This document shows, in pieces, positions 1 to 64,000 of a DNA stretch of 64,000 bases. The notes beneath the pieces are model-generated. The model ran no database searches and was not told where the DNA came from. It saw only the letters and a program-made list of their open reading frames with translations. The first letter of the stretch is position 1; every line of letters begins with the position of its first letter. Both the position numbers and the translations under genes were made by a program. This stretch comes from Sneathiella marina (GTDB lineage Bacteria > Pseudomonadota > Alphaproteobacteria > Sneathiellales > Sneathiellaceae), in NCBI RefSeq assembly GCF_023746535.1, contig NZ_CP098747.1:1556364-1620363 (forward strand), in the 5' to 3' direction.

Positions 1-371
1 TCACTTAGAACCATATATGTGGCGTCAGATATATGGATAATTGGTAGCTCTGTCGAAAGGCTTGCCAGTTCAGAAGATGCAACAATACCGATAACAGCAT
101 GAGGCCCTATAGCATCAAGCCTTTTATCCAGATTTTTACTGACATACTTGCTGTATGTTGGTGTGAGGGATAAATCGATATTGCATCTAAGAAAAAGCCA
201 GCAAAGATTTTTTATTACTTTGATAAATATCTGTAGCGGATAATAATCTCTTGTATGAACCATATGCAAATCATGCCCGGATTTCCGCAGCTCATTTATA
301 ATGAAGAACGGTGTCCCTGACCAACTCGCCATCTTTTCCGGATCGGAGCGTGTAACAATTGCAATCTTCAT
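1..371 (-). CDS. Glycosyltransferase (GT4-like), N-terminal part only
   Basis: This reading frame is open from an ATG at 371 to the left edge, giving about 123 residues without a stop. The start MKIAIVTRSDPEKMASWSG, followed by a segment like TPFFIINELRKSGH and later PIIHISDATY, resembles the N-terminal acceptor-binding half of GT4 (glycosyltransferase group 1) enzymes that build lipopolysaccharide or exopolysaccharide. The catalytic C-terminal half lies outside the window, so donor and acceptor cannot be inferred. No strong ribosome binding site precedes the ATG. The DNA is clearly more AT-rich than the operon to its right, as polysaccharide loci often are. Confidence 0.7.
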   Translation of the reverse strand, partial: MKIAIVTRSDPEKMASWSGTPFFIINELRKSGHDLHMVHTRDYYPLQIFIKVIKNLCWLFLRCNIDLSLTPTYSKYVSKNLDKRLDAIGPHAVIGIVASSELASLSTELPIIHISDATYMVLS

Positions 372-580
372 TGGGCTATTTTTAAAATGAGATCCATACT
401 TATCAAAATACAGTCCTAGTGTGCTAATTTGGTTAACATCGCTAAATGACTTTATAAAGGGATTATGCCACATTGACGGTGCTATTATCTAAAAATATCT
501 ATTTAGATCGGTTTTAGGGGAATGGTCGTCTGCTTGCTAAATTTGCGACTTCAGAATTATTAATTTGATTTGGCTCAACA

Positions 581-1291
581 ATGATAAAAGCGCTTACATT
601 TGACACTGGTGGAACCATCCTTGATTGGCATAGCGGAATAACTTCGGCTCTTGCCTCAGTTGGTCGGAAGCATGACTTAGAACGAGATTGGGCTGCAATT
701 GCAAATGACTATAGGGCTCAATCATTGCGGGCCATGGTGAATGCGGGATCAGATTCACCAGCAGAATTCAACATTGACGACGTTCACCGGGAAAAGCTAT
801 CTGAAATTGTTTCGAGTTATGACCTTGAGGCATTTTCATCTGAGGAAAGGGATAAAATCTGGCGAACCTGGCATGAGCTCGACTGCTGGCCGGATTTTCC
901 TCAGTCCCTGCAAGAGATGCGTGACAATTTCATTGTCGCGTCTTTCACCATTCTCTCAGTATCCTTAATTGTAGACACGGCAAAGCGCAATGGATTGACC
1001 TGGGATGCTGTATTTTCCTGTGAGATGATAGGGCGTTATAAAATACTTCCCGCTGCCTATGAACAGGTAGCAAAATGGCTTGTTCTCGACCCAAGCGAGA
1101 TAATGATGGTGGCCTGTCATAATATTGATTTAAATGCCGCACGAGCCGTAGGATACAAAACTGCATTTGTCCGGCGGCCCGACGAGTGGGGAGTTGCTGG
1201 ACCGCCAGATCCCGATCCAGACGAGCACCATGACATTATCGCGCATGATTTTCCGGATCTCGTCATGCAGTTAGAAAGATACCGCGCCTAA
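581..1291 (+). CDS. HAD-superfamily hydrolase, haloacid dehalogenase type II-like
   Basis: A 236-residue protein with the HAD layout. Motif I is FDTGGT with the nucleophile candidate Asp8, a helical cap covers about residues 18-100, Lys154 (IGRYK) matches motif III, and CHNIDLNAAR at 179-188 matches motif IV. The tail GYKTAFVRRPDEWG is typical of proteins annotated as haloacid dehalogenase type II. The usual TLSNGN of motif II is here SFTILS (121-126), so the Ser/Asn pair is replaced, and the second motif I position is Gly rather than Asp or Tyr. The substrate cannot be named; a small organic acid or phosphate ester is possible. Its last bases overlap tail-to-tail with the dppF-like gene. Confidence 0.75.
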   Translation: MIKALTFDTGGTILDWHSGITSALASVGRKHDLERDWAAIANDYRAQSLRAMVNAGSDSPAEFNIDDVHREKLSEIVSSYDLEAFSSEERDKIWRTWHELDCWPDFPQSLQEMRDNFIVASFTILSVSLIVDTAKRNGLTWDAVFSCEMIGRYKILPAAYEQVAKWLVLDPSEIMMVACHNIDLNAARAVGYKTAFVRRPDEWGVAGPPDPDPDEHHDIIAHDFPDLVMQLERYRA

Positions 1292-2256
1292 TCAAACAGG
1301 TGACAGGCTACCGCGACATTGTCCGAAATATTCTGTAAAGCCGGTCGGTCCCCGTGGCATTTTTCAAAGACTTTAGGGCAACGCGGGTTAAACGGACAGC
1401 CATTTGGTGGGTCCATGGGCGAGGGGAGTTCGCCTTTCAGGACAATACGTTCAGAGACGTGATTGGGATCTGCGACCGGCGTTGCCGAGAGAAGAGCTTG
1501 TGTATAGGGATGAGAGGGATTAGCAAATACTTCTTTGGCAGGGCCCTGTTCTACTGGGCGCCCCAGATACATAACCATGACGTCATCCGCAATATGCCGG
1601 ACGACGGACAAGTCGTGACTGATAAATAAATAGGCGAGGTTCATTCGTTCCTGAAGCTCAGTCAGTAAATTGAGAACCTGAGCCTGAATGGAGAGATCGA
1701 GGGCGGAAACAGGTTCGTCGAGTACAAGTATGTCCGGCTCCAACATTAATGCACGTGCAATAGCGATACGTTGGCGTTGCCCGCCCGAAAACATATGAGG
1801 GTAACGATCGAATTGCTCAGGTCGTAAGCCGACATTGGCCATCATTTCCTGTGCCCGGGCACGGCGTTCCGATGCGTTCAATTTCGTATTTACAAGCAAC
1901 GGCTCCTCCAATGCTGCCCCGACCCGTTGCCGCGGATTGAGGGAGCTGTATGGATCCTGAAACACTATTTGAACTTTCGGCCGAAGATGGGCGAGCGCTT
2001 TCATAGAAGCGGTCGCAATATCTTCCTCACCAATTACCAGGGAACCGCTGGTCGCTGGCTCTATCATTGTCACCAGCCGCGCCAATGTTGACTTTCCACA
2101 GCCGCTTTCTCCAACGACCGCTAAGGTCTTTCCGCGCTCTAGTGTAAAGCTTGCACCGGCGAGCGCTTTGAGGGAAAGTTTCGACTTGAAGGCCCCGGCG
2201 GAGATCGGATAGTGACGCGCCAGATCAGTAGCAGTGAGGACAGTATCATTGCTCAT
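1288..2256 (-). CDS. dppF: Dipeptide ABC transporter ATP-binding protein DppF-like
   Basis: A 322-residue cytoplasmic ATPase of the Opp/Dpp family that powers peptide import. Walker A GESGCGKST is at 49-57, the ABC signature SGGQRQR at 156-162, Walker B ILVLDE at 175-180 and the H-loop His213. The C-terminal oligopeptide-transporter extension with GCPFNPRCP and a further cysteine is present; in this family those cysteines bind an iron-sulfur cluster. The ATG overlaps the dppD stop in an ATGA arrangement, so the two are translationally coupled. It is the last gene of the dppABCDF operon. Other peptides, nickel or aminolevulinate are possible substrates within this family. Confidence 0.9.
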   Translation of the reverse strand: MSNDTVLTATDLARHYPISAGAFKSKLSLKALAGASFTLERGKTLAVVGESGCGKSTLARLVTMIEPATSGSLVIGEEDIATASMKALAHLRPKVQIVFQDPYSSLNPRQRVGAALEEPLLVNTKLNASERRARAQEMMANVGLRPEQFDRYPHMFSGGQRQRIAIARALMLEPDILVLDEPVSALDLSIQAQVLNLLTELQERMNLAYLFISHDLSVVRHIADDVMVMYLGRPVEQGPAKEVFANPSHPYTQALLSATPVADPNHVSERIVLKGELPSPMDPPNGCPFNPRCPKVFEKCHGDRPALQNISDNVAVACHLFD

Positions 2257-3254
2257 GCTACAGCCTCATCTTTTCCGGGATGGCCTTCAGGGCTGCCCCC
2301 TTTAAGAGGATAATGACAAAGAGCGGAACCAAAGCCGGCATTTGCAGCTACGGGCCTTTCTGAGCGGCACCGGGATGTTGCATAGGCGCATCGGGGGGAA
2401 AAAAGGCATCCAGCAGGCCGATCGAATTGCCCCGGTACAACACCGGGAATTGACGCCAGCTTTTTGCCGACGGCACGTTCCGGTAAGGCTGAAAGCAGGG
2501 CTTGGGTGTAAGGATGATGCGGCTCTGAGAAAAGACCTTTAACATCCTGCATTTCAATGCGCTGCCCGGCATACTGAACTGATACCCGTTGAGCGGTTTC
2601 CGCTACCACTCCCATATCATGCGTGATCAATACCAGAGCCATGCCGGTATCCTGCTGTAACTTGAGAAGCAGGTCAATAATCTGGGCTTGAATAGTGACA
2701 TCCAGCGCGGTTGTCGGCTCATCGGCAATTAACAGTTTGGGCTGACAGGCTATAGCCATGGCGATCATGACCCGCTGGTTCATACCGCCGGAAAGCTGGT
2801 GAGGAAAGGAAGACAGGCGTTTTTCAGGCGCCGGAATACCAACTTGTTCCAATAAATTGACAATGCGCTCTTTCTTTTCACGGCGGCTTAGTTTGAGATG
2901 CGCTTGCAAAGCCTCACCAAGTTGGAAGCCGACGGTGAAGCAGGGGTTGAGGCTGGTCATCGGCTCTTGAAAAATCATCGCGATATCTTTGCCGATAATA
3001 TTCCGCCGTTCTTTTGGTCGCATATTTAGCATATCTTGGCCATCAACAGCCATAATATCGGCGGTGATGGTCGCCGTCCAGGGAAGGAGACCCATAACGG
3101 CCAGCATGGCGACAGATTTGCCGGAACCGGATTCGCCGACAACGGCCAGAACCTCACTTTTCTCCACCGTCAGTGACACATTATCTACGGCCCGGAAATT
3201 TCCATGCGCAGTCCGAAAATCAACACTAAGATTTTTAACTTCCAGCAAGCTCAT
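2253..3254 (-). CDS. dppD: Dipeptide ABC transporter ATP-binding protein DppD-like
   Basis: A 333-residue ATPase partner of DppF. Walker A GESGSGKSV is at 40-48. The signature SGGMNQR is followed by MIAMAIACQPKLLIADEPTT with the Walker B Glu, and then ITHD with the H-loop. The C-terminal Opp/Dpp extension GCLFSPRC is present. ABC importers of this class use a DppD/DppF heterodimer. The gene sits 1 base after dppC and overlaps dppF by 4 bases, so it is part of the same transcript. Confidence 0.9.
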   Translation of the reverse strand: MSLLEVKNLSVDFRTAHGNFRAVDNVSLTVEKSEVLAVVGESGSGKSVAMLAVMGLLPWTATITADIMAVDGQDMLNMRPKERRNIIGKDIAMIFQEPMTSLNPCFTVGFQLGEALQAHLKLSRREKKERIVNLLEQVGIPAPEKRLSSFPHQLSGGMNQRVMIAMAIACQPKLLIADEPTTALDVTIQAQIIDLLLKLQQDTGMALVLITHDMGVVAETAQRVSVQYAGQRIEMQDVKGLFSEPHHPYTQALLSALPERAVGKKLASIPGVVPGQFDRPAGCLFSPRCAYATSRCRSERPVAANAGFGSALCHYPLKGGSPEGHPGKDEAVA

Positions 3255-3255
3255 A

Positions 3256-4173
3256 TCAAGATCTCCGAAGTTTGGGGTCTAGAGCATCGCGTATTCCATC
3301 TCCCATCAGATTGATGGCCAGAACAGTGAGTAATATGGCGATCCCTGGCAGGGTAACAACCCACCAGGCGCGCAAGATAAACTCACGGGCCTCAGCAAGC
3401 ATGGTCCCCCATTCCGGCGTTGGAGGCTGGGCACCCATCCCCAAAAATCCCAAGGCTGCCGCATCGAGGATTGCCGTCGAAAAGGACAATGCGCCCTGGA
3501 CAATAAGAGGAGCGAGACAATTGGGTAGAATGGTGTTGAACATCAGGCGCGGTGTTTTTACGCCAGCAACACGTGCCGCAGTTACATAATCCTTTGAGCG
3601 TTCCCCCATGACAGCCGCACGGGTAAGCCGGACATAATGCGGTTGTTGAACAATGGCGATAGCAATCATGGCATTGACCAGGCTTGGGCCGAGAATGGCG
3701 ACCAAAGCAAGGGCGAGCAGGATGGCAGGAAAGGATAGGATAACGTCCATGATCCGCATGATCAGCGTATCCAGAATACCTCCAACAAAGCCGGAAATCA
3801 GGCCAACAATGATACCGACACTCAACGCCAGTGAGACCACGATACAACCAACAAATAATGAATACCGGCTTCCGTAAATAAGCCGGGAAAGCATGTCGCG
3901 GCCAACCGGATCAGTTCCCAGAATAAATTTCCACGATCCCCCTTCCTGCCAAACTGGCGGGACAAGGAGCGCGTCGCGAAACTGTTCTACTGCCGTATGC
4001 GGTGCAACAACATCGGCAAATATGGCGATCAGACAGATAAAAAGGAAAAACCACATGCCGGCAACAGCGCCCTTGTTTTCCTTGAAATACTTCCAGAACT
4101 CAATCAACAATGCCAGACGTGTTGTCTTGCGATTGTCGAGATCTTCTGGGATGGGTGCAAGCGTGTCTGTCAT
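3256..4173 (-). CDS. dppC: Dipeptide ABC transporter permease DppC-like
   Basis: An inner-membrane permease of 305 residues. I start it at the ATG at 4173 (MTDTLAPIPEDL) because this codon follows the dppB stop by one base and is preceded by a GGGGGG run. The longer form from 4215 would overlap dppB by 41 bases. It has an N-terminal cytoplasmic segment, a first membrane helix (VAGMWFFLFICLIAIFADVV), the BPD_transp_1 domain and the EAA loop region (AARVAGVKTPRLMFNTILPN) that contacts the ATPases. It pairs with DppB to form the channel. Confidence 0.9.
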   Translation of the reverse strand: MTDTLAPIPEDLDNRKTTRLALLIEFWKYFKENKGAVAGMWFFLFICLIAIFADVVAPHTAVEQFRDALLVPPVWQEGGSWKFILGTDPVGRDMLSRLIYGSRYSLFVGCIVVSLALSVGIIVGLISGFVGGILDTLIMRIMDVILSFPAILLALALVAILGPSLVNAMIAIAIVQQPHYVRLTRAAVMGERSKDYVTAARVAGVKTPRLMFNTILPNCLAPLIVQGALSFSTAILDAAALGFLGMGAQPPTPEWGTMLAEAREFILRAWWVVTLPGIAILLTVLAINLMGDGIRDALDPKLRRS

Positions 4174-4174
4174 G

Positions 4175-5188
4175 TCAGCCCCCCGTATGCCGGATTTTCG
4201 GATTAATAAGGCCATACATCAAATCAACAATCAGGTTGACGATCATGACGATGGTGGCGATGAGCAGCAAGCCGCCTTGCACGGAGGGATAATCCCGACG
4301 CGAAATGGAATCAACCATCCATTTGCCAACGCCAGGCCAGGAAAAGATGGTTTCCGTCAGAATGGCGCCGCCCAGTAGGACACCGACCTGAAGACCGATT
4401 GTCGTGATAACCGGGATCAAAGCATTCCGCAGCGCATGAACACCAACAACTCTTTTTGGAGAAAGGCCTTTTGCCTTCGCAGTTCGGACATAATCCTCAC
4501 CAAGCACTTCCAGCATTGCTGATCTTGTCTGGCGGGCGATTACGGCCAGTGGAATGGTTCCCAGAACAATAGTTGGCAAGATCAGATGCGAGACCGCGGA
4601 GGAAAAGGCACCCTTTTGTCCGGAGAGCAAGCTGTCGATCAGCATAAAGCCGGTAACTTGCGGGAAAAAATAAATCAATGAAATCCGCCCGGACACCGGA
4701 GTCCAGCCGAGAATTCCTGAAAAAAGGATAATGAGCAGCAACCCCCACCAGAATATCGGCATGGAATATCCGACCAACGCTGTCCCCATGGCAGTATGGT
4801 CGAACCAGGTGCTGCGTTTGACAGCGGCAATTGCCCCGGCAGTAACACCGATTATTGTTGCAAAGATAATAGCGCAGAGTGCGAGCTCGAAAGTCGCTGG
4901 AAAGAGTGTGAAGAATTCTTCAAGTACCGGTTTCTTGGTTACCAGCGAATTTCCCAGATCCCCCTGCAGGACCCCCAGGAGATATTCCAGAAACTGCTCC
5001 CAAATAGGTCGGTTATACCCAAATTTTTCAAGAAGCTCGGCGTGGCGCTCAGGTGTCAATCCACGTTCCCCAGCCATCAGAAGGACAGGATCGCCCGGAA
5101 GCAGCCGGATAAAACTGAACGCGGCTATTGTCACGCCCAAAAATGTTGGGACGAGAAGGCCGACGCGCCTTAAAATAAAATAAAACAT
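4175..5188 (-). CDS. dppB: Dipeptide ABC transporter permease DppB-like
   Basis: A 337-residue permease with the N-terminal signature FILRRVGLLVPTFLGVTI and RLLPGDPV, then several hydrophobic helices and the EAA loop (RTAKAKGLSPKRVVGVHALR), all standard for DppB/OppB. It lies 72 bases downstream of the binding-protein gene, separated by a strong hairpin, and one base upstream of dppC. Confidence 0.9.
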   Translation of the reverse strand: MFYFILRRVGLLVPTFLGVTIAAFSFIRLLPGDPVLLMAGERGLTPERHAELLEKFGYNRPIWEQFLEYLLGVLQGDLGNSLVTKKPVLEEFFTLFPATFELALCAIIFATIIGVTAGAIAAVKRSTWFDHTAMGTALVGYSMPIFWWGLLLIILFSGILGWTPVSGRISLIYFFPQVTGFMLIDSLLSGQKGAFSSAVSHLILPTIVLGTIPLAVIARQTRSAMLEVLGEDYVRTAKAKGLSPKRVVGVHALRNALIPVITTIGLQVGVLLGGAILTETIFSWPGVGKWMVDSISRRDYPSVQGGLLLIATIVMIVNLIVDLMYGLINPKIRHTGG

Positions 5189-5206
5189 GTGCTAATCGAT
5201 AAATGC

Positions 5207-5237
5207 TCTGTCACCAGCAAAAAATGCTGGTGACAGA
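5207..5237 (-). promoter_or_regulatory. Intercistronic hairpin between dppA and dppB
   Basis: A perfect 13-bp inverted repeat with a 5-base loop (TCTGTCACCAGCA, loop AAAAA, then the complement) fills most of the 72-base gap between the binding-protein gene and the first permease gene. No T-run long enough for a strong terminator follows it on the minus strand. In other importer operons such hairpins stabilise the upstream binding-protein message and lower downstream expression; applying that here is inference. Confidence 0.65.
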
Positions 5238-5260
5238 AATTATGCCATTAACCGGCAGGC

Positions 5261-6856
5261 CTAATTGACAAGATCAACGCCATAGAAGACATGGCCGCCG
5301 AAAGGATCGATTTTATAGCCGTCTACTTCATTCCGCATTGCTTTAAAAACAACGGAATGGGCTATTGTTGCCCAAGGTGCCTGTTCCTTGAAGACCACCT
5401 GCGCCTGTTCATAGAGCTTGGTGCGTTCGTCAACGTCAGAAGTGATTTTTGCCTTCTGAATAATGTCTTCAAACTCCTTGTTACACCATTGTGCGCGGTT
5501 GGAACCACCGACACCGTCACAACCGAGCAATACGGCCAGGAAGTTATCAGGATCGCCGTTGTCTCCGGTCCAGCCAAGCAAGACAGCACCATCGCGGTCA
5601 ATTTCCTTTGACCGTTTCAGATATTCGCCCCATTCGTAGGAAACAATCTCTACGTCAACACCGACTTCTTTGAAATCAGCTTGAATGAGTTCCGCCATCC
5701 GACGGGCATTCGGGTTGTAGGGGCGTTGGACAGGCATTGCCCAGATTTTCATTTTCAAGTCTTTGACACCGGCATCATCCAGCATCTTTTTGGCAGCTGC
5801 AGGATCATAACTGTCATCCTGTATCGCCTCATTATAAGACCAGATGGTCGGTGGAATAGGGTTCTTCGCAGCCTTGCCAGCTCCTTGGAAAACCGCATCC
5901 AATATTGCCTGCTTGTTGATGGATTTATTCAAGGCTTTGCGTACCTCTGGATTATCAAAGGGTGCAACTTGCGTATTGTAAGCAAGATACCCGACATTCA
6001 AGCCTTCCTGTTCGGGAAGCTTCAAACTGCTGTCATCGCGAATGGCTTGCAGGTCTGCCGGGTTCGGATACGGATTGAAATGACATTCACCGGCAAGAAG
6101 GCGCTGGTGACGAACGGATGAATCTGGCGTAATGGCGAAAATCAAATCGTCAATTTTTGCCCGGCCGGCCCAATAGTCATCATGAGCTTTATAGCGAATG
6201 ACAGCGTCCTTTTGATAATTGACAAACTTGAAAGGGCCCGTTCCAACTGGTTTCTGGTTGAGATCTTCCATGTTGCCTGACGCGGCCAATTGATCCGCAT
6301 ATTCCTTGGACATAATGGACGCGAAATCCATGCCCAGATTTGCAATCATCGGTGCTTCCGGCCTGTTCAAGATGAATTTGACTGTATTATCATCGACTTT
6401 AACAACATCTTTAAGGAGATCCGGCATGGACATACCGTCAAAATACTCCCAGGCGGTACCCGCCGTATATTGATTCCATGGATGATCTTTATCCAGCTGC
6501 CGCTTGAAAGAGAAGACAACGTCATCAGCGTTCATGTCGCGGCTTGGTGTAAAATAATCCGTTGTATGAAATTTAACGCCTTTACGGAGGTTGAATGTGT
6601 ATTCCAGCCCATCGTCAGAAACCGACCAGCTTTCGGCAAGTCCGGGTCCAATTGAGGTTGTTCCAATTTCAAATTCTGCAAGTTTATTATATACCTGCCG
6701 GGAAGACGCATCGAAAGTCGTCCCTGCTGTATAAAGCGCTGGATCAAAACCCTCTGGTGAGCCTTCTGAGCAATGAACAAGTGTTTTCGCCTGCGCACTG
6801 CCAATCATCATCGCCGACGCCAATACAGCTGACAGCAATAGTTTTTTGGATCCCAT
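5261..6856 (-). CDS. dppA: Periplasmic dipeptide-binding protein DppA-like
   Basis: A 531-residue family 5 solute-binding protein. Residues 1-23 form a signal peptide ending AQA before KTLVHCSEG. The mature start (LVHCSEGSPEGFDPALYTAG) and later stretches such as MPVQRPYNPNARRMAELIQA, YEWGEYLKR and GWTGDNGDPDNF match enterobacterial DppA closely, as I recall that sequence. It should capture dipeptides, and possibly 5-aminolevulinate or heme as DppA can, and deliver them to DppBCDF. A GGGAG ribosome binding site precedes the ATG. It is the first gene of the operon, so the promoter should lie in 6857-7076; I could not fix one confidently. Confidence 0.92.
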   Translation of the reverse strand: MGSKKLLLSAVLASAMMIGSAQAKTLVHCSEGSPEGFDPALYTAGTTFDASSRQVYNKLAEFEIGTTSIGPGLAESWSVSDDGLEYTFNLRKGVKFHTTDYFTPSRDMNADDVVFSFKRQLDKDHPWNQYTAGTAWEYFDGMSMPDLLKDVVKVDDNTVKFILNRPEAPMIANLGMDFASIMSKEYADQLAASGNMEDLNQKPVGTGPFKFVNYQKDAVIRYKAHDDYWAGRAKIDDLIFAITPDSSVRHQRLLAGECHFNPYPNPADLQAIRDDSSLKLPEQEGLNVGYLAYNTQVAPFDNPEVRKALNKSINKQAILDAVFQGAGKAAKNPIPPTIWSYNEAIQDDSYDPAAAKKMLDDAGVKDLKMKIWAMPVQRPYNPNARRMAELIQADFKEVGVDVEIVSYEWGEYLKRSKEIDRDGAVLLGWTGDNGDPDNFLAVLLGCDGVGGSNRAQWCNKEFEDIIQKAKITSDVDERTKLYEQAQVVFKEQAPWATIAHSVVFKAMRNEVDGYKIDPFGGHVFYGVDLVN

Positions 6857-7076
6857 TATTTCACTCCCTGATATTTAATGGATGATCTGATTCCTGTTAG
6901 TCCCTCTCAGATCTGGCAACGACCTTACCTAATTATTTTACAGTTGGAAATAGTTATTAGTTTTGTCAGTTAAATTGCTGGATTATATAAGAATTCTGCA
7001 ATTAAAAATATTCTGCTGTTGGCGTTTCGTACACGTAAACCTTTAATTAGGAGAGCGAAACTTTCCATTAGAGTTA

Positions 7077-8069
7077 TTACAAAAGGGAATCAGCCGCTTC
7101 TGAAGCAATTTCAAAGGCCCTCAGTCTTGCTGCATGATCAAAGATCTGAGCAGTCAAAATGATTTCATCTGCGGCTGTTTCATTCTTGAATTTGACCAGG
7201 TCTCTGCGGATATCCTCCGGATCTCCAAGCGCTGTATATGTCATAAATCGTGAAATAACGGCTTGCTCCTGAGGACCTAACTGATCGCCAAAGCCTTTCA
7301 CTGGTGGTGGAAGCTGTACTGGATTTCCAGTTGCGAGTTTGATCACGCCTTGCATCAGAGACGTAGAGATGTAATCAGCCTCTTCCTTTGTATCGGCAGC
7401 TTGTAAATTCATTGCAGCAATTACATAAGGTTCTGAAAGCTGCGCTGAGGGGCGAAAATCCCGTCGGTAAATATGAAGGGCTTCTTGCAGGTGAGTGGGG
7501 GCAAAATGGGAGGCAAAGGCGTAGGGCAGGCCTAGATAGGCAGCAAGTTGCGCGCCGTACAAGCTGGAGCCAAGAATATAAAGCGGTATGTGTAATCCGG
7601 CGCCGGGCACGGCTTTTAAACGCTGACCCGGTTCCGGATCCGCGAAATATTGTTGAAGCTCCTGTATGTCTGCTGGAAAGCTATCCACATCACTGGTCAT
7701 GGATCGGCGCAGGGCATGGGCTGTCAATCCATCAGTTCCGGGGGCCCGGCCCAAGCCAAGATCAATACGATCGGGATACAGGGAGGCGAGGGTCCCGAAT
7801 TGCTCGGCAATCACCAATGGTGCATGATTTGGCAGCATAACACCGCCGGATCCCAACCGAATTGAATTGGTATGCGCGCCGACATGGGCCAGCAGGACTG
7901 AGGTTGCGGCACTGGCAATACCCGGAATGTTATGATGCTCCGCGAGCCAGTACCGATAAAACCCTTTCTTTTCAGCTAGCTGGGCGATTTCGACTGAATT
8001 GCGAAAAGATTGGGCGGCGTCGCTACCTTGTGTGATAGGGGCCAGGTCCAGAACCGATAATCGTGTCAT
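7077..8069 (-). CDS. LLM-class flavin-dependent oxidoreductase (luciferase-like)
   Basis: A 330-residue bacterial-luciferase-fold protein. It begins with [21 protein letters not shown], followed by [20 protein letters not shown] and [19 protein letters not shown], the hallmarks of the YhbW/MsnO8 group of LLM oxidoreductases. The C-terminal [13 protein letters not shown] also fits. These enzymes use reduced FMN, but substrates are mostly unknown and none is suggested here. It is a single gene between dpp and cox, transcribed away from coxC across a gap of about 150 bases. Confidence 0.85.
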
Positions 8070-8219
8070 ATTATGGAATTGCCTTTTTAATTGCTTTGTT
8101 CAGTGATGGCGGTTTTCATTGCGCTTTGTCAAGGCAGATTAAGAAAGCAGCTTTGCCTGCAGCGCAATGTCGGGTACGCTACGGGCCTTGGGGATGCAAT
8201 TTGCTGTTTGGGAGAACAC

Positions 8220-9407
8220 ATGCCGCTTGAAATCGCCTATTCACCGTTGCTGGTGATGGCGTCAATTGCAATCGCGATAACCGCATCATTTACGGCCCTG
8301 AGGATGACCTCCAATTTACGCCTGATGACGGTGGCACAGCGAAAAAGACGGGTTGCCCAAGGTGCCTTGGCTCTGGGCGGCGGGATCTGGTCCATGCATT
8401 TTGTCGGCATGTTGGCCGTGGATATGCCGTTGTCGCTGGCCTACGCGCCTTTGCCAACACTTGGATCAGCCCTTATCGCAATTTTGGTGACGGGGGCGGC
8501 CCTGCTGTCGCTGCATTTTGGTGTGCGGAACAAGAAACGTATTGCCATCGCCGGTGTGATCACCGGCATCGGGATTGTCGCAATGCATTATCTGGGGATG
8601 AGCGCCATTTCCGCGAACTGTATTGTCACTTACAATCCGGTGGGGCTGGTGGTCGCGGTAACAATTGGTATTGCAGCGTCCATTGCCGCCATGGAACTTG
8701 CCTATGGGCAGCGCACCTTAAAAGCCGCTATCGCGGGAGCCGTCGTCCTTGGGCTTGCTATTTCTGCCATGCATTATTCAGCCATGTATTTCACAATTTT
8801 CAGCATAAATACCGATGTGGTTGCAACACCGGTTTTGAGTAAAGATACATTGGCATTGATCGTCGCTCTGGCGTCCTTCTTTATCTGCGGATTATTCCTG
8901 TTATCGGCCGTACCGTCGGGTGTTGAGCCTGCGACATCGACCGCAAATGATGAGAATGCCCCGGCAATAGCGGAAAATGAGGCGCTGCTGAATGGAAGGG
9001 ACGAGGTTACCGCCAAGGCAGCTTCCTCGGTCGCGTTTTCGCGGGCCATGTCTCAATCAACGGAGGATATAAATGATGGTCGCATTCCCTATGACAGAAA
9101 CAAAACCATCCGCTTCTTGCCGTCCTCAGCCATTCTGATGGCGCAGGCTGATGGACATTATACCAAGCTTCATAACGGGGAAGAGGAACTGTTCTGTCCC
9201 TGGCCAATTTCCCGGCTTGAGAAAAAGCTGAGCCCCAGCATGTTTATCCGCACGCATCGCAGCTATTTGGTTAATCGCCAGAAGATTACCGGACTGCGTC
9301 GTGACGGTGACAAGGCCTTCTGTTTAATGGGGGACGAGACGAATATTGAAGCGCCGGTCAGCCGCGGGCGATTGGCAGAACTACGTGAAATATTAAAAAT
9401 CGGATAG
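8220..9407 (+). CDS. coxC: Membrane MHYT-LytTR regulator, CoxC-like
   Basis: I start it at 8220 (MPLEIAYSPLLVMASIA) because a GGGAGA motif lies 5 bases upstream; the frame is open further upstream to 8091. The 395-residue protein has an N-terminal MHYT sensor of about seven membrane helices with repeated motifs SMHFVGM, AMHYLGM and AMHYSAM, thought to bind a metal. A linker leads to a C-terminal LytTR DNA-binding domain (about 300-395, with FIRTHRSYLVNRQKI). The same architecture is known for CoxC and CoxH of Oligotropha carboxidovorans. It would act as a membrane-anchored one-component regulator, plausibly sensing CO or another diatomic gas. It lies directly upstream of coxM. Confidence 0.85.
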   Translation: MPLEIAYSPLLVMASIAIAITASFTALRMTSNLRLMTVAQRKRRVAQGALALGGGIWSMHFVGMLAVDMPLSLAYAPLPTLGSALIAILVTGAALLSLHFGVRNKKRIAIAGVITGIGIVAMHYLGMSAISANCIVTYNPVGLVVAVTIGIAASIAAMELAYGQRTLKAAIAGAVVLGLAISAMHYSAMYFTIFSINTDVVATPVLSKDTLALIVALASFFICGLFLLSAVPSGVEPATSTANDENAPAIAENEALLNGRDEVTAKAASSVAFSRAMSQSTEDINDGRIPYDRNKTIRFLPSSAILMAQADGHYTKLHNGEEELFCPWPISRLEKKLSPSMFIRTHRSYLVNRQKITGLRRDGDKAFCLMGDETNIEAPVSRGRLAELREILKIG

Positions 9408-9428
9408 CTATTCGATTGGAGTTGCGTC

Positions 9429-9461
9429 CGCATTTCGTGCAGAATTTTCGCATTTCGTGCA
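9429..9461 (+). promoter_or_regulatory. Direct repeat upstream of coxM, candidate LytTR operator
   Basis: Two exact copies of CGCATTTCGTGCA start at 9429 and 9449, a 20-bp period or two helical turns, in the 188-base gap between the MHYT-LytTR gene and coxM. LytTR proteins are known to bind paired direct repeats on one DNA face, so CoxC is the obvious candidate binder. A TTnnnG pattern occurs three times on the plus strand at 9434, 9445 and 9454. I recall a TTnnnG triplet being described for the CO regulator RcoM, also a LytTR protein, but could not check that. No clear -35/-10 could be assigned downstream. Confidence 0.6.
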
Positions 9462-9595
9462 CCATAGGCGTTATCTAAGACTGTTACCTTACCTTCTGCC
9501 CAGATTTTGCCTCATGCTCTTCCCAACCGCGAAGTAATCGCTGGATCAGGCCAAAATCAGTGTCTGAATATTAATATTTAGGGAGGAGCATCAGA

Positions 9596-10459
9596 ATGAT
9601 ACCCGGGTCATTTGACTATCATCGACCGCAATCCATTTCCGAAGCTGTCGGCATGCTGGCAGATATGGGAGACGATGCGATCATCGTTGCTGGCGGACAC
9701 AGCCTGATACCGATGATGAAATTGCGCATGGCATTGCCAGAGCATCTCATCGATATTCAGGATATTTCCGATATCAAGGGAATTACCGTTTCTGGATCGG
9801 AGGTAACCATCGGCGCCATGGTGACGCAAGCCGAGCTGATCGGTTCGGAAGAAATTCATGCTGTCTGCCCGATTTTACGCGAAACAGCCCTGCAGATTGC
9901 CGATCCTCAAATCAGAAATGTCGGAACAGTTGGCGGCAATGTGGCCAACGGAGATCCTGGCAATGATATGCCGGCGCTCATGCAGGCCCTTGATGCGACT
10001 TTCGTCCTGGCCGGTGGATCCGGTAGTCGTGACGTCAAGGCGCGTGACTTCTACGAAGCCGCGTTTTTTACGGCGCGTGAAGAAGGCGAAATACTGACCG
10101 CCATAAAATTCACGGCACCGCCCGCTGGCCATGGGTACGCCTATATGAAGCAGAAACGCAAGATCGGTGATTATGCGACCGCTGCCGCCGCTGTCATGCT
10201 GACCTTGAATAATGGGACGGTAAGCTCGGCCTCGATCGGTCTTACAAATGTGGCGGATACGCCTCTTTATGCTGACGCTGCTGTGGCTGCGCTTGTGGGC
10301 TCATCTTTGGATGATGCCAGTATTAAAGCTGCCGTGGAGGCCGCAAAGTCTATTACTGATCCGGCCATTGACGGTCGAGGTCCCAAAGAATTTCGCACTC
10401 ATATTTTGGGCGTTATGGTTGAACGCGCCATTCGCGCTGCTGCGGCCAACGCGGCCTAA
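9596..10459 (+). CDS. coxM: Carbon monoxide dehydrogenase medium (FAD) subunit
   Basis: A 287-residue flavoprotein of the CO dehydrogenase/xanthine dehydrogenase family. The two FAD pyrophosphate-binding motifs are AGGHS at residues 32-36 and TVGGN at 111-115, at the positions I recall for the Oligotropha enzyme. A CO_deh_flav_C domain occupies the C-terminal third. It passes electrons from the CoxS clusters to the quinone pool. A GGGAGGAG ribosome binding site precedes the ATG. It is the first structural gene of the cox operon. Confidence 0.94.
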
Positions 10460-10481
10460 TCACATCTTGTCGGAGAAAAAA

Positions 10482-10973
10482 ATGTCAAAAATGCATGTTA
10501 AAATGACGGTAAACGGCAAGGAAGTGGAAGCCCTAGCCGAGCCGCGCACGCTCTTAATTCACTTCCTTCGCGAAGATCAACAACTGACCGGTCCGCATAT
10601 TGGCTGTGATACGGGTCATTGTGGGGCCTGTACAGTCGATATGGATGGAAAGTCGGTTAAGTCTTGTATGACCTTTGTCGGCCAATCCAACGGAAAAAAT
10701 GTCACCACAATAGAAGGAATTGCGCATCCCGACGGCACCTTGCATGCCTTACAGGAAGCGTTTCGGGAGCATCACGGGTTGCAATGCGGGTTTTGCACAC
10801 CGGGAATGATTACCCGGGCGCATCGTTTGCTCCAGGAAAATCCATCACCGACGGAAGAGGAAATTCGCTATGGAATTTCCGGCAATCTTTGTCGGTGCAC
10901 CGGATATCAGAATATTGTCAAGGCCATCACGGTCGCTGCGGATATGCTCAACGCTCAGGAGGCAGCAGAATAA
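10482..10973 (+). CDS. coxS: Carbon monoxide dehydrogenase small [2Fe-2S] subunit
   Basis: The 163-residue start at 10482 ([16 protein letters not shown]) follows a CGGAG site; the open frame extends upstream into coxM and that part is discarded. The N-terminal plant-type ferredoxin domain carries Cys42, 47, 50 and 62. The C-terminal helical domain carries Cys102, 105, 137 and 139 (QCGFCTPGM and [10 protein letters not shown]). All eight ligands of the two clusters are present. The subunit conducts electrons from the CoxL molybdenum-copper site to CoxM. It lies 22 bases after coxM and its stop precedes the coxL start by one base. Confidence 0.95.
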
Positions 10974-10974
10974 C

Positions 10975-13398
10975 ATGAATGATCAAGCACCCCTATCCCG
11001 GGAAGATCGGGTAAAAAACCTTAAAGGTATCGGCTCAGAACGGAAACGCGTCGAGGATGCCAGATTTACGCAAGGCAAAGGTAACTATGTTGACGATATA
11101 AATTTACCGGGCATGTTGTTCGGCGATTTCGTCCGCTCCCCTTACGGTCACGCGCGGATCAAAAGCATCGATAAGGAAGCGGCGCTGGCAGTGCCCGGCG
11201 TTGTTGCGGTTTTGACGGCAGAAGATCTCAAACCGCTTAACCTCCATTATATGCCGACTTTGGCCGGGGATGTGCAGGCGGTTCTTGCGGACGAGAAAGT
11301 CCTGTTTCAAAGCCAGGAAGTCGCCTTTGTCATCGCTGAAGATCGCTACATCGCGGCCGATGCTGTCGAGCTGGTGGAAGTGGATTATGAGGAATTGCCG
11401 GCTTTGACCGATGCCTTTAAGGCATTGGATGAAGATGCGCCGTTACTCCGCGAAGATATAAAGGATAAAATGGAAGGGGCCCATGGTCCCCGTAAGCATC
11501 ATAACCATATCTTTCTGTGGGAAGAGGGCGATAAGGATGGCACGGAAAAAGCGCTGTCTGATGCGGAAGTGGTTGCCGAAGAATTGATTACGTATCAACG
11601 GGTCCATCCTTGCCCGCTGGAAACCTGCGGCTGTGTGGCCTCTATGGACAAGATCAACGGCAAACTGACTTTGTGGGGTACTTTTCAGGCGCCGCACGCG
11701 GTTCGAACAGTGGCCTCCCTGATCACCAACATCGCGGAGCATAATATCCGGGTGGTTTCACCTGATATAGGCGGCGGCTTCGGCAACAAGGTCGGTGTTT
11801 ATCCGGGATATATCTGCGCAGCCGTGGCGTCTATCGTCACTGGAGTTCCGGTTAAATGGGTTGAAGACCGGATGGAAAACCTGACGGCAACCGCTTTCGC
11901 CCGCGACTATCATATGACCGGTAAAATTGCCGCGACCAAAGACGGTAAAATTACAGGTCTATGGTGCCATGTGTTGGCTGATCATGGGGCTTTTGATGCC
12001 TGTGCGGACCCAACCAAGTTCCCGGCAGGATTTTTCCATATCGTGACCGGGTCCTATGATATTCCGGTGGCTTATGTTGGCGTTGACGGTGTCTATACAA
12101 ATAAGGCGCCGGGCGGGGTGGCGTATCGTTGTTCGTTCCGGGTAACGGAAGCGGCGTATTTGATTGAGCGCATGATTGAAATTCTGGCGCTGAAACTGGA
12201 TATGGATCCTGTGGAACTTCGAATGAAGAACTTCATCCGAAAGGAGCAATTCCCGTATCAGTCCGCACTTGGATGGGAATATGACAGCGGTGACTATCAT
12301 ACAGCCATGGAAAAAGGCATGGCCGCAGTCGAATATGACGCCCTGCGCAAAGAACAGGCCGAAAACCGGGCCGCCTTTGATCGCGGGGAAACCCGGACCT
12401 TGATGGGGGTCGGTACAGCCTTCTTCACGGAGATCGTTGGTGCCGGGCCGGTAAAGAACTGCGACATACTTGGTCTTGGCATGTTTGACAGCTGCGAAAT
12501 TCGCATCCATCCGACCGGGTCGGCCATTGCGCGTCTTGGTACCATTAGCCAGGGGCAGGGGCATGCAACGACATTTGCCCAGATTCTGGCAACTGAAATT
12601 GGTATCCCGGCGGAAGATATTACCCTGGAGGAAGGGGATACGGACACGGCGCCTTATGGTCTGGGGACCTATGGCTCGCGGTCGACGCCGGTGGCCGGTG
12701 CCGCCACCGCCATGGCCGGGCGAAAGATCCGCGCCAAGGCGCAGATGATTGCGGCGTATTTGCTGGAAGTCCATGAAGGAGATCTGGAATGGGATGTGGA
12801 CCGGTTCCAGATCAAGGGAAATCCGGAAGCCCATAAAACCATGAAAGAGCTGGCCTTTGCATCCTACAATCAGGCCATTCCGGGATTGGAGCCCGGCCTT
12901 GAAGCGGTGTCCTATTATGATCCGCCGAATATGACCTATCCTTTTGGTGCCTATTTCTGCGTCGTTGATGTGGATGTGGATACTGGTGTCGTAGATATCC
13001 GGCGTTTCTACGCCTTGGATGATTGCGGTACCCGTATCAATCCGATGATCATTGAGGGGCAGGTTCATGGCGGACTGACAGAGGCCCTTGCCATCGCCAT
13101 GGGACAGCATATTACCTATGACGAAGGCGGAAATGTGCATGGCGGCAGCCTGATGGACTTCTTCTTGCCGACCGCCGTGGAAACACCGGTTTGGGAAACT
13201 GATTATACGACAACCCCGTCGCCCCATCACCCCATCGGGGCCAAGGGCGTCGGTGAAAGCCCCAACGTGGGTGGTGTACCGGCTTTTTCAAATGCGGTTC
13301 ACGATGCGTTCGCTCATAAGGGTTTGACCCATACTCAAATGCCCCATGATCATTGGCGCGTATGGCAGACTGCCCAAAAACTAGGGCTGACTGACTAG
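10975..13398 (+). CDS. coxL: Carbon monoxide dehydrogenase large subunit, form I
   Basis: An 807-residue molybdenum hydroxylase subunit starting at MNDQAPLSREDR; a longer frame upstream overlaps coxS and is discarded. It carries the form I active-site loop AYRCSFR with Cys386, the sulfur ligand of the catalytic copper, and KGVGES with Glu761. Both sit two positions before the Oligotropha residues Cys388 and Glu763. Form II relatives have AYRGAGR instead, so this is the true CO-oxidising type. It binds the molybdopterin cytosine dinucleotide cofactor and oxidises CO to CO2. An AGGAGG lies 12 bases before the start, inside coxS. Confidence 0.95.
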   Translation: MNDQAPLSREDRVKNLKGIGSERKRVEDARFTQGKGNYVDDINLPGMLFGDFVRSPYGHARIKSIDKEAALAVPGVVAVLTAEDLKPLNLHYMPTLAGDVQAVLADEKVLFQSQEVAFVIAEDRYIAADAVELVEVDYEELPALTDAFKALDEDAPLLREDIKDKMEGAHGPRKHHNHIFLWEEGDKDGTEKALSDAEVVAEELITYQRVHPCPLETCGCVASMDKINGKLTLWGTFQAPHAVRTVASLITNIAEHNIRVVSPDIGGGFGNKVGVYPGYICAAVASIVTGVPVKWVEDRMENLTATAFARDYHMTGKIAATKDGKITGLWCHVLADHGAFDACADPTKFPAGFFHIVTGSYDIPVAYVGVDGVYTNKAPGGVAYRCSFRVTEAAYLIERMIEILALKLDMDPVELRMKNFIRKEQFPYQSALGWEYDSGDYHTAMEKGMAAVEYDALRKEQAENRAAFDRGETRTLMGVGTAFFTEIVGAGPVKNCDILGLGMFDSCEIRIHPTGSAIARLGTISQGQGHATTFAQILATEIGIPAEDITLEEGDTDTAPYGLGTYGSRSTPVAGAATAMAGRKIRAKAQMIAAYLLEVHEGDLEWDVDRFQIKGNPEAHKTMKELAFASYNQAIPGLEPGLEAVSYYDPPNMTYPFGAYFCVVDVDVDTGVVDIRRFYALDDCGTRINPMIIEGQVHGGLTEALAIAMGQHITYDEGGNVHGGSLMDFFLPTAVETPVWETDYTTTPSPHHPIGAKGVGESPNVGGVPAFSNAVHDAFAHKGLTHTQMPHDHWRVWQTAQKLGLTD

Positions 13399-13455
13399 GA
13401 CATTGGTCGGGGCCGGGTGACTTTTCCCGGCCCCGCACTATTTGGTAGGGGTAAG

Positions 13456-14334
13456 ATGACGGAAAACAGAAACATACGCGATCAACTGCGGGCGGCGGAT
13501 TATGTGGCGGATGACGCCCTGTCCACGGCCTTGCAACTGGCGATCAATCTCAAGCGGCCCTTGTTGCTGGAAGGGGAGGCAGGAGTTGGCAAAACAGAAG
13601 TGGCAAAAGCTTTGGCTTCTATCATGCAGACCAATCTTATACGCTTACAATGTTATGAAGGTCTGGACGCGGCTGCGGCGATATACGAATGGAACTACCA
13701 AAAGCAGCTGCTGTATATAAAGGCTTCGGAGCGGGAAGATAAAACGGCCTCGCAAGTCGAGCAGCATATATTTACCGAAGATTTTTTGCTCGAACGTCCT
13801 TTGCTACAAGCCATTGGTCAGGAAATCTCCCCGGTGTTGCTGATCGATGAGATTGATCGGGCGGATGAGGAGTTTGAAGCCTATCTTCTTGAAATCCTGT
13901 CTGATTTCCAAATTACGGTGCCTGAACTTGGCACCATAACGGCGACGTCAGTTCCGCATGTCATCCTCACGTCCAACGGGACAAGAGAGTTATCTGACGC
14001 ATTGCGTCGGCGATGCCTGTATTCCTATGTGGATTTTCCGTCGCAAGCGCGGGAACTGGAAATTATCCTGTCTCGTGTGCCGGATATTGAAGCAGGCCTT
14101 GCCGACCAGATATCTCGTTTTGTCCTGAATTTGAGGAAGGAAGAACTGGAGAAAAATCCCGGCGTTGCGGAAACGCTAGATTGGGCGGCGGCGCTTGTCG
14201 GATTGAAAATCAGCAGTTTGGACGGAGATCTTGAGACCATCCAGTCGACGCTGATCTGTCTGCTGAAAACAGAAACGGACCTTAAATCCATCACCAAGGA
14301 GGTTGCCAGCCGACTACTCGGTAAAGCGGCGTAA
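13456..14334 (+). CDS. coxD: MoxR-type AAA+ ATPase for CO dehydrogenase maturation
   Basis: A 292-residue AAA+ protein. I start it at 13456 (MTENRNIRDQL) after GGTAGGGGTAAG rather than at the GTG 39 bases upstream. Walker A GEAGVGKT is at 40-47 and Walker B VLLIDE at about 127-132, followed by a sensor-type Asn (LTSNGTREL) and arginine-rich segment. In Oligotropha CoxD drives insertion of sulfur and copper to form the Mo-S-Cu cluster of apo-CODH, working with CoxE. It follows coxL directly, and coxE starts one base after its stop. Confidence 0.9.
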   Translation: MTENRNIRDQLRAADYVADDALSTALQLAINLKRPLLLEGEAGVGKTEVAKALASIMQTNLIRLQCYEGLDAAAAIYEWNYQKQLLYIKASEREDKTASQVEQHIFTEDFLLERPLLQAIGQEISPVLLIDEIDRADEEFEAYLLEILSDFQITVPELGTITATSVPHVILTSNGTRELSDALRRRCLYSYVDFPSQARELEIILSRVPDIEAGLADQISRFVLNLRKEELEKNPGVAETLDWAAALVGLKISSLDGDLETIQSTLICLLKTETDLKSITKEVASRLLGKAA

Positions 14335-14335
14335 T

Positions 14336-15541
14336 ATGGAGCCCATTAGCCATCATATTCAGGATAAAAATATCCTCGAAAACCACCCGTTGGCAGCACG
14401 CATGGCCGGGTTTATTGATCATTTGCGCATGAATGAGTATGCCCTGGGTCCCGCCGAGACACAGATGGCATTACGCGTTATCGGTGATCCTTTTTCAGGT
14501 TTGGATGATGCTCGTCTGAAGTTGAAAGTCCTGTTGACCGGCCGGCCGGAGGAATGGCGGCAGTTTGACGATTTATTTGAGGCCTACTGGACAAGGCTCG
14601 GCAAGGAACGGGCCAGCTGGCAGCATGAGAAAAATGTTCGCAACCGCACCAAAGCCTCCCTGCCTGAAGCCTGGAAAGAGCATCTGTCAGCGTCGGTGCC
14701 CGAAGGCGGGAATGCACCGCAGATTGAGACCGAAGGCGTGGCGGAAGTTGAAGGCGAGGCGTCGGGTCGCCTGATCGCAACGGACAAAACTTCTCAGATG
14801 CGAACGGATTTACGCCAGTATGTGGATGCCGATGAAATCCGGGAAGCTGAGAAACTTGCCTATCGCATCGCCAGTGCCATGCGATACAGGCTATCCCGCC
14901 GGCACCGGTTGTCGGTGCAAGGATCGAAACTTGATTTGCGCCGGACGATCCGGCGGAGTCTGGGGACCGGCGGGGAGCCGATTTCCCTGAAATGGCGCGC
15001 GCGCCCCGATCGTCCGATCCGGCTTGTTGTCTTTCTGGATGTGTCCGGCTCCATGAAGCATTACAGCCGGTTTTTTCTGCAATTCGTGAAAGGACTGGTC
15101 TGTCAGTGGATGGAAGCAGACGCCTATCTGGTTCATACGAAACTGATCCGCGTCACCGATGTGGTCCGCGATAAAAACTCGACGAAGGCGATGACCCGCC
15201 TGTCGCTGATGGCGGAGGGGTTTGGCGGTGGAACCAGGCTCGGGCAAAGTCTGGCGCAGTTCAACTCTCAATATGCCAAGCGTAGCCTCAACGGTCGGTC
15301 GGTTGTTTTGATCCTGAGTGATGGCTACGACACCGGGCCGGCGGATCAATTGGCCGAAGAATTGAAACGCCTGAAAAAACGGGCCCCAAAATTGATCTGG
15401 TTAAATCCGCTGCTGGGCTGGCGACAGTATGAACCGGTTACTCAGGCGATGGCCGCGGCACAGCCCCATATCGATTATTTCGCGGCCGCCAATACGCTGG
15501 AAAGCCTGGCGGCGCTCGAGCCGGAAATCGCCAGGGTATAA
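14336..15541 (+). CDS. coxE: VWA-domain maturation protein CoxE
   Basis: A 401-residue protein starting at MEPISHHIQDK; an upstream TTG in the same frame lies inside coxD and is discarded. The C-terminal half is a von Willebrand A domain with the MIDAS metal motif DVSGS at 235-239 and GGTRLGQSL. The N-terminal region is the CoxE helical part. MoxR ATPases and VWA proteins act in pairs, and CoxD/CoxE are needed for copper insertion into CODH. The order coxD-coxE-coxF matches characterised CO loci. Confidence 0.9.
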   Translation: MEPISHHIQDKNILENHPLAARMAGFIDHLRMNEYALGPAETQMALRVIGDPFSGLDDARLKLKVLLTGRPEEWRQFDDLFEAYWTRLGKERASWQHEKNVRNRTKASLPEAWKEHLSASVPEGGNAPQIETEGVAEVEGEASGRLIATDKTSQMRTDLRQYVDADEIREAEKLAYRIASAMRYRLSRRHRLSVQGSKLDLRRTIRRSLGTGGEPISLKWRARPDRPIRLVVFLDVSGSMKHYSRFFLQFVKGLVCQWMEADAYLVHTKLIRVTDVVRDKNSTKAMTRLSLMAEGFGGGTRLGQSLAQFNSQYAKRSLNGRSVVLILSDGYDTGPADQLAEELKRLKKRAPKLIWLNPLLGWRQYEPVTQAMAAAQPHIDYFAAANTLESLAALEPEIARV

Positions 15542-15557
15542 GGAAGGGAGGGTTTAT

Positions 15558-16400
15558 ATGGTTACATCCAGGAAAACGCTCGATCTGATTGAGAAACTGC
15601 GCGCCCGCGGACAGAGTTTCTGTGTCGCCACCGTATTGCGGACAGCGGACAGCACTTCGGCCCGTGCCGGGGCAAAAGCCGTTGTGACGCCTGAAGGCGA
15701 TTTACATGGATTTGTCGGCGGCGGCTGCGTTACGGGCGCCGTGCGCCGGGCGGCCTTGCAAAGCCTTGAGCTGGGCGAGCCGCAAATGATCCGGGTCAAA
15801 CCCAAAGATGAGGTGGTGACAACAACCGATGTGGATGGGGTCACCTTGCATAAGTCCAGTTGCCCCAGCGGCGGCACCGTGGATATATTTCTTGAGCCCA
15901 TGAAAGCGGCGCGTATTCTGCTGATTTGTGGCGCGTCGCCGATTGCGCAAGCCATTCTATCCGTCGCACAATGCCTGGATGCCCATCTAATTGTCGCAGC
16001 CTCCGAGGAAGACCATGAAAAAATGCCGGGCGCCGCGGCTTATCTGGATGGCTTCGATCTGGATGCATTGACTTTGGATACTCAGGATGCTGCTATTGTT
16101 GCGACGCAGGGCAAACGGGACAGAGATGCATTGCGCGCTGTTATTGCCTCCGGTGCGGGGTACAAAGGGATGGTTTGCAGCCGACGTAAGTTGAATACGC
16201 TAAAAGAAGAACTGCTGAGTGAAAACCTCAATCTGAAGGCCGGTTTCGACGCGCTATACGCGCCTGCCGGCTTGAATATCGGTGCCATTGAGCCCGAGGA
16301 AATCGGCCTTGCTGTCATCACGGAAATCATCGCCCATCGTCGGCAACAGAGTGATCGACAACAACAACCGCAAAATGATGTCGATCAGGAAGTAGGGTGA
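15558..16400 (+). CDS. coxF: XdhC/CoxF-family maturation protein
   Basis: The 280-residue form starts at 15558 (MVTSRKTLDLIEKLRARGQ) after AAGGAAGGGAGGG. The longer upstream frame overlaps coxE. It has the N-terminal XdhC_CoxI domain (FCVATVLRTADSTSARAGAK and VGGGCVTGAVRRAAL) and a C-terminal Rossmann-like XdhC_C domain (ARILLICGASPIAQAIL). The family binds and sulfurates the molybdenum cofactor before insertion. It lies between coxE and the cytidylyltransferase, consistent with a cofactor-loading role. Confidence 0.88.
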   Translation: MVTSRKTLDLIEKLRARGQSFCVATVLRTADSTSARAGAKAVVTPEGDLHGFVGGGCVTGAVRRAALQSLELGEPQMIRVKPKDEVVTTTDVDGVTLHKSSCPSGGTVDIFLEPMKAARILLICGASPIAQAILSVAQCLDAHLIVAASEEDHEKMPGAAAYLDGFDLDALTLDTQDAAIVATQGKRDRDALRAVIASGAGYKGMVCSRRKLNTLKEELLSENLNLKAGFDALYAPAGLNIGAIEPEEIGLAVITEIIAHRRQQSDRQQQPQNDVDQEVG

Positions 16401-16401
16401 C

Positions 16402-17034
16402 ATGGCCTCGGTTCTGCAAAGACTGGATGTGTTGATGCTGGCGGCGGGGCAATCCCGGCGCATGGGGGCCGAAAATAAACTGCTGATGCCGTTCAGGTCG
16501 ACCACCCTGATCCGTCATGTGACCGAGCAGCTGATCGCGGCGAACCTTGGTGAAGTACTGGTTGTCACCGGGTTTGATGCAGAACGGGTAACCAATGAAC
16601 TACTGGATTTGCCGGTGAGATTTTGCCATAACAGCGATTACGAAATGGGTCAGATGTCGTCCGTTCGGGCCGGATGCCGCGTCCTCACGGGCCCGCGCGA
16701 GGGGATGATGGTGGCCCTGTCCGATATGCCCTTCCTGAGTGCAGAAGATTACTGCCGGTTACATAGACGGTTCCGGGCTCAGTCCGCACCGAAAATACTG
16801 ATCCCCGATTATGCGGGAGAACGAGGGAATCCGATCATTATTCCCCGCGAGTTTATTGCAGATATTGCCAAGGGGACGATGAAGGCGGGATGCCGGAAAC
16901 TGGTGCGCGATCACCCGGAAAAAACCGAGATATTTGCTGTGGATAGCAGTGCATATATCGCCGATATTGATACGCCGGGTGATTATGAGCACCTGCTCAA
17001 CACCGCGCTCGCAGCCCGGGCACCTTGTTGTTAA
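16402..17034 (+). CDS. mocA: Molybdopterin cytidylyltransferase MocA-like
   Basis: A 210-residue nucleotidyltransferase with the signature LAAGQSRRMG at 13-22 and ENKLL at 24-28, followed by ALSDMPF with the metal-binding Asp. This family transfers CMP from CTP to molybdopterin, making the cytosine dinucleotide cofactor that CO dehydrogenase requires. It starts one base after coxF, so the operon encodes its own last cofactor step. GTP-specific MobA is less likely given the XdhC/CoxF context. Its final codons and stop lie on the A-run that serves as the U-tract of the opposing terminator. Confidence 0.85.
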   Translation: MASVLQRLDVLMLAAGQSRRMGAENKLLMPFRSTTLIRHVTEQLIAANLGEVLVVTGFDAERVTNELLDLPVRFCHNSDYEMGQMSSVRAGCRVLTGPREGMMVALSDMPFLSAEDYCRLHRRFRAQSAPKILIPDYAGERGNPIIIPREFIADIAKGTMKAGCRKLVRDHPEKTEIFAVDSSAYIADIDTPGDYEHLLNTALAARAPCC

Positions 17035-17071
17035 AAAAAAACGGCCGTACCCGGGATCCGGGATACGGCCG
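17033..17071 (-). terminator. Rho-independent terminator of the VPLPA-CTERM gene
   Basis: On the minus strand an 8-bp stem (CGGCCGTA with its complement) enclosing a further GC-rich CCCGG/CCGGG pairing is followed by nine T. It lies 27 bases after the stop of the gene at 17098. The stem could also pause plus-strand transcription leaving mocA, but no T-run follows on that strand. Confidence 0.8.
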
Positions 17072-17097
17072 CTTGTCAATTTAGCAGGCTCGGTATG

Positions 17098-17871
17098 CTA
17101 GGCTGCTTTAGCCTTGTTTTTCCGACGCCAGGCCATAAAGCCGAGGGCGGCGAGGCCGGCGCCATAAAGCGGCAGGGCAGCGGGGAGCGGAACGGCTGAA
17201 ATCTCGACATTCATTTCCGTCTTGGCGAGCCGGGTCCCATCATTGGAAAAGGCTTCCAGCATAAAATTATATATGCCGGTGGCGTTCGGATCGAAAGTGG
17301 GATCCAGGAAGGTTCCCAACCACCATGAATTTTGCGCGACATTATTTTCGCTGATCAAGGCTGCATATTCCAATGGATTAGCTGCTTCTTCCCCGCCTCC
17401 TTGCGGCGTGCTGTTGGTGCCAATGGAATTATCAGCATAGGGAACATTTATCGGATCGAAAGTGATATAGGAGGTGCCGACACCGGGGTCGGTATCAATA
17501 GACAGAAGATATCTGTAATCTGACAACGCAGCGCCATCATCACGGCCATCAACATTTGAATTTACGGACCATTCGAAGTTCCAAAGCGGGCGAGTGGCTG
17601 TCGGGTTTCCCGGTCCGTTACCCGGATCAAACGTATAGGTTGTTGTGCCATTGTTGGGAAAAGTATTTTCTTTCGGAAAACGCACTTTCGCGCGCAGGCC
17701 CAATTCGACGTTATTCTGGGTGTCGACAGCAAAACCGCCATTTGCATTTCCGCTGCCGAAAATGGCATTCGGTGTGACATCGGTATTTGCGACAATGGCT
17801 GCATTGGCATTAAATGCGAGGAAGGCTGCGCCGGCCACAAGGGCTGAAGCGGTAATATTCTTTAGCGTCAT
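17098..17871 (-). CDS. Secreted VPLPA-CTERM sorting-domain protein
   Basis: I start this 257-residue protein at MTLKNITASALVAG, with an AAGAAAG site upstream, rather than 33 bases earlier. A signal peptide ends near ANA (24). The body is rich in Asn, Gly, Thr and Asp, with many predicted beta segments and no family I recognise. The C-terminus is a textbook VPLPA-CTERM tripartite signal: VPLPAALPLYGAGLAALGF, then WRRKNKAKAA. Such proteins are anchored or released by an exosortase-like enzyme, which is not in this window. The role is probably extracellular or surface-associated. It is a single gene with its own terminator. Confidence 0.8.
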   Translation of the reverse strand: MTLKNITASALVAGAAFLAFNANAAIVANTDVTPNAIFGSGNANGGFAVDTQNNVELGLRAKVRFPKENTFPNNGTTTYTFDPGNGPGNPTATRPLWNFEWSVNSNVDGRDDGAALSDYRYLLSIDTDPGVGTSYITFDPINVPYADNSIGTNSTPQGGGEEAANPLEYAALISENNVAQNSWWLGTFLDPTFDPNATGIYNFMLEAFSNDGTRLAKTEMNVEISAVPLPAALPLYGAGLAALGFMAWRRKNKAKAA

Positions 17872-18197
17872 AGTTTTTCTTTCTTTAGGTGCCTTACCCG
17901 GCATTACCGCATAAATTGCAGCTCGCAGGGCTGAACTGGATTCTCGTTAGGTGATTTAGAAGGGCGATCTATTTCGTTCGCTTCAAAGTAGAGAAAATTT
18001 TTGATAATTTCAATTAAATTTTTTTATGGTATTCTCGTTTTAATAGGCCGGTACGGTTGAAAAATAATATAATTATGGCGATTTCAGAAATATATGCGAT
18101 TCAAATGCACATAATAAGTGTGAATTTGGTTTTTCACGGACGGGTCGCTGAATTTTACGACTGTCCGTGCCAATCCTGATTTGGTATAACTGCAAAA
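17872..18197. other. 326-base intergenic region between divergent genes
   Basis: This AT-rich gap separates the VPLPA-CTERM gene (minus) from the MFS gene (plus), so it should carry both promoters. The middle (about 17990-18030) is nearly all A and T. Near the MFS start lies an interrupted inverted repeat, listed separately. I could not assign a convincing -35/-10 pair for either gene and see no small open frame with a ribosome binding site. Confidence 0.6.
18135..18169 (+). promoter_or_regulatory. Interrupted inverted repeat upstream of the MFS gene
   Basis: The arms CACGGAC (18135-18141) and GTCCGTG (18163-18169) pair over 7 bp, and inner arms GTCG and CGAC add 4 bp, around a 10-base loop. 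It ends 28 bases before the MFS start and has no T-run on either side. It could be an operator or a 5' leader structure; no cognate regulator gene is adjacent. Confidence 0.4.
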
Positions 18198-19382
18198 ATG
18201 GAAAAAACAATAATAAAAAAACCATTCCCTCTTTGGGCGCTGGCGTCCATGAGTACTGCCTATTTCATGGTGGGTACCTCGAGCCTGTCCGTCATCGGTC
18301 TGACATATGAAATCGCGGATGGCTTAAGGGTCTCCCCTGCGGATATCGCCTTTCTGATCACCGTCTTTGCCCTGACATTCGCCATTGCCGCCCCCTTGAC
18401 GCAAGTGTTCCTGTATCGGCTTCCGCGGATTACAATCCTCTCAATGGGGCTCATTATCCTGGCGGGTGCGCAGGTCATGGGGGCCTATGCCACCAGTTAC
18501 GAAATGCTGTTTATATCCCGGGGTATTATGGGGCTGGGGGCCGCCTCGGTAAGCCCCATGTGTTCCGCCATCGGGGCAGGGCTGGCACCGCAGGAGCAAC
18601 AGGGGCGGGCCATGGGGATTGTGTTTGCCGGCCTGACGGTTGCCTCTGTGCTGGGAACACCGCTGACGGCGTATCTGGGGACCCTGATCGGCTGGCGGAA
18701 TGTCCTGTTGCTGCTGGCTTTTTGTTGCCTGTTGTCCATGACCGCCGTGCTGTTGCTGGTGCGCGATAGAAATCCCGGGGCGGAATCATCGCTGCGACAC
18801 CTGATGCGTGCGCTTATGGGGCGCAGATCGTCGGGGGCAATCCTCATGACATTCCTGCAGATGACGTCGATTTTCTGCACATATGCATTGATCGCACCTT
18901 ATATGACCGACAAATTCAATATGCCGGAGAACCTGATTGCGGTGGTGTTGCTTGTCTATGGCGTCAACGGGGTTCTGGGCAATGTCTTTGCCGGACGGTT
19001 GGGGGACCGGTTTGGGCCGGACAAGATAATCCTGATCAGCCTGCTGGGGCTCGCCGCAGGGTTGCTGATCCTGCAATTTGTCGCGCCTGTCTTATTGCTG
19101 GCGTTTATCGGGGTATCCTGCTGGGCTTTCTTCGGGATGATGTTTCATTCCCCGCAACAGCAGCGCATCGCCAATATTGATCCGGCGCAGCGCAGCCTGT
19201 TGCTGGCGCTCAACGCGTCGGCCCTGTATCTGGGCATCTCAATCGGGTCGTGGATTTCCAATGTCACTTATGTGGCGTTCGGGCATGATGTGCTGCCCCT
19301 GGTTTCGCTGGGCGTCCTGTTGATATGCATGGTGCCTTTCGGCTTGTTTGTCTTGTTCGGATCAGGCAAAAAGAAAAGCTGA
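18198..19382 (+). CDS. MFS transporter, DHA1/AraJ-like exporter
   Basis: A 394-residue integral membrane protein with about twelve hydrophobic helices and the major facilitator pattern. The loop between helices 2 and 3 is degenerate (LTQVFLYRLPRITIL), while NVFAGRLGDRFGPDKIIL after helix 8 is a good repeat motif. The best family match by eye is the DHA1/sugar-efflux group that exports drugs or small metabolites by proton antiport. Nothing nearby indicates the substrate. The Lys-rich C-terminus is encoded by DNA that doubles as the U-tract of the opposing terminator. Confidence 0.85.
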   Translation: MEKTIIKKPFPLWALASMSTAYFMVGTSSLSVIGLTYEIADGLRVSPADIAFLITVFALTFAIAAPLTQVFLYRLPRITILSMGLIILAGAQVMGAYATSYEMLFISRGIMGLGAASVSPMCSAIGAGLAPQEQQGRAMGIVFAGLTVASVLGTPLTAYLGTLIGWRNVLLLLAFCCLLSMTAVLLLVRDRNPGAESSLRHLMRALMGRRSSGAILMTFLQMTSIFCTYALIAPYMTDKFNMPENLIAVVLLVYGVNGVLGNVFAGRLGDRFGPDKIILISLLGLAAGLLILQFVAPVLLLAFIGVSCWAFFGMMFHSPQQQRIANIDPAQRSLLLALNASALYLGISIGSWISNVTYVAFGHDVLPLVSLGVLLICMVPFGLFVLFGSGKKKS

Positions 19383-19406
19383 CAGCGAGGAAGCCCCGCT
19401 GCCAGC
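19367..19406 (-). terminator. Rho-independent terminator of the secreted hydrolase gene
   Basis: On the minus strand GCTGGCAGCG and CGCTGTCAGC form a 9-bp stem with one mismatch around a 9-base loop, followed by TTTTCTTTTTG. It starts 7 bases after the stop of the gene at 19413. The T-rich tract is the complement of the Lys codons ending the convergent MFS gene. Confidence 0.7.
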
Positions 19407-19412
19407 AACGCA

Positions 19413-20723
19413 TTATTTAGGGGTTGAGTGTTCCAGCTTCAGGCCCTTGGCGGAGCCTTTTTGAAAGCCCTTCCAATACGTATGCTCGGGCTTTTGTGAG
19501 CCATCTTTCTCAACGGCGTAAACACCATCTTCCGCGACTTCAACAATATCCAGGTAAGACTTCATATCATCGTCTCCCTTCAGATGCTGGTTGAAATATG
19601 CCGTCACGAAATGCTGGGCGATATTATTCATGCGCAAGGTATCCCAAACCGGGTCCGCATAATGTTCAAACGGGAAAAAGTCGAGATTGTCGACAGGTGC
19701 CCAGGATTCCTTTGGTGCCGGAATTGGGGCGGCCGCATTATGACCGGCGCTCATGAAGGAGAGCAAATACCGATCCGCATTGACGGAGCCGTCATACAGC
19801 GCCTTCACCCCATTTTCATATTTTGAGGTTTCATCCTCGCTGCCCGCGATAAACATGATTGGCTTGCGAACACCAGCCAGTCCTTCCGCGTTCCAGAAAC
19901 CGGCATTCATGCCCCAGGGCCCGATGGCGACAACGGCCTTGAACCGGTCATCAATGAGCGCTTCATGGGAATCAGTGCCGGCCATCATCACTTCCAGTGT
20001 CCCGGCAGGCGCTCCCCAGGGATATTCGGTGCTGGCTTTCGTAACACCGCCACCTGCGGTAATCACCGCACCATAGCCGCCCATGGAATAGCCGATGAGA
20101 CCGGTATTGGAGGTATCGATCATGCCGTTGAGAAAGCTGCTTTTGTCACTGTTAAGGCGCGTCATTTCATTGAGAACGAATTTCTGGTCCAGCGCCCGGT
20201 TGACCAGCGTGCTGCCGAAGGCGGCCTTGTTGTCGTATGTGCTGTCCGTGTGATCAATGGAGGCAACGACATATCCCTTGGAGGCCAGGTTTTCACCAAA
20301 ATGACTCATCAGGAACCGGTTTCCGGGATATCCGTGGGAAATAATGACCAGCGGATAAGGCTCCGCCGATTTCAGCGGGTCTTCACCGCGAACAGCCAGG
20401 CCGTACAAGGAGACCTGGGTTTTGCCATCGCGTAAAAATACATTTTCATAGGTGCCGCCATTTTCGTCACCGTCGGCGGGATACCAGACCTCAACCGTCA
20501 GCGGCCGGTCATATTTTGGAATTGGCTTGCCGGCTTCCACGTTCAGAATATCGATCTGGCCTTTGTTTACCAGGTCGAGGGTTTGCACACCAATACCGTA
20601 ATCGCCGGGCTTGGCAAGGGCCGGTGCGTCCGGCCGCTGGCCGTCGACACGGTTGTCCACAGCGTTGGCGATACCACTCATCATCATCCCCGCAATTACG
20701 ATCCCTATTATTTTTTTCATCAT
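19413..20723 (-). CDS. Secreted alpha/beta hydrolase (PAF acetylhydrolase/dienelactone hydrolase-like)
   Basis: A 436-residue protein with a signal peptide (1-21, ending IANA), so it is exported. The nucleophile elbow GYSMGGYG fits a serine hydrolase, the oxyanion region is VIISHGYPGNRF, and the catalytic His is probably in SAGHNAA, with an Asp such as that in GSEDETSKYE. The overall order resembles the platelet-activating-factor acetylhydrolase-like and dienelactone-hydrolase-like groups. It probably hydrolyses esters in the periplasm; the substrate is unknown. A GGGAAG site precedes two adjacent ATG codons, either of which may be used. Confidence 0.78.
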   Translation of the reverse strand: MMKKIIGIVIAGMMMSGIANAVDNRVDGQRPDAPALAKPGDYGIGVQTLDLVNKGQIDILNVEAGKPIPKYDRPLTVEVWYPADGDENGGTYENVFLRDGKTQVSLYGLAVRGEDPLKSAEPYPLVIISHGYPGNRFLMSHFGENLASKGYVVASIDHTDSTYDNKAAFGSTLVNRALDQKFVLNEMTRLNSDKSSFLNGMIDTSNTGLIGYSMGGYGAVITAGGGVTKASTEYPWGAPAGTLEVMMAGTDSHEALIDDRFKAVVAIGPWGMNAGFWNAEGLAGVRKPIMFIAGSEDETSKYENGVKALYDGSVNADRYLLSFMSAGHNAAAPIPAPKESWAPVDNLDFFPFEHYADPVWDTLRMNNIAQHFVTAYFNQHLKGDDDMKSYLDIVEVAEDGVYAVEKDGSQKPEHTYWKGFQKGSAKGLKLEHSTPK

Positions 20724-20933
20724 TTACTTCCCATTATGAGATTTTATCCAGAACGACGGTACGCGAATCAACTGTTCAAGAAAAGAACAATTTCGCGACA
20801 AAATTGTTACCGACATTGAAATCAATATGGCGCAACCTCAAAGCTTTGAAAGTAATTATTTTCCGGCCTTGTGTAATGGAAGGCCGAACATTAAGCTTTC
20901 CTTCTAAATAAAAAAATAATGTGGAGGAAGAGA

Positions 20934-21878
20934 ATGTCGATATTAAAAACCCTCGCGCTCAGTGCGGTGGGACTGACTTTCATGACGGGAGCTGCGCTAG
21001 CCGAGGATTGCAAACCCTCGAAATGGGGGCCGGATGATGAAATTGGCTCGGCCAATTTGGTGACGCCGGAACGGACGCTGGCGGCAAGTAAACTTATTAA
21101 ACAAGGGAAATCGGTGCCACTCGGGATTGTGATTGATAGTGCCACACCCGCCTTTCCTCCGCGCGGGCTGAGTTTGCAAGTGGTGCAACCGAACCAGCAG
21201 GGGGCGCAACGCCTGTTTGCGTATAACGGCAGTTACAATGATGATCTGATGCAACTTTGGCTGGGCATCGGCTCACAGCTCGACGGGTTGGGTCATCTTG
21301 GTCAGGACGGTATGTATTATAACTGCAATGACGAAAAAGACTTTGCTGCCATTACAGGCTTGAAAAAACTGGGAACCCATCTAATGCCGCCCATGGTTGG
21401 TCGGGGTGTTGTTTTGAATATGGCCAAACATTTTGGTATGGAATCACTGCCCGCCGGAAAGTTCTTTACCGCAGCTGATATTCAGGCCGCTTCCAAGGCG
21501 CAAGGCGTGGAAATTCGCGAAGGTGATGTGGTGTTGTTTTACACCGGTTGGACAGACGCCAAACTGGAATCCGATCCGGTGGCCTGGGCAAGTGGGGAAC
21601 CGGGGACATCGGAAGATGCGGCAGAATGGCTCGCATCGAAGAACGTAATGGCGGTTGGGGCTGACACCTGGGGGGTTGATGTTGTGCCACCTGAAAAAGA
21701 AGGCCGTCCCTTCTACGGCCATGTCGTGCTGTTGAAAGAACATGGTATCTTTATTCTGGAAACCATGGATACCGGGCCTCTTGTCCGGGACGGCGTGACA
21801 GAATTCATGTTTGTTCTCGGCCAGCCACGGGTTCGCGGGACAGTGCAGATGATCATTAACCCTGTGGCACTTTACTAA
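20934..21878 (+). CDS. Secreted cyclase-family protein (kynurenine formamidase-like fold)
   Basis: I start it at 20934 (MSILKTLALSAVG) because GGAGGAAGAG lies just upstream, between this ATG and the earlier one at 20919. The 314-residue protein has a signal peptide ending ALA (23) and the cyclase/KynB-like core. LDGLGHLG replaces the metal-binding HxGTHxDxP motif of the family, and the C-terminal part has VVLLKEHGIFILETMD. The family contains formamidases and lactonases that bind a divalent metal. The altered metal motif makes the activity uncertain. It diverges from the secreted hydrolase; a functional link is only inference. Confidence 0.75.
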   Translation: MSILKTLALSAVGLTFMTGAALAEDCKPSKWGPDDEIGSANLVTPERTLAASKLIKQGKSVPLGIVIDSATPAFPPRGLSLQVVQPNQQGAQRLFAYNGSYNDDLMQLWLGIGSQLDGLGHLGQDGMYYNCNDEKDFAAITGLKKLGTHLMPPMVGRGVVLNMAKHFGMESLPAGKFFTAADIQAASKAQGVEIREGDVVLFYTGWTDAKLESDPVAWASGEPGTSEDAAEWLASKNVMAVGADTWGVDVVPPEKEGRPFYGHVVLLKEHGIFILETMDTGPLVRDGVTEFMFVLGQPRVRGTVQMIINPVALY

Positions 21879-21899
21879 CATACAAGCAGACGAAAGAGG

Positions 21900-21933
21900 C
21901 GGGGATTGGGGTCACTCAATCCCCGTTTTTTTT
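21900..21933 (+). terminator. Rho-independent terminator after the cyclase gene
   Basis: CGGGGATTG (21900-21908) and CAATCCCCG (21917-21925) form a perfect 9-bp stem with an 8-base loop, followed by eight T. It lies 22 bases after the stop codon. Confidence 0.9.
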
Positions 21934-22039
21934 GGATTTACGAGATTAGAATTAAAATCAATACCCGGTATAAGAGATAAAAAGCTTGACATTTGAAGCG
22001 ATCTATTGTAGTCTTCACTCCTTCCTAACAAATACCCCT

Positions 22040-22075
22040 TGTCAGAAAATGACAGGATGGTGATGGCAAATCACC
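22040..22075 (+). promoter_or_regulatory. Two small hairpins in the leader of the DUF2332 gene
   Basis: TGTCA/TGACA (22040-22054) and GGTGAT/ATCACC (22059-22075) form two adjacent stem-loops 37 bases before the GTG start. The second is followed by CTATTTTTG, a weak terminator-like tract. A possible -35 TTGACA lies at 21986-21991, with a poor -10 (TAGTCT) 17 bases on. This could be an attenuator or simply a structured leader. Confidence 0.35.
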
Positions 22076-22111
22076 CTATTTTTGTACATGTTATTTTAAC
22101 CGGAGATTTAT

Positions 22112-23170
22112 GTGTCGGAACAAGACATTCGCGCCGCTTTTTTGCAGCAGGTAAAAGCCTGTGAGTCACTCGGGTCCCCCTTTACCGCGCGGCTCTGCCG
22201 ATTGATGGGGGAGAGGTTGGCGCCGGGAACGGCGGTGGCGGATCATATTCTGACCTGGCCGGGTGATCCCTCGGCCTTGGCGGATTCCGTGCCGTTGCGG
22301 CTGGCCGGTGCGCTGCATGGATTGCTGATCTCAAAGAAATCGGCTGTTTTACAGGCCGTATATCCGCCGCAGGATCAATCGGTTGATGACGAGATGTTGT
22401 GGGAGGCGCTTTGCACTGTTCTTGAGACGGAGAGTGCGTTTATTCTGAACCGCCTGAAAAGCCCGCCGCAAACCAATGAGGTGCGGCGGTCCGGGGCGAC
22501 CTTGCCGTTGTTTCTGGAAGTGAGCCGACGGACCGGGCTGCCGCTAAGCCTGACGGAAATCGGGGCCAGTGCGGGATTGAACCTGTTTCTGGATGACTAT
22601 CATATTACCCTGGGGGATCAGGCATGGGGCGATGAAAACTCCGCCGTGACCCTCAATCCGACATGGCATGGGTCTCCGGCCCCGCAGGCGGCGCTGGATA
22701 TTCTGGCGCGAACGGGCTGTGACCTGAAGCCCATTGATCCGGGCTCGCGGGAGGATCGGGAACGCAAGCTTTCCTACATCTGGGCGGATCAGGAGGATCG
22801 GTTGACGCGCACCAGGGCGGCGTTTGATATTGCGGCCGCCAGTGATATCCGCGTGGCGGAAGCCGATGCGCTGGACTGGTTGCGACAGGAAACCGCCCGA
22901 ACCCATGACGGGGCGGTGCATGTTATTTACAGCACCATCGCCTGGCAGTATCTGCCGCAAGAGGCGCGGGCCGCCGGGGAGGAAATCATTCATGAAGCCG
23001 GCGCCAGGGCCACGGAGAGTGCGCCGCTTGCCTGGGCGCTGATGGAGAATGACGGCGTCGGTCCGGGGGCCGAGCTGAGCCTGACTTTCTGGCCGGGCGG
23101 GGAACGTCAGCAGGTTGGCCGGGCTGATTTTCACGGCCGGTGGGTGGATTGGACCGGCTGGCAGGATTAG
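22112..23170 (+). CDS. DUF2332 family protein
   Basis: A 352-residue cytoplasmic protein with a GTG start after CGGAG. It shows the DUF2332 pattern: LRLAGALHGLLISKKSAVLQ, then TNEVRRSGATLPLFLEV, then LTEIGASAGLNLFLDDY, and a Trp-rich end. The EIGASAGLN segment resembles the SAM-binding loop of Rossmann methyltransferases, but no activity is established for the family as far as I know. It is a single gene, convergent with the SDR gene. Confidence 0.75.
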   Translation: MSEQDIRAAFLQQVKACESLGSPFTARLCRLMGERLAPGTAVADHILTWPGDPSALADSVPLRLAGALHGLLISKKSAVLQAVYPPQDQSVDDEMLWEALCTVLETESAFILNRLKSPPQTNEVRRSGATLPLFLEVSRRTGLPLSLTEIGASAGLNLFLDDYHITLGDQAWGDENSAVTLNPTWHGSPAPQAALDILARTGCDLKPIDPGSREDRERKLSYIWADQEDRLTRTRAAFDIAAASDIRVAEADALDWLRQETARTHDGAVHVIYSTIAWQYLPQEARAAGEEIIHEAGARATESAPLAWALMENDGVGPGAELSLTFWPGGERQQVGRADFHGRWVDWTGWQD

Positions 23171-23219
23171 GGGCCCTATTTACCAGAAATACCTGTCCGG
23201 TCGACGGGGCGTTTGTCCG

Positions 23220-23951
23220 TTACCAATTTTCAACCCAGGGCCGCAAGTCAATCTCGAAGGTCCAGGCACTGCGCTGCTGGGAATGCAGGTGCCAGTAATT
23301 CTCGGCAATCTCGGCGGGGCGCAGGATGCCGTCATGGTCCTTTGTGGCGTAGCGGTCGGGGAACCGCTCGGCGATAAAGGCTGTATCAATGGCACCGTCA
23401 ATAATGGTATGGGCCACGTGAATGCCCTTGGGCCCCAGTTCCCGGGCCAGGCTTTGGGCGAGGGCGCGCAAGCCGTGTTTTGCCCCGGCGAAGGCGGAAT
23501 AGCCGGCGCCGCCGCGCACCGAGGCGGTGGCCCCGGTAAAGATAATCGTGCCGCTGTTGCGCGGTACCATGTATCTGGCGGCTTCACGGCCCGCCAGAAA
23601 ACCGGCGAAGCAACTCATTTCCCAGACTTTCCGGTAGACCCGGCTGGTCATCTCGGTGATGGGAAAATTGACGTTGCCGCCAATATTGAACACGACAACC
23701 CCAAGAGGGGCTATGTCCTGTTCGATTTTGGCAAACAGCTTGGTGACTTCGTCCTCTTCGCGGGCGTCGACGCCGAAGGCATGGGCGGAGCCGCCCTCGG
23801 CGGTAATTTCCGCGGCGAGATCCTGCAGCTGGTCCAGATGCCGGGCCCGGCGGACAAGGCAGGTTTCAAACCCTTCGCGGGCAAATCGTTTGGCAATGGC
23901 GCCGCCGGTGGCATCGCCGGCGCCGATAACAAGACAGGATTGTTTGGTCAT
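23220..23951 (-). CDS. SDR-family protein with altered catalytic residues
   Basis: A 243-residue Rossmann protein of the short-chain dehydrogenase fold. The cofactor loop is GAGDATGGAIA at 10-20, and arginines after strand 2 (RRAR) suggest NADP. The region normally holding the YxxxK pair reads FAGAK, so Phe154 stands where the catalytic Tyr should be while Lys158 is kept; the catalytic Ser is replaced by Ala/Thr (GATAS). Similar GATAS..AFA.AK proteins are common in bacteria, so this is probably a subfamily trait, not a random mutation. The reaction is unknown. Confidence 0.8.
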   Translation of the reverse strand: MTKQSCLVIGAGDATGGAIAKRFAREGFETCLVRRARHLDQLQDLAAEITAEGGSAHAFGVDAREEDEVTKLFAKIEQDIAPLGVVVFNIGGNVNFPITEMTSRVYRKVWEMSCFAGFLAGREAARYMVPRNSGTIIFTGATASVRGGAGYSAFAGAKHGLRALAQSLARELGPKGIHVAHTIIDGAIDTAFIAERFPDRYATKDHDGILRPAEIAENYWHLHSQQRSAWTFEIDLRPWVENW

Positions 23952-24130
23952 TTTTATTCCTTGATTAAAGCCTGCTGCAGGGTAAAAGTTTGGATCGGCA
24001 CGCAGATAATGTCAATGATGACGCTGTTGCAGAAATCAGTGGCGTATTGAGACAAAAAAGAACCATAATCCTATGTCGCTATGGGCAGATATGTGGTCGT
24101 ATGGTTGGCCACAGAATGGGGGAGACTTGA

Positions 24131-25387
24131 ATGGCGCGATATTCGGCCTTTGAAATATTCAAGCAGGCGCTGTCCGGCCATAAGAACTGGTCGGCGGCCT
24201 GGCGCGATCCCGAGCCCAGGGACCATTATGACGTGATCATTATCGGCGGCGGCGGGCATGGTCTGGCGACGGCCTATTATCTGGCGAAAGAACATGGCAT
24301 TACCAATGTGGCGGTGCTTGAAAAAGGCTGGCTGGGCGGCGGCAATACAGGCCGCAATACAACCATTGTCCGCTCCAACTACATGATCGAGGGCAACACG
24401 GAATTTTACGAGCATTCGCTGAAGCTGTGGGAAGATCTGTCGCAGGACCTGAACTATAACGTCATGTTCTCCCAGCGCGGACAATATAACACCTTCCACA
24501 ACCCGGCCCAGCGGGATGCGGCGCGCCGGCGTGTCAATACATTGCGGTTCAATGACATCGAAGCGGAGTTAATCGATACGGACCAGATGAAGGCGCAGGT
24601 TCCGGGACTGGACTATTCCGCCAAGGCCCGCTTCCCCATTCTGGGAGCGATCCATCAGAAGCGGGCGGGGACAGCGCGTCATGATGCCGTCGCCTGGGGC
24701 TATGCGCGCGGCGGTGATGAACTGGGCGTCGATATCCTGCAAAATTGCGAGGTAGAGGAATTTATCCGCGATCAGGGAAAAATCGTCGGGGTCAGGACGT
24801 CGCGCGGTGACATCCGTGCGCCAAAGATCGGCATGGCGGTGGCGGGTCATACGTCCCATCTGGCGGCCAAGGCGGGCCTGACCCTGCCCATCGAAAGCCA
24901 TGTTCTGCAAGCCTTTGTCTCGGAACCCCTGAAGCCGATTTTCGACACGGTGATCTCCTTCGGCGCGGCGCATTTCTATATCAGCCAGTCCGATAAGGGC
25001 GGGCTGGTCATGGGCGGCGATATTGACGGCTATAACAGTTACGCACAAAAAGGCGGCTTGCCGACGTTCGAGCATGTGTTCGCCGCCGGTGTATCTTTTG
25101 CGCCGTTTCTGTCGCGGCTCAAAATCCTGCGTCAATGGGGCGGGATCATGGATATGAGCATGGATGGCAGCCCGATCATCTGCAAGTCACCGATTGACGG
25201 GCTGTATATCAATGGCGGCTGGTGCTATGGCGGCTTCAAGGCGACGCCGGCCTCCGGCTGGTGCTTTGCCCATACCATTGCCCGCGATGAACCCCATCGC
25301 TTCAACGAAAAATTCAGGCTGGATCGCTTTTCCAGAGGCTATCAGATCGATGAGAGAGGCGCGGGGCCGGTTCCAAATGCACATTGA
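24131..25387 (+). CDS. soxB: Sarcosine oxidase subunit beta
   Basis: A 418-residue FAD subunit of heterotetrameric sarcosine oxidase. The N-terminal dinucleotide fold (DVIIIGGGGHGLATAYYLA) is followed by WLGGGNTGRNTTIVRSNYM, typical of the subunit that demethylates sarcosine. The C-terminus has INGGWCYGGFKATPASGW. The enzyme yields glycine, hydrogen peroxide and 5,10-methylene-tetrahydrofolate or formaldehyde. It is first in a soxBDAG operon; a GGGGGAG precedes the ATG. Confidence 0.95.
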   Translation: MARYSAFEIFKQALSGHKNWSAAWRDPEPRDHYDVIIIGGGGHGLATAYYLAKEHGITNVAVLEKGWLGGGNTGRNTTIVRSNYMIEGNTEFYEHSLKLWEDLSQDLNYNVMFSQRGQYNTFHNPAQRDAARRRVNTLRFNDIEAELIDTDQMKAQVPGLDYSAKARFPILGAIHQKRAGTARHDAVAWGYARGGDELGVDILQNCEVEEFIRDQGKIVGVRTSRGDIRAPKIGMAVAGHTSHLAAKAGLTLPIESHVLQAFVSEPLKPIFDTVISFGAAHFYISQSDKGGLVMGGDIDGYNSYAQKGGLPTFEHVFAAGVSFAPFLSRLKILRQWGGIMDMSMDGSPIICKSPIDGLYINGGWCYGGFKATPASGWCFAHTIARDEPHRFNEKFRLDRFSRGYQIDERGAGPVPNAH

Positions 25388-25422
25388 TTATTATTCACCT
25401 GCCCGGATGAGGGGATCCTGTC

Positions 25423-25698
25423 ATGTTGCGGATTGACTGCCCCTTTTGCGGCACGCGGGACGAGACGGAATTTGTCTATGGCGGCGATGCCAGCCGGACA
25501 CGCCCCGATATGTCCAATACGGATATGAAAGCCTGGAACGACTATGTCTTTTTACGGGAAAACCCCAAAGGCGCCCATATGGAATACTGGTTCCATCAGC
25601 AGGGCTGCCGGTCCTGGCTGAAAATCACCCGGGATGTGCTGAGCAACAAGATCAGCGACGTCACCTTCACCGATCCGGATACGGGAGAGGTTGAATGA
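25423..25698 (+). CDS. soxD: Sarcosine oxidase subunit delta
   Basis: A 91-residue subunit with the zinc-ligand region CPFCGTRDETEF near the N-terminus, a later His (WFHQQGC) and Cys, and the ending ISDVTFTDPDTG, all typical of SoxD. It holds the complex together. It lies 35 bases after soxB and overlaps the soxA start by 4 bases. Confidence 0.95.
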   Translation: MLRIDCPFCGTRDETEFVYGGDASRTRPDMSNTDMKAWNDYVFLRENPKGAHMEYWFHQQGCRSWLKITRDVLSNKISDVTFTDPDTGEVE

Positions 25699-28673
25699 CG
25701 CGTAACGCAAATAAATGCCGGATTTCCGGTGGCCGTGTTGATCGCGGCAAGCCGGTAAAATTCCGCTTCGACGGACGCGAAATGACAGGTTTTGAAGGCG
25801 ATACCCTGGCCTCAGCCTTGCTTGCCAATGGCCGGCATCTGGTTGCCCGGAGTTTTAAATATCACCGGCCGCGCGGCATCTATTCCGCGGGCGTCGAAGA
25901 GCCCAATGCCCTGGTGGAACTGGGGGAGCTGGGCCGGCTGACACCCAATGTCCAGGCGACAACGCAGGAGCTGTTCGACGGGCTGACGGCAAAGAGCCAG
26001 AACCGCTGGCCGTCATTGCGGCTTGATGCGTTATCCATAAACGGGTTGTTTTCGCGATTCCTGACCGCCGGTTTTTATTACAAGACCTTTATGTGGCCCG
26101 CCGGCGCGTGGGAGTTTTATGAAAAATTCATTCGCCGGGCAGCCGGCATGGGCAAGGGCACGCATCTTCGTGATCCGGAAAGTTATGAGCATGTCCATGA
26201 TCATGCGGATGTTCTGGTTGTTGGCAGCGGGGCGGCCGGATTAAGCGCGGCCCTGACCGCCGGTCAGGCCGGGCACCGGGTGCTGCTGGTCGAGCAGGAT
26301 TTCGAGCTCGGCGGTGCGCTTCTTTATGAGCAGGGACAGATTGCTGGTAAGTCGCTGGAAGACTGGCGTGCGGGGATGCTGGCGGAAACCGAGGGGCTGG
26401 ATAATATCAAGATCCTGCGCCGGACCACGGCTTTTGGTTATTATGACGGCAATCTGGTTGGCTGCGTGGAACGGGTGCAGGATCATGTCAGCGCGCCCGA
26501 TCCTCATCTGCCGCGCCAGCGGTTGCGTCATATAAGGGCCGGGAAAGTCATTCTGGCAACCGGGGCGCTGGAGCGGCCGTTTATTTTCGGCAATAACGAT
26601 TTGCCGGGGGTGATGCTGGCCAGTGCCGCGGAACAATATCTTAACCGGTACGCCGTTGCTGTGGGGAAGCGTGTTGTCCTCTATACCAATCAGGATCGGG
26701 CCTATGATGTGGCCGTCTCCCTTATGCAGCAAGGGATCAAACCGGCGGCAATCATTGATAGCCGGACTACGGTTGATGGCCGGTTGCATGAGTTTACCCG
26801 CACCAACGGTATTCCGTTCTTCCCCGGCTGTGAAGTAATTGAGGCGCGGGGCCATCAGCATGTCAGCAGCGTCAAGTTTGTCCGCCTGTCGGAAGGATCA
26901 GAAGCCAAGGAAATCTCCATCGATTGTGACAGCCTGTTGCAATCGGCGGGCTGGGCGCCGGTGGTCCATTTACAAAGCCAGATCGGCATTAAACCGGTTT
27001 ATGACGCCGCACTGGATACCTATATGCCCGGAGTTTGTGCAACCAGTGATCACGGCTGCGCCGGGGCAATGGCCGGATATTTCGACGCGGAGGCGGCGGC
27101 GTTGCATGCGGTGAAAATTGCCAAATACCTGACGGGAAGCCGCAAAACCATGCCGTTGCTGTTCAAGGGTAAGATTGAGGAGGATCGCCATTCCGTCACG
27201 GCTATTCCGGTGCGAAAAGCGGGAAAATGCTTCGTCGATTTACAGCATGATGTGACCCGTGACGATATTGAACAGGCCCAGCTGGAAGGGTTCAAATCCC
27301 CGGAACATGTGAAAAGATATACCACGCAGGGCATGGCAGGCGATCAGGGAAAAACCGGTAATATCAATACTCTGGAGATTTTATCTGAGACCCAAGAGAA
27401 AGAACGGTCACTTATCGGAACCACAACCTTCCGGCCGCCTTATACACCGATCAGTATTGGCGTGGTCGCCGGACGGTCCATTGGCGCCGAGCTGAGTGCG
27501 ACCCGGTACAGTCCGTTCCATGCCTGCCATGAGCGGGCCGGGGCAAAATTCGTTGAAGCCGGCGACTGGATCCGCGCCTGGTATTACCCGAAAGCCGGAG
27601 AGGATGTCACCGCAGCCTATATCCGCGAAACGGCGGACGTCCGTCAAACGGCCGGCATGGTGGATGTGTCCTCTCTGGGGAAAATCGATGTACAGGGGCC
27701 GGATGCGGCGGAATTTCTGAACCGGGTCTATACCAATGGCTGGAAAATGCTGGCGGTGGGCAAGGCACGGTACGGGTTGATGCTGCGCGATGATGGCATG
27801 GTCATGGATGACGGAACCACCTGGCGGCTGGCGGAGAACCGGTATTTTATGACAACAACGACAACGGGCGCCGCCCGGGTCATGCGCCATCTGGAATATT
27901 TGCTGCAGATTGACTGGCCGGAGTTGAAGGTCAATTTGACCTCGGTTACCGACGAATGGGCCGGGGTGGCACTGGCCGGGCCCAACAGCCGGAAAATCCT
28001 GACGTCAAGTTTTCCGGGTACGGATTTCAGCACCGAAGCCGTGCCCTTTATGGGCGTTCTTGATTTCGAGCATGAAGGGTTACCGATCCGCATATGCCGG
28101 TTGAGTTTTTCGGGCGAGCTGGCCTATGAGGTCTATACCCGAGCGGGCTATGCCGAGCTGTTGTGGAACCAGTTGCTGGCGGGCGGACAGGGTGAGGGGA
28201 TGATTTTATACGGCTCCGAAGCCTTGGGGGCGCTGCGGATCGAAAAAGGGCATGTGGCGGGACCGGAACTTGATGGCCGGACCACGGCAACGGATCTGGG
28301 AATGGCGGGATTGCTCAGCAGTAAAAAAGCTTATGTGGGCAGCGTTTTGAAGGATCGCGAAGGACTGATCCGCAAAGACCGGCAGCAGCTGGTCGGCCTC
28401 GCGCCCGTGGATGGGACGATCCCGTTGCAGGCCGGATATCTTCTGTTCGAAGGGGATGGCATGACACCACGCGGTCATGGTCTTGGCCAGGTCACGTCCG
28501 TCACCTACAGCCCTGCATTGGGGCGGCAAATCGGATTGGGCCTGCTGGCCGAAGGCCGGGCGCGGGACGGCACCATCATCCGGGCGGTGGATGCCATGAG
28601 TGACAGTGTCATTGATGTGAAAGTCTGCTCGCCGCATTTCTATGATCCGAATGGGGAGCGATTGCATGCTTGA
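25695..28673 (+). CDS. soxA: Sarcosine oxidase subunit alpha
   Basis: A 992-residue subunit. An N-terminal 2Fe-2S-like small domain (FRFDGREMTGFEGDTLASAL) is followed by an NAD/FAD-binding domain beginning DVLVVGSGAAGLSAA near residue 172, with a second nucleotide site around ATGALERPFIFGNND. The C-terminal third is a glycine-cleavage T-protein-like folate domain (from about 600). Length and domain order match heterotetrameric sarcosine oxidases, where this subunit channels the methylene group to tetrahydrofolate. It overlaps soxD by 4 bases and soxG by 8. Confidence 0.95.
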   Translation: MTRNANKCRISGGRVDRGKPVKFRFDGREMTGFEGDTLASALLANGRHLVARSFKYHRPRGIYSAGVEEPNALVELGELGRLTPNVQATTQELFDGLTAKSQNRWPSLRLDALSINGLFSRFLTAGFYYKTFMWPAGAWEFYEKFIRRAAGMGKGTHLRDPESYEHVHDHADVLVVGSGAAGLSAALTAGQAGHRVLLVEQDFELGGALLYEQGQIAGKSLEDWRAGMLAETEGLDNIKILRRTTAFGYYDGNLVGCVERVQDHVSAPDPHLPRQRLRHIRAGKVILATGALERPFIFGNNDLPGVMLASAAEQYLNRYAVAVGKRVVLYTNQDRAYDVAVSLMQQGIKPAAIIDSRTTVDGRLHEFTRTNGIPFFPGCEVIEARGHQHVSSVKFVRLSEGSEAKEISIDCDSLLQSAGWAPVVHLQSQIGIKPVYDAALDTYMPGVCATSDHGCAGAMAGYFDAEAAALHAVKIAKYLTGSRKTMPLLFKGKIEEDRHSVTAIPVRKAGKCFVDLQHDVTRDDIEQAQLEGFKSPEHVKRYTTQGMAGDQGKTGNINTLEILSETQEKERSLIGTTTFRPPYTPISIGVVAGRSIGAELSATRYSPFHACHERAGAKFVEAGDWIRAWYYPKAGEDVTAAYIRETADVRQTAGMVDVSSLGKIDVQGPDAAEFLNRVYTNGWKMLAVGKARYGLMLRDDGMVMDDGTTWRLAENRYFMTTTTTGAARVMRHLEYLLQIDWPELKVNLTSVTDEWAGVALAGPNSRKILTSSFPGTDFSTEAVPFMGVLDFEHEGLPIRICRLSFSGELAYEVYTRAGYAELLWNQLLAGGQGEGMILYGSEALGALRIEKGHVAGPELDGRTTATDLGMAGLLSSKKAYVGSVLKDREGLIRKDRQQLVGLAPVDGTIPLQAGYLLFEGDGMTPRGHGLGQVTSVTYSPALGRQIGLGLLAEGRARDGTIIRAVDAMSDSVIDVKVCSPHFYDPNGERLHA

Positions 28674-29250
28674 ACGAAAATCGCCGCTCAGCCAGAAACG
28701 CATCCTCGGCAAGTTTGGAAATCTGGCTGAGGACATAGGCGTCACCATAAAAGAAACAAAGAGCTTTTCCTATCTGGAGCTTTCCTTCTGGGAGGCGGCC
28801 TCCCCGGCGATGAGTTCAAAATTGTTTGAGCTTTTGGGCGTTGGCGAGCTGCCCGCTGCGGGCCGGGTTTCACGGATCAGGGAAGGCTCGCTCCTGCGGG
28901 CGGCACCGCGGCGGCTGGTTTATTATGGCGATGAAGGGACTGCCGATATCCTGCGCGCCATGGTATCCGATGAAGAGGGCAGCGTTGTGTCCCTCAGCCA
29001 TAGCCGCTGCGCCCTGTCATTGAACGGCCCGAAGGTGACCAATCTGTTAAAACGGGGCATCCGCCTTGATTTGTCCGAGAAAGCGTTTCCCGTCGGCGCC
29101 TGCGGCTTTACCGAGATACATGGCCTGGGCGTCCTGCTGATCCGCAACAAGGCGGATCAGTTCGACTTGATTTTCATGCGGACAACCGCATTGAACATGT
29201 GGACCTGGCTCACGGAAACAGCGGAGCAGTTCGGTTACGAGGTCTTGTGA
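28666..29250 (+). CDS. soxG: Sarcosine oxidase subunit gamma
   Basis: The 194-residue form starts at 28666 (MLERKSPLSQKRIL), overlapping the soxA stop by 8 bases as usual for this operon; the frame from 28642 would lie deeper inside soxA. The protein shows the SoxG T-protein-like fold, with ALSLNGPKVTNLLKRGI, then PVGACGFTEIHGLGVLLIR, and FDLIFMRTTALNMWTWL near the end. It is last in the operon and its end overlaps the convergent HIT gene by 16 bases. Confidence 0.92.
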   Translation: MLERKSPLSQKRILGKFGNLAEDIGVTIKETKSFSYLELSFWEAASPAMSSKLFELLGVGELPAAGRVSRIREGSLLRAAPRRLVYYGDEGTADILRAMVSDEEGSVVSLSHSRCALSLNGPKVTNLLKRGIRLDLSEKAFPVGACGFTEIHGLGVLLIRNKADQFDLIFMRTTALNMWTWLTETAEQFGYEVL

Positions 29251-29651
29251 TCCTTGAAGCCCGATCGAATAATTTCGATGCGCCGGGCAAGCTCTGTTTC
29301 CGAATAGGGACGGGCTGTTCCCACCCCCCAGACAGGGCCGGGCCAGGCGGCGTCCCCCTGTTGGCGGGCGATCACGTGGATATGCAGCTGCGGGACCATA
29401 TTGCCAAGGGCCCCGATGTTGATTTTATGGGCGGAGAACAGCGCCGCCATCAGCTGCGAAGCCTGGCGTATTTCGGCCATGACGGCCGTGTAACTTCTCG
29501 TATCAAGGTCATGTAGTTCCGTAAGATCTGCTTGTTGAGGAACAAGGATAACCCAGGGGTAGCGACTATCCTTCATCAGCAGGACGCGACAAACGGGCAA
29601 ATCAAGAACCGGAACGGTGTCCCTTGCGAGCTGGGGATGAAGATCAAACAT
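29235..29651 (-). CDS. HIT-family nucleotide hydrolase
   Basis: A 138-residue protein started at MFDLHPQLARDTVPV, with GAGG a few bases upstream; the frame is open 60 bases further. The motif QLHIHVIARQQGD, followed by WPGPVWG, is the histidine triad variant found in a proteobacterial HIT group of about this length. Such proteins hydrolyse nucleotide phosphoramidates or dinucleoside polyphosphates. It is convergent with soxG and divergent from the UshA-like gene. Confidence 0.85.
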   Translation of the reverse strand: MFDLHPQLARDTVPVLDLPVCRVLLMKDSRYPWVILVPQQADLTELHDLDTRSYTAVMAEIRQASQLMAALFSAHKINIGALGNMVPQLHIHVIARQQGDAAWPGPVWGVGTARPYSETELARRIEIIRSGFKDHKTS

Positions 29652-29818
29652 GGGGACCTCGATAGTAGGATTTGCGAACAGGACGGGTGGATCGCACAAA
29701 TAATAGAGCAAATAATCCCTGTAAAGAACAGCTAGTTTTTGCCATCAGGAGCAGAACAGCGTAGTCTGATATGCAACAAGAACAAACCCCTATTTCTAAC
29801 AGGATGAGGAGCTTCGAC

Positions 29819-31336
29819 ATGAAGTTACAGGCGATTTCTCTGAAATTTATGGCAGCCCTTGCGGCGGCGATGATGTTGATGACGGCATTGGCAACGGCCG
29901 AGCCGACGCGACTGACCTTTTTGCATACCAACGATATGGATCAGATTTCCGGTGTTAAGGGAAATGGCGGTTTTGCTGAGCTGTCGGCCCTGTTAATGGC
30001 GGAACGGAAACGCTCTCCCAATTCCATAACAACCTTTGGCGGGGATTTGATTTCCCCCTCCATCTTGTCCGGCCTGACCAAGGGCACGCAAATGATCGAA
30101 TTGATGAACGCGGTAAATACGGATGTTGCCGTGCTGGGCAATCATGAATTTGACTTCGGTCCCGACGTGATCGCGGCGCGGGTGTCCGAATCTAATTTTC
30201 CCTGGCTTGGCACCAATGTGTTTGATGCGACCGGTAAAATTGCCGTGGGCGCCGAAGGCTACCTGATCATGGAAATAGCCGGGTTCAAGGTTGGTTTCTT
30301 TGGCATTACCACACCGGAAACCAAGTTTCTGGCCTCTCCGGGAGAGGAAATTAAATTTGGCGATATTTTCGAGACGGCGGAACGGTCGGTCAAATCCCTG
30401 AAGGAGCAGGGGGCCGAGATCATCGTGGCCCTGACCCATATGGATTTTGAGGAAGACCTGCGGCTGGCCAGAAGCGTTAAGGGGATTCATCTTATCCTGG
30501 CCGGTCATGATCATATTCCGGCAACCATGGTCGTTGGCCGTACAACAATCATGCAGTCGGGGTCCCAGGGTATTTATCTGGGGGTCGTCGACCTGGATGT
30601 CGAATGGGTTGAAAAGCGCGGCAAGAAACGCCTTGTGGTGCAGCCGAGCTGGCGCATGATCCCGACAAAGGGGGCGGACCGCGATCCGAAAATCGGCGCC
30701 GTCGTTGCCCGGTATGAAGCGGAACTTGACAAGGAGCTGGGTGTTGAAATCGGCACAACCACCGTGGCGCTGGATACCCGCCGGGGCACCGTCCGCTCAA
30801 CGGAATCAAACTTTGCCAACCTGATTGCCGATGCCATGAAGGATGAGGTCAATGCGGATATCGGCTTTACCAATGGCGGCGGTATCCGCGGTGACAAGAT
30901 CTATGACGCGGGCACGATCTTAACGCGCAAAGACATCCTGACGGAACTGCCCTTCGGCAATGTCACGGTCAAGGTTGAGCTGTCCGGCGATGATGTCAAA
31001 AAAGTCGTCGAAACCGGTGTCTCGAAAGTGGAGGATGTGGCCGGTCGCTTTGGCCATTATTCCGGCCTGACCTTTGGTTATGACAAGGCGTTGCCCGTGG
31101 GCTCGCGCGTCTATGATATCAAGGTCAACGGGGAACCTCTGGATCCGGCCAAGATATATACGCTGGCAACCAATGACTATGTTGCCAATGGCGGGGACGG
31201 CTATGCGGTGCTCAAGGGTAAAACACAGTTGATTGACAAGGCAGGCGGAACGCTGATGGCGACCACCGTCATCGATTATATCGCGGAACGCGGTGAAATA
31301 AGCCCAACGGCCGGTGGCCGTATCAACGCAAAATAG
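29819..31336 (+). CDS. Periplasmic 5'-nucleotidase/UshA-like metallophosphatase
   Basis: I start it at 29819 (MKLQAISLKFMAAL) because GAGGAG lies 7 bases upstream; 16 extra residues are possible. The 505-residue protein has a signal peptide ending ATA near 27. The metallophosphoesterase domain has LHTND, GGDLISPS, GNHEFD, THMD and GHDH, the usual five metal motifs. The C-terminal 5'-nucleotidase domain has TNGGGIRGD and the substrate-binding FGYD and NDYVANGGDGY. It should dephosphorylate extracellular nucleotides for salvage of nucleosides and phosphate. A strong terminator follows. Confidence 0.9.
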   Translation: MKLQAISLKFMAALAAAMMLMTALATAEPTRLTFLHTNDMDQISGVKGNGGFAELSALLMAERKRSPNSITTFGGDLISPSILSGLTKGTQMIELMNAVNTDVAVLGNHEFDFGPDVIAARVSESNFPWLGTNVFDATGKIAVGAEGYLIMEIAGFKVGFFGITTPETKFLASPGEEIKFGDIFETAERSVKSLKEQGAEIIVALTHMDFEEDLRLARSVKGIHLILAGHDHIPATMVVGRTTIMQSGSQGIYLGVVDLDVEWVEKRGKKRLVVQPSWRMIPTKGADRDPKIGAVVARYEAELDKELGVEIGTTTVALDTRRGTVRSTESNFANLIADAMKDEVNADIGFTNGGGIRGDKIYDAGTILTRKDILTELPFGNVTVKVELSGDDVKKVVETGVSKVEDVAGRFGHYSGLTFGYDKALPVGSRVYDIKVNGEPLDPAKIYTLATNDYVANGGDGYAVLKGKTQLIDKAGGTLMATTVIDYIAERGEISPTAGGRINAK

Positions 31337-31349
31337 CCGATGAAACACC

Positions 31350-31383
31350 AGCGCAAAGGCAGGGGCCTGCCTTTGCGCTTTTT
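31350..31383 (+). terminator. Rho-independent terminator after the UshA-like gene
   Basis: AGCGCAAAGGCAGG and its complement form a 14-bp perfect stem with a 2-base apex, followed by TTTTT. It starts 14 bases after the stop codon. Confidence 0.9.
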
Positions 31384-31481
31384 CTTTGCTTTTCAAACGG
31401 GCTGGTTGCCGTTAATCTGCGGCAAAAGCAACCACACGGCCCCGTAAATGTGGGACCGAATGATAAAACAGGACCCAGATT

Positions 31482-33062
31482 ATGACCGACAGCGTTGTCT
31501 CGCCTTCTTCTACCGAAACCTTTGAATTTATCCATTATGCGGACCGTATCAGGCAGGCCGCCGCCGCCAAGCCTGACTTGCCGGTCCTCAAATGCGGCGA
31601 GGAGGTACGCACCTGGGCGGAATTTTTACCGCGGACCAACCAGGTTGCCAACATGCTGGCGTCCCGCGGCCTGGGGCGCGGCGATATGGTGGCGATCCTG
31701 GCGAAAAGCAGTGTCGAGTATCTGGAAGTTTTTCTGGGCGCCCTGCAAGCCGGCCTCTGTATTGTGCCGCTGTCGGGCATGGCCTCGTCGGAGCAGCTGG
31801 CGGTCATGATCCGGGATTCCGGCTCGAAAATAGTGTTTGCGTCCGACGCCACTAAAAGCCTGATCGATCCGTTTAAGGGAACCATCGATGCCGTGCCGGA
31901 AGATGGCTATGTGGCCTTCGATTTTGCAGTCGATGGCTGGACGCCCTATGAAACGTTGCTGGAGGGCGCGTCCGAAGCCGATTTATATGTGGATGTGGTG
32001 GAAACAGATCCCTTTAACCTGATTTACTCCTCCGGTACCACCGGCGTTCCCAAGGGCATTGAACAAAGCCAGAAAATGCGGAACCAGCATGTCGTGCGGT
32101 TCGAAGCCATGGGGATCAATTCGGACGCGGTAACGCTTGTGTCCACGGCATTATATTCAAATACGACCTTGGTAGCACTGTTACCCACATTGGCGTTGGG
32201 CGGCCGTATTGTCGTGATGCCCAAGTTTGACGCGGCCGAGTTTCTGAAAATTGCCGAGCGGGAGAAAGCCAGCCATGCCATGCTGGTGCCTGTCCAGTAT
32301 CAACGGATTCTTGCCCGACCTGATTTTGATACTTATGACCTCAGTTCCTTTGAGGTGAAACTATCCACCAGTGCGCCGCTTCGTGAAGGGGTCAAGCGGG
32401 ATATCGTGGCCCGCTGGCCGGGCAAGATGATTGAAGTTTACGGCTTGACGGAAGGGGGCATTGGCACCGCGCTGTCGGCAACCGAGTTCCCGGACAAGCT
32501 GGCGTCCGTCGGGCAGGCCGGTGAAGGGGTTGAATTACGGATTATCAATGAACAGGGCATTGAGCTTGCCAAAGGTGAAATTGGCGAGATTGTCGGCCGC
32601 TCCGATGCTATGATGTCCGGATATCATGGCCGGCAGGATCTCACGGAAGAAATGATCTGGCGCTCGCCGGAGGGGAAAGTTTTCTTCAAAAGTGGTGATA
32701 TGGGCCGGTTTGATGAGGATGATTTCCTGTTCCTGCTCGACCGCAAGAAAGACATGATTATCTCAGGCGGGTTCAATATTTATGCGGCAGATATCGAGGT
32801 GGCGCTGGCCAAGCATGAAAATGTCGCAGATGTGGCCGTGATTGGCATCCCCAGTGAGGAATGGGGCGAGACCCCCCTGGCGCTGGTGGTTAAATCAGCG
32901 GGATCACAGGTTTCAGAAGAGGATATCCGCAAATGGGCGAATGAGCGGCTGGGCAAAACCCAGCGGGTCGCCGCCGTTGAGTTTCGCGATACGCTTCCGC
33001 GGAGTACCATCGGCAAGGTCATGAAACGTGAACTCCGGGTTCCCTATTGGGACGCGACTTAG
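31482..33062 (+). CDS. AMP-dependent acyl-CoA synthetase/ligase
   Basis: A 526-residue adenylate-forming enzyme. The P-loop YSSGTTGVPKGIEQS, the motif VYGLTEGG, the hinge region GRFDEDDFLFLLDRKKDMI and the C-terminal PRSTIGKVMKREL with the catalytic Lys are all present. It activates a carboxylic acid via an acyl-adenylate to the CoA thioester. The substrate cannot be read from the sequence; a medium- or long-chain fatty acid or an aromatic acid is possible. It stands alone between the UshA-like gene and a methyltransferase-like gene. Confidence 0.9.
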   Translation: MTDSVVSPSSTETFEFIHYADRIRQAAAAKPDLPVLKCGEEVRTWAEFLPRTNQVANMLASRGLGRGDMVAILAKSSVEYLEVFLGALQAGLCIVPLSGMASSEQLAVMIRDSGSKIVFASDATKSLIDPFKGTIDAVPEDGYVAFDFAVDGWTPYETLLEGASEADLYVDVVETDPFNLIYSSGTTGVPKGIEQSQKMRNQHVVRFEAMGINSDAVTLVSTALYSNTTLVALLPTLALGGRIVVMPKFDAAEFLKIAEREKASHAMLVPVQYQRILARPDFDTYDLSSFEVKLSTSAPLREGVKRDIVARWPGKMIEVYGLTEGGIGTALSATEFPDKLASVGQAGEGVELRIINEQGIELAKGEIGEIVGRSDAMMSGYHGRQDLTEEMIWRSPEGKVFFKSGDMGRFDEDDFLFLLDRKKDMIISGGFNIYAADIEVALAKHENVADVAVIGIPSEEWGETPLALVVKSAGSQVSEEDIRKWANERLGKTQRVAAVEFRDTLPRSTIGKVMKRELRVPYWDAT

Positions 33063-33247
33063 CAGCCTTGCGGGCCTGCTGCAGCGCGAAAATTTACTAG
33101 CTTATGGCGTATTGTATTTTCCTAGTACAATTAGAGGACTGCTTTACCAAAGTTTAAGAGTTTACTGCCAAAATAAGAGCCTAAATTTAATGAGTTGGTA
33201 TTTCCGCTTCCGGGCGGGCAAATAAGTTTGAGTTCAAGGTATTTCGT

Positions 33248-34192
33248 ATGAGCAGGGGAGATGAGGGTTCGGAGGCGGGCGTTGCCGACAAACCTACCTT
33301 AAAAAGCCGCTTCAAGGCCTGGTGGGATGGGTATGACCTGGAAAAGGTAAAACCCCAGCTTGTTCTTGAAGAACAAGAGCGTCAGCAATTGGAAGAAGAC
33401 GGTCCGCCAACAGTTAAGGGGTGGAGTGTCAGTCGTCAAAAATCCGTTGTCACGCTTTTCGGTGAAGGGATGACGCGCTGTATTCCCGATGAGATGAAAA
33501 CCAGAATGACGCAGCCCATGGGTCTCAACAAGACCATGAGCGTGAGCGAGCTTGGCGGAAATCTGGCTGGATTTGCCCGTTGGGTCGCCGAAACCTACGA
33601 GACATATGTCACCAATTATGATGAGGATCAAACGCTTATCGATGCCGCCAACGAAATGACGAAAATGGCCGGCCTGCAACGCAACATAAACTCTGTTCAT
33701 TGTGACTTTGATGATTTCAAGCCCAAGGAACGGTCGGCAAATGTTGTTTATGCGTCGGAAGCCCTGTTCCATGTAAAAGACAAGCAGAAATGTTTTAAGG
33801 CCATTCACAGAATGCTGCGGCCGGAAGGCCAGTTCATGATGTCCGATTTTATGCTCGATGGGATGGGCGGGGACGCCCCTGAGCTGGATAACTGGAAACA
33901 GAATGAGCCGTTGAAACCATATCTGCTGGACGTCCAGGAAACCCGTAAATTGATGACGGAAGCCGGATTTGAAGTCAGTATCGCCGAAAATATTACCGAC
34001 GAGTATCGCTTGAATGTCCAGCGGGCGTTTGCGGACTATGCCAAGCGAACCGCAGATGGTGAAAAAAGCGGGCATCTGCATGACTGGATCTTGAAAGAGG
34101 GCGAGCTTTGGATGGGCCGCGTCAAACTGATGGATGCGGGTCATTTGAAAGTGTTTCGGGTTTACGCGCGCGTGCCGATGCAGATTAAGTAA
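33248..34192 (+). CDS. Class I methyltransferase-like protein
   Basis: A 314-residue protein with a charged N-terminal extension (about 1-95) and a Rossmann methyltransferase core. The SAM motif I is weak (VSELGGNLAGFARW, about 98-111), followed by YDEDQTLIDAANEM, the motif II/III region VVYASEALFHVKDK and MLRPEGQFMMSDFML. The core resembles Methyltransf_11 proteins that act on small molecules. The degenerate glycine loop leaves activity uncertain. It lies 120 bases before rpmJ, which has its own promoter. Confidence 0.7.
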   Translation: MSRGDEGSEAGVADKPTLKSRFKAWWDGYDLEKVKPQLVLEEQERQQLEEDGPPTVKGWSVSRQKSVVTLFGEGMTRCIPDEMKTRMTQPMGLNKTMSVSELGGNLAGFARWVAETYETYVTNYDEDQTLIDAANEMTKMAGLQRNINSVHCDFDDFKPKERSANVVYASEALFHVKDKQKCFKAIHRMLRPEGQFMMSDFMLDGMGGDAPELDNWKQNEPLKPYLLDVQETRKLMTEAGFEVSIAENITDEYRLNVQRAFADYAKRTADGEKSGHLHDWILKEGELWMGRVKLMDAGHLKVFRVYARVPMQIK

Positions 34193-34244
34193 TCGGCATT
34201 CCCACCTTCGATCTTTTTTATACTGATTTTGGTGGTTTTCACCA

Positions 34245-34273
34245 TTGACAGGGTGGGAACAGGTCAGTATGTT
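34245..34273 (+). promoter_or_regulatory. Sigma70-type promoter of rpmJ
   Basis: TTGACA at 34245-34250 and TATGTT at 34268-34273 are separated by exactly 17 bases, 38 bases before the rpmJ start. The -35 is a consensus match and the -10 matches four of six positions. It is the clearest housekeeping promoter I found in the window. Confidence 0.65.
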
Positions 34274-34311
34274 CCGGCTTCGAATTTAAATTTGCTATTA
34301 GGATATGAACA

Positions 34312-34437
34312 ATGAAAGTCTTGAACTCGCTTAAGTCCGCGAAGAAACGCCATCGCGATTGCCGCGTCGTGCGCCGCAAAGGACGTGTTTATGTCATCAA
34401 TAAAACGAACCCGCGTTTCAAAGCGCGTCAGGGCTAA
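34312..34437 (+). CDS. rpmJ: 50S ribosomal protein L36
   Basis: A 41-residue basic protein ([18 protein letters not shown], then [20 protein letters not shown]), clearly L36. Of the four zinc ligands in the classical form only one cysteine (Cys17) remains, so this is the zinc-independent (C-minus) type. It is transcribed alone, with a promoter upstream and a terminator 33 bases downstream. Confidence 0.95.
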
Positions 34438-34470
34438 TTACCCGCCGAACGTTTTAATCTCGAATTGGAA

Positions 34471-34502
34471 AACCGCTCTACGAAAGTAGCAGCGGTTTTT
34501 TT
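34471..34502 (+). terminator. Rho-independent terminator of rpmJ
   Basis: AACCGCT (34471-34477) pairs with AGCGGTT (34491-34497). Inside, CTAC and GTAG close a GAAA tetraloop, with one bulged C. Seven T end the structure. Confidence 0.9.
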
Positions 34503-34569
34503 ATTGCTTTCACCCGGGATAACGTCCTAAGTCTTTGGCAGGAAATGTTGATAAATCACAGGTGCCACC

Positions 34570-36060
34570 ATGTTGATGCCAAAACCCAATCAGGATGTTC
34601 TTGCCAAGCGGGACTATCTGGTGACGGAGCTGCGCAGGATCGTTGCCGATTCTGAAGCGGTTATTGATGACAAAGATGACCTCAGGGCTTTCGAATGCGA
34701 TGGCTTGAGTGCTTACCGCCAGCTCCCCATGATCGCGGTTTTACCGGAAACCGTTGAGGAAATTTCCGAGATTCTGACATTCTGTGCGGCCGAAGGTGTC
34801 AATGTGGTTCCCCGCGGTGCGGGAACCTCTTTATCGGGCGGTGCCTTACCGCTTGCCGATGGCGTCTTGCTCGGGCTTGGAAAGTTCAACAAGATCCTCG
34901 AAATTGATTACGAGAACCGTTGCATGGTGGTGCAGCCCGGCGTTACAAATCTAGCCATTACAGACGCGGTAAAAGCGGATGGCTTTTACTATGCGCCGGA
35001 TCCGTCCAGCCAGATCGCCTGCACCATTGGCGGCAATATCGCCGAGAATTCCGGTGGTGTGCATTGCCTGAAATATGGCCTGACGACGAATAATGTCCTG
35101 GGCATTGAAATGGTGACCATGGCGGGGGAGGTCATTCGGCTGGGGGGTAAGCATCTGGATGCTGAAGGCTATGATCTCCTCGGTGTCATTACGGGCTCTG
35201 AAGGATTGCTGGGGGTTATCACGGAAGTAACCGTTAAAATCCTGGCCACACCGGAGCATGTTTCCGCGCAGCTTATCGGGTTCCCGTCCAGCGAACAGGC
35301 AGGTGATTGCGTCGGCAAGATTATCGGTGCGGGCATTATCCCGGCCGGCATGGAGATGATGGATCGCTATGCCATTCACGCGGCTGAGGAATTTTGCCAG
35401 GCGGGCTACCCCCTTGATGTGGAAGCCTTGTTGATCGTCGAGCTTGACGGCCCGAAAGTCGAGATCGAGCATTATTCGAAGAAAATTGACGAGATCGCCG
35501 CCGCGTGCGGCGCCACTGTCAGCCGGACCAGCCAGAATGAAGCGGAACGCATGGCGTTCTGGGCGGGCCGAAAGGCTGCGTTCCCGGCGGTTGGCAGGAT
35601 TTCACCCGACTATATGTGCATGGACGGGACAATCCCGCGGAGCCAGCTGCCAAAGGTTCTCAAACGCATGGGGGAATTGTCGGAACAGTATGGCCTGCGG
35701 GTCGCCAATGTTTTCCATGCGGGGGATGGCAATTTGCATCCGCTTATTCTGTTCGACGCGAATATTCCCGGTGAACTTGAACGCTGTGAAGAATTTGGGG
35801 CTGACATATTAAAGCTGTGTGTTGAGGTCGGGGGCGTCCTGACCGGGGAGCATGGCGTGGGCATCGAGAAGCGCGACCTGATGGGGGAGATGTTCTCCGA
35901 AGAGGATCTGAAACAGCAGCAACGGCTAAAATGTGCCTTTGATCCCGATGGTCGGTTAAATCCGGGGAAGGTTTTCCCCATACTGCATCGCTGCGCCGAA
36001 CTTGGTAAAATGCATGTTCATAACGGCGAACTCCCCTTTCCCGATATTCCAAGGTTTTAG
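34570..36060 (+). CDS. glcD: Glycolate oxidase FAD-linked subunit GlcD
   Basis: A 496-residue FAD-linked oxidase. The FAD_binding_4 domain has VVPRGAGTSLSGGALPLADG and AENSGGVHCLKYGLTTNNVLG. The FAD-oxidase C-terminal domain has VANVFHAGDGNLHPLILFD and GGVLTGEHGVGIEKRDLM. In the GlcDEF complex this subunit oxidises glycolate to glyoxylate, passing electrons to quinone. GlcD relatives acting on D-lactate exist, but the following glcE and glcF support glycolate. The operon is glcDEF with tight spacing. Confidence 0.92.
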   Translation: MLMPKPNQDVLAKRDYLVTELRRIVADSEAVIDDKDDLRAFECDGLSAYRQLPMIAVLPETVEEISEILTFCAAEGVNVVPRGAGTSLSGGALPLADGVLLGLGKFNKILEIDYENRCMVVQPGVTNLAITDAVKADGFYYAPDPSSQIACTIGGNIAENSGGVHCLKYGLTTNNVLGIEMVTMAGEVIRLGGKHLDAEGYDLLGVITGSEGLLGVITEVTVKILATPEHVSAQLIGFPSSEQAGDCVGKIIGAGIIPAGMEMMDRYAIHAAEEFCQAGYPLDVEALLIVELDGPKVEIEHYSKKIDEIAAACGATVSRTSQNEAERMAFWAGRKAAFPAVGRISPDYMCMDGTIPRSQLPKVLKRMGELSEQYGLRVANVFHAGDGNLHPLILFDANIPGELERCEEFGADILKLCVEVGGVLTGEHGVGIEKRDLMGEMFSEEDLKQQQRLKCAFDPDGRLNPGKVFPILHRCAELGKMHVHNGELPFPDIPRF

Positions 36061-36065
36061 GATAC

Positions 36066-37304
36066 ATGCAGACAACCACGATAACATCTGACACTCAGAT
36101 TCAGGATATGCTCGATTGGGCTCTGGCGGGCAAACACGGGCTTGCCGTTCAGGGGCAGGGTTCGAAAGTCGCTCTTGGCCGTCCCGTTGCCGCCGATGCC
36201 ATACTGGACATGTCGGGCCTGACGGGGGTGCTGCTCTATGAACCCGCAGAGCTGGTCATGAAAGCGAAAGCCGGCATGAAGGTAAGTGAGGTGAAGGCCC
36301 TGCTGGATCAACAGGGCCAGAAACTGGCGTTTGAGCCGCCGGATTACGGACCCTTGTTGGGTACGGCGGCGGATATGGGGACCCTTGGCGGTATTTTTTC
36401 CACAAACCTGTCAGGATCCAGCCGGGTGAAATCCGGGGCGGCCCGGGATCATTTACTCGGTGTCAGTGGGTTTACCGGGCGGGGGCAGACCTTTCAGACC
36501 GGTAGCCGCGTGATGAAGAATGTCACGGGATATGATTTATGCAAGCTGGTGGCTGGCAGTTACGGGACGCTGGCAATTGCAACCGAGATGACGTTCAAGG
36601 TACTGCCCAAATTTGACACGGTGCGAACCGTGCTTGTGTATGATGCGGATTTACGGGCCGCAATCGCCTGCATGCGCGATGCGCTATCTTCGGTGCATGA
36701 TGTTGCGGCGGCGGCCTATCTGCCCGCCGAAGCCGCCGCCAGAATTCCCCTTGACTATATTTCCAAACCGGGAAAATCGGTTATCGCCCTAAAAATTGAG
36801 GGACCGAAACCCTCTGCGACGTTTCGCTGTGACGCCATGCGCAAAATAATGGCGCCTTTTGGCGATATTGAGGTACTGCACAGCCATAATTCCGCAGAGT
36901 TCTGGTCGCTGACCGGTAACGCGGCGCCTTTTGTCGGGGAAAAAGCCCCCCTCTGGCGGTTATCGGTACCGCCGGCAAATGCCGATCGGGTGATGTCAGC
37001 CATAAAGGATGAGGGCACGGATTGCCTGTATTTTGTCGATTGGGCTGGTGGCTTGATCTGGGTACAGCTTGTATCGGAAAGTGACGATGGCGGGGAGGCT
37101 GTCATCCGTGGTGCGATCGGTGCAGAGGGCCATGCGACACTGATCCGCGGATCCGAGACGCTGCGCCGCCAAATCGCCCCCTTCCAACCTGTTAGTTCAA
37201 CCGTCGCAATGTTGAACCGCCGGATCAAAAACGGGTTTGATCCGGAAAACATCCTCAATCCCGGCCGTATGTATCTGGATGAAGACGGGCAGGGAACCCA
37301 CTGA
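36066..37304 (+). CDS. glcE: Glycolate oxidase FAD-binding subunit GlcE
   Basis: A 412-residue protein with a shortened FAD_binding_4 domain (HGLAVQGQGSKVALGRPVAA, MGTLGGIFSTNLSGSSR, GSRVMKNVTGYDLCKL) and a short C-terminal region ending KNGFDPENILNPGRMY, the GlcE layout. It supports GlcD in the membrane-associated complex. It starts 5 bases after glcD and ends one base before glcF. Confidence 0.92.
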   Translation: MQTTTITSDTQIQDMLDWALAGKHGLAVQGQGSKVALGRPVAADAILDMSGLTGVLLYEPAELVMKAKAGMKVSEVKALLDQQGQKLAFEPPDYGPLLGTAADMGTLGGIFSTNLSGSSRVKSGAARDHLLGVSGFTGRGQTFQTGSRVMKNVTGYDLCKLVAGSYGTLAIATEMTFKVLPKFDTVRTVLVYDADLRAAIACMRDALSSVHDVAAAAYLPAEAAARIPLDYISKPGKSVIALKIEGPKPSATFRCDAMRKIMAPFGDIEVLHSHNSAEFWSLTGNAAPFVGEKAPLWRLSVPPANADRVMSAIKDEGTDCLYFVDWAGGLIWVQLVSESDDGGEAVIRGAIGAEGHATLIRGSETLRRQIAPFQPVSSTVAMLNRRIKNGFDPENILNPGRMYLDEDGQGTH

Positions 37305-37305
37305 T

Positions 37306-38592
37306 ATGAAAACAGAATTTTCCCTGGTGCAATTGGCGGATCCAAAAATTTCCAGATCCAATGAGATTCTTCGAAATTGCGTGCATTGCGGATTTTGCAC
37401 GGCCACATGCCCCACTTATACGGAACTTGGTGACGAACGAGATAGCCCGCGGGGCCGAATTTACCTCATCCAGCAAATGCTGGAAAGTGATGAGCCGGCT
37501 CCGGCGTCGACGGTCACCCATATCGACAGATGCCTGTCCTGCCTGTCCTGTATGACCACCTGTCCGTCCGGGGTGCATTACATGCATCTGGTGGATCATG
37601 CCCGGCAATATATCGAGGAAACCTGTGAACGCCCGGTTTTCGATCGGTTTTTGCGGGGGATTTTGGGGGTCATTCTGCCGCGCCCCAATCTATTTCGCCT
37701 GGCGTTAATCGGGGCGGTTCTGGCGAAACCGTTCAAGGGGCTGTTCCGGGGCCGTGTCCGGGCAATGCTGGATATGGCGCCGTCAACACTTGAACCTCCA
37801 TCAGCACTGGATGGTATTGAACAGCATGCGCCGATAGCGCCGCGAAAGAAGCGGGTTGCCCTGATGACCGGTTGCGCCCAAAAGGTCCTGGCCCCGGATA
37901 TCAATGACGCAACCATCCGCCTGCTGACCCGCCACGGCGTTGAAGTGATAATTCCAAAAGCGGCCGGTTGTTGCGGGGCGCTCCCGCTTCATATGGGCAA
38001 GGAAGACGGGGCCCTTGATCTGGCGCGTCAGAATATCCGCGCCTGGTCCGAGGAAATCGACGGGAAAGGGCTTGATGCTATTTTGATCAATACCTCCGGC
38101 TGTGGCACCACGGTAAAGGATTACGGGCATCTATTTGAAAATGACACGGAACTCTCCGTGCAAGCGGCGGCGGTTGCCGAGCTGGCATGTGATATAACGG
38201 AATTTCTCCCGCAGCTGGCTTTACAGAAAACAGCGGATATTCCGCCGCTAAAGGTTGCCTATCATTCCGCCTGTTCACTGCAACATGGCCAGAAAATAAA
38301 AGAACCGCCCAAGCAGCTTTTGGCAGCGATGGATTTTCAGGTAATGGATATACCGGAATCTCATATTTGTTGCGGGTCGGCAGGGACCTATAATTTGTTG
38401 CAGCCGGAAATGTCGGGAAAACTGAAAGCCCGAAAAGTGGCCAATATCGCTAAAACAAACCCGGAAATTATTGCTGCTGGCAATATTGGCTGCATTGCGC
38501 AAATTGCCTCTGGTATGGATCTTCCCGTGCTGCATACGGTACAATTGCTTGATTGGGCAACCGGAGGACCGACACCTGATCAGCTGAAATAG
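37306..38592 (+). CDS. glcF: Glycolate oxidase iron-sulfur subunit GlcF
   Basis: The 428-residue form starts at 37306 (MKTEFSLVQLADPK), one base after glcE; the longer frame overlaps glcE. Two [4Fe-4S] motifs are at the N-terminus, CVHCGFCTATCP and CLSCLSCMTTCP. Two CCG-domain repeats follow (KAAGCCGALPLHMG and ESHICCGSAGTYNLL). It transfers electrons from the flavin subunits to the quinone pool. It completes the glcDEF operon. Confidence 0.93.
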   Translation: MKTEFSLVQLADPKISRSNEILRNCVHCGFCTATCPTYTELGDERDSPRGRIYLIQQMLESDEPAPASTVTHIDRCLSCLSCMTTCPSGVHYMHLVDHARQYIEETCERPVFDRFLRGILGVILPRPNLFRLALIGAVLAKPFKGLFRGRVRAMLDMAPSTLEPPSALDGIEQHAPIAPRKKRVALMTGCAQKVLAPDINDATIRLLTRHGVEVIIPKAAGCCGALPLHMGKEDGALDLARQNIRAWSEEIDGKGLDAILINTSGCGTTVKDYGHLFENDTELSVQAAAVAELACDITEFLPQLALQKTADIPPLKVAYHSACSLQHGQKIKEPPKQLLAAMDFQVMDIPESHICCGSAGTYNLLQPEMSGKLKARKVANIAKTNPEIIAAGNIGCIAQIASGMDLPVLHTVQLLDWATGGPTPDQLK

Positions 38593-38643
38593 ATAGCGAA
38601 TTCACAATTTCGTGTCTCTCTTTCTCTTACCAAATGCGCAGGA

Positions 38644-39219
38644 ATGCCTTATATTTGGTATATGAAATGGTCGAACTTCACTCTCGGACTTATTGCCGCA
38701 ATATTTTTGTGGACCAGCCCGGCGAATGCCCGGCAAGATGACCCTCGGCTTGATGAGTTGTTTTCTGCCTTGTCAGAAACCGAAGATTATGATGAAGGCA
38801 AGGTAATTGAGCGGTCTATCTGGACAATATGGCTGACATCGGGCAGCGATACGGTTGATTTCCTGATGGCGCAGGGCATGAATTATATGAGCCAGGGTGC
38901 CCTTGCCAAATCACTGACGCTATTCACCTCGATCATTAAAATTGATCCGGAATTTTCAGAAGCCTGGAACAAGCGGGCGACGGTTCTGTTTCTAATGGGC
39001 GAGTTTGATGCCTCTGTCGAGGATATCGGACGGACATTGGAACTGGAGCCCCGGCATTTTGGAGCCCTGTCAGGGCTGGGCCAGATTTATGACCGGCAGG
39101 ATATCAATGCAGGAGCGATCTCTGCATTTCAAAAAGCGGTCACGTTAAACCCGCATATGCCGGGCGTGAAAGAACGCATGAAACAGCTTAAAAAAGAGCG
39201 GGATGACAAGAATATCTAA
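38644..39219 (+). CDS. Exported TPR-repeat protein
   Basis: A 191-residue protein with a hydrophobic N-terminus ending ANAR near residue 30, consistent with a signal peptide. Two to three tetratricopeptide repeats cover about 75-180 (GALAKSLTLFTSIIKIDPEF, then FDASVEDIGRTLELEPRHFG, then GAISAFQKAVTLNPHMPG). Such proteins usually scaffold others in the periplasm. The start is uncertain between the first Met and Met7. It follows glcF by 51 bases and is convergent with pyk. Confidence 0.75.
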   Translation: MPYIWYMKWSNFTLGLIAAIFLWTSPANARQDDPRLDELFSALSETEDYDEGKVIERSIWTIWLTSGSDTVDFLMAQGMNYMSQGALAKSLTLFTSIIKIDPEFSEAWNKRATVLFLMGEFDASVEDIGRTLELEPRHFGALSGLGQIYDRQDINAGAISAFQKAVTLNPHMPGVKERMKQLKKERDDKNI

Positions 39220-39241
39220 AGGGTTACTTTAACTTTAGACC

Positions 39242-40663
39242 CTATTGCTCACCGACCCAGGCGATACGCAGGATATTGGTGGATCCGGGCGTTCCAAAGG
39301 GAACACCTGCCATGATAACCACTTGATCGCCGGGTCGGGCAAATCCTTCTGCAAAAGAAATCTTGCAGGCTTTGGCCACCATATCCGCGAAATTTTCCGC
39401 GTCCTTCGTATGGACGCAATGTAATCCCCATACCAGGGCGAGCCGCCGCGCTGTTTTGAGCGACGGTGTGAGCGCAAGAACGGATGTTTTTCCGCGTTCG
39501 CGCGCTGCCCGAAGCGCTGTCGATCCGGACGTCGTGTAGGTTACGATGGCAGAGGCCCCGATTGTCCGGGACACCTGCGATGCCGCGGCACTTATGGCAT
39601 CCGCTGTTGTCGCTTCCAGATCCCCGTGGGTCGCATCAATGATGTTGCGGTAAATCGGATCCTTTTCCGTTACTTCGGCAATATCATTCATCATGGTAAC
39701 CGCTTCGATGGGATGATCCCCGGCGGCGCTTTCCGCAGAAAGCATGACGGCATCGGTACCGTCATAGATGGCGTTGGCGACATCGGTCACTTCGGCGCGG
39801 GTTGGCACGGGGGAGCTGATCATGCTTTCCAGCATTTGAGTGGCGACGACAACGGGCTTACCGGCTTCGCGTGCGCAGGCGATGATTTTTTTCTGGATGG
39901 ACGGGACTTCCTGAACCGGCATTTCCACTCCAAGGTCGCCGCGGGCAACCATCACCGCATCGGATAGCTCAATGATGTCGAATAAGCGCTCGACGGCCGC
40001 TGGCTTCTCGATTTTAGCCATGACCGCCGCCCGGCCAGCGACGATTTTTTTGACTTCAGCAATATCTTCAGGTCGCTGGACAAAGGACAGAGCGACCCAA
40101 TCCACACCCAACTCAAGGGCAAAATCCAGATCCCGGCGGTCCTTATCCGTCAGGGCGCTGATTTTGACGACAACATTGGGAATATTAACGCCTTTACGAT
40201 CCGACAGTTTCCCACCGGTCGAGACGACACAATCCACATGGTTGTCCGAAACGCCGGTCACGGTCATTTTTAGCTTTCCATCGTCGAGAAGTAATTCACT
40301 TCCGATGTCGAGCGATTTGAGAACGGCGGGATGGGGCAGGGAAACTCGGCTGGCATCGCCCGCCGCCGTATCATTATCGAAGCGGAAAGACGCGCCTTTT
40401 TCAAGATAAACCGGTCCTTCAGCGAAGGTTCCAATACGAATTTTCGGGCCCTGCATATCGGCGAGGATGCCAATGGGGCGGCCTTGCTTTGCTTCCAGTG
40501 TACGAATATGGGTATAGGTTACGCGATGATCAGCATGGGTCCCATGGCTGAAATTCAACCGGAAAATATCTGCTCCCGCAAGATGTAATTCTTCTATGGT
40601 TTCGGCTGTTGAACTGGTTGGCCCCAAGGTGGCGATAACTTTTGTATTTCTTAATCGTCGCAT
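39242..40663 (-). CDS. pyk: Pyruvate kinase
   Basis: A 473-residue glycolytic enzyme making pyruvate and ATP from phosphoenolpyruvate and ADP. RRLRNTKVIATLGPTSS is the usual start. FRLNFSHGTHADH and LADMQGPKIRIG line the nucleotide site. MAKIEKPAAVERL carries the catalytic Lys, followed by ARGDLGVEMP and ATQMLESMI. The C-terminal allosteric domain is complete. It diverges from the histidine phosphatase gene. Confidence 0.95.
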   Translation of the reverse strand: MRRLRNTKVIATLGPTSSTAETIEELHLAGADIFRLNFSHGTHADHRVTYTHIRTLEAKQGRPIGILADMQGPKIRIGTFAEGPVYLEKGASFRFDNDTAAGDASRVSLPHPAVLKSLDIGSELLLDDGKLKMTVTGVSDNHVDCVVSTGGKLSDRKGVNIPNVVVKISALTDKDRRDLDFALELGVDWVALSFVQRPEDIAEVKKIVAGRAAVMAKIEKPAAVERLFDIIELSDAVMVARGDLGVEMPVQEVPSIQKKIIACAREAGKPVVVATQMLESMISSPVPTRAEVTDVANAIYDGTDAVMLSAESAAGDHPIEAVTMMNDIAEVTEKDPIYRNIIDATHGDLEATTADAISAAASQVSRTIGASAIVTYTTSGSTALRAARERGKTSVLALTPSLKTARRLALVWGLHCVHTKDAENFADMVAKACKISFAEGFARPGDQVVIMAGVPFGTPGSTNILRIAWVGEQ

Positions 40664-40852
40664 ACGTCTTTACTTTCTTGCTCATAGGCGTACAGCCATA
40701 TGGCTTTTATACTAGCCGTAATAGTGAATTTGTGTGAAATTATTATTATTTTTGCGGGGTGTTAAAAGCCTAGCATTCGCGTGGATGTTAATAAAGAACT
40801 ATAATAAACAGCGATGTGAAGCGTCGCTTAACTGACTTTTAGAGAGACATTG

Positions 40853-41506
40853 ATGACTGAACTTACGCTGATCCGCCATGGTCAGGCGCAAACAGGCGCG
40901 ACAGATGAAGCCAGCTACGATCGGTTAAGTGATCTGGGGCATGAACAGGCGCGCTGGCTGGGCGACTATTTTCGACGTTCCCTGGATTTCGATCATATAT
41001 TGTCGGGCACATTAATGCGGCAAATCGAGACAGCGCAATCCCTGGGCCTGTCCCATGTGCCCTTTCGTCAGGATAAGCGTCTGAACGAGCTGGATTATTT
41101 TGGCCTGGCCCATAGTATCAAAGCGACGCATGGCGTTGCTTTTCCCGAAACAGCAGAGGATTTCGCCAGCCATATTCCGCAAGTCCTTGAAATTTGGCGA
41201 ACGGGAGATGTCCAGGATGGCTTGGAAAGCTTTGACAATTTTCGGTCACGGATATTGAGTGCCTTGAAGGACGCGGCAACCCTTGACGGGCGTGTGTTAC
41301 TTGTGACATCCACCGGTGTTATTGCAACACTCGTGGCGTTGTCGCTTGGCCTGGACATCGACATGAAAAGCAAGATGTTTCTGATGGTCGGGCATACCTC
41401 TACCCATAAATTTGAACTTCAAGGGGATGAACTGCATCTGACCCAATTCGGCGCGACACCGCATTTGGATCGGCCGGACCGGATATATGCAAGGACGCTT
41501 GCGTAA
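40853..41506 (+). CDS. Histidine phosphatase superfamily protein
   Basis: A 217-residue phosphoglycerate-mutase-like protein. LTLIRHGQAQT near the N-terminus carries the phosphorylated His. SGTLMRQIETAQ holds the second Arg and the acid/base region, and LLVTSTGVIATL replaces the more usual second-His motif, here Thr-Ser-Thr. That substitution makes full catalytic competence uncertain. I use the ATG at 40853, after AGAGAGAC. Confidence 0.82.
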   Translation: MTELTLIRHGQAQTGATDEASYDRLSDLGHEQARWLGDYFRRSLDFDHILSGTLMRQIETAQSLGLSHVPFRQDKRLNELDYFGLAHSIKATHGVAFPETAEDFASHIPQVLEIWRTGDVQDGLESFDNFRSRILSALKDAATLDGRVLLVTSTGVIATLVALSLGLDIDMKSKMFLMVGHTSTHKFELQGDELHLTQFGATPHLDRPDRIYARTLA

Positions 41507-41546
41507 GCTGATCAGGCGCCAGTTGGTGATAGCTGATCAGCGATTT
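41507..41546 (+). terminator. Hairpin between convergent phosphatase and GST genes
   Basis: GCTGATCAG (41507-41515) and CTGATCAGC (41533-41541) can form a 9-bp stem with a 17-base loop, followed by GATTTT. The gap is only 30 bases and the structure overlaps the end of the GST gene. The tract is weak, so termination is only a possibility. Confidence 0.35.
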
Positions 41547-42694
41547 TCCTCTCCCCATATCTCCCGGTTGTCTCTGCGTTCAACGCGCCGGGTACAACGG
41601 ATCGTTAGCAGGGGTTCCAACCCTGTTTCCGCCAACAGGATTTCTATCTTGTCTTTTTCCTGTGTTTCGCAGCGATCGAATGCATCCTGTATTTTTTGCA
41701 AAAGATAAATACGATAAGGCAGGACGCCGACCGTTAATTCATGGCCCGACCAGGTGAATGTGCAGCTGCCGATGGCTCTCGCTTTAGCGTCCCCACCGAC
41801 GGTATCGCCAGACCCCAAATCCGGTTGCCCGGTTAGCCAGTTGTTTGTGAAGCCAACGAAAGCTTCTATTTCCGGTAAGTAATCTCTGGCGATAAGAGAG
41901 AGGATCGGTTTCAATGAGTCGGGAATAAAATCATCAGTCAGTATTTCTTCGGCCGTATCGATAAATTCCGGAATGTCAGCATTTGCGGCGTTCATGCGCT
42001 CCGTCCAGCGAAAGACAGCCGGAGCGATCCGCTTCATTAAACTGGCAGGGTGAGGGTCCCGGCCCAAATGGGCGTATAGGGATGCGATCAGACCATAATC
42101 CCCAATGGTTGGCACACCGCCGAGTAAATAGGGATATACAGAAAAATGAGCATCAAGAAGTCGCAGAAATTCCTCATACGCCGCTTCGATTGCCGGAATT
42201 GTTTCCTCTGTCACCCCAAACATCACACCCGCTGCCCGCATACGGCTCGTTGATTTTTCAACAATTTCAGCGCGTTCCGGTTTCGTCATGGTCGGCATTC
42301 GGAACAGTCCGAACTGATCTTCAATAAAGTCTTTGTTTTCGGGATCAAAATTCCAGCGATAATGCATGGCGGGTCTCAGCAACCCTTCGCCGCCAAAAAG
42401 CTCGAAAATCAACGCAACCAAAAGCTGGCGGGCTGTTGCTGGATAAGCTGGCAATCGGGCGAGTTTTCGACCTTCAAACCAGTTGATGATATCGGAGCCG
42501 TCTTGAACCAATTCCCCGTCCGGGGTTTGCAAAACCGGAATAATCCAGCGACCGATTTTTGGCATAACATTGTTCATGTAATCGGGATGTCCGGCAGTGA
42601 CCTCCTTGAAATTGATGTTTTGCTTGATCAGGTAGGCGCGTGCTTTGCCGCTATAAAGGGAATGGGGCATTCCGTAGAGAATAAAGGGAGGCAT
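41537..42694 (-). CDS. Glutathione S-transferase-like protein, long form
   Basis: A 385-residue protein whose N-terminal 80 residues form a thioredoxin-fold GST domain (FILYGMPHSLYSGKARAYLI, then RWIIPVLQTPDGELVQDGSD). A GST C-terminal helical region follows (about 120-250, with YLLGGVPTIGDYGLIASLYA). The last 130 residues extend beyond a normal GST of about 210, including LTGQPDLGSGDTVGGDAK. The glutathione-activating residue may be Ser12 or Tyr14. The target is unknown. It lies 27 bases downstream of the FkbM-type gene on the same strand. Confidence 0.75.
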   Translation of the reverse strand: MPPFILYGMPHSLYSGKARAYLIKQNINFKEVTAGHPDYMNNVMPKIGRWIIPVLQTPDGELVQDGSDIINWFEGRKLARLPAYPATARQLLVALIFELFGGEGLLRPAMHYRWNFDPENKDFIEDQFGLFRMPTMTKPERAEIVEKSTSRMRAAGVMFGVTEETIPAIEAAYEEFLRLLDAHFSVYPYLLGGVPTIGDYGLIASLYAHLGRDPHPASLMKRIAPAVFRWTERMNAANADIPEFIDTAEEILTDDFIPDSLKPILSLIARDYLPEIEAFVGFTNNWLTGQPDLGSGDTVGGDAKARAIGSCTFTWSGHELTVGVLPYRIYLLQKIQDAFDRCETQEKDKIEILLAETGLEPLLTIRCTRRVERRDNREIWGEENR

Positions 42695-42721
42695 GGGAGG
42701 CTTTCATCGAAGGTGGAGATT

Positions 42722-43717
42722 TTAGCGGCTATAAACAAGTAAGTCTTTTTGATCCGTATTTGCAAAGGCGTCTATCTCGTTCAGCCGCACCGGATCCTCG
42801 GCAAGGTTTTGAAATTCATATATATGGGTATAGTGGGATTGAACGAACTCAACAAATTCCCGCGTCTTCTGTTCACCCATGAAATGGGGCGAAAACTCAA
42901 AGAAGACTGGCAGTTTGCTGCCAATGGTTTTCTGGATTTCCTGGAGGATTTCGAAATCAAAGCCTTCTATATCCATCCAGACAAATTCGACTTGCTCAGG
43001 TTCTATGGAATAGGTGTTTATCAGGCTTTTTATGGTAATTGCAGGGACTTCCACGGAGTTCGAATTTCCGGGTAATTCAAGCAAGGAATGGCCGCCGCTG
43101 ACATCTTCTTCCTTAAGATTCAGATTGATGACACCATCTTCTGTGTAAATCGCGGCATGATGGGGTTCAATGGACTCTGTCCAGCCATTTACCCGGACAT
43201 TCGCATGCAAAAAATCAAAGTTCTTTGGCGCGGCCTCAACCGCAATGACCTTTTTAAATTTACCCGTTAGATACAGATACAAGGTTTGGGTGCCTATATT
43301 GGCACCAAGGTCCATCGCCACGCCGTTCCCGCTCAACATTTCCTTATCTTCCAGAAATGCGACAACCTTTTCTGTTTCCGTACGGCCCCAGTTTCCATGC
43401 AGGACGACAGATCTGCCAACAAGATCTCTTGGATCACAGATGATAAGATGATCCTCTTCACGGATGGTCACCGCGGAAAGGCGTTCCGGTAAGGATTTAC
43501 AAATTACTTTCAGACCTTTAACACTGCTGAAGAATTTTTTTAACGGCTTGTCCCGGAATTCCCTTACAAAGAATTTTTCAAGTTTATTGGCCATGGATTC
43601 CGCTAAATTTCTTGATGGTATTGAAACGAAATAAATCCGCACGGCAGAGTGTAATATGACAAACAGGATACTGGCCAGTAAAATAGCGTTTCGGCTTAGT
43701 ATTCCAGCCTGTGCCAT
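42722..43717 (-). CDS. FkbM-family methyltransferase with N-terminal membrane helix
   Basis: A 331-residue protein. Residues 8-32 (RNAILLASILFVILHSAVRI) form a likely membrane anchor; an internal start at MANKLEKFF (residue 42) would give a soluble form, and neither start has a strong ribosome binding site. The FkbM core has AMDLGANIGTQTLYLYLTG as the SAM loop, then VIAVEAAPKNFDFLHANV, and FVWMDIEGFDFEILQEI. This family O-methylates sugars or secondary metabolites. The substrate is unknown. Confidence 0.8.
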   Translation of the reverse strand: MAQAGILSRNAILLASILFVILHSAVRIYFVSIPSRNLAESMANKLEKFFVREFRDKPLKKFFSSVKGLKVICKSLPERLSAVTIREEDHLIICDPRDLVGRSVVLHGNWGRTETEKVVAFLEDKEMLSGNGVAMDLGANIGTQTLYLYLTGKFKKVIAVEAAPKNFDFLHANVRVNGWTESIEPHHAAIYTEDGVINLNLKEEDVSGGHSLLELPGNSNSVEVPAITIKSLINTYSIEPEQVEFVWMDIEGFDFEILQEIQKTIGSKLPVFFEFSPHFMGEQKTREFVEFVQSHYTHIYEFQNLAEDPVRLNEIDAFANTDQKDLLVYSR

Positions 43718-43790
43718 TGTAAGCGGTGTCGGAATTCGATATTGTCGCGGTCGAAAATTAATTATGTGAAGAATGGTTTCTCTATAAATT

Positions 43791-44549
43791 ATGCCCGTAT
43801 TTGATATTCAAAATCCCAGCAGCCCGAACCGGCTATTATTCACGGTTGATCATGCCAGCCAGCATATTCCGCCAGCTTATAACAGCTTAGGCCTTAATGA
43901 TCCGTCCGTACTGCATCGGCATATCGCCTGGGATATCGGCATTGAGGATGTAACACGGCGGCTCGCGGACAAATTGTCGGCGACGGCAATATACGCGCGA
44001 TTTTCGCGATTGTTGCTGGATGCGAACCGGTATCCCGAAGATATGGCCTTGACACCGGTCGTCAGTGACGGTGTCCTGATACCAGACAACAAGAATATTT
44101 CGGCACAGGAAAAAGAACACCGGATCGATACCTACTTCAAGCCTTACCATCATTCAATCGAAGAGCAGTTAGATACAAAAATCGCGGCCCATGGCTTGCC
44201 TCTGTTAATCTCCATGCACAGCTTTACACCAATTATGAATGATTTTGAGCGGCCGTGGCATATCGGTGTTCTGTGGGACCGGGATGAGCGAATTGCCGGC
44301 CCGATGTTGGAAATTTTACGGAAAAACAGCTCCCTGGTCGTTGGCAATAATGAACCCTATTCGGCAAGGGATCCTTTGGGCTACACTATGTCTGCCCACG
44401 GGATAGACCGTGGTGTTCCCAATGTCGCCATTGAAATCAGGCAGGATTTGATTGATACCCATCAGGGCGCGGAAAAATGGGCCTGTATCATGGCGGACAC
44501 AGTGTCACAGCTCCTGGAATTGGTGCCGGTGGATCCAATTGCAGTGTAG
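43791..44549 (+). CDS. N-formylglutamate amidohydrolase family protein
   Basis: A 252-residue enzyme of the FGase family. The zinc-site region LLFTVDHASQHIPPAYNS near the N-terminus, ARFSRLLLDANRYPED and LISMHSFTP are the family motifs. N-formylglutamate deformylase completes histidine degradation, but this shorter form is also found away from hut genes, and no hut gene is nearby. It precedes the carboxylate-amine ligase by 42 bases and may share its transcript. Confidence 0.85.
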   Translation: MPVFDIQNPSSPNRLLFTVDHASQHIPPAYNSLGLNDPSVLHRHIAWDIGIEDVTRRLADKLSATAIYARFSRLLLDANRYPEDMALTPVVSDGVLIPDNKNISAQEKEHRIDTYFKPYHHSIEEQLDTKIAAHGLPLLISMHSFTPIMNDFERPWHIGVLWDRDERIAGPMLEILRKNSSLVVGNNEPYSARDPLGYTMSAHGIDRGVPNVAIEIRQDLIDTHQGAEKWACIMADTVSQLLELVPVDPIAV

Positions 44550-44591
44550 GCACCAAAATATAATGTAGGATATAAGGCAGGGGGAGCCGGG

Positions 44592-45734
44592 ATGAGTTTG
44601 CAGGAGCCGACATTTACCATTGGGATTGAAGAGGAATATCTTCTCGTCGATCTGGAAACAAGACAGTTGGCGCAGGAACCCTCGGACGCCATCCTGAGTG
44701 AATGCCAAAAAAGATTGCCCGGGCATATCGTTACGCCTGAATTTCTGCGCTCTCAGCTTGAAATAGGCACGCGAATTTGTGCCAATATTTCGGACGCACG
44801 AAATGCCCTGCACGAATTACGCGGTACTGTATCGGAAGTCGCAAATCGCCATGGTTTGGGGTTGATGGCGTCCTCGGTCCACCCCTTTGCGGACTGGCAG
44901 GGCCTCAAGCATACCCCGAAAGAGCGTTACGATATCATTGCCCGCGATATGCAGGCAACAGTGCGCCGGATGATGATTTGCGGCATGCATGTGCATTGCG
45001 GTATAGAAAATCCGGAATTGCGCATCGACCTGATGAACCAGGCCTCCTATTTCTTACCGCATTTGCTGGCGCTCAGTACCTCTTCACCCTTTTGGAGGGG
45101 GGAGAATAGCGGCCTCAAATCCTATCGGGTGAGTGTTTTTGACGCGTTGCCGCGCACGGGTATTCCCGACCGGTTTGAAAGCTATGGCGAGTTCGAAAGG
45201 CTGGTCCAGACCATGGTACAGTCAGGGGCCATAGAGGACGGATCCAAATTGTGGTGGGATTTACGCCCGTCGTCGAAATTCCCAACCCTTGAAATGAGGC
45301 TCACCGATGTCTGTCCGTTGGTAGAGGATAGTCTGACCATTGCCGCCTTATATTCCTGCGTTCTGCGTATGCTCTACCGGTTGCGCCGTAATAATCAGCG
45401 CTGGCGCGTCTATCCGCAGACATTGGTTGCTGAAAATAGATGGATTGCGCAACGCTTCGGTGTTGAGGGTGATTTGATAGATTTTGGCATACCAGGCCCC
45501 GTTCCTGCGGCAGAGTTAATAGAAGAGATTATAGGTTTGACGGCTGAAGACGCGGCTTATCTCGGCTGTGAGGCTGAAGTGCAGCATGCGTTGGAAATCG
45601 TAAGGCGGGGAACCTCTGCGGATCGCCAGCTCGCCTTGTACCGCGAGAGCACCGCAGGCGGTGATGATAACCGCGCGGCATTGATAAAAGTCGTGGATCA
45701 GGTCTTGAAAGAAACTATTTCTGGCATACAGTAA
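44592..45734 (+). CDS. YbdK-type carboxylate-amine ligase (glutamate-cysteine ligase 2 family)
   Basis: A 380-residue GCS2-family enzyme. FTIGIEEEYLLVDLETRQLA at the start carries the acidic metal ligands, followed by VTPEFLRSQLEIGT, SSVHPFADWQ and CGMHVHCGIENP, then LRPSSKFPTLEMRLTD. The family ligates an acid to an amine using ATP, and the enterobacterial YbdK has weak glutamate-cysteine ligase activity. Whether this makes gamma-glutamylcysteine here is unknown. A GGGGGAG site precedes the ATG. It is followed after 28 bases by the DUF1244 gene. Confidence 0.88.
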   Translation: MSLQEPTFTIGIEEEYLLVDLETRQLAQEPSDAILSECQKRLPGHIVTPEFLRSQLEIGTRICANISDARNALHELRGTVSEVANRHGLGLMASSVHPFADWQGLKHTPKERYDIIARDMQATVRRMMICGMHVHCGIENPELRIDLMNQASYFLPHLLALSTSSPFWRGENSGLKSYRVSVFDALPRTGIPDRFESYGEFERLVQTMVQSGAIEDGSKLWWDLRPSSKFPTLEMRLTDVCPLVEDSLTIAALYSCVLRMLYRLRRNNQRWRVYPQTLVAENRWIAQRFGVEGDLIDFGIPGPVPAAELIEEIIGLTAEDAAYLGCEAEVQHALEIVRRGTSADRQLALYRESTAGGDDNRAALIKVVDQVLKETISGIQ

Positions 45735-45762
45735 AAGAAACAATCTGAAGAAAGAGAACAAG

Positions 45763-46059
45763 ATGACTGATCAAGAAACATTGGAGCTCGAAGCAGCGAC
45801 CTATCGACGCTTACGCGATCATTTGCGCAATCGGACAGATGTACAGAATATCGATTTGATGAATCTTTCCGGGTTTTGCCGTAATTGCCTGTCCAACTGG
45901 TATATGGAAGCGGCTGCGGAGAAGGGTAAGGAAATCGACAAGGCTGCGGCACGTGAAATTGTCTATGGCATGCCGTTCAGTGACTGGAAAAGCAAGTATC
46001 AAACGGAAGCGACTGACGAGCAGAAAGCGGCATTTGCGAAAAGCCATCCTAATCACTGA
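45763..46059 (+). CDS. DUF1244 family protein
   Basis: A 98-residue protein with the conserved run RTDVQNIDLMNLSGFCRNCL, followed by WYMEAAAEKGKEI and VYGMPFSDWK. The two cysteines in GFCRNCL are a family feature and may bind a metal. DUF1244 is widespread in Alphaproteobacteria and also found in Gammaproteobacteria; its role is unknown. It lies between the ligase and the DUF2312 gene. Confidence 0.9.
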   Translation: MTDQETLELEAATYRRLRDHLRNRTDVQNIDLMNLSGFCRNCLSNWYMEAAAEKGKEIDKAAAREIVYGMPFSDWKSKYQTEATDEQKAAFAKSHPNH

Positions 46060-46181
46060 GGTGAGTTTTTTCCGAATAATCTGAATTGCGGGATGTACGC
46101 TGCTGGTCATTTGATGCTACATGTCGGGTCCGGTTTTTCGGACAATAAGTTTCAAAATATTTTTTACGATGAGGTTAAGGT

Positions 46182-46490
46182 ATGGCTGACGTTGGTGGTG
46201 TCGCAGCAGATCATTTGCGGTCCTATATTGAGAGAATAGAGCGTCTCGAAGAAGAAAAGAAAGGCCTTGCTGATGATATCAAGGAAATATTTGCAGAAGC
46301 CAAAGGCACGGGCTTCGACGTAAAAGCCATGCGGGCGGTCATGCGTTTGCGCAAAATGGACAAAGCAGATTATCAAGAGCAGGAGTATATGATTGATTTA
46401 TACAAACATGCGCTCGGTATGATTGATGAGATGGCACCCGCCGGTGAAGGAGAAGAAGAAGCTACGGAAAAGGAAGCCGCTGCTTTTTGA
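46182..46490 (+). CDS. DUF2312 family protein
   Basis: A 102-residue acidic helical protein. DHLRSYIERIERLEEEKKGL, followed by DIKEIFAEAKGTGFD and RAVMRLRKMDKADYQEQE, is the DUF2312 (GapR-like) signature. GapR of Caulobacter binds overtwisted AT-rich DNA and helps chromosome replication; the same role here is inference from family membership. The C-terminal tail (GEGEEEATEKEAAAF) is acidic and probably disordered. It stands 122 bases after DUF1244 and may have its own promoter. Confidence 0.88.
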   Translation: MADVGGVAADHLRSYIERIERLEEEKKGLADDIKEIFAEAKGTGFDVKAMRAVMRLRKMDKADYQEQEYMIDLYKHALGMIDEMAPAGEGEEEATEKEAAAF

Positions 46491-46553
46491 TTTTCACCAG
46501 CAGATATTCGACCCCTTGTATTCAGGCCTGCAATGATTAAGTGAATATAAATG

Positions 46554-46574
46554 CCATTATAATCTTTATAATGG
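46554..46574 (+). promoter_or_regulatory. AT-rich perfect dyad upstream of a small conserved gene
   Basis: CCATTATAA, a 3-base centre TCT, and TTATAATGG form a perfect 9-bp inverted repeat ending 21 bases before the start at 46596. TATAAT occurs on each arm, so it may overlap the -10 and act as an operator, or form a hairpin in a short leader. Confidence 0.4.
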
Positions 46575-46595
46575 TATATTCCGGGCTGTGAAGTC

Positions 46596-46901
46596 ATGAC
46601 AAAATTTTCAACAGATGCTGCCGGGTTTGCGGCGCTGACCCTGTGTGAGCTTATCTTGCAGCAATGTGTGAAGAACAACCTCTTCACACCAACTGAAGGG
46701 AAGCAGATTCTTAAAGCCGCGGCGGAACGTCATGAATCCTGTGCTGAAGGGGAAGACGAAAAAATTGCATTGAATATGGAAACGGCGCATCTATTGCGGC
46801 GTCTTTCATCGGGCCTGGGACCGTTGTTTGATCCCGAAGGTCGGCCGGCGACGAAAGCCAAAAGACCCTTGCAGGAAACCTGGGTGAAATTTCCCGATTA
46901 G
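46596..46901 (+). CDS. Small hypothetical protein
   Basis: A 101-residue protein I do not recognise. The first 70 residues look helical (FAALTLCELILQQCVKNNLF, then EGKQILKAAAERHES), and the tail is Pro/Lys-rich (PEGRPATKAKRPLQETW). There is no signal peptide or membrane helix. Codon use matches its neighbours. Its ribosome binding site is weak (GTGAAG). It ends 7 bases from the convergent DUF1272 gene. Confidence 0.6.
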   Translation: MTKFSTDAAGFAALTLCELILQQCVKNNLFTPTEGKQILKAAAERHESCAEGEDEKIALNMETAHLLRRLSSGLGPLFDPEGRPATKAKRPLQETWVKFPD

Positions 46902-46908
46902 GCTGTTC

Positions 46909-47136
46909 TCAAGATTTCAATACACGTTTGGAGCTTTGAGGAAATTTATCCATAAGGGCTGCCGGACGCGTCGGACGTAGACTGAAATTACCACCGCAAT
47001 TGGGGCAGACATCCTTATGAGTTTCTGAAGCACAAGCTTCACAAAAGGTACATTCAAACGTGCAGATGTAGGCCTCAGATCCGCCATTTGGCAAATCTTT
47101 ATCACAGGTCTCGCAGTTCGGTCTTAGTTCCAGCAT
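46909..47136 (-). CDS. DUF1272 zinc-finger-like protein
   Basis: A 75-residue protein beginning LELRPNCETCDKDLP, the DUF1272 signature. It has eight cysteines (8, 11, 25, 29, 32, 35, 44, 47), arranged as CxxC pairs that could hold two zinc ions. The tail is basic. The function of the family is unknown. It lies 94 bases upstream of the indolepyruvate oxidoreductase stop, on the same strand, so it is downstream of nothing obvious. Confidence 0.85.
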   Translation of the reverse strand: MLELRPNCETCDKDLPNGGSEAYICTFECTFCEACASETHKDVCPNCGGNFSLRPTRPAALMDKFPQSSKRVLKS

Positions 47137-47230
47137 TATTTACTCTCCTCCGGTGTATGATAGGCGCGGCACAAACGATGCGATAGAGCCAATTCATATC
47201 CGTTAGGGGAGCCATTCGTTGGCTGAGCGA

Positions 47231-50200
47231 TTATTCGGCAGCTTGCCTCTCGACTTCAGGTTCCAGGAACAAGGACATTAAATGTGCGAGATCGCCCTCA
47301 TAGGTTTTGATGGCGGCATCCTTCACATGGCCATATCCGCGGACATGCAGAGGTAAACCGGCAATTTCAAGCGCAATGACATAGTTGTCTTTGGTAAGTC
47401 CGGTCATCAGATCTGCGGTTGTTTTTTCATAGTCGACAATCAGTTTTCTTTCATGCCTGCGGTCCGCGAGATAGCCGAAGGGATCCAGGGGAGTGCCCCG
47501 TAACCCTTTGAATTTCGACAAGATACCAAACGCCTTCATCATATAGGGGCCAAATTCCTTTTTCTTTAAATGACCGGTTTCAGGGTCACGTTTTGAGAAC
47601 ATGGGCGGTGCGAGATGGAATTTCAACTTATAGTCGCCGTCCATCATGGTCTCTACTTTTTGCATAAATTGCGGATCCGTATAGAGGCGGGCGACTTCAT
47701 ATTCATCCTTATAGGCCAATAGCTTGAAATATGATCGGGCGACGGCTTCCGTCAGTTCGGATTTACCCGGCTCCAGCTCAGCTTCTTTAGTTCGCATGGC
47801 GTCTGCCAGCTTTTTGTATTTTGCGGCATAGCGCTTGTTCTGATAACCGCTCAGGAACTGCTCACGGCGAGCGATTATTTCGTCTATATCCTCGGCAGGT
47901 GCTTCAAGGGTAACCGGGCCTTTCAATTCCTCTACCTCTGCCAGAACCCGATCCGGGTCATGGGACATGACACGCCCCCAGGCGAAGGCTTTCTTGTTGG
48001 CTTCAACCGCAACACCATTTAACTCAATGGCCCGCAAAAGAGCTTCTTCGCTGAGAGGAATGAAACCCTGCTGGAAGGCGTATCCCAACATGAAAAGATT
48101 GGTCGCAATAGAATCGCCCATCAATGTCGTTGCAATATCACTGGCGTTGACGATGAAGCAGGCATCATCGCCGACGGCGTGGCGAATATGATCCAAAGTA
48201 TCCTGGACAGGGAAGGGGGCGTCAGGATCAAGGGTGAAATCCATTGTTGGCGCCGGATGTGCATTGATAACCGCATTGGCGACACCGACATCCAGCTTGG
48301 CGAGAGAATCATATGACCCGGAGACAACCATATCACAGCCGATCAGCAAATCGGCCCGTCCGGCGGGGATACGCACGGCATTGATATGCTCCGGCGTCGG
48401 GGCAATATGGATATGGCTTGTCACGGCGCCGCCTTTTTGGGCGAGGCCCGCCTGATCAAGGACCGAAATGCCCTTGTTCTCCAGATGGGCGGCCATACCG
48501 AGCAAGGCTCCGATGGTTACAACACCTGTCCCGCCGATACCGGTGATCAGGATACGGTACGGATGCTCGAGGATGACCGTGGCCGGTTGCGGCAGATTTT
48601 CCGCAGGGTTTTCAGCCGCACTTGGCTTGGCTTTTCTTAGCTCCCCGCCCTCAATGGTAACGAAGCTCGGGCAAAACCCTTTTACGCAGGAGAAATCCTT
48701 GTTGCAACTGGACTGGTTGATGGTCCGCTTGCGACCAAACTCGGTTTCAACGGGTTCAACGGAAAGGCAGTTGGATTTCACCGAACAATCACCGCACCCT
48801 TCACAAACCAGGTCATTGATGACAACTCTTTTTGCGGGGTCCGGGAAGGTCCCGCGTTTGCGTCGCCGCCGTTTTTCAGCAGCACATGTCTGATCATATA
48901 ATAGAATGGACACACCGGAGATTTCCCGAAGCTCTTTCTGGATTTTGTCCAGGTCATCGCGATGGTGAATTGTCGTTCCCTTCGGCCAGGGGGTGCCGGC
49001 AGGATATTTATCCGGCTCGTCGGATACGATCCGCATCGTTGTGATGCCTTCGCCGGCCAGTTGTTGCGCGATCTGCCAGGGAGTAAGCTGGTCATCCAGC
49101 GGCTGGCCGCCGGTCATTGCCACGGCATCATTATACAGGATTTTATATGTCATCGTGGCCTTGGCGGCGATTGCCTGGCGGATGGCGAGAAGCCCGGAAT
49201 GATGATAGGTGCCGTCTCCCAGATTGGCAAAAATATGCTTTTCATCCGTAAAATGCTGCTGACCGACCCAGGGAACACCTTCGCCGCCCATTTGCGTGAA
49301 AGTGTCCGTGTTTCGATCCATCCAGGTCACCATGAAATGGCAACCGATACCGGCGACAGCACGACTGCCTTCGGGGACAACCGTTGAGGTATTATGCGGA
49401 CAGCCGGAGCAATAGAAAGGCGTCCTGATGAGTTTGGCCGGCTCCGCATTGAGTTGCCGTTCTTTCCTGTCGAGAAAAGCGAGGCGGTTTTCGATGGACT
49501 CAGAGGTGTAGAAACGGCGGATACGCGCTGCAATGACCCGGGCAACCAGCGCTGGTGTCAATTCCCCGGTAGAGGGCATGATCGCATTCTTCTCATCATC
49601 GAATTTGCCGATGATCCGAGGACGGACTGCTGTCTGCCAATTATAAAGCTGTTCTTTCATCTGGTTTTCGATCATCGCCCGTTTTTCTTCGATCACGACG
49701 ACTTCTTCCAGACCTTCCGCGAAAGTGCGAACCCCTTCCGGGTCCAGCGGCCAGGGCATACCGACTTTATACACACTTAGGCCGATATCAGCAGCGAGTT
49801 CATCGGTAATTCCAAGATCGCGCAAGGCTTGGCGGACATCCAGATAGGACTTGCCCGTTGTCACGATCCCAAGGCGCCGCTTCGGGCTATCCATGACGAC
49901 CCTGTCAATGTTATTGGCGCGGGCAAATTTCCGGGCGGCATAAATCTTATGTTCGTTGAGGAGGGTTTCCTGATCAAACCGGTTATCATTGGGTCGAATA
50001 TTCAATCCGCCTTCCGGCATGTCGATTTCCGGTAAAACAAACTGTCCGCGTGTTGGCGAGACATAGACAGATGCGCCGCCTTCAACGGTTTCTGAAATAC
50101 ATTTAAATCCGACCCAGAGACCGGAAAAGCGAGACATCTCTATGCCAAGAAGGCCATAATCGAGAATTTCCTGCACACTGGCAGGATGCAGGACAGGCAT

Positions 50201-50701
50201 CATCCATCCGGCGAAACCATGCTCGCTTTGATGGGCGATGGAGGAGGAGACAATGCCATGATCATCTCCGGCAAGGGCAAGAACACCGCCATATTTCGAC
50301 GTGCCAGCGCTATTGGCATGACGGAAAACATCGCCGGTCCGGTCAACGCCCGGTCCCTTGCCATACCAGATTCCAAAAACGCCGTCATAATTGGCGCCTT
50401 TAAACAGGTTGAGTTGCTGGCTGCCCCAGACAGCTGTTGCCGCCAGATCCTCATTTATGCCCGGTTCAAAATGAATATCATTTTGCTTGAGCAACGGTTT
50501 GATCTTCCACAGGGACTGGTCATATCCCCCTAGCGGAGACCCCCGGTATCCTGAGATAAATCCAGCTGTATTCAGGCCGGCTGCCTGATCGCGAGCCTTC
50601 TGCATGAGAGGGAGTCTCACCAGGGCTTGAATACCGGTGAGAAAGACGCGCCCGTCTTCCAGTTCATATTTATCATTGAGGGAAACGTTGGCCAATTGCA
50701 T
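47231..50701 (-). CDS. Indolepyruvate ferredoxin oxidoreductase, fused alpha-beta form
   Basis: An 1156-residue enzyme joining the parts that are separate IorA and IorB in archaea. The N-terminal pyrimidine-binding part has NTAGFISGYRGSPLGGYDQS. A thiamine-diphosphate region includes FYCSGCPHNTST and ANLGDGTYHHSG. A cysteine-rich segment has CEGCGDCSVKSNC, and a gamma-type domain has ITGIGGTGVVTIGALLGMAA. It decarboxylates aryl-pyruvates to aryl-acetyl-CoA, in breakdown of aromatic and branched amino acids. The gene stands alone and diverges from the epimerase across 191 bases. Confidence 0.92.
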   Translation of the reverse strand: MQLANVSLNDKYELEDGRVFLTGIQALVRLPLMQKARDQAAGLNTAGFISGYRGSPLGGYDQSLWKIKPLLKQNDIHFEPGINEDLAATAVWGSQQLNLFKGANYDGVFGIWYGKGPGVDRTGDVFRHANSAGTSKYGGVLALAGDDHGIVSSSIAHQSEHGFAGWMMPVLHPASVQEILDYGLLGIEMSRFSGLWVGFKCISETVEGGASVYVSPTRGQFVLPEIDMPEGGLNIRPNDNRFDQETLLNEHKIYAARKFARANNIDRVVMDSPKRRLGIVTTGKSYLDVRQALRDLGITDELAADIGLSVYKVGMPWPLDPEGVRTFAEGLEEVVVIEEKRAMIENQMKEQLYNWQTAVRPRIIGKFDDEKNAIMPSTGELTPALVARVIAARIRRFYTSESIENRLAFLDRKERQLNAEPAKLIRTPFYCSGCPHNTSTVVPEGSRAVAGIGCHFMVTWMDRNTDTFTQMGGEGVPWVGQQHFTDEKHIFANLGDGTYHHSGLLAIRQAIAAKATMTYKILYNDAVAMTGGQPLDDQLTPWQIAQQLAGEGITTMRIVSDEPDKYPAGTPWPKGTTIHHRDDLDKIQKELREISGVSILLYDQTCAAEKRRRRKRGTFPDPAKRVVINDLVCEGCGDCSVKSNCLSVEPVETEFGRKRTINQSSCNKDFSCVKGFCPSFVTIEGGELRKAKPSAAENPAENLPQPATVILEHPYRILITGIGGTGVVTIGALLGMAAHLENKGISVLDQAGLAQKGGAVTSHIHIAPTPEHINAVRIPAGRADLLIGCDMVVSGSYDSLAKLDVGVANAVINAHPAPTMDFTLDPDAPFPVQDTLDHIRHAVGDDACFIVNASDIATTLMGDSIATNLFMLGYAFQQGFIPLSEEALLRAIELNGVAVEANKKAFAWGRVMSHDPDRVLAEVEELKGPVTLEAPAEDIDEIIARREQFLSGYQNKRYAAKYKKLADAMRTKEAELEPGKSELTEAVARSYFKLLAYKDEYEVARLYTDPQFMQKVETMMDGDYKLKFHLAPPMFSKRDPETGHLKKKEFGPYMMKAFGILSKFKGLRGTPLDPFGYLADRRHERKLIVDYEKTTADLMTGLTKDNYVIALEIAGLPLHVRGYGHVKDAAIKTYEGDLAHLMSLFLEPEVERQAAE

Positions 50702-50892
50702 GCGAGGAAACTCCCGATAACGTCTGGTTTACTATCTGTATATATAATAGCACTATCATTTATTGCAATAAAGGTCAATATTGCTGACATAAATAAATTA
50801 AAGTGATTTTTGCCACATAATTTGAGAGTTTCGTTGGCGTGTTTTAAAAACCGAAGCTAAGTTACCATTGCGTGAAGGATTAGGGATAGGAA

Positions 50893-51873
50893 ATGACGGT
50901 ATTAGTAACGGGCGCTGCAGGATTTATTGGCATGCATGTTTCCATGGCGCTGCTTGATGCGGGCGAGCATGTCGTTGGAATAGATAATCTCAGCGCCTAT
51001 TATGACGTCCAATTGAAACAGGCGCGGCTGGATGAATTACGTAAGTATGAGGCATTTTCATTCCTCAAGCTCGATCTTTCGGAGGGGGAAAGCATTGTGC
51101 CCGCGCTGGCTGAAATCCCGAATATTACGAAGGTTGTCCATTTGGCCGCACAGGCCGGTGTCCGATACAGCCTTGAACATCCCTTTGACTATACGCAAAC
51201 AAATGTTACGGGCTTTCTTGCAATACTGGAATATTGCCGGCAATTGGATAAATTGGAACATCTGGTTTTTGCCAGTTCCAGCTCTGTCTATGGTGGCAAT
51301 ACAGAACTTCCATATTCAGTAGACCAGTCGGTTGATAAGCCGGTGTCCCTTTATGCTGCAACGAAAAAAGCCAATGAGCTGATGGCCCATTCCTATGCGC
51401 ATCTTTACGGTATCCCGCTTACCGGATTGAGGTTTTTTACCGTCTATGGCCCCTGGGGAAGGCCGGATATGGCCTATTGGACCTTTACGGAGAAAATGTT
51501 GCAAGGTGAGCCGCTACCGATATTTAACAGGGGCGAAATGAAACGGGATTTCACCTATATTGACGATATTGCCAATGGCGTACTTGCTGTTCTTGCCGCG
51601 CCACCAGTGAATAACAGTGAGGCAGCTCCTTACCGCATCTATAATATTGGCAATCACCGGTCCGAACCCTTGCTTAATCTGGTTAGCACACTGGAGGCAT
51701 CCCTGAAGGTTAAGGCCAACCTGAAAATGATGCCCATGCAATCGGGTGATGTAAAAGAAACCTTCGCAGATATTGACCCCATACGCCGTGATGTGGGATA
51801 TGAACCGGCAACATCCTTGCAAGAGGGTATCCCAAAATTTGTGGAATGGTACAAATCCTATAAAAAAGGCTAA
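50893..51873 (+). CDS. NAD-dependent epimerase, UDP-glucuronate 4-epimerase type
   Basis: A 326-residue extended SDR enzyme. It has the cofactor loop VTGAAGFIGMHV at the N-terminus, GIDNLSAYYD, VHLAAQAGVRYSLEHP, the catalytic SSSSVYG and YAATKKANE, then RFFTVYGPWGRPDMA. This combination is characteristic of UDP-glucuronate 4-epimerases, which supply UDP-galacturonate for capsule or LPS. Other nucleotide-sugar epimerases are less likely. It starts a plus-strand group with two thioesterase genes. Confidence 0.88.
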   Translation: MTVLVTGAAGFIGMHVSMALLDAGEHVVGIDNLSAYYDVQLKQARLDELRKYEAFSFLKLDLSEGESIVPALAEIPNITKVVHLAAQAGVRYSLEHPFDYTQTNVTGFLAILEYCRQLDKLEHLVFASSSSVYGGNTELPYSVDQSVDKPVSLYAATKKANELMAHSYAHLYGIPLTGLRFFTVYGPWGRPDMAYWTFTEKMLQGEPLPIFNRGEMKRDFTYIDDIANGVLAVLAAPPVNNSEAAPYRIYNIGNHRSEPLLNLVSTLEASLKVKANLKMMPMQSGDVKETFADIDPIRRDVGYEPATSLQEGIPKFVEWYKSYKKG

Positions 51874-51879
51874 TTTAGT

Positions 51880-52350
51880 ATGTCGAATGCATTCGATATA
51901 AATCAGATTCAAAATATTATTGATACGGGTATCCCGCATTGTTCGGAAATAGGCATCAAGGTCCATGATATGGATGCGGGTGGCGTAATCTTCAGTCTGC
52001 CCTATGACGCCCGGTTTGCCGGCAATCCCATGAACGGAATTTTACATGGGGGTATCATAACGACATTGATCGATACGGCGGCGGGGATGTGTATCTACAC
52101 ACGCTTGCAGAAATATCTTCCGATAGCCACCCTCGATTTGCGGATCGATTACCTCAAGCCGGCGACGCCGGGCGAAGAAGTTTTCGCCCATGCCAGCTGT
52201 TACAAAATTACCAAGCAAATCGCCTTCACGCGGGCAATTGCCTATCACACGGACCCGGAAGATCCCATTGCCAACAGCGTCGGTACATTTATGCTGAAAT
52301 CAAGCGAGACGAAGCCTTTGGATCGGGTTTCCGGCAAGGGAGGGCGCTAG
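51880..52350 (+). CDS. PaaI-type hotdog thioesterase
   Basis: A 156-residue hotdog protein. The active-site segment GILHGGIITTLIDTAAGM carries the catalytic Asp typical of PaaI-like acyl-CoA thioesterases, followed by ATLDLRIDYLKPA. It starts 6 bases after the epimerase and ends 1 base before a second hotdog gene. The acyl-CoA substrate is unknown. Confidence 0.85.
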   Translation: MSNAFDINQIQNIIDTGIPHCSEIGIKVHDMDAGGVIFSLPYDARFAGNPMNGILHGGIITTLIDTAAGMCIYTRLQKYLPIATLDLRIDYLKPATPGEEVFAHASCYKITKQIAFTRAIAYHTDPEDPIANSVGTFMLKSSETKPLDRVSGKGGR

Positions 52351-52351
52351 T

Positions 52352-52801
52352 ATGGACAACATTTCAACAGAGCAGTTCGTTGCCATACTTAAAGAGGCAA
52401 GGGAGGCTAAGGATTGGACCAGTACTTTCGAGATGATTCCCTATTTCAGCTTCCTGGGCATGCGTCTGGATACGGAAAATGACCGATTTGTCAGTATCCT
52501 GCCCGGGGATAATAAATTTATTGGCAATCCGGTATTGCCGGCGCTTCATGGCGGTGTCATCGGTGCGTTTTTGGAAAGTGCGGCGATGGTCCATTTATTT
52601 GCAACTCAGGATGTGACACGGGTGCCGAAAATTATAAATATTACCGTGGAATATTTACGCTCTGCCAAGCCCATTGAAACCTATGCCGAAGCCATCATAA
52701 CAAAGCCGGGGCGACGTGTGGCGAATCTGCGGGTTGAAGCCTGGCAGGGGGATCGCAATAAACCGGTCGCGGCAGCCCATGCTAATTTTCTTGTTAGTTG
52801 A
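52352..52801 (+). CDS. Second PaaI-type hotdog thioesterase
   Basis: A 149-residue hotdog protein with LPALHGGVIGAFLESAAMVH, where Glu stands at the position of the usual Asp, then NITVEYLRSAKPI. The protein is clearly divergent from the neighbouring copy, so they are either an old duplication or a heteromeric pair. Start one base after the preceding stop suggests coupling. Confidence 0.82.
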   Translation: MDNISTEQFVAILKEAREAKDWTSTFEMIPYFSFLGMRLDTENDRFVSILPGDNKFIGNPVLPALHGGVIGAFLESAAMVHLFATQDVTRVPKIINITVEYLRSAKPIETYAEAIITKPGRRVANLRVEAWQGDRNKPVAAAHANFLVS

Positions 52802-52855
52802 TGTTTCCTGCCTATGTAAGGTTAAAGATATCATAAGTTTCGGAGTTCCCAGCAC

Positions 52856-54628
52856 ATGAATAATACAGCCCTGTCCAACCTGCCCGAATGGGACCTGACG
52901 GACCTCTACCCCTCGCGAACATCGGCCGAGCTCAAGGAAGACTTGGAAACAGCGGCTGAAGATGCGCGGCATTTCGCAGAGCATTACAAAGGAAAACTCA
53001 GCGATCTGGCGGGGCAGGAGCTGTATCTGGCCATTAGCACCTTCGAGGAAATCGGCGAATTGCAGGGCCGGATCATGTCCTACGCCTATCTGGTGTATGC
53101 GGGAAATATGTCGGATCCGGAAATCGGCAAATTTTTTCAAACCATGCAGGAGAAGGTCAACGAGATTTCGACGGATCTGTTGTTCCTGACGCTGGAACTG
53201 AACAAGATTGACGAGACCAAACTGGCTGAAATGTATGAGGGCAGCAGCCTGAAGAAATACGAGCCCTGGATCAGGAACGTACGCGCCTTGCAACCCTATC
53301 AGCTCTCCGATGAACTGGAGAAATTGCTGCACGAAAAAGATATCGCGGGCCGCAGTGCCTGGGTTCGATTGTTCGACGAGACCATCGCCGGCTTGAAGTT
53401 CGAGGTGGATGGAGAGGAAATGGCGTCACAGCAAGTCCTGCATCTTTTGTCGAGCAAGGAAAGCGACGTTCGTAAAAAAGCGGCGAAAAGCCTGGGGAAG
53501 GTGTTCGGTGAGAATGTCCGGCTTTTTTCCCTGGTAACCAATACGCTTGCTAAGGATAAGGCCATTGAAGATGACTGGCGCAATGTTGGAAATCCCGCGG
53601 ATATGCGGCATCTGTCAAATCAGGTGGAGCCTGAAGTCGTGGACGCCTTATCTGCCGCGGTCCAGGCTTCCTATCCCTCCTTGTCCCATCGCTATTATAC
53701 GCTCAAGGCGAAATGGATGGGCGTTGAAAAGCTCGATTACTGGGATCGAAACGCACCGCTCCCCGAAGAAGACGACCGGATCATCTCGTGGAATGAAGCA
53801 CGGGATACGGTCCTGGATGCCTATGGTCGGTTCTCTCCCGAGCTTTCTGAACTGGGACGGAAATTTTTCGAGAATCCCTGGATTGATGCGGCTGTTCGTC
53901 CGGGTAAGTCGCCGGGTGCTTTCGCGCATCCAACCGTGCCAAGTGCGCATCCATATTTGCTGTTGAATTATCAGGGAAACACTCGGGATGTCATGACCTT
54001 GGCGCATGAGCTTGGGCATGGGGTGCATCAGGTTCTCGCAGGTCCGCAAGGCGGGCTGCTGGCGGATACACCCCTGACCTTGGCGGAAACAGCCAGCGTT
54101 TTTGGAGAGCAACTTACCTTCAGGTCGTTGCTTGAAAAAGAAACCGATCCGGTGAAACGCCGGGTGATGCTGGCAGGCAAGGTCGAGGATATGCTCAATA
54201 CCGTTGTCCGGCAGATTGCCTTTTACGAGTTCGAGAAGAGGGTTCACGACGCCCGCAAGAAAGAGGAACTCTCTCCGGATCAGATCGGCAAGATCTGGAT
54301 GGATGTGCAAAAGGAAAGTTTGGGGCCGGCTATCCGGCTGCATGATGAATATCAGTATTTCTGGTGTTATATTCCGCATTTTATCCATTCTCCGTTCTAT
54401 GTTTACGCCTATGCCTTTGGAGATTGCCTGGTTAATGCGCTTTATGCGGTTTATCAGGACGCGGAGGAAGGATTTCAGGAGAAATACTTTGAAATGCTGA
54501 AAGCAGGCGGCACCCTGCGGCATAAAGAACTTCTGGCGCCGTTCAACCTTGACGCCTCCGATCCGGCTTTTTGGTCAAAAGGCCTCAGTGTTATCGAAGG
54601 CTTTATCGATGAGATTGAAGCTCTTTAA
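52856..54628 (+). CDS. pepF: Oligoendopeptidase F (M3B metallopeptidase)
   Basis: A 590-residue cytoplasmic zinc peptidase. The motif HELGH puts His384 and His388 as zinc ligands and Glu385 as the base; the third ligand is in LTLAETASVFGE. The N-terminal PepF domain (WDLTDLYPS) is present, and the C-terminal FAYAFGDCLV-like region reads YAYAFGDCLVNALY. It cleaves oligopeptides of moderate length, which fits with the peptide importer encoded at the other end of the window, though they are far apart. It starts 54 bases after the thioesterase. Confidence 0.92.
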   Translation: MNNTALSNLPEWDLTDLYPSRTSAELKEDLETAAEDARHFAEHYKGKLSDLAGQELYLAISTFEEIGELQGRIMSYAYLVYAGNMSDPEIGKFFQTMQEKVNEISTDLLFLTLELNKIDETKLAEMYEGSSLKKYEPWIRNVRALQPYQLSDELEKLLHEKDIAGRSAWVRLFDETIAGLKFEVDGEEMASQQVLHLLSSKESDVRKKAAKSLGKVFGENVRLFSLVTNTLAKDKAIEDDWRNVGNPADMRHLSNQVEPEVVDALSAAVQASYPSLSHRYYTLKAKWMGVEKLDYWDRNAPLPEEDDRIISWNEARDTVLDAYGRFSPELSELGRKFFENPWIDAAVRPGKSPGAFAHPTVPSAHPYLLLNYQGNTRDVMTLAHELGHGVHQVLAGPQGGLLADTPLTLAETASVFGEQLTFRSLLEKETDPVKRRVMLAGKVEDMLNTVVRQIAFYEFEKRVHDARKKEELSPDQIGKIWMDVQKESLGPAIRLHDEYQYFWCYIPHFIHSPFYVYAYAFGDCLVNALYAVYQDAEEGFQEKYFEMLKAGGTLRHKELLAPFNLDASDPAFWSKGLSVIEGFIDEIEAL

Positions 54629-54676
54629 GGTCGGTTTAAGCCGTAAATTCTCATTTTTTGCAGGTTCTACCGCGAC

Positions 54677-54700
54677 AATCTATTGCTCCGGCAATAGATT
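54677..54700 (+). other. Perfect 10-bp hairpin between pepF and the oxidase subunit IV gene
   Basis: AATCTATTGC and GCAATAGATT form a 10-bp stem around a TCCG tetraloop, 49 bases after the pepF stop. Only a short T-run (TTT) follows, so termination would be weak; it could also be a leader structure of the downstream gene. Confidence 0.45.
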
Positions 54701-54757
54701 TCGGTATATTGCAGTGCAAACTAATACGAACTGACGAGTGAGAAGCGAAAGGCCTAA

Positions 54758-54889
54758 ATGATGACCGAGCCCGGACAAATGAACATTGATGCGCAGAAAG
54801 AGTCCTTTAATGCCTTTGTGAAACTGTTCACATTTGGCACAATAGGTGTTGTCATTCTGCTTATTTTGATGGCGATTTTCTTACTCTAG
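54758..54889 (+). CDS. aa3-type cytochrome c oxidase subunit IV, small form
   Basis: A 43-residue protein beginning with two adjacent Met codons (54758 and 54761). It has a short soluble N-terminus (MNIDAQKESFNAFVKLFT) and one membrane helix (IGVVILLILMAIFLL). It matches the bacterial aa3-type oxidase subunit IV family, a single-helix peptide of uncertain function bound to the oxidase in Paracoccus and Rhodobacter. It is commonly encoded next to pnt genes in Alphaproteobacteria, as here; I recall that association rather than having checked it. Confidence 0.8.
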   Translation: MMTEPGQMNIDAQKESFNAFVKLFTFGTIGVVILLILMAIFLL

Positions 54890-54983
54890 AACGCCTGAAA
54901 GGTCCAAAGGGCCATTCTATGTTGAGCGATGTTGCGGGGCATTGTTCAAACCCACGTTAATAACAAAACCAAGAGGATCGATT

Positions 54984-56138
54984 ATGAAAATCGCTATCCC
55001 CAGAGAGCGTCGGGACCACGAAACCCGTGTTGCCGCGTCTCCGGACACAGTCAAGAAATTTGTGGGCCTGGGCGCGGAAGTCCTTGTCGAGGCAGGGGCC
55101 GGTACAGCCAGTTCTTTCCAGGACGCAGATTATGAAGCTGCCGGAGCAAAAATTACATCTGATGCGGCGGCGGCCGTTAATGATGCCGATGTTGTCCTGA
55201 AAGTACAACGACCGCTTACGGACGCAGAAGGCGGGCCGGACGAACTGTCCCAGATGAAGAAAGGCGCCATGCTGATTTCACAATTGGCGCCCTTACAGAA
55301 CAAAGAACAGGTGGCGGCTTATGCTGCGGCCGGTGTCGATGCCATCGCCATGGAACTGGTGCCGCGTATCAGCCGGGCCCAGTCCATGGATGTCTTGTCT
55401 TCCCAGTCCAATCTGGCCGGATACAAATCCGTGCTGGACGCAACATCGGAATATGGCAATGCCATGCCGATGATGATGACCGCTGCCGGTACCATTGCAC
55501 CGGCGAAGGCCTTTATCATGGGGGTTGGTGTTGCCGGATTGCAGGCCATTGCCACCGCCCGCCGTCTTGGTGCTGTCGTGACCGCGACGGACGTTCGGGC
55601 GGCGACCAAGGAACAGGTGGAAAGCCTGGGCGCCAAGTTCATCATGGTGGAAACCGACGAAACCGGTGAAGATGCCGGGGGTTATGCCAAGGAAATGAGT
55701 GACGATTATAAAAAACGTCAGGCCGAGCTGGTGTTCGAGCATGTGAAGAAGCAGGACATCGTCATCACCACAGCGCTTATTCCGGGCCGCGAAGCACCTA
55801 TTCTTATTACCGATGAGATGCTGGCGGTGATGAAAGCCGGATCCGTGATCGTCGATCTTGCTGTGGAGATGGGCGGCAATGTCACTCAATCCAAACCGGG
55901 TGAAGTTGTGACGACAGCAAACGGGGTCAAGATTGTCGGCCATCGCAACGTGCCGGGCCGCCTTGCAGGAGACGCCTCGGCCCTTTATGCCAAGAACCTC
56001 CTCAACTTCCTGACCCCGATGATGGACAAGGAAACCGGCGCTCTCAACATGGATTGGGACGACGAGATTATTCAGGGCAGTGCGCTCACCCGGGATGGCA
56101 AGATCATCCACCCGCTTTTGACTGAAGGAGGGAACTGA
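54984..56138 (+). CDS. pntAA: NAD(P) transhydrogenase subunit alpha part 1
   Basis: I start this 384-residue subunit at 54984 ([20 protein letters not shown]) after AAGAGGATCG; the frame is open 42 bases upstream. It is the NAD(H)-binding domain I, with [14 protein letters not shown], the Rossmann loop [20 protein letters not shown], and the mobile loop region [10 protein letters not shown]. The enzyme uses the proton gradient to reduce NADP with NADH. The split into PntAA, PntAB and PntB is the alphaproteobacterial arrangement. Confidence 0.94.
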
Positions 56139-56140
56139 TT

Positions 56141-56434
56141 ATGGATATTGTTGATCCGACCGTCTTTAGGCTGGCCGTATTCGTGCTCGCCATTTTTGTT
56201 GGCTACTATGTGGTCTGGAGTGTGACACCGGCATTGCATACACCGCTCATGGCTGTCACCAATGCCATTTCCTCCGTTATTATTGTTGGCGCGCTGATCG
56301 CGACGGGCCCGGATGATTTCTCTCTCGCCAAGATATTCGGCTTTATTGCCATTGTCCTCGCGTCGGTGAATATTTTCGGAGGATTCCTGGTGACCCAGCG
56401 GATGCTGTCCATGTACAAGAAAAAACAGAAATAG
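56141..56434 (+). CDS. pntAB: NAD(P) transhydrogenase subunit alpha part 2
   Basis: A 97-residue membrane subunit with three hydrophobic helices and the motif [20 protein letters not shown], which marks this part of the proton channel. [17 protein letters not shown] ends the protein. It starts 2 bases after pntAA and ends 12 bases before pntB. Confidence 0.94.
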
Positions 56435-56446
56435 GGGAACAGATCC

Positions 56447-57835
56447 GTGTCAGCTAACATTACGGCGCTCGCCTATTTGGTCTCGTCAATTCTTTTCATC
56501 CTCGCGCTCAGGGGCCTGTCGTCCCCGGCAACCTCACGCCGCGGGAATATCATGGGGATGGTCGGAATGGCCATTGCCATGATCGTCACTATCCTCAACC
56601 CCGATGTGGTCTCCTATGACTGGGTGATCGGCGGGATCGTTCTGGGCGGTGCCATTGGCGCCGTGATTGCCCAGCGTATCGCCATGACGGCTATGCCGCA
56701 GCTGGTTGCTGCGTTCCATAGCCTTGTTGGTCTGGCCGCCGTCCTGGTGGCCGCGGCCGCTTTTTACAACCCCGAGGCCTATGGTATTCTCGATGCCTCA
56801 GGTACCCTGACCGTGCTCAGCCGTATTGAAATGTCGGTGGGTATTGTTATCGGTGCCATTACCTTCTCCGGTTCCGTGATCGCCTTTACCAAGCTGCAAG
56901 GTCTGGTCTCCGGTAATCCGGTGACATTCCCCGGGCAGCATATGGTCAATCTGGCAATCGGGCTTGTGATTGTCGCACTGGTTATCTGGTTCTGCGTGGA
57001 TCTGGATCCGCGTATCTTCTGGGCCATGACGGCTTTGGCCTTCATCATCGGCTTTATGATCATCATTCCCATCGGCGGCGCGGATATGCCGGTGGTGGTG
57101 TCCATGCTCAACTCCTATTCCGGTTGGGCTGCCGCAGGCATTGGTTTCACCCTGGAAAACACGGCGCTGATTATCGTTGGTGCACTGGTCGGTTCCTCCG
57201 GTGCCATCCTGTCCTACATCATGTGCAAGGCCATGAACCGGTCCTTCTTCAGTGTTATTCTCGGTGGCTTTGGCGGCGATGCTGCCGTTGCCGGCCCGGA
57301 CAAGGGCGACCGGCCGCATAAGGCAGGGTCTGCGGATGACGCGGCCTTTATCATGAAGAATGCCGGCAAGGTGATCATCGTGCCGGGCTACGGACTTGCC
57401 GTTGCGCAGGCCCAGCATGCCTTGCGCGAAATGGTCGATTTGCTGAAAGAAGCCGGTGTTGACGTGGTCTATGCCATTCATCCGGTCGCCGGTCGGATGC
57501 CCGGTCATATGAACGTGCTGCTGGCGGAAGCCAACGTGCCCTATGACGAGGTGTTCGAGCTAGAAGAAATCAATTCCGATTTCTCAACCGCCGATGTCGC
57601 TTTTGTGGTTGGGGCCAATGACGTGACCAATCCCGCCGCCCGCGATGATCCGCAGAGCCCGATTTACGGCATGCCGATCCTTGATGTGGACAAGGCGCAG
57701 ACGGTATTGTTCGTCAAACGCTCCATGTCCGCAGGTTATGCCGGTATCGACAATGATCTGTTCTACAAGGACAACACCATGATGCTCCTGGCCGATGCCA
57801 AGAAGATGGTCGAGGAAATCAGCCGGTCGCTCTAG
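56447..57835 (+). CDS. pntB: NAD(P) transhydrogenase subunit beta
   Basis: A 462-residue subunit starting with GTG after AGGGGAAC. The N-terminal two thirds are about nine membrane helices with the channel residues (AFHSLVGLAAVL, FSGSVIAFTKLQG). The C-terminal domain III binds NADP (VPGYGLAVAQAQHALREM and AIHPVAGRMPGHMNVLLAEA). It completes the pnt operon. A strong terminator follows. Confidence 0.95.
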   Translation: MSANITALAYLVSSILFILALRGLSSPATSRRGNIMGMVGMAIAMIVTILNPDVVSYDWVIGGIVLGGAIGAVIAQRIAMTAMPQLVAAFHSLVGLAAVLVAAAAFYNPEAYGILDASGTLTVLSRIEMSVGIVIGAITFSGSVIAFTKLQGLVSGNPVTFPGQHMVNLAIGLVIVALVIWFCVDLDPRIFWAMTALAFIIGFMIIIPIGGADMPVVVSMLNSYSGWAAAGIGFTLENTALIIVGALVGSSGAILSYIMCKAMNRSFFSVILGGFGGDAAVAGPDKGDRPHKAGSADDAAFIMKNAGKVIIVPGYGLAVAQAQHALREMVDLLKEAGVDVVYAIHPVAGRMPGHMNVLLAEANVPYDEVFELEEINSDFSTADVAFVVGANDVTNPAARDDPQSPIYGMPILDVDKAQTVLFVKRSMSAGYAGIDNDLFYKDNTMMLLADAKKMVEEISRSL

Positions 57836-57852
57836 CGCTTACCAGATAACCC

Positions 57853-57886
57853 AAAAAAAAGCCGCGATTTCTGTCGCGGCTTTTTT
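57853..57886 (+). terminator. Rho-independent terminator after pntB
   Basis: GCCGCGA and TCGCGGC form a perfect stem with a 6-base loop, flanked by eight A and six T, so the stem extends to 13 bp and works in both directions. It lies 18 bases after the stop codon. Confidence 0.92.
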
Positions 57887-57978
57887 ATCGGGTTGTCAGG
57901 CATTGAGCCAATTCAACTAGATGTGATCCGGTTGTTGTATTATATCGTATATATTGAGAAGATAATCTGGAGATCCGC

Positions 57979-58098
57979 ATGCGGCTGATTATAATTTTAA
58001 CTGTCATGGCGGTCGTCGCCTCCGGATGTCAAATGACCGTCGGCGGGACGCTGTCGAAAAGCTATAATACCGGCAAGTCAGATGGTCGGCGCCCCTAA
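57979..58098 (+). CDS. Tiny putative lipoprotein 1
   Basis: A 39-residue reading frame with a GGAGATC site upstream. It encodes MRLIIILTVMAVVASGC, a short signal peptide with a plausible lipobox (ASGC), and a 22-residue mature part ending SDGRRP. The mature part is rich in Gly, Ser and Thr (TVGGTLSKSYNTGK) and unlike the following two. It probably sits in the envelope; function unknown. Confidence 0.55.
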   Translation: MRLIIILTVMAVVASGCQMTVGGTLSKSYNTGKSDGRRP

Positions 58099-58129
58099 CT
58101 CTTGCAACATCAGCTAAAGGGATGCTCAA

Positions 58130-58249
58130 ATGAAAATGATGGTTTTACTGTTGGTTCTCCTGGGGGCAGCCGCCTGTCAGACGACGGATGGCAAACCGCG
58201 GGCACAGGATCCCAACTGCTGCACCTGGGGAAATGACCAACATCCCTGA
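58130..58249 (+). CDS. Tiny putative lipoprotein 2 with CCxWGN tail
   Basis: A 39-residue frame with AAGGGATG upstream. It encodes a hydrophobic signal (MKMMVLLLVLLGAAAC) with the lipid-modified Cys16, then QTTDGKPRAQDPNCCTWGN and a short end. The tail DPNCCTWGNDQ closely resembles that of the next gene (DPDRMCCQWGNHQ). The shared two cysteines and WGN suggest a conserved function such as metal binding or disulfide formation; this is inference. Confidence 0.6.
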   Translation: MKMMVLLLVLLGAAACQTTDGKPRAQDPNCCTWGNDQHP

Positions 58250-58310
58250 TGCCGGGCTGCTCGGCTGAGAGGCAGCGTTTTTCGCTGAAGAATGACAGAA
58301 AGAAGAGACA

Positions 58311-58427
58311 TTGCGGCTTATATTACTAATCGGAATAATCATGACCCTGTCAGCCTGCCAGACAGATGACTGGCAGAATGACCCGGATCGGATGTGCTGC
58401 CAATGGGGTAACCATCAGTCCCGGTAA
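58311..58427 (+). CDS. Tiny putative lipoprotein 3 with CCxWGN tail, TTG start
   Basis: A 38-residue frame that needs a TTG start, preceded by AAGAAGAG at 6 bases, because the next ATG would remove the signal peptide. It reads LRLILLIGIIMTLSAC (first codon TTG) with lipobox LSAC, then a mature part ending DPDRMCCQWGNHQSR. The match to the preceding gene in signal, length and tail supports that both are real genes and paralogs. Confidence 0.55.
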   Translation: MRLILLIGIIMTLSACQTDDWQNDPDRMCCQWGNHQSR

Positions 58428-58562
58428 CATTTGGTCAGCCCTGCAGCGATTTTGAGTAGATGCAAACCCGCGTTTTATCGGGATCATATATTTTTGTTGT
58501 CTGTGCTTGATTGCCGAGTCATTCTATCCCTCTAAGTTTTACTGACGAAGATAGGGCCTGGA

Positions 58563-58901
58563 ATGACGTTAGAGACACTTGCACTCATCATCATGATTAT
58601 TGTGGCGATTATTTTGTTTTACGCGATCATCGCCATTCATGACATTCCCTACAACATTGCGAAAAAGCGCAATCACCCCCATGCGGAGGCCATTCATTAC
58701 GGCGGATGGGTGAGCATGTTCACCTTGCACGCCATTTGGCCGTTTCTGTGGATCTGGGCGACGCTGTATCATGCGTACCGTGGCTATGGCTTCTCCGATG
58801 GCGGCGCGGCTGCGGCCGCCATGACCGGAAAACTGGAGGCGCTGGAAACACGGATGGACAGGCTGGAACAGTCTGCCGCTCCCGAAGACGCGGAAGGATA
58901 G
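58563..58901 (+). CDS. yiaW: DUF3302 inner-membrane protein, YiaW-like
   Basis: A 112-residue protein with one N-terminal membrane helix, then IHDIPYNIAKKRNHPHAEAI, then a second hydrophobic segment FTLHAIWPFLWIWATLYHAY. This is close to E. coli YiaW as I recall it. The C-terminal part is a short coiled coil (KLEALETRMDRLEQS). In E. coli it is paired with the HlyD-type YiaV, and the same pair occurs here 4 bases apart. Its function is not established. Confidence 0.88.
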   Translation: MTLETLALIIMIIVAIILFYAIIAIHDIPYNIAKKRNHPHAEAIHYGGWVSMFTLHAIWPFLWIWATLYHAYRGYGFSDGGAAAAAMTGKLEALETRMDRLEQSAAPEDAEG

Positions 58902-58905
58902 GCAT

Positions 58906-60207
58906 ATGGAAACCTTGTTGGTCCTCACTTATACGGCGTTGTGTTATGGTGTCTTCAAACTGTTCAAAATCAAGCTGACAGGCTACACGGTCGGGACGGC
59001 CTTGCTCGGCGGGGTTGCCATGCTGGGCCTGCTGATGCTGGTGATGAACTACAACCATCCTTATACAAAAGTTGCGCAGACAGCTGTTGCGACCACACCG
59101 ATTATACCCGATGTGCGCGGACATGTTGTGGATGTGCCGGTTGTTCCCAACAAATTCCTTAAGAAAGGCGATGTTCTCTTTCGCATTGACCCGATCCCGT
59201 TTGAACTGGAGGTCCAGCGTCTGGAAGCATTGGTCAGCAGTGCCCTGACCCAGGATGAGCAGCTGGACGCGGAGCTGGTGGAAGCAAAAGCTGCAACAGC
59301 GCAAGCTGCGGCAGAACTTGAAGCCGCAAAATCCGAGCTTGGGCAACAGGTTCGCGAAACCGTGGATCAGGCCAATGCCGTGGTTGAAAGAGTGGCCTCA
59401 GAACTGGCCCTGGCACAGATTGACCTTGAGCGGGATACGGAATTGCTGGCGCGCGGTGTCATTCCGCGCAAGCGTCTTGATGATACAAAACAACGGGTCG
59501 CCGGGCTGGAGGCCGAACTCAGGCAGGCCGAAGCACAGGAACGACAAGCTACCGAGAAACTCGGATCCAGTGGCGATCTTTTGCTATCGGTGCAGGAAAA
59601 ATACCGCCGGGCGGAAGCACAGGAGCGGGCCGTACAGCTGGCATTTGACTCAGAGAGCGGCGGGTTGAACCCGGTGGTGCGCCAGCGGCAGGCGGAACTA
59701 GAGGAAAAACGGTGGGAATTGTCCAGAACTGTCGTCCGGGCGCCGACGGATGGCCTGGTTACGCAGCTGCTTCTCAGGCCGGGCATGATGGCCGTACCGT
59801 TGCCTTTGGCACCAAGCATGCTGTTTATCCATGCGGAAAAACCGAGACTGGTGGCTATGTTCCAGCAAAATTATTTGCAGCGGCTGGAAATAGGGAACAA
59901 GGCCGAAGTCATATTTCCGGCGCTACCGGGAGAAATTTTCGAGGGCAGGATCGTTGACGTTTTACCCGTGCTCGCCTCTGGTGCCCTGCAGACCGGTGGA
60001 AAATTGATAAGCGTGGCAAGTGGTCCGCCGGATCGGGCGCCGGTGATCATTGAACTGGATACGGATATGCCCGATATCAATCTACCGGCAGGCTCTGTCG
60101 CGGAGGTTGCCATTATCACCGAGCATTTTCACCATGTTGCCATTATCCGGCAAATATTGCTGCGGATGAAAAGCTGGCAGAACTATATCTTCTCGGAAGG
60201 ACATTAA
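58906..60207 (+). CDS. yiaV: HlyD-family membrane fusion protein, YiaV-like
   Basis: A 433-residue protein with two N-terminal hydrophobic segments (3-19 and about 25-46), a lipoyl-like part (VPVVPNKFLKKGDVLFRIDP), then a long Ala/Glu/Gln-rich coiled coil (about 105-245) and a beta-barrel domain (RLEIGNKAEVIFPALPGEIF). It is a membrane-fusion adaptor. No ABC or RND pump is adjacent, as is also the case for yiaVW in E. coli. It may connect to a separate transporter or act in envelope maintenance. Confidence 0.88.
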   Translation: METLLVLTYTALCYGVFKLFKIKLTGYTVGTALLGGVAMLGLLMLVMNYNHPYTKVAQTAVATTPIIPDVRGHVVDVPVVPNKFLKKGDVLFRIDPIPFELEVQRLEALVSSALTQDEQLDAELVEAKAATAQAAAELEAAKSELGQQVRETVDQANAVVERVASELALAQIDLERDTELLARGVIPRKRLDDTKQRVAGLEAELRQAEAQERQATEKLGSSGDLLLSVQEKYRRAEAQERAVQLAFDSESGGLNPVVRQRQAELEEKRWELSRTVVRAPTDGLVTQLLLRPGMMAVPLPLAPSMLFIHAEKPRLVAMFQQNYLQRLEIGNKAEVIFPALPGEIFEGRIVDVLPVLASGALQTGGKLISVASGPPDRAPVIIELDTDMPDINLPAGSVAEVAIITEHFHHVAIIRQILLRMKSWQNYIFSEGH

Positions 60208-60232
60208 GTCGGCCTTCAAAGGCATATCGCCC

Positions 60233-62008
60233 TTACCCGGCCATTGTGCGGATATCTTCGAGGACGGTTTTAACCTCGTCCTGCAGCATGCCGGAAAATT
60301 CCGAGAGTTCGTTGACGGCGGTGAGCAACTCGGTCGCCGAGGCGCCGGAGGCGGAGGCCATGGTCGAGACATCGGTGACGCTTTGCGACACCTCGATGGT
60401 CCGCGACGAGGCTTTCTGCACATTCTCCGTGATTTCCTGGGTTGCCTTGCCCTGATCGCTGACCGTATTGGATATGGTCTGGATGGTCTCGTAAATCCGG
60501 TTGATCATGGTCTCGATGCTGTTGACCGCGTCAACGGCGTCGCCGGTGGCGGTTTGCATTTCATCGATCTGACGGGTGATATCTTCCGTGGCGCGGGTGG
60601 TCTGGGTCGCCAAACCCTTGACTTCAGAGGCGACAACCGCAAAGCCCTTGCCGGCATCCCCGGCGCGGGCGGCTTCGATGGTCGCATTCAGGGCAAGAAG
60701 ATTGGTCTGGTTGGCAATGTCATTGATCAGGTGAATAACCTGACTGATTTCCGTGGCCGTAGCCGCAAGCTTGCCGACAACCTTGTCGGTGTTACTGGCG
60801 ACTTTCATGGTTTCTTCAAACAGGTCGGTGGAGACGGTGACCTGGCGGCCGATCTCAAGCTGCGATACAGACAGTTCTTCCGTGGCAGAGGCCACGCCGC
60901 TGACATTTCCGGCGGCATTTTCCGCAGCATCGGCAATGGATGTTGAATGGCGGTCCGTATCGGCGGCACTGTCCACCATGGAGGAGGCCTTGTCTTTCAT
61001 ATGCTCGGCTGATTCAGAGATTTGCAGGGCCACGGTATTGACAGTGGATTCCAGTTTCTGGGCCACATTGGTCAGCAGGTTGCGGCGATCTTCCGCAGCA
61101 GCTTTGGCGTCGGCCGCCTGTCGTTGCTGCTCTTCTTCCAGCCGGTTTGCCTCTTCGCGGCGGCGCTCTTCCGAACGGACCTGTTTTTCCTGCTCTTCGC
61201 GCAAATGCTCTTCTTCAAGGGCCTTGACCTTGAGGGCGTTTTCCTTGAACACCTGAACGGCGCGGGACATGTCACCGACGTCATCGCCGCGATCGGTACC
61301 CTCGATTTCCACATCATGCCGACCGGCGGCAAGCTGGCTCATGGCGGATGTCAGGCTATTGAGCGGACGCCCGATAAAACGGTTCAGCAGAAACCCGGTG
61401 ACGAGCAATACCATCAGCAGAACACCGGCGCCGAGCATCAGTTGCTGACGCAGATTACCGGCCAGCTGGGCGTTCAGGACATCCAGGCTCCAGGCAACGG
61501 CGACATAGCCCACAAGTGCCCCCTTCTTCGACAGAACAGGGGCGACAATAAGCTGGTGCTCCGCGGTTGTTTCCGAATAAGGGGCGTTGTCGGTGATATT
61601 TGATTTATTATCCGTAAAAAAAGCAGTCGCACCGGCCGCTGACAATGTTTCAGACTGGTAATCTGTGACAGGTTCCCCGCTGTTGTCAAAGGTCAGGAAT
61701 TCTGCAAGGCTGCTGTTTTCCGCGGTTGTCATATCCGCATAAACTTCCGCAATCTTGTCGGTTTTTTTCCATTTCAATGCTCCGGCGAGCTGCTCGGCCA
61801 TCAGTTCGGTAATTGTCAGGTTATTGCTGGTTGCAAGGCTCTCGATATTCTGGCGCTGGCTTTGCAGTCCGAAATAGGAGAGGAGGGTGATGCTTGCGGT
61901 CATTGTTACAAGCACCACCAGAAGTATTTTCCGGCTCACGGTAAATTTGGACCCGGTTTTAACACCGGATGTTTCGAGACTATCGGTCTTCTTCATTTTT
62001 AAATCCAT
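60233..62008 (-). CDS. Methyl-accepting chemotaxis protein
   Basis: A 591-residue chemoreceptor. Membrane helices lie at 28-47 and 189-209, flanking a periplasmic domain of about 140 residues with PDC-like features ([16 protein letters not shown]). A HAMP domain follows (about 210-262), then a Glu/Gln/Arg-rich helix and the signalling domain with [20 protein letters not shown] and [12 protein letters not shown]. There is no C-terminal pentapeptide for CheR/CheB tethering. It lies 45 bases downstream of a separate periplasmic PDC-like gene on the same strand, so they probably form one transcript. Confidence 0.93.
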
Positions 62009-62053
62009 TGACAGTTGTTACTGGTATTACATGTGAGCAGGGAGGTTGGATGC

Positions 62054-62638
62054 TTATTCAAGCATTTCAACATTGATGCCAACGGTGACTGCGCCAATGG
62101 CGACATTGGTTTCCGGGTCAACAATGGTGACACTGACCTGTGATTGGTAGGTTTGTGATGAATCGTCAAATTCCACGTCATCAATCAAAAGACCGTCAGG
62201 ACCGGCAGCATAGGTTTTTTTCCATTTGCCTTCATCGCCTTGCCAGAAATCCGAGGTCACATCACTCTGCCCGACATTCAGGCCCTTTTTGTCCATGACG
62301 AAAATCTCGGTAATGGTGCCTTGCGACTCTTCTTTCACGCCTTTCAGAAATGTTGACGTGTCATTGGCCAGAACCTTGTCGATCATCGGGCTGGCGCCGC
62401 CTTTGGTTTCGGCCCGCCATTTCTTGTCCATGCTGTCAATGTCGCTCTGGCTGAGATTTTCAGATGTCTTGTTCTGGTCCTTGATTGCGGCAACAACGGC
62501 TGGGTCCTGGGCCCAGACGCGGATTTGCTCATCCGCCAGTCCCTTCAGGGCGGCTTCATATTCGTTGGCGGCAACGGTGCTTGAGAAAAAACCAACAGCG
62601 GCGGCAGTTGTCAGGGAAATTAGAAAATTGCGGTTCAT
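62054..62638 (-). CDS. Periplasmic PDC-like sensor-domain protein
   Basis: A 194-residue exported protein. Residues 1-24 form a signal peptide ending VAA before NEYEAAL. The rest looks like a stand-alone PDC/Cache fold: ITEIFVMDKKGLNVGQSDVT, then SDFWQGDEGKWKKTY, then VSVTIVDPETNVAIGAVTVG. It has no membrane helix or signalling domain. GGAGAG precedes the ATG. It may capture a ligand and dock to the neighbouring chemoreceptor, or regulate it; both are inference. Confidence 0.78.
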   Translation of the reverse strand: MNRNFLISLTTAAAVGFFSSTVAANEYEAALKGLADEQIRVWAQDPAVVAAIKDQNKTSENLSQSDIDSMDKKWRAETKGGASPMIDKVLANDTSTFLKGVKEESQGTITEIFVMDKKGLNVGQSDVTSDFWQGDEGKWKKTYAAGPDGLLIDDVEFDDSSQTYQSQVSVTIVDPETNVAIGAVTVGINVEMLE

Positions 62639-63008
62639 CGATACTCTCCGGTACTTATTATTCTACGGTTCAGAAAATTTTGATTTTTTCTGTGGCATCC
62701 ATAACTAGAGTCAATTTGTGTAGAATTCGTAAATTGCTGACAGGTTTTGCGAAAATGGTCGATGAAAGCAGGTCGTTTTTGGTTATCCGAGGGTGAAGGG
62801 AGTGTGCAGGACGCGGGTCAAATCGTCCAATTTCAGGCCTTGCGCATCGCCGGGACAGGTACCGGCCGTGCCGGACGGCTTTGTTGTTTTGCAGATGATA
62901 AACCGGCCTGTAATGCGGCGGTGGGAAACCGCCGCATAACTATATAGTGCAAAAATGACCTGGCGTGATTGACATCATTCTGTTCAGGGCACGGCGGTCA
63001 CCGCCCCT
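62639..63008. other. 370-base region without a convincing gene
   Basis: The left end must hold the promoter of the PDC-like gene (a possible -35 TTGACT lies near 62710 on the minus strand). The rest has no open frame with a ribosome binding site that I trust. A 9-bp hairpin TGCGGCGGT/ACCGCCGCA lies at 62914-62936 without T-runs, and a weak GC-rich hairpin follows the stop of the right-edge gene at about 62985-63005. Confidence 0.6.
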
Positions 63009-64000
63009 TTATTCCACATGCAGTACGGCCATATTGCAGGTCGGTCGCATGCTGATGGGATCAATACTGTCAGCCGGTTTAACCAGGCCGCCGATTTCAT
63101 ATATTCTGCGTCCACGATGTCCTCTGTAAAGGGGGGTGTCGGGATCTCTTAAATGCCAAAGCTTGATGGCAAGGCAATATTTTATCCCCTTCGTCGTACT
63201 ATGCTGAGTGACGTAGAAAACCAGTGCCTCATTCAGTTTCAAATGCCGCTTTTTCCCGTTGATATTAACCCTCTTGCCAGGATCAAAGCGCCGGCCGTGA
63301 TAGTGGGCCTCAATTGTCTCGAATTTGCCTGCCAGCTTTTTTTGAATTTTTCCGCCCCAGTTTTTGCCGGTGATCAAGGGCTCTTTGCCAATGAGCTTCC
63401 ATAAGGCATCGTCGAAACTTTGCAAAATAGCGGTTTCTTTTTGCAGGCCTTTAAGGAAATTTCCGGCTTCATACAAGACGGTGTCGCAGGCCAGGCATTT
63501 GTCGTTTATTTCAGCCAAAACCCATTTATCTGCTTCGGTCTCCGCGCCCATGATTTTCCGTTGTTCCGCGGCCCTGGCCTGCAGTAAATCTAGATCCTTT
63601 TGTCGTTTGTTATCAACGGTAAGGTTTGCCAATCTATCATTTGTTTCCGTGAGCTCTTCCAAACGACGATTTATGCCCGTCAAGACGCCAATGGAAACCA
63701 TTATCTCCTGTCCCGTGGCTTGAACAGCTTTGGGGTCCGGTTTGGATGTGGATGACTTTACGTATTTCTTCTTCCTTTTCTTTTTTGGAGAAGAATAAAC
63801 CCTGTCTGGATCGAACTTTCGCTTTACTTTTTTTTGGGGTGTCGGCTTGTCAGATCCTTTTTCCTTCTTTTTCTTCTCAATCGGCTCATTATCATCATTG
63901 TCGAACTCATCATCAGGATGCTGCTTGCTTTTCATCTCCGCCTTGGTTTGTTCAGCAATTATGTCCTGGGAGAGAGCATGCTCTTCCAGGTTTTCTTCAA
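63009..64000 (-). CDS. Lysine-rich hypothetical protein, probably cut by the right edge
   Basis: The first ATG inside the window is at 63935 (308 residues), but the frame stays open without a stop to base 64000 and the ATG has GGAG directly against it. I therefore think the true start lies outside. The N-terminal 80 residues are strongly basic with Lys runs (KKKRKKKYVKSS) and look disordered. A helical stretch follows (about 80-130, with RRLEELTETNDRLANLTVDN). The C-terminal part has KCLACDTV and a compact, Lys/Arg-rich domain ending SMRPTCNMAVLHVE. I recognise no family; a nucleic-acid or surface-binding role is possible. Confidence 0.6.
   Translation of the reverse strand, partial: EENLEEHALSQDIIAEQTKAEMKSKQHPDDEFDNDDNEPIEKKKKEKGSDKPTPQKKVKRKFDPDRVYSSPKKKRKKKYVKSSTSKPDPKAVQATGQEIMVSIGVLTGINRRLEELTETNDRLANLTVDNKRQKDLDLLQARAAEQRKIMGAETEADKWVLAEINDKCLACDTVLYEAGNFLKGLQKETAILQSFDDALWKLIGKEPLITGKNWGGKIQKKLAGKFETIEAHYHGRRFDPGKRVNINGKKRHLKLNEALVFYVTQHSTTKGIKYCLAIKLWHLRDPDTPLYRGHRGRRIYEIGGLVKPADSIDPISMRPTCNMAVLHVE

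Follow-up and report, generated by a model that had tools for sequence, protein, structure and literature searches.

Genes and Repeats at the cox Locus

The 64,000-nucleotide stretch of Sneathiella marina DNA analysed here (the window) carries a cox locus on its plus strand. Its regulatory gene, coxC (8220–9407), encodes an MHYT-LytTR regulator of 395 aa (Pfam PF03707 and PF04397) with three MHYT repeats and a LytTR domain at its C-terminal end. CoxC is the only LytTR protein encoded in the genome, and it is the proposed binder of the candidate operator described below. The first operon gene 3′ of this operator is coxM (9596–10459, Pfam FAD_binding_5 and CO_deh_flav_C), followed by coxS (10461–10973, Fer2_2) and coxL (10975–13398, the start being approximate; MoCoBD_1/2), the last of which encodes AYRCSFR, the active-site loop of form I. 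Pfam matches further identify accessory genes on the same strand from 13417 to 17034, namely coxD (MoxR-type ATPase), coxE (VWA), coxF/I (XdhC family), and a MobA-like transferase gene.

Between coxC and coxM, the 13-mer CGCATTTCGTGCA occurs twice on the plus strand, at 9429–9441 (repeat 1) and 9449–9461 (repeat 2), 20 bp apart from start to start, and both copies are kept in relatives. The exact 13-bp direct repeat with a 20-bp period described in an earlier, sequence-only reading of the window is thus present, with both copies where that reading had placed them. No second exact direct repeat as long as 13 bp or longer, with a period of 15–60, exists in the window, and none of this kind arose when the window was simulated 40 times under a first-order Markov model. 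A search of the 4.07-Mb genome for the 33-bp double motif gave a single occurrence, even with up to three mismatches allowed. The TTCGTGCA cores at 9434 and 9454 are direct repeats of the TTNNNGCN type expected of a CoxC operator, and the array is adjoined by an MHYT-LytTR regulator gene and by cox structural genes, also as expected of one.

Several other candidate elements were set aside. The sequence-only reading had listed the TTnnnG pattern at 9434, 9445, and 9454; the pattern is present at all three positions, but only those at 9434 and 9454 belong to a full unit. The intervening match (TTTTCG at 9445) lies in the spacer, is not kept by relatives, and appears incidental as a third site. 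A unit, TTGGAGTT, at 9416, 5′ of repeat 1, has no counterpart in any family-wide excess 20–21 bp upstream. Autoregulation at coxC was likewise discarded, as no pair of units in the window lies 5′ of that gene. A near-unit pair on the minus strand (44795–44821, period 14) falls within an opposite-strand ORF (44592–45734), and the second match in the genome, TTCGTG..TTCGTG with a period of 19 (locus L112), falls within an apparent yidC coding region; both are taken as chance.

Conservation of the Unit and Its Spacing

The consensus derived from 102 copies is a 13-bp unit, CGCA(T/G)TTCGTGCA, in which G2 and T7 are invariant. Among 54 loci (53 in which coxC is followed by coxM, plus L002), 51 have, upstream of coxM, a pair of units 20 or 21 bp apart (PWM score at least 20), with a spacing of 20 bp in 31 loci and of 21 bp in 20. 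When both strands of the 53 coxC-then-coxM loci (563 kb) were scanned, the top-scoring pair of every locus fell in the coxC-coxM gap, the PWM having been trained on a set that includes most of the loci scored with it. The best pairs scored 22.7 to 46.2 in 50 of these 53 CoxC loci, versus 0.1 to 12.2 in 27 loci with other MHYT proteins, and the distance from array to coxM clusters around 130 bp. Only weak arrays were found at L034, L054, L059, and L159. In three relatives of the same genus with a close CoxC, the pair is kept behind coxC while the rest of the gap has diverged. The sequence-only reading had proposed a candidate operator for the MHYT-LytTR protein, to be abandoned if the pair were missing in close relatives; its presence in these three relatives and in some 50 further loci instead supports the proposal at the level of sequence. 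A chance repeat without function, for which the shortness of the repeat and its mere two copies might speak, is exceedingly improbable given that position and sequence are conserved in about 50 loci, including unrelated lineages, and that no simulated window contained such a repeat.

A model (R1), built from 40 sequences with the genus of the window left out, recovered the window site as its top match (E = 2.3e-7) in the genome of 4.07 Mb, where the runner-up has an E-value of 0.317, and the homologous site in a relative (G007) at E = 3.5e-4. Over 385 genomes of the class, the top eight matches (E ≤ 0.0016) all lie directly 3′ of the CoxC LytTR domain, and matches beyond these occur at approximately the chance rate. 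Part of the R1 matches in these genomes, those of G025, G046, and G130 (the last with a site identical to that of L033), had been in the training set, whereas G000, G177, G274, G119, and G093, all among the top eight, lie outside it, as does G007. At further CoxC-coxM loci in this sample of 385 genomes, the gap again holds the best pair, in many cases a weaker form of it.

When all offsets were scored alike, the sole other excess of units was at +20/21 bp from repeat 2 (z = 6.5). This third unit is degenerate across the family. Its best candidate in the window, CGTTATCTAAGAC at 9469–9481 on the plus strand, 20 bp after repeat 2, scores −16.5, and in the genus alignment only CG(T) of the unit is invariant (columns C65, G66, and T67). 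A third unit 20–21 bp downstream agrees with published three-repeat operators.

The complementarity of GCA and TGC within the unit raises the alternative that the units fold, one by one, into small hairpins (GCA-NTTCG-TGC) in a leader transcript. The copies of the unit argue against such an RNA element, since the G at position 2 is invariant (102/102) while its would-be partner varies (C in 71 copies, A in 24, T in 6, and G in 1), and changes at position 4 are uncompensated at position 10. The period of 20–21 bp, moreover, fits the geometry of the DNA helix. With no compensating changes among the unit copies, the RNA hairpin was rejected as very improbable, and a DNA-level operator is the preferred reading of the repeats.

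Linkage of the Array to CoxC and coxM

Naturally occurring gene arrangements provide controls for the association of the array with its neighbours. In one genome (G287), some 12 kb separate coxC from the start of coxM; here an array accompanies coxM (score 33.2), and none was found beside coxC. Form I coxM genes without a neighbouring CoxC (in G327, in G360, and in the second copy in G206) have no array, and neither was one found near three further CoxC proteins that have no coxM nearby. The array is thus evolutionarily linked to both CoxC and coxM. It might still be the operator of some regulator other than CoxC, as CoxC is named as the binder on the strength of sequence and LytTR proteins are the class that was surveyed. 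This is very unlikely, considering that the site tracks CoxC and coxM, that its unit matches the published CoxC and RcoM sites, and that the genome encodes no other LytTR protein. CoxC itself very probably binds the array in the window, judging from these sequence relationships.

Related arrays were observed in other settings. G287 also carries another, oppositely oriented array (L167, 1680–1712; score 29.4), which precedes a divergent gene whose product looks like an integral membrane protein. At L169 (G363:C440, 2350–2403), TTCGTGCA, TTCATGCA, and CTGATGCA follow one another at 21 and about 20 bp and precede an uncharacterised, exported-looking gene at a contig end. This genome has a form I coxL, and no close LytTR match was found in it; the array may be an additional target of a CoxC-like regulator. 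At L156 (G074), TTCACGCG, TTCACGCG, and TTGGCGCA are spaced at 20 bp downstream of a LytTR gene on the minus strand (2284–3303), whose product has no MHYT match and which has no coxM nearby. The L156 repeats suggest that the same operator layout is used by other LytTR regulators.

The Published and a Possible Second CoxC Operator of Afipia carboxidovorans

CoxC has been presented as the first transcriptional regulator with an MHYT domain, and as the first shown to sense CO. According to Durante-Rodriguez et al. 2024 (PMC11347149), Afipia carboxidovorans CoxC binds three TTNNNGCN repeats at PcoxB via its LytTR domain and represses this promoter in E. coli, a repression that is relieved by CO in a copper-dependent manner. 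PcoxB is the sole CoxC site reported there. The PcoxB system of strain OM5 and the window have in common an MHYT-LytTR CoxC beside coxMSL and an array of direct repeats with a TTNNNG core; the three units of the former would correspond to the two clear units and the possible third in the latter. They differ in location, since the published operator lies upstream of coxB and that of the window upstream of coxM, and in register, since the published repeats, TTACCGCC, TTTGGGCA, and TTGCGGCA, have starts 29 and 26 bp apart (as read from the published primers), whereas the window has a 13-bp unit at 20–21 bp.

Scoring the pHCG3 locus with the 13-bp unit returned two best pairs, one at PcoxB and one in the coxC-coxM gap. 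PcoxB scored 26.3, with TTCATGCG, TTGGTGGA, and then TTTGGGCA at 21 and 20 bp, and the gap (L026, 6224–6276) scored 26.4, with TTCGTGCA, TTGGTGAC, and then CTGGTGCG, each 20 bp apart. This suggests that the PcoxB operator may be read in a 21/20-bp register instead of the published 29/26, and that the Afipia coxC-coxM array could be a second CoxC operator, one unmentioned in the accessible part of PMC11347149. The mutations reported there bear on the register. PcoxB1 changes TT to GG plus one G to C; in the new register this G falls on the invariant position of unit 2, which would account for the loss of binding. PcoxB2 additionally alters TTTGGGCA, a repeat common to both registers. For PcoxB3, the reported loss of residual binding is left unexplained by the new register.

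Proposed Function and Mechanism

Taken as a whole, the explanation that the repeats are the CoxC operator at the coxM promoter is very likely. The seven-helix MHYT part of CoxC would sense CO (via copper in Afipia carboxidovorans), and the C-terminal LytTR part would bind the 13-bp direct repeats two helical turns apart, a spacing by which successive LytTR domains would contact a single face of the helix. The array would comprise a strong pair and, nearer the promoter, a third unit that is weaker and whose part in it is presumed. By analogy with Afipia, CoxC would occupy the array when CO is absent and block transcription of coxMSL, and CO would release it.

The effect of CoxC on coxM is probably repression, an assignment made by this same analogy. 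The same operator could work with the opposite sign: array-bound CoxC would then be an activator of coxM, like RcoM in Paraburkholderia, and CO would enhance its effect. The RcoM-type array of P. aromaticivorans shares the architecture, and an activating role is ascribed to RcoM (PMC11347149). No sigma-70-type promoter was found in 9380–9620 of the window against which to place the operator, or its overlap with a −35 box, and this is compatible with either sign. Against this stands the repression of PcoxB by Afipia CoxC in E. coli and its relief by CO, and activation is considered a minority possibility, with repression the preferred sign.

A CoxC site had previously been known at one promoter of one species, and putative sites now precede the CO-dehydrogenase genes in some 50 additional bacteria. 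With its fixed period, the 13-bp code would make CoxC control predictable elsewhere, indicates additional candidate targets, and allows the published operator register to be tested directly.

Comparison with Known LytTR Systems

The sequence-only reading had likened the TTnnnG pattern to the sites bound by the CO regulator RcoM, and was right in kind: the RcoM1 site, as given in PMC11347149, consists of three TTCNNGCA repeats with 12–13 bp between them, i.e., a period of 20–21 bp. In the present survey, TTCGCGCA, then TTGATGCA or TTCACGCA, and then TTCAGGAA were found at about 20–21 bp upstream of the cox operons of Paraburkholderia aromaticivorans and of a Caballeronia plasmid. The P. aromaticivorans array (TTCGCGCA, TTGATGCA, TTCAGGAA) adjoins a LytTR-family gene that is taken as RcoM from its position and domain, and the LytTR domain of this protein is 27% identical to that of CoxC in the window. 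Under the CoxC matrix, the arrays of the RcoM-type loci L174 and L175 have low scores, 7.8 and 13.3. No RcoM (heme sensor plus LytTR) was found encoded in the window's genome, the lone LytTR protein being CoxC with its MHYT domains.

These observations suggest that two different sensors, the heme-based one of RcoM and the membrane-borne MHYT one of CoxC, are joined to LytTR domains with almost the same DNA specificity. Whether the broader reading holds in all its parts is an even bet, namely that CGCA(T/G)TTCGTGCA at 20–21 bp is a general CoxC code, that the published PcoxB register is wrong, that Afipia has a second operator at coxM, and that CoxC and RcoM sites are nearly the same despite unrelated sensors.

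The Paraburkholderia RcoM operator has three TTCNNGCA-type repeats at 20–21 bp before a cox operon (PMC11347149), a layout that the CoxC array, with its possible third unit, resembles; the arrays at L174 and L175 are comparable. The regulators themselves differ, RcoM being a heme-containing, single-component LytTR activator and CoxC a membrane MHYT protein. Canonical LytTR sites, 9-bp direct repeats 10–13 bp apart, resemble the array in presenting one face of the DNA with about two turns per period, and differ from it in the sequence of the unit and in usually having two units (as summarised in PMC11347149).
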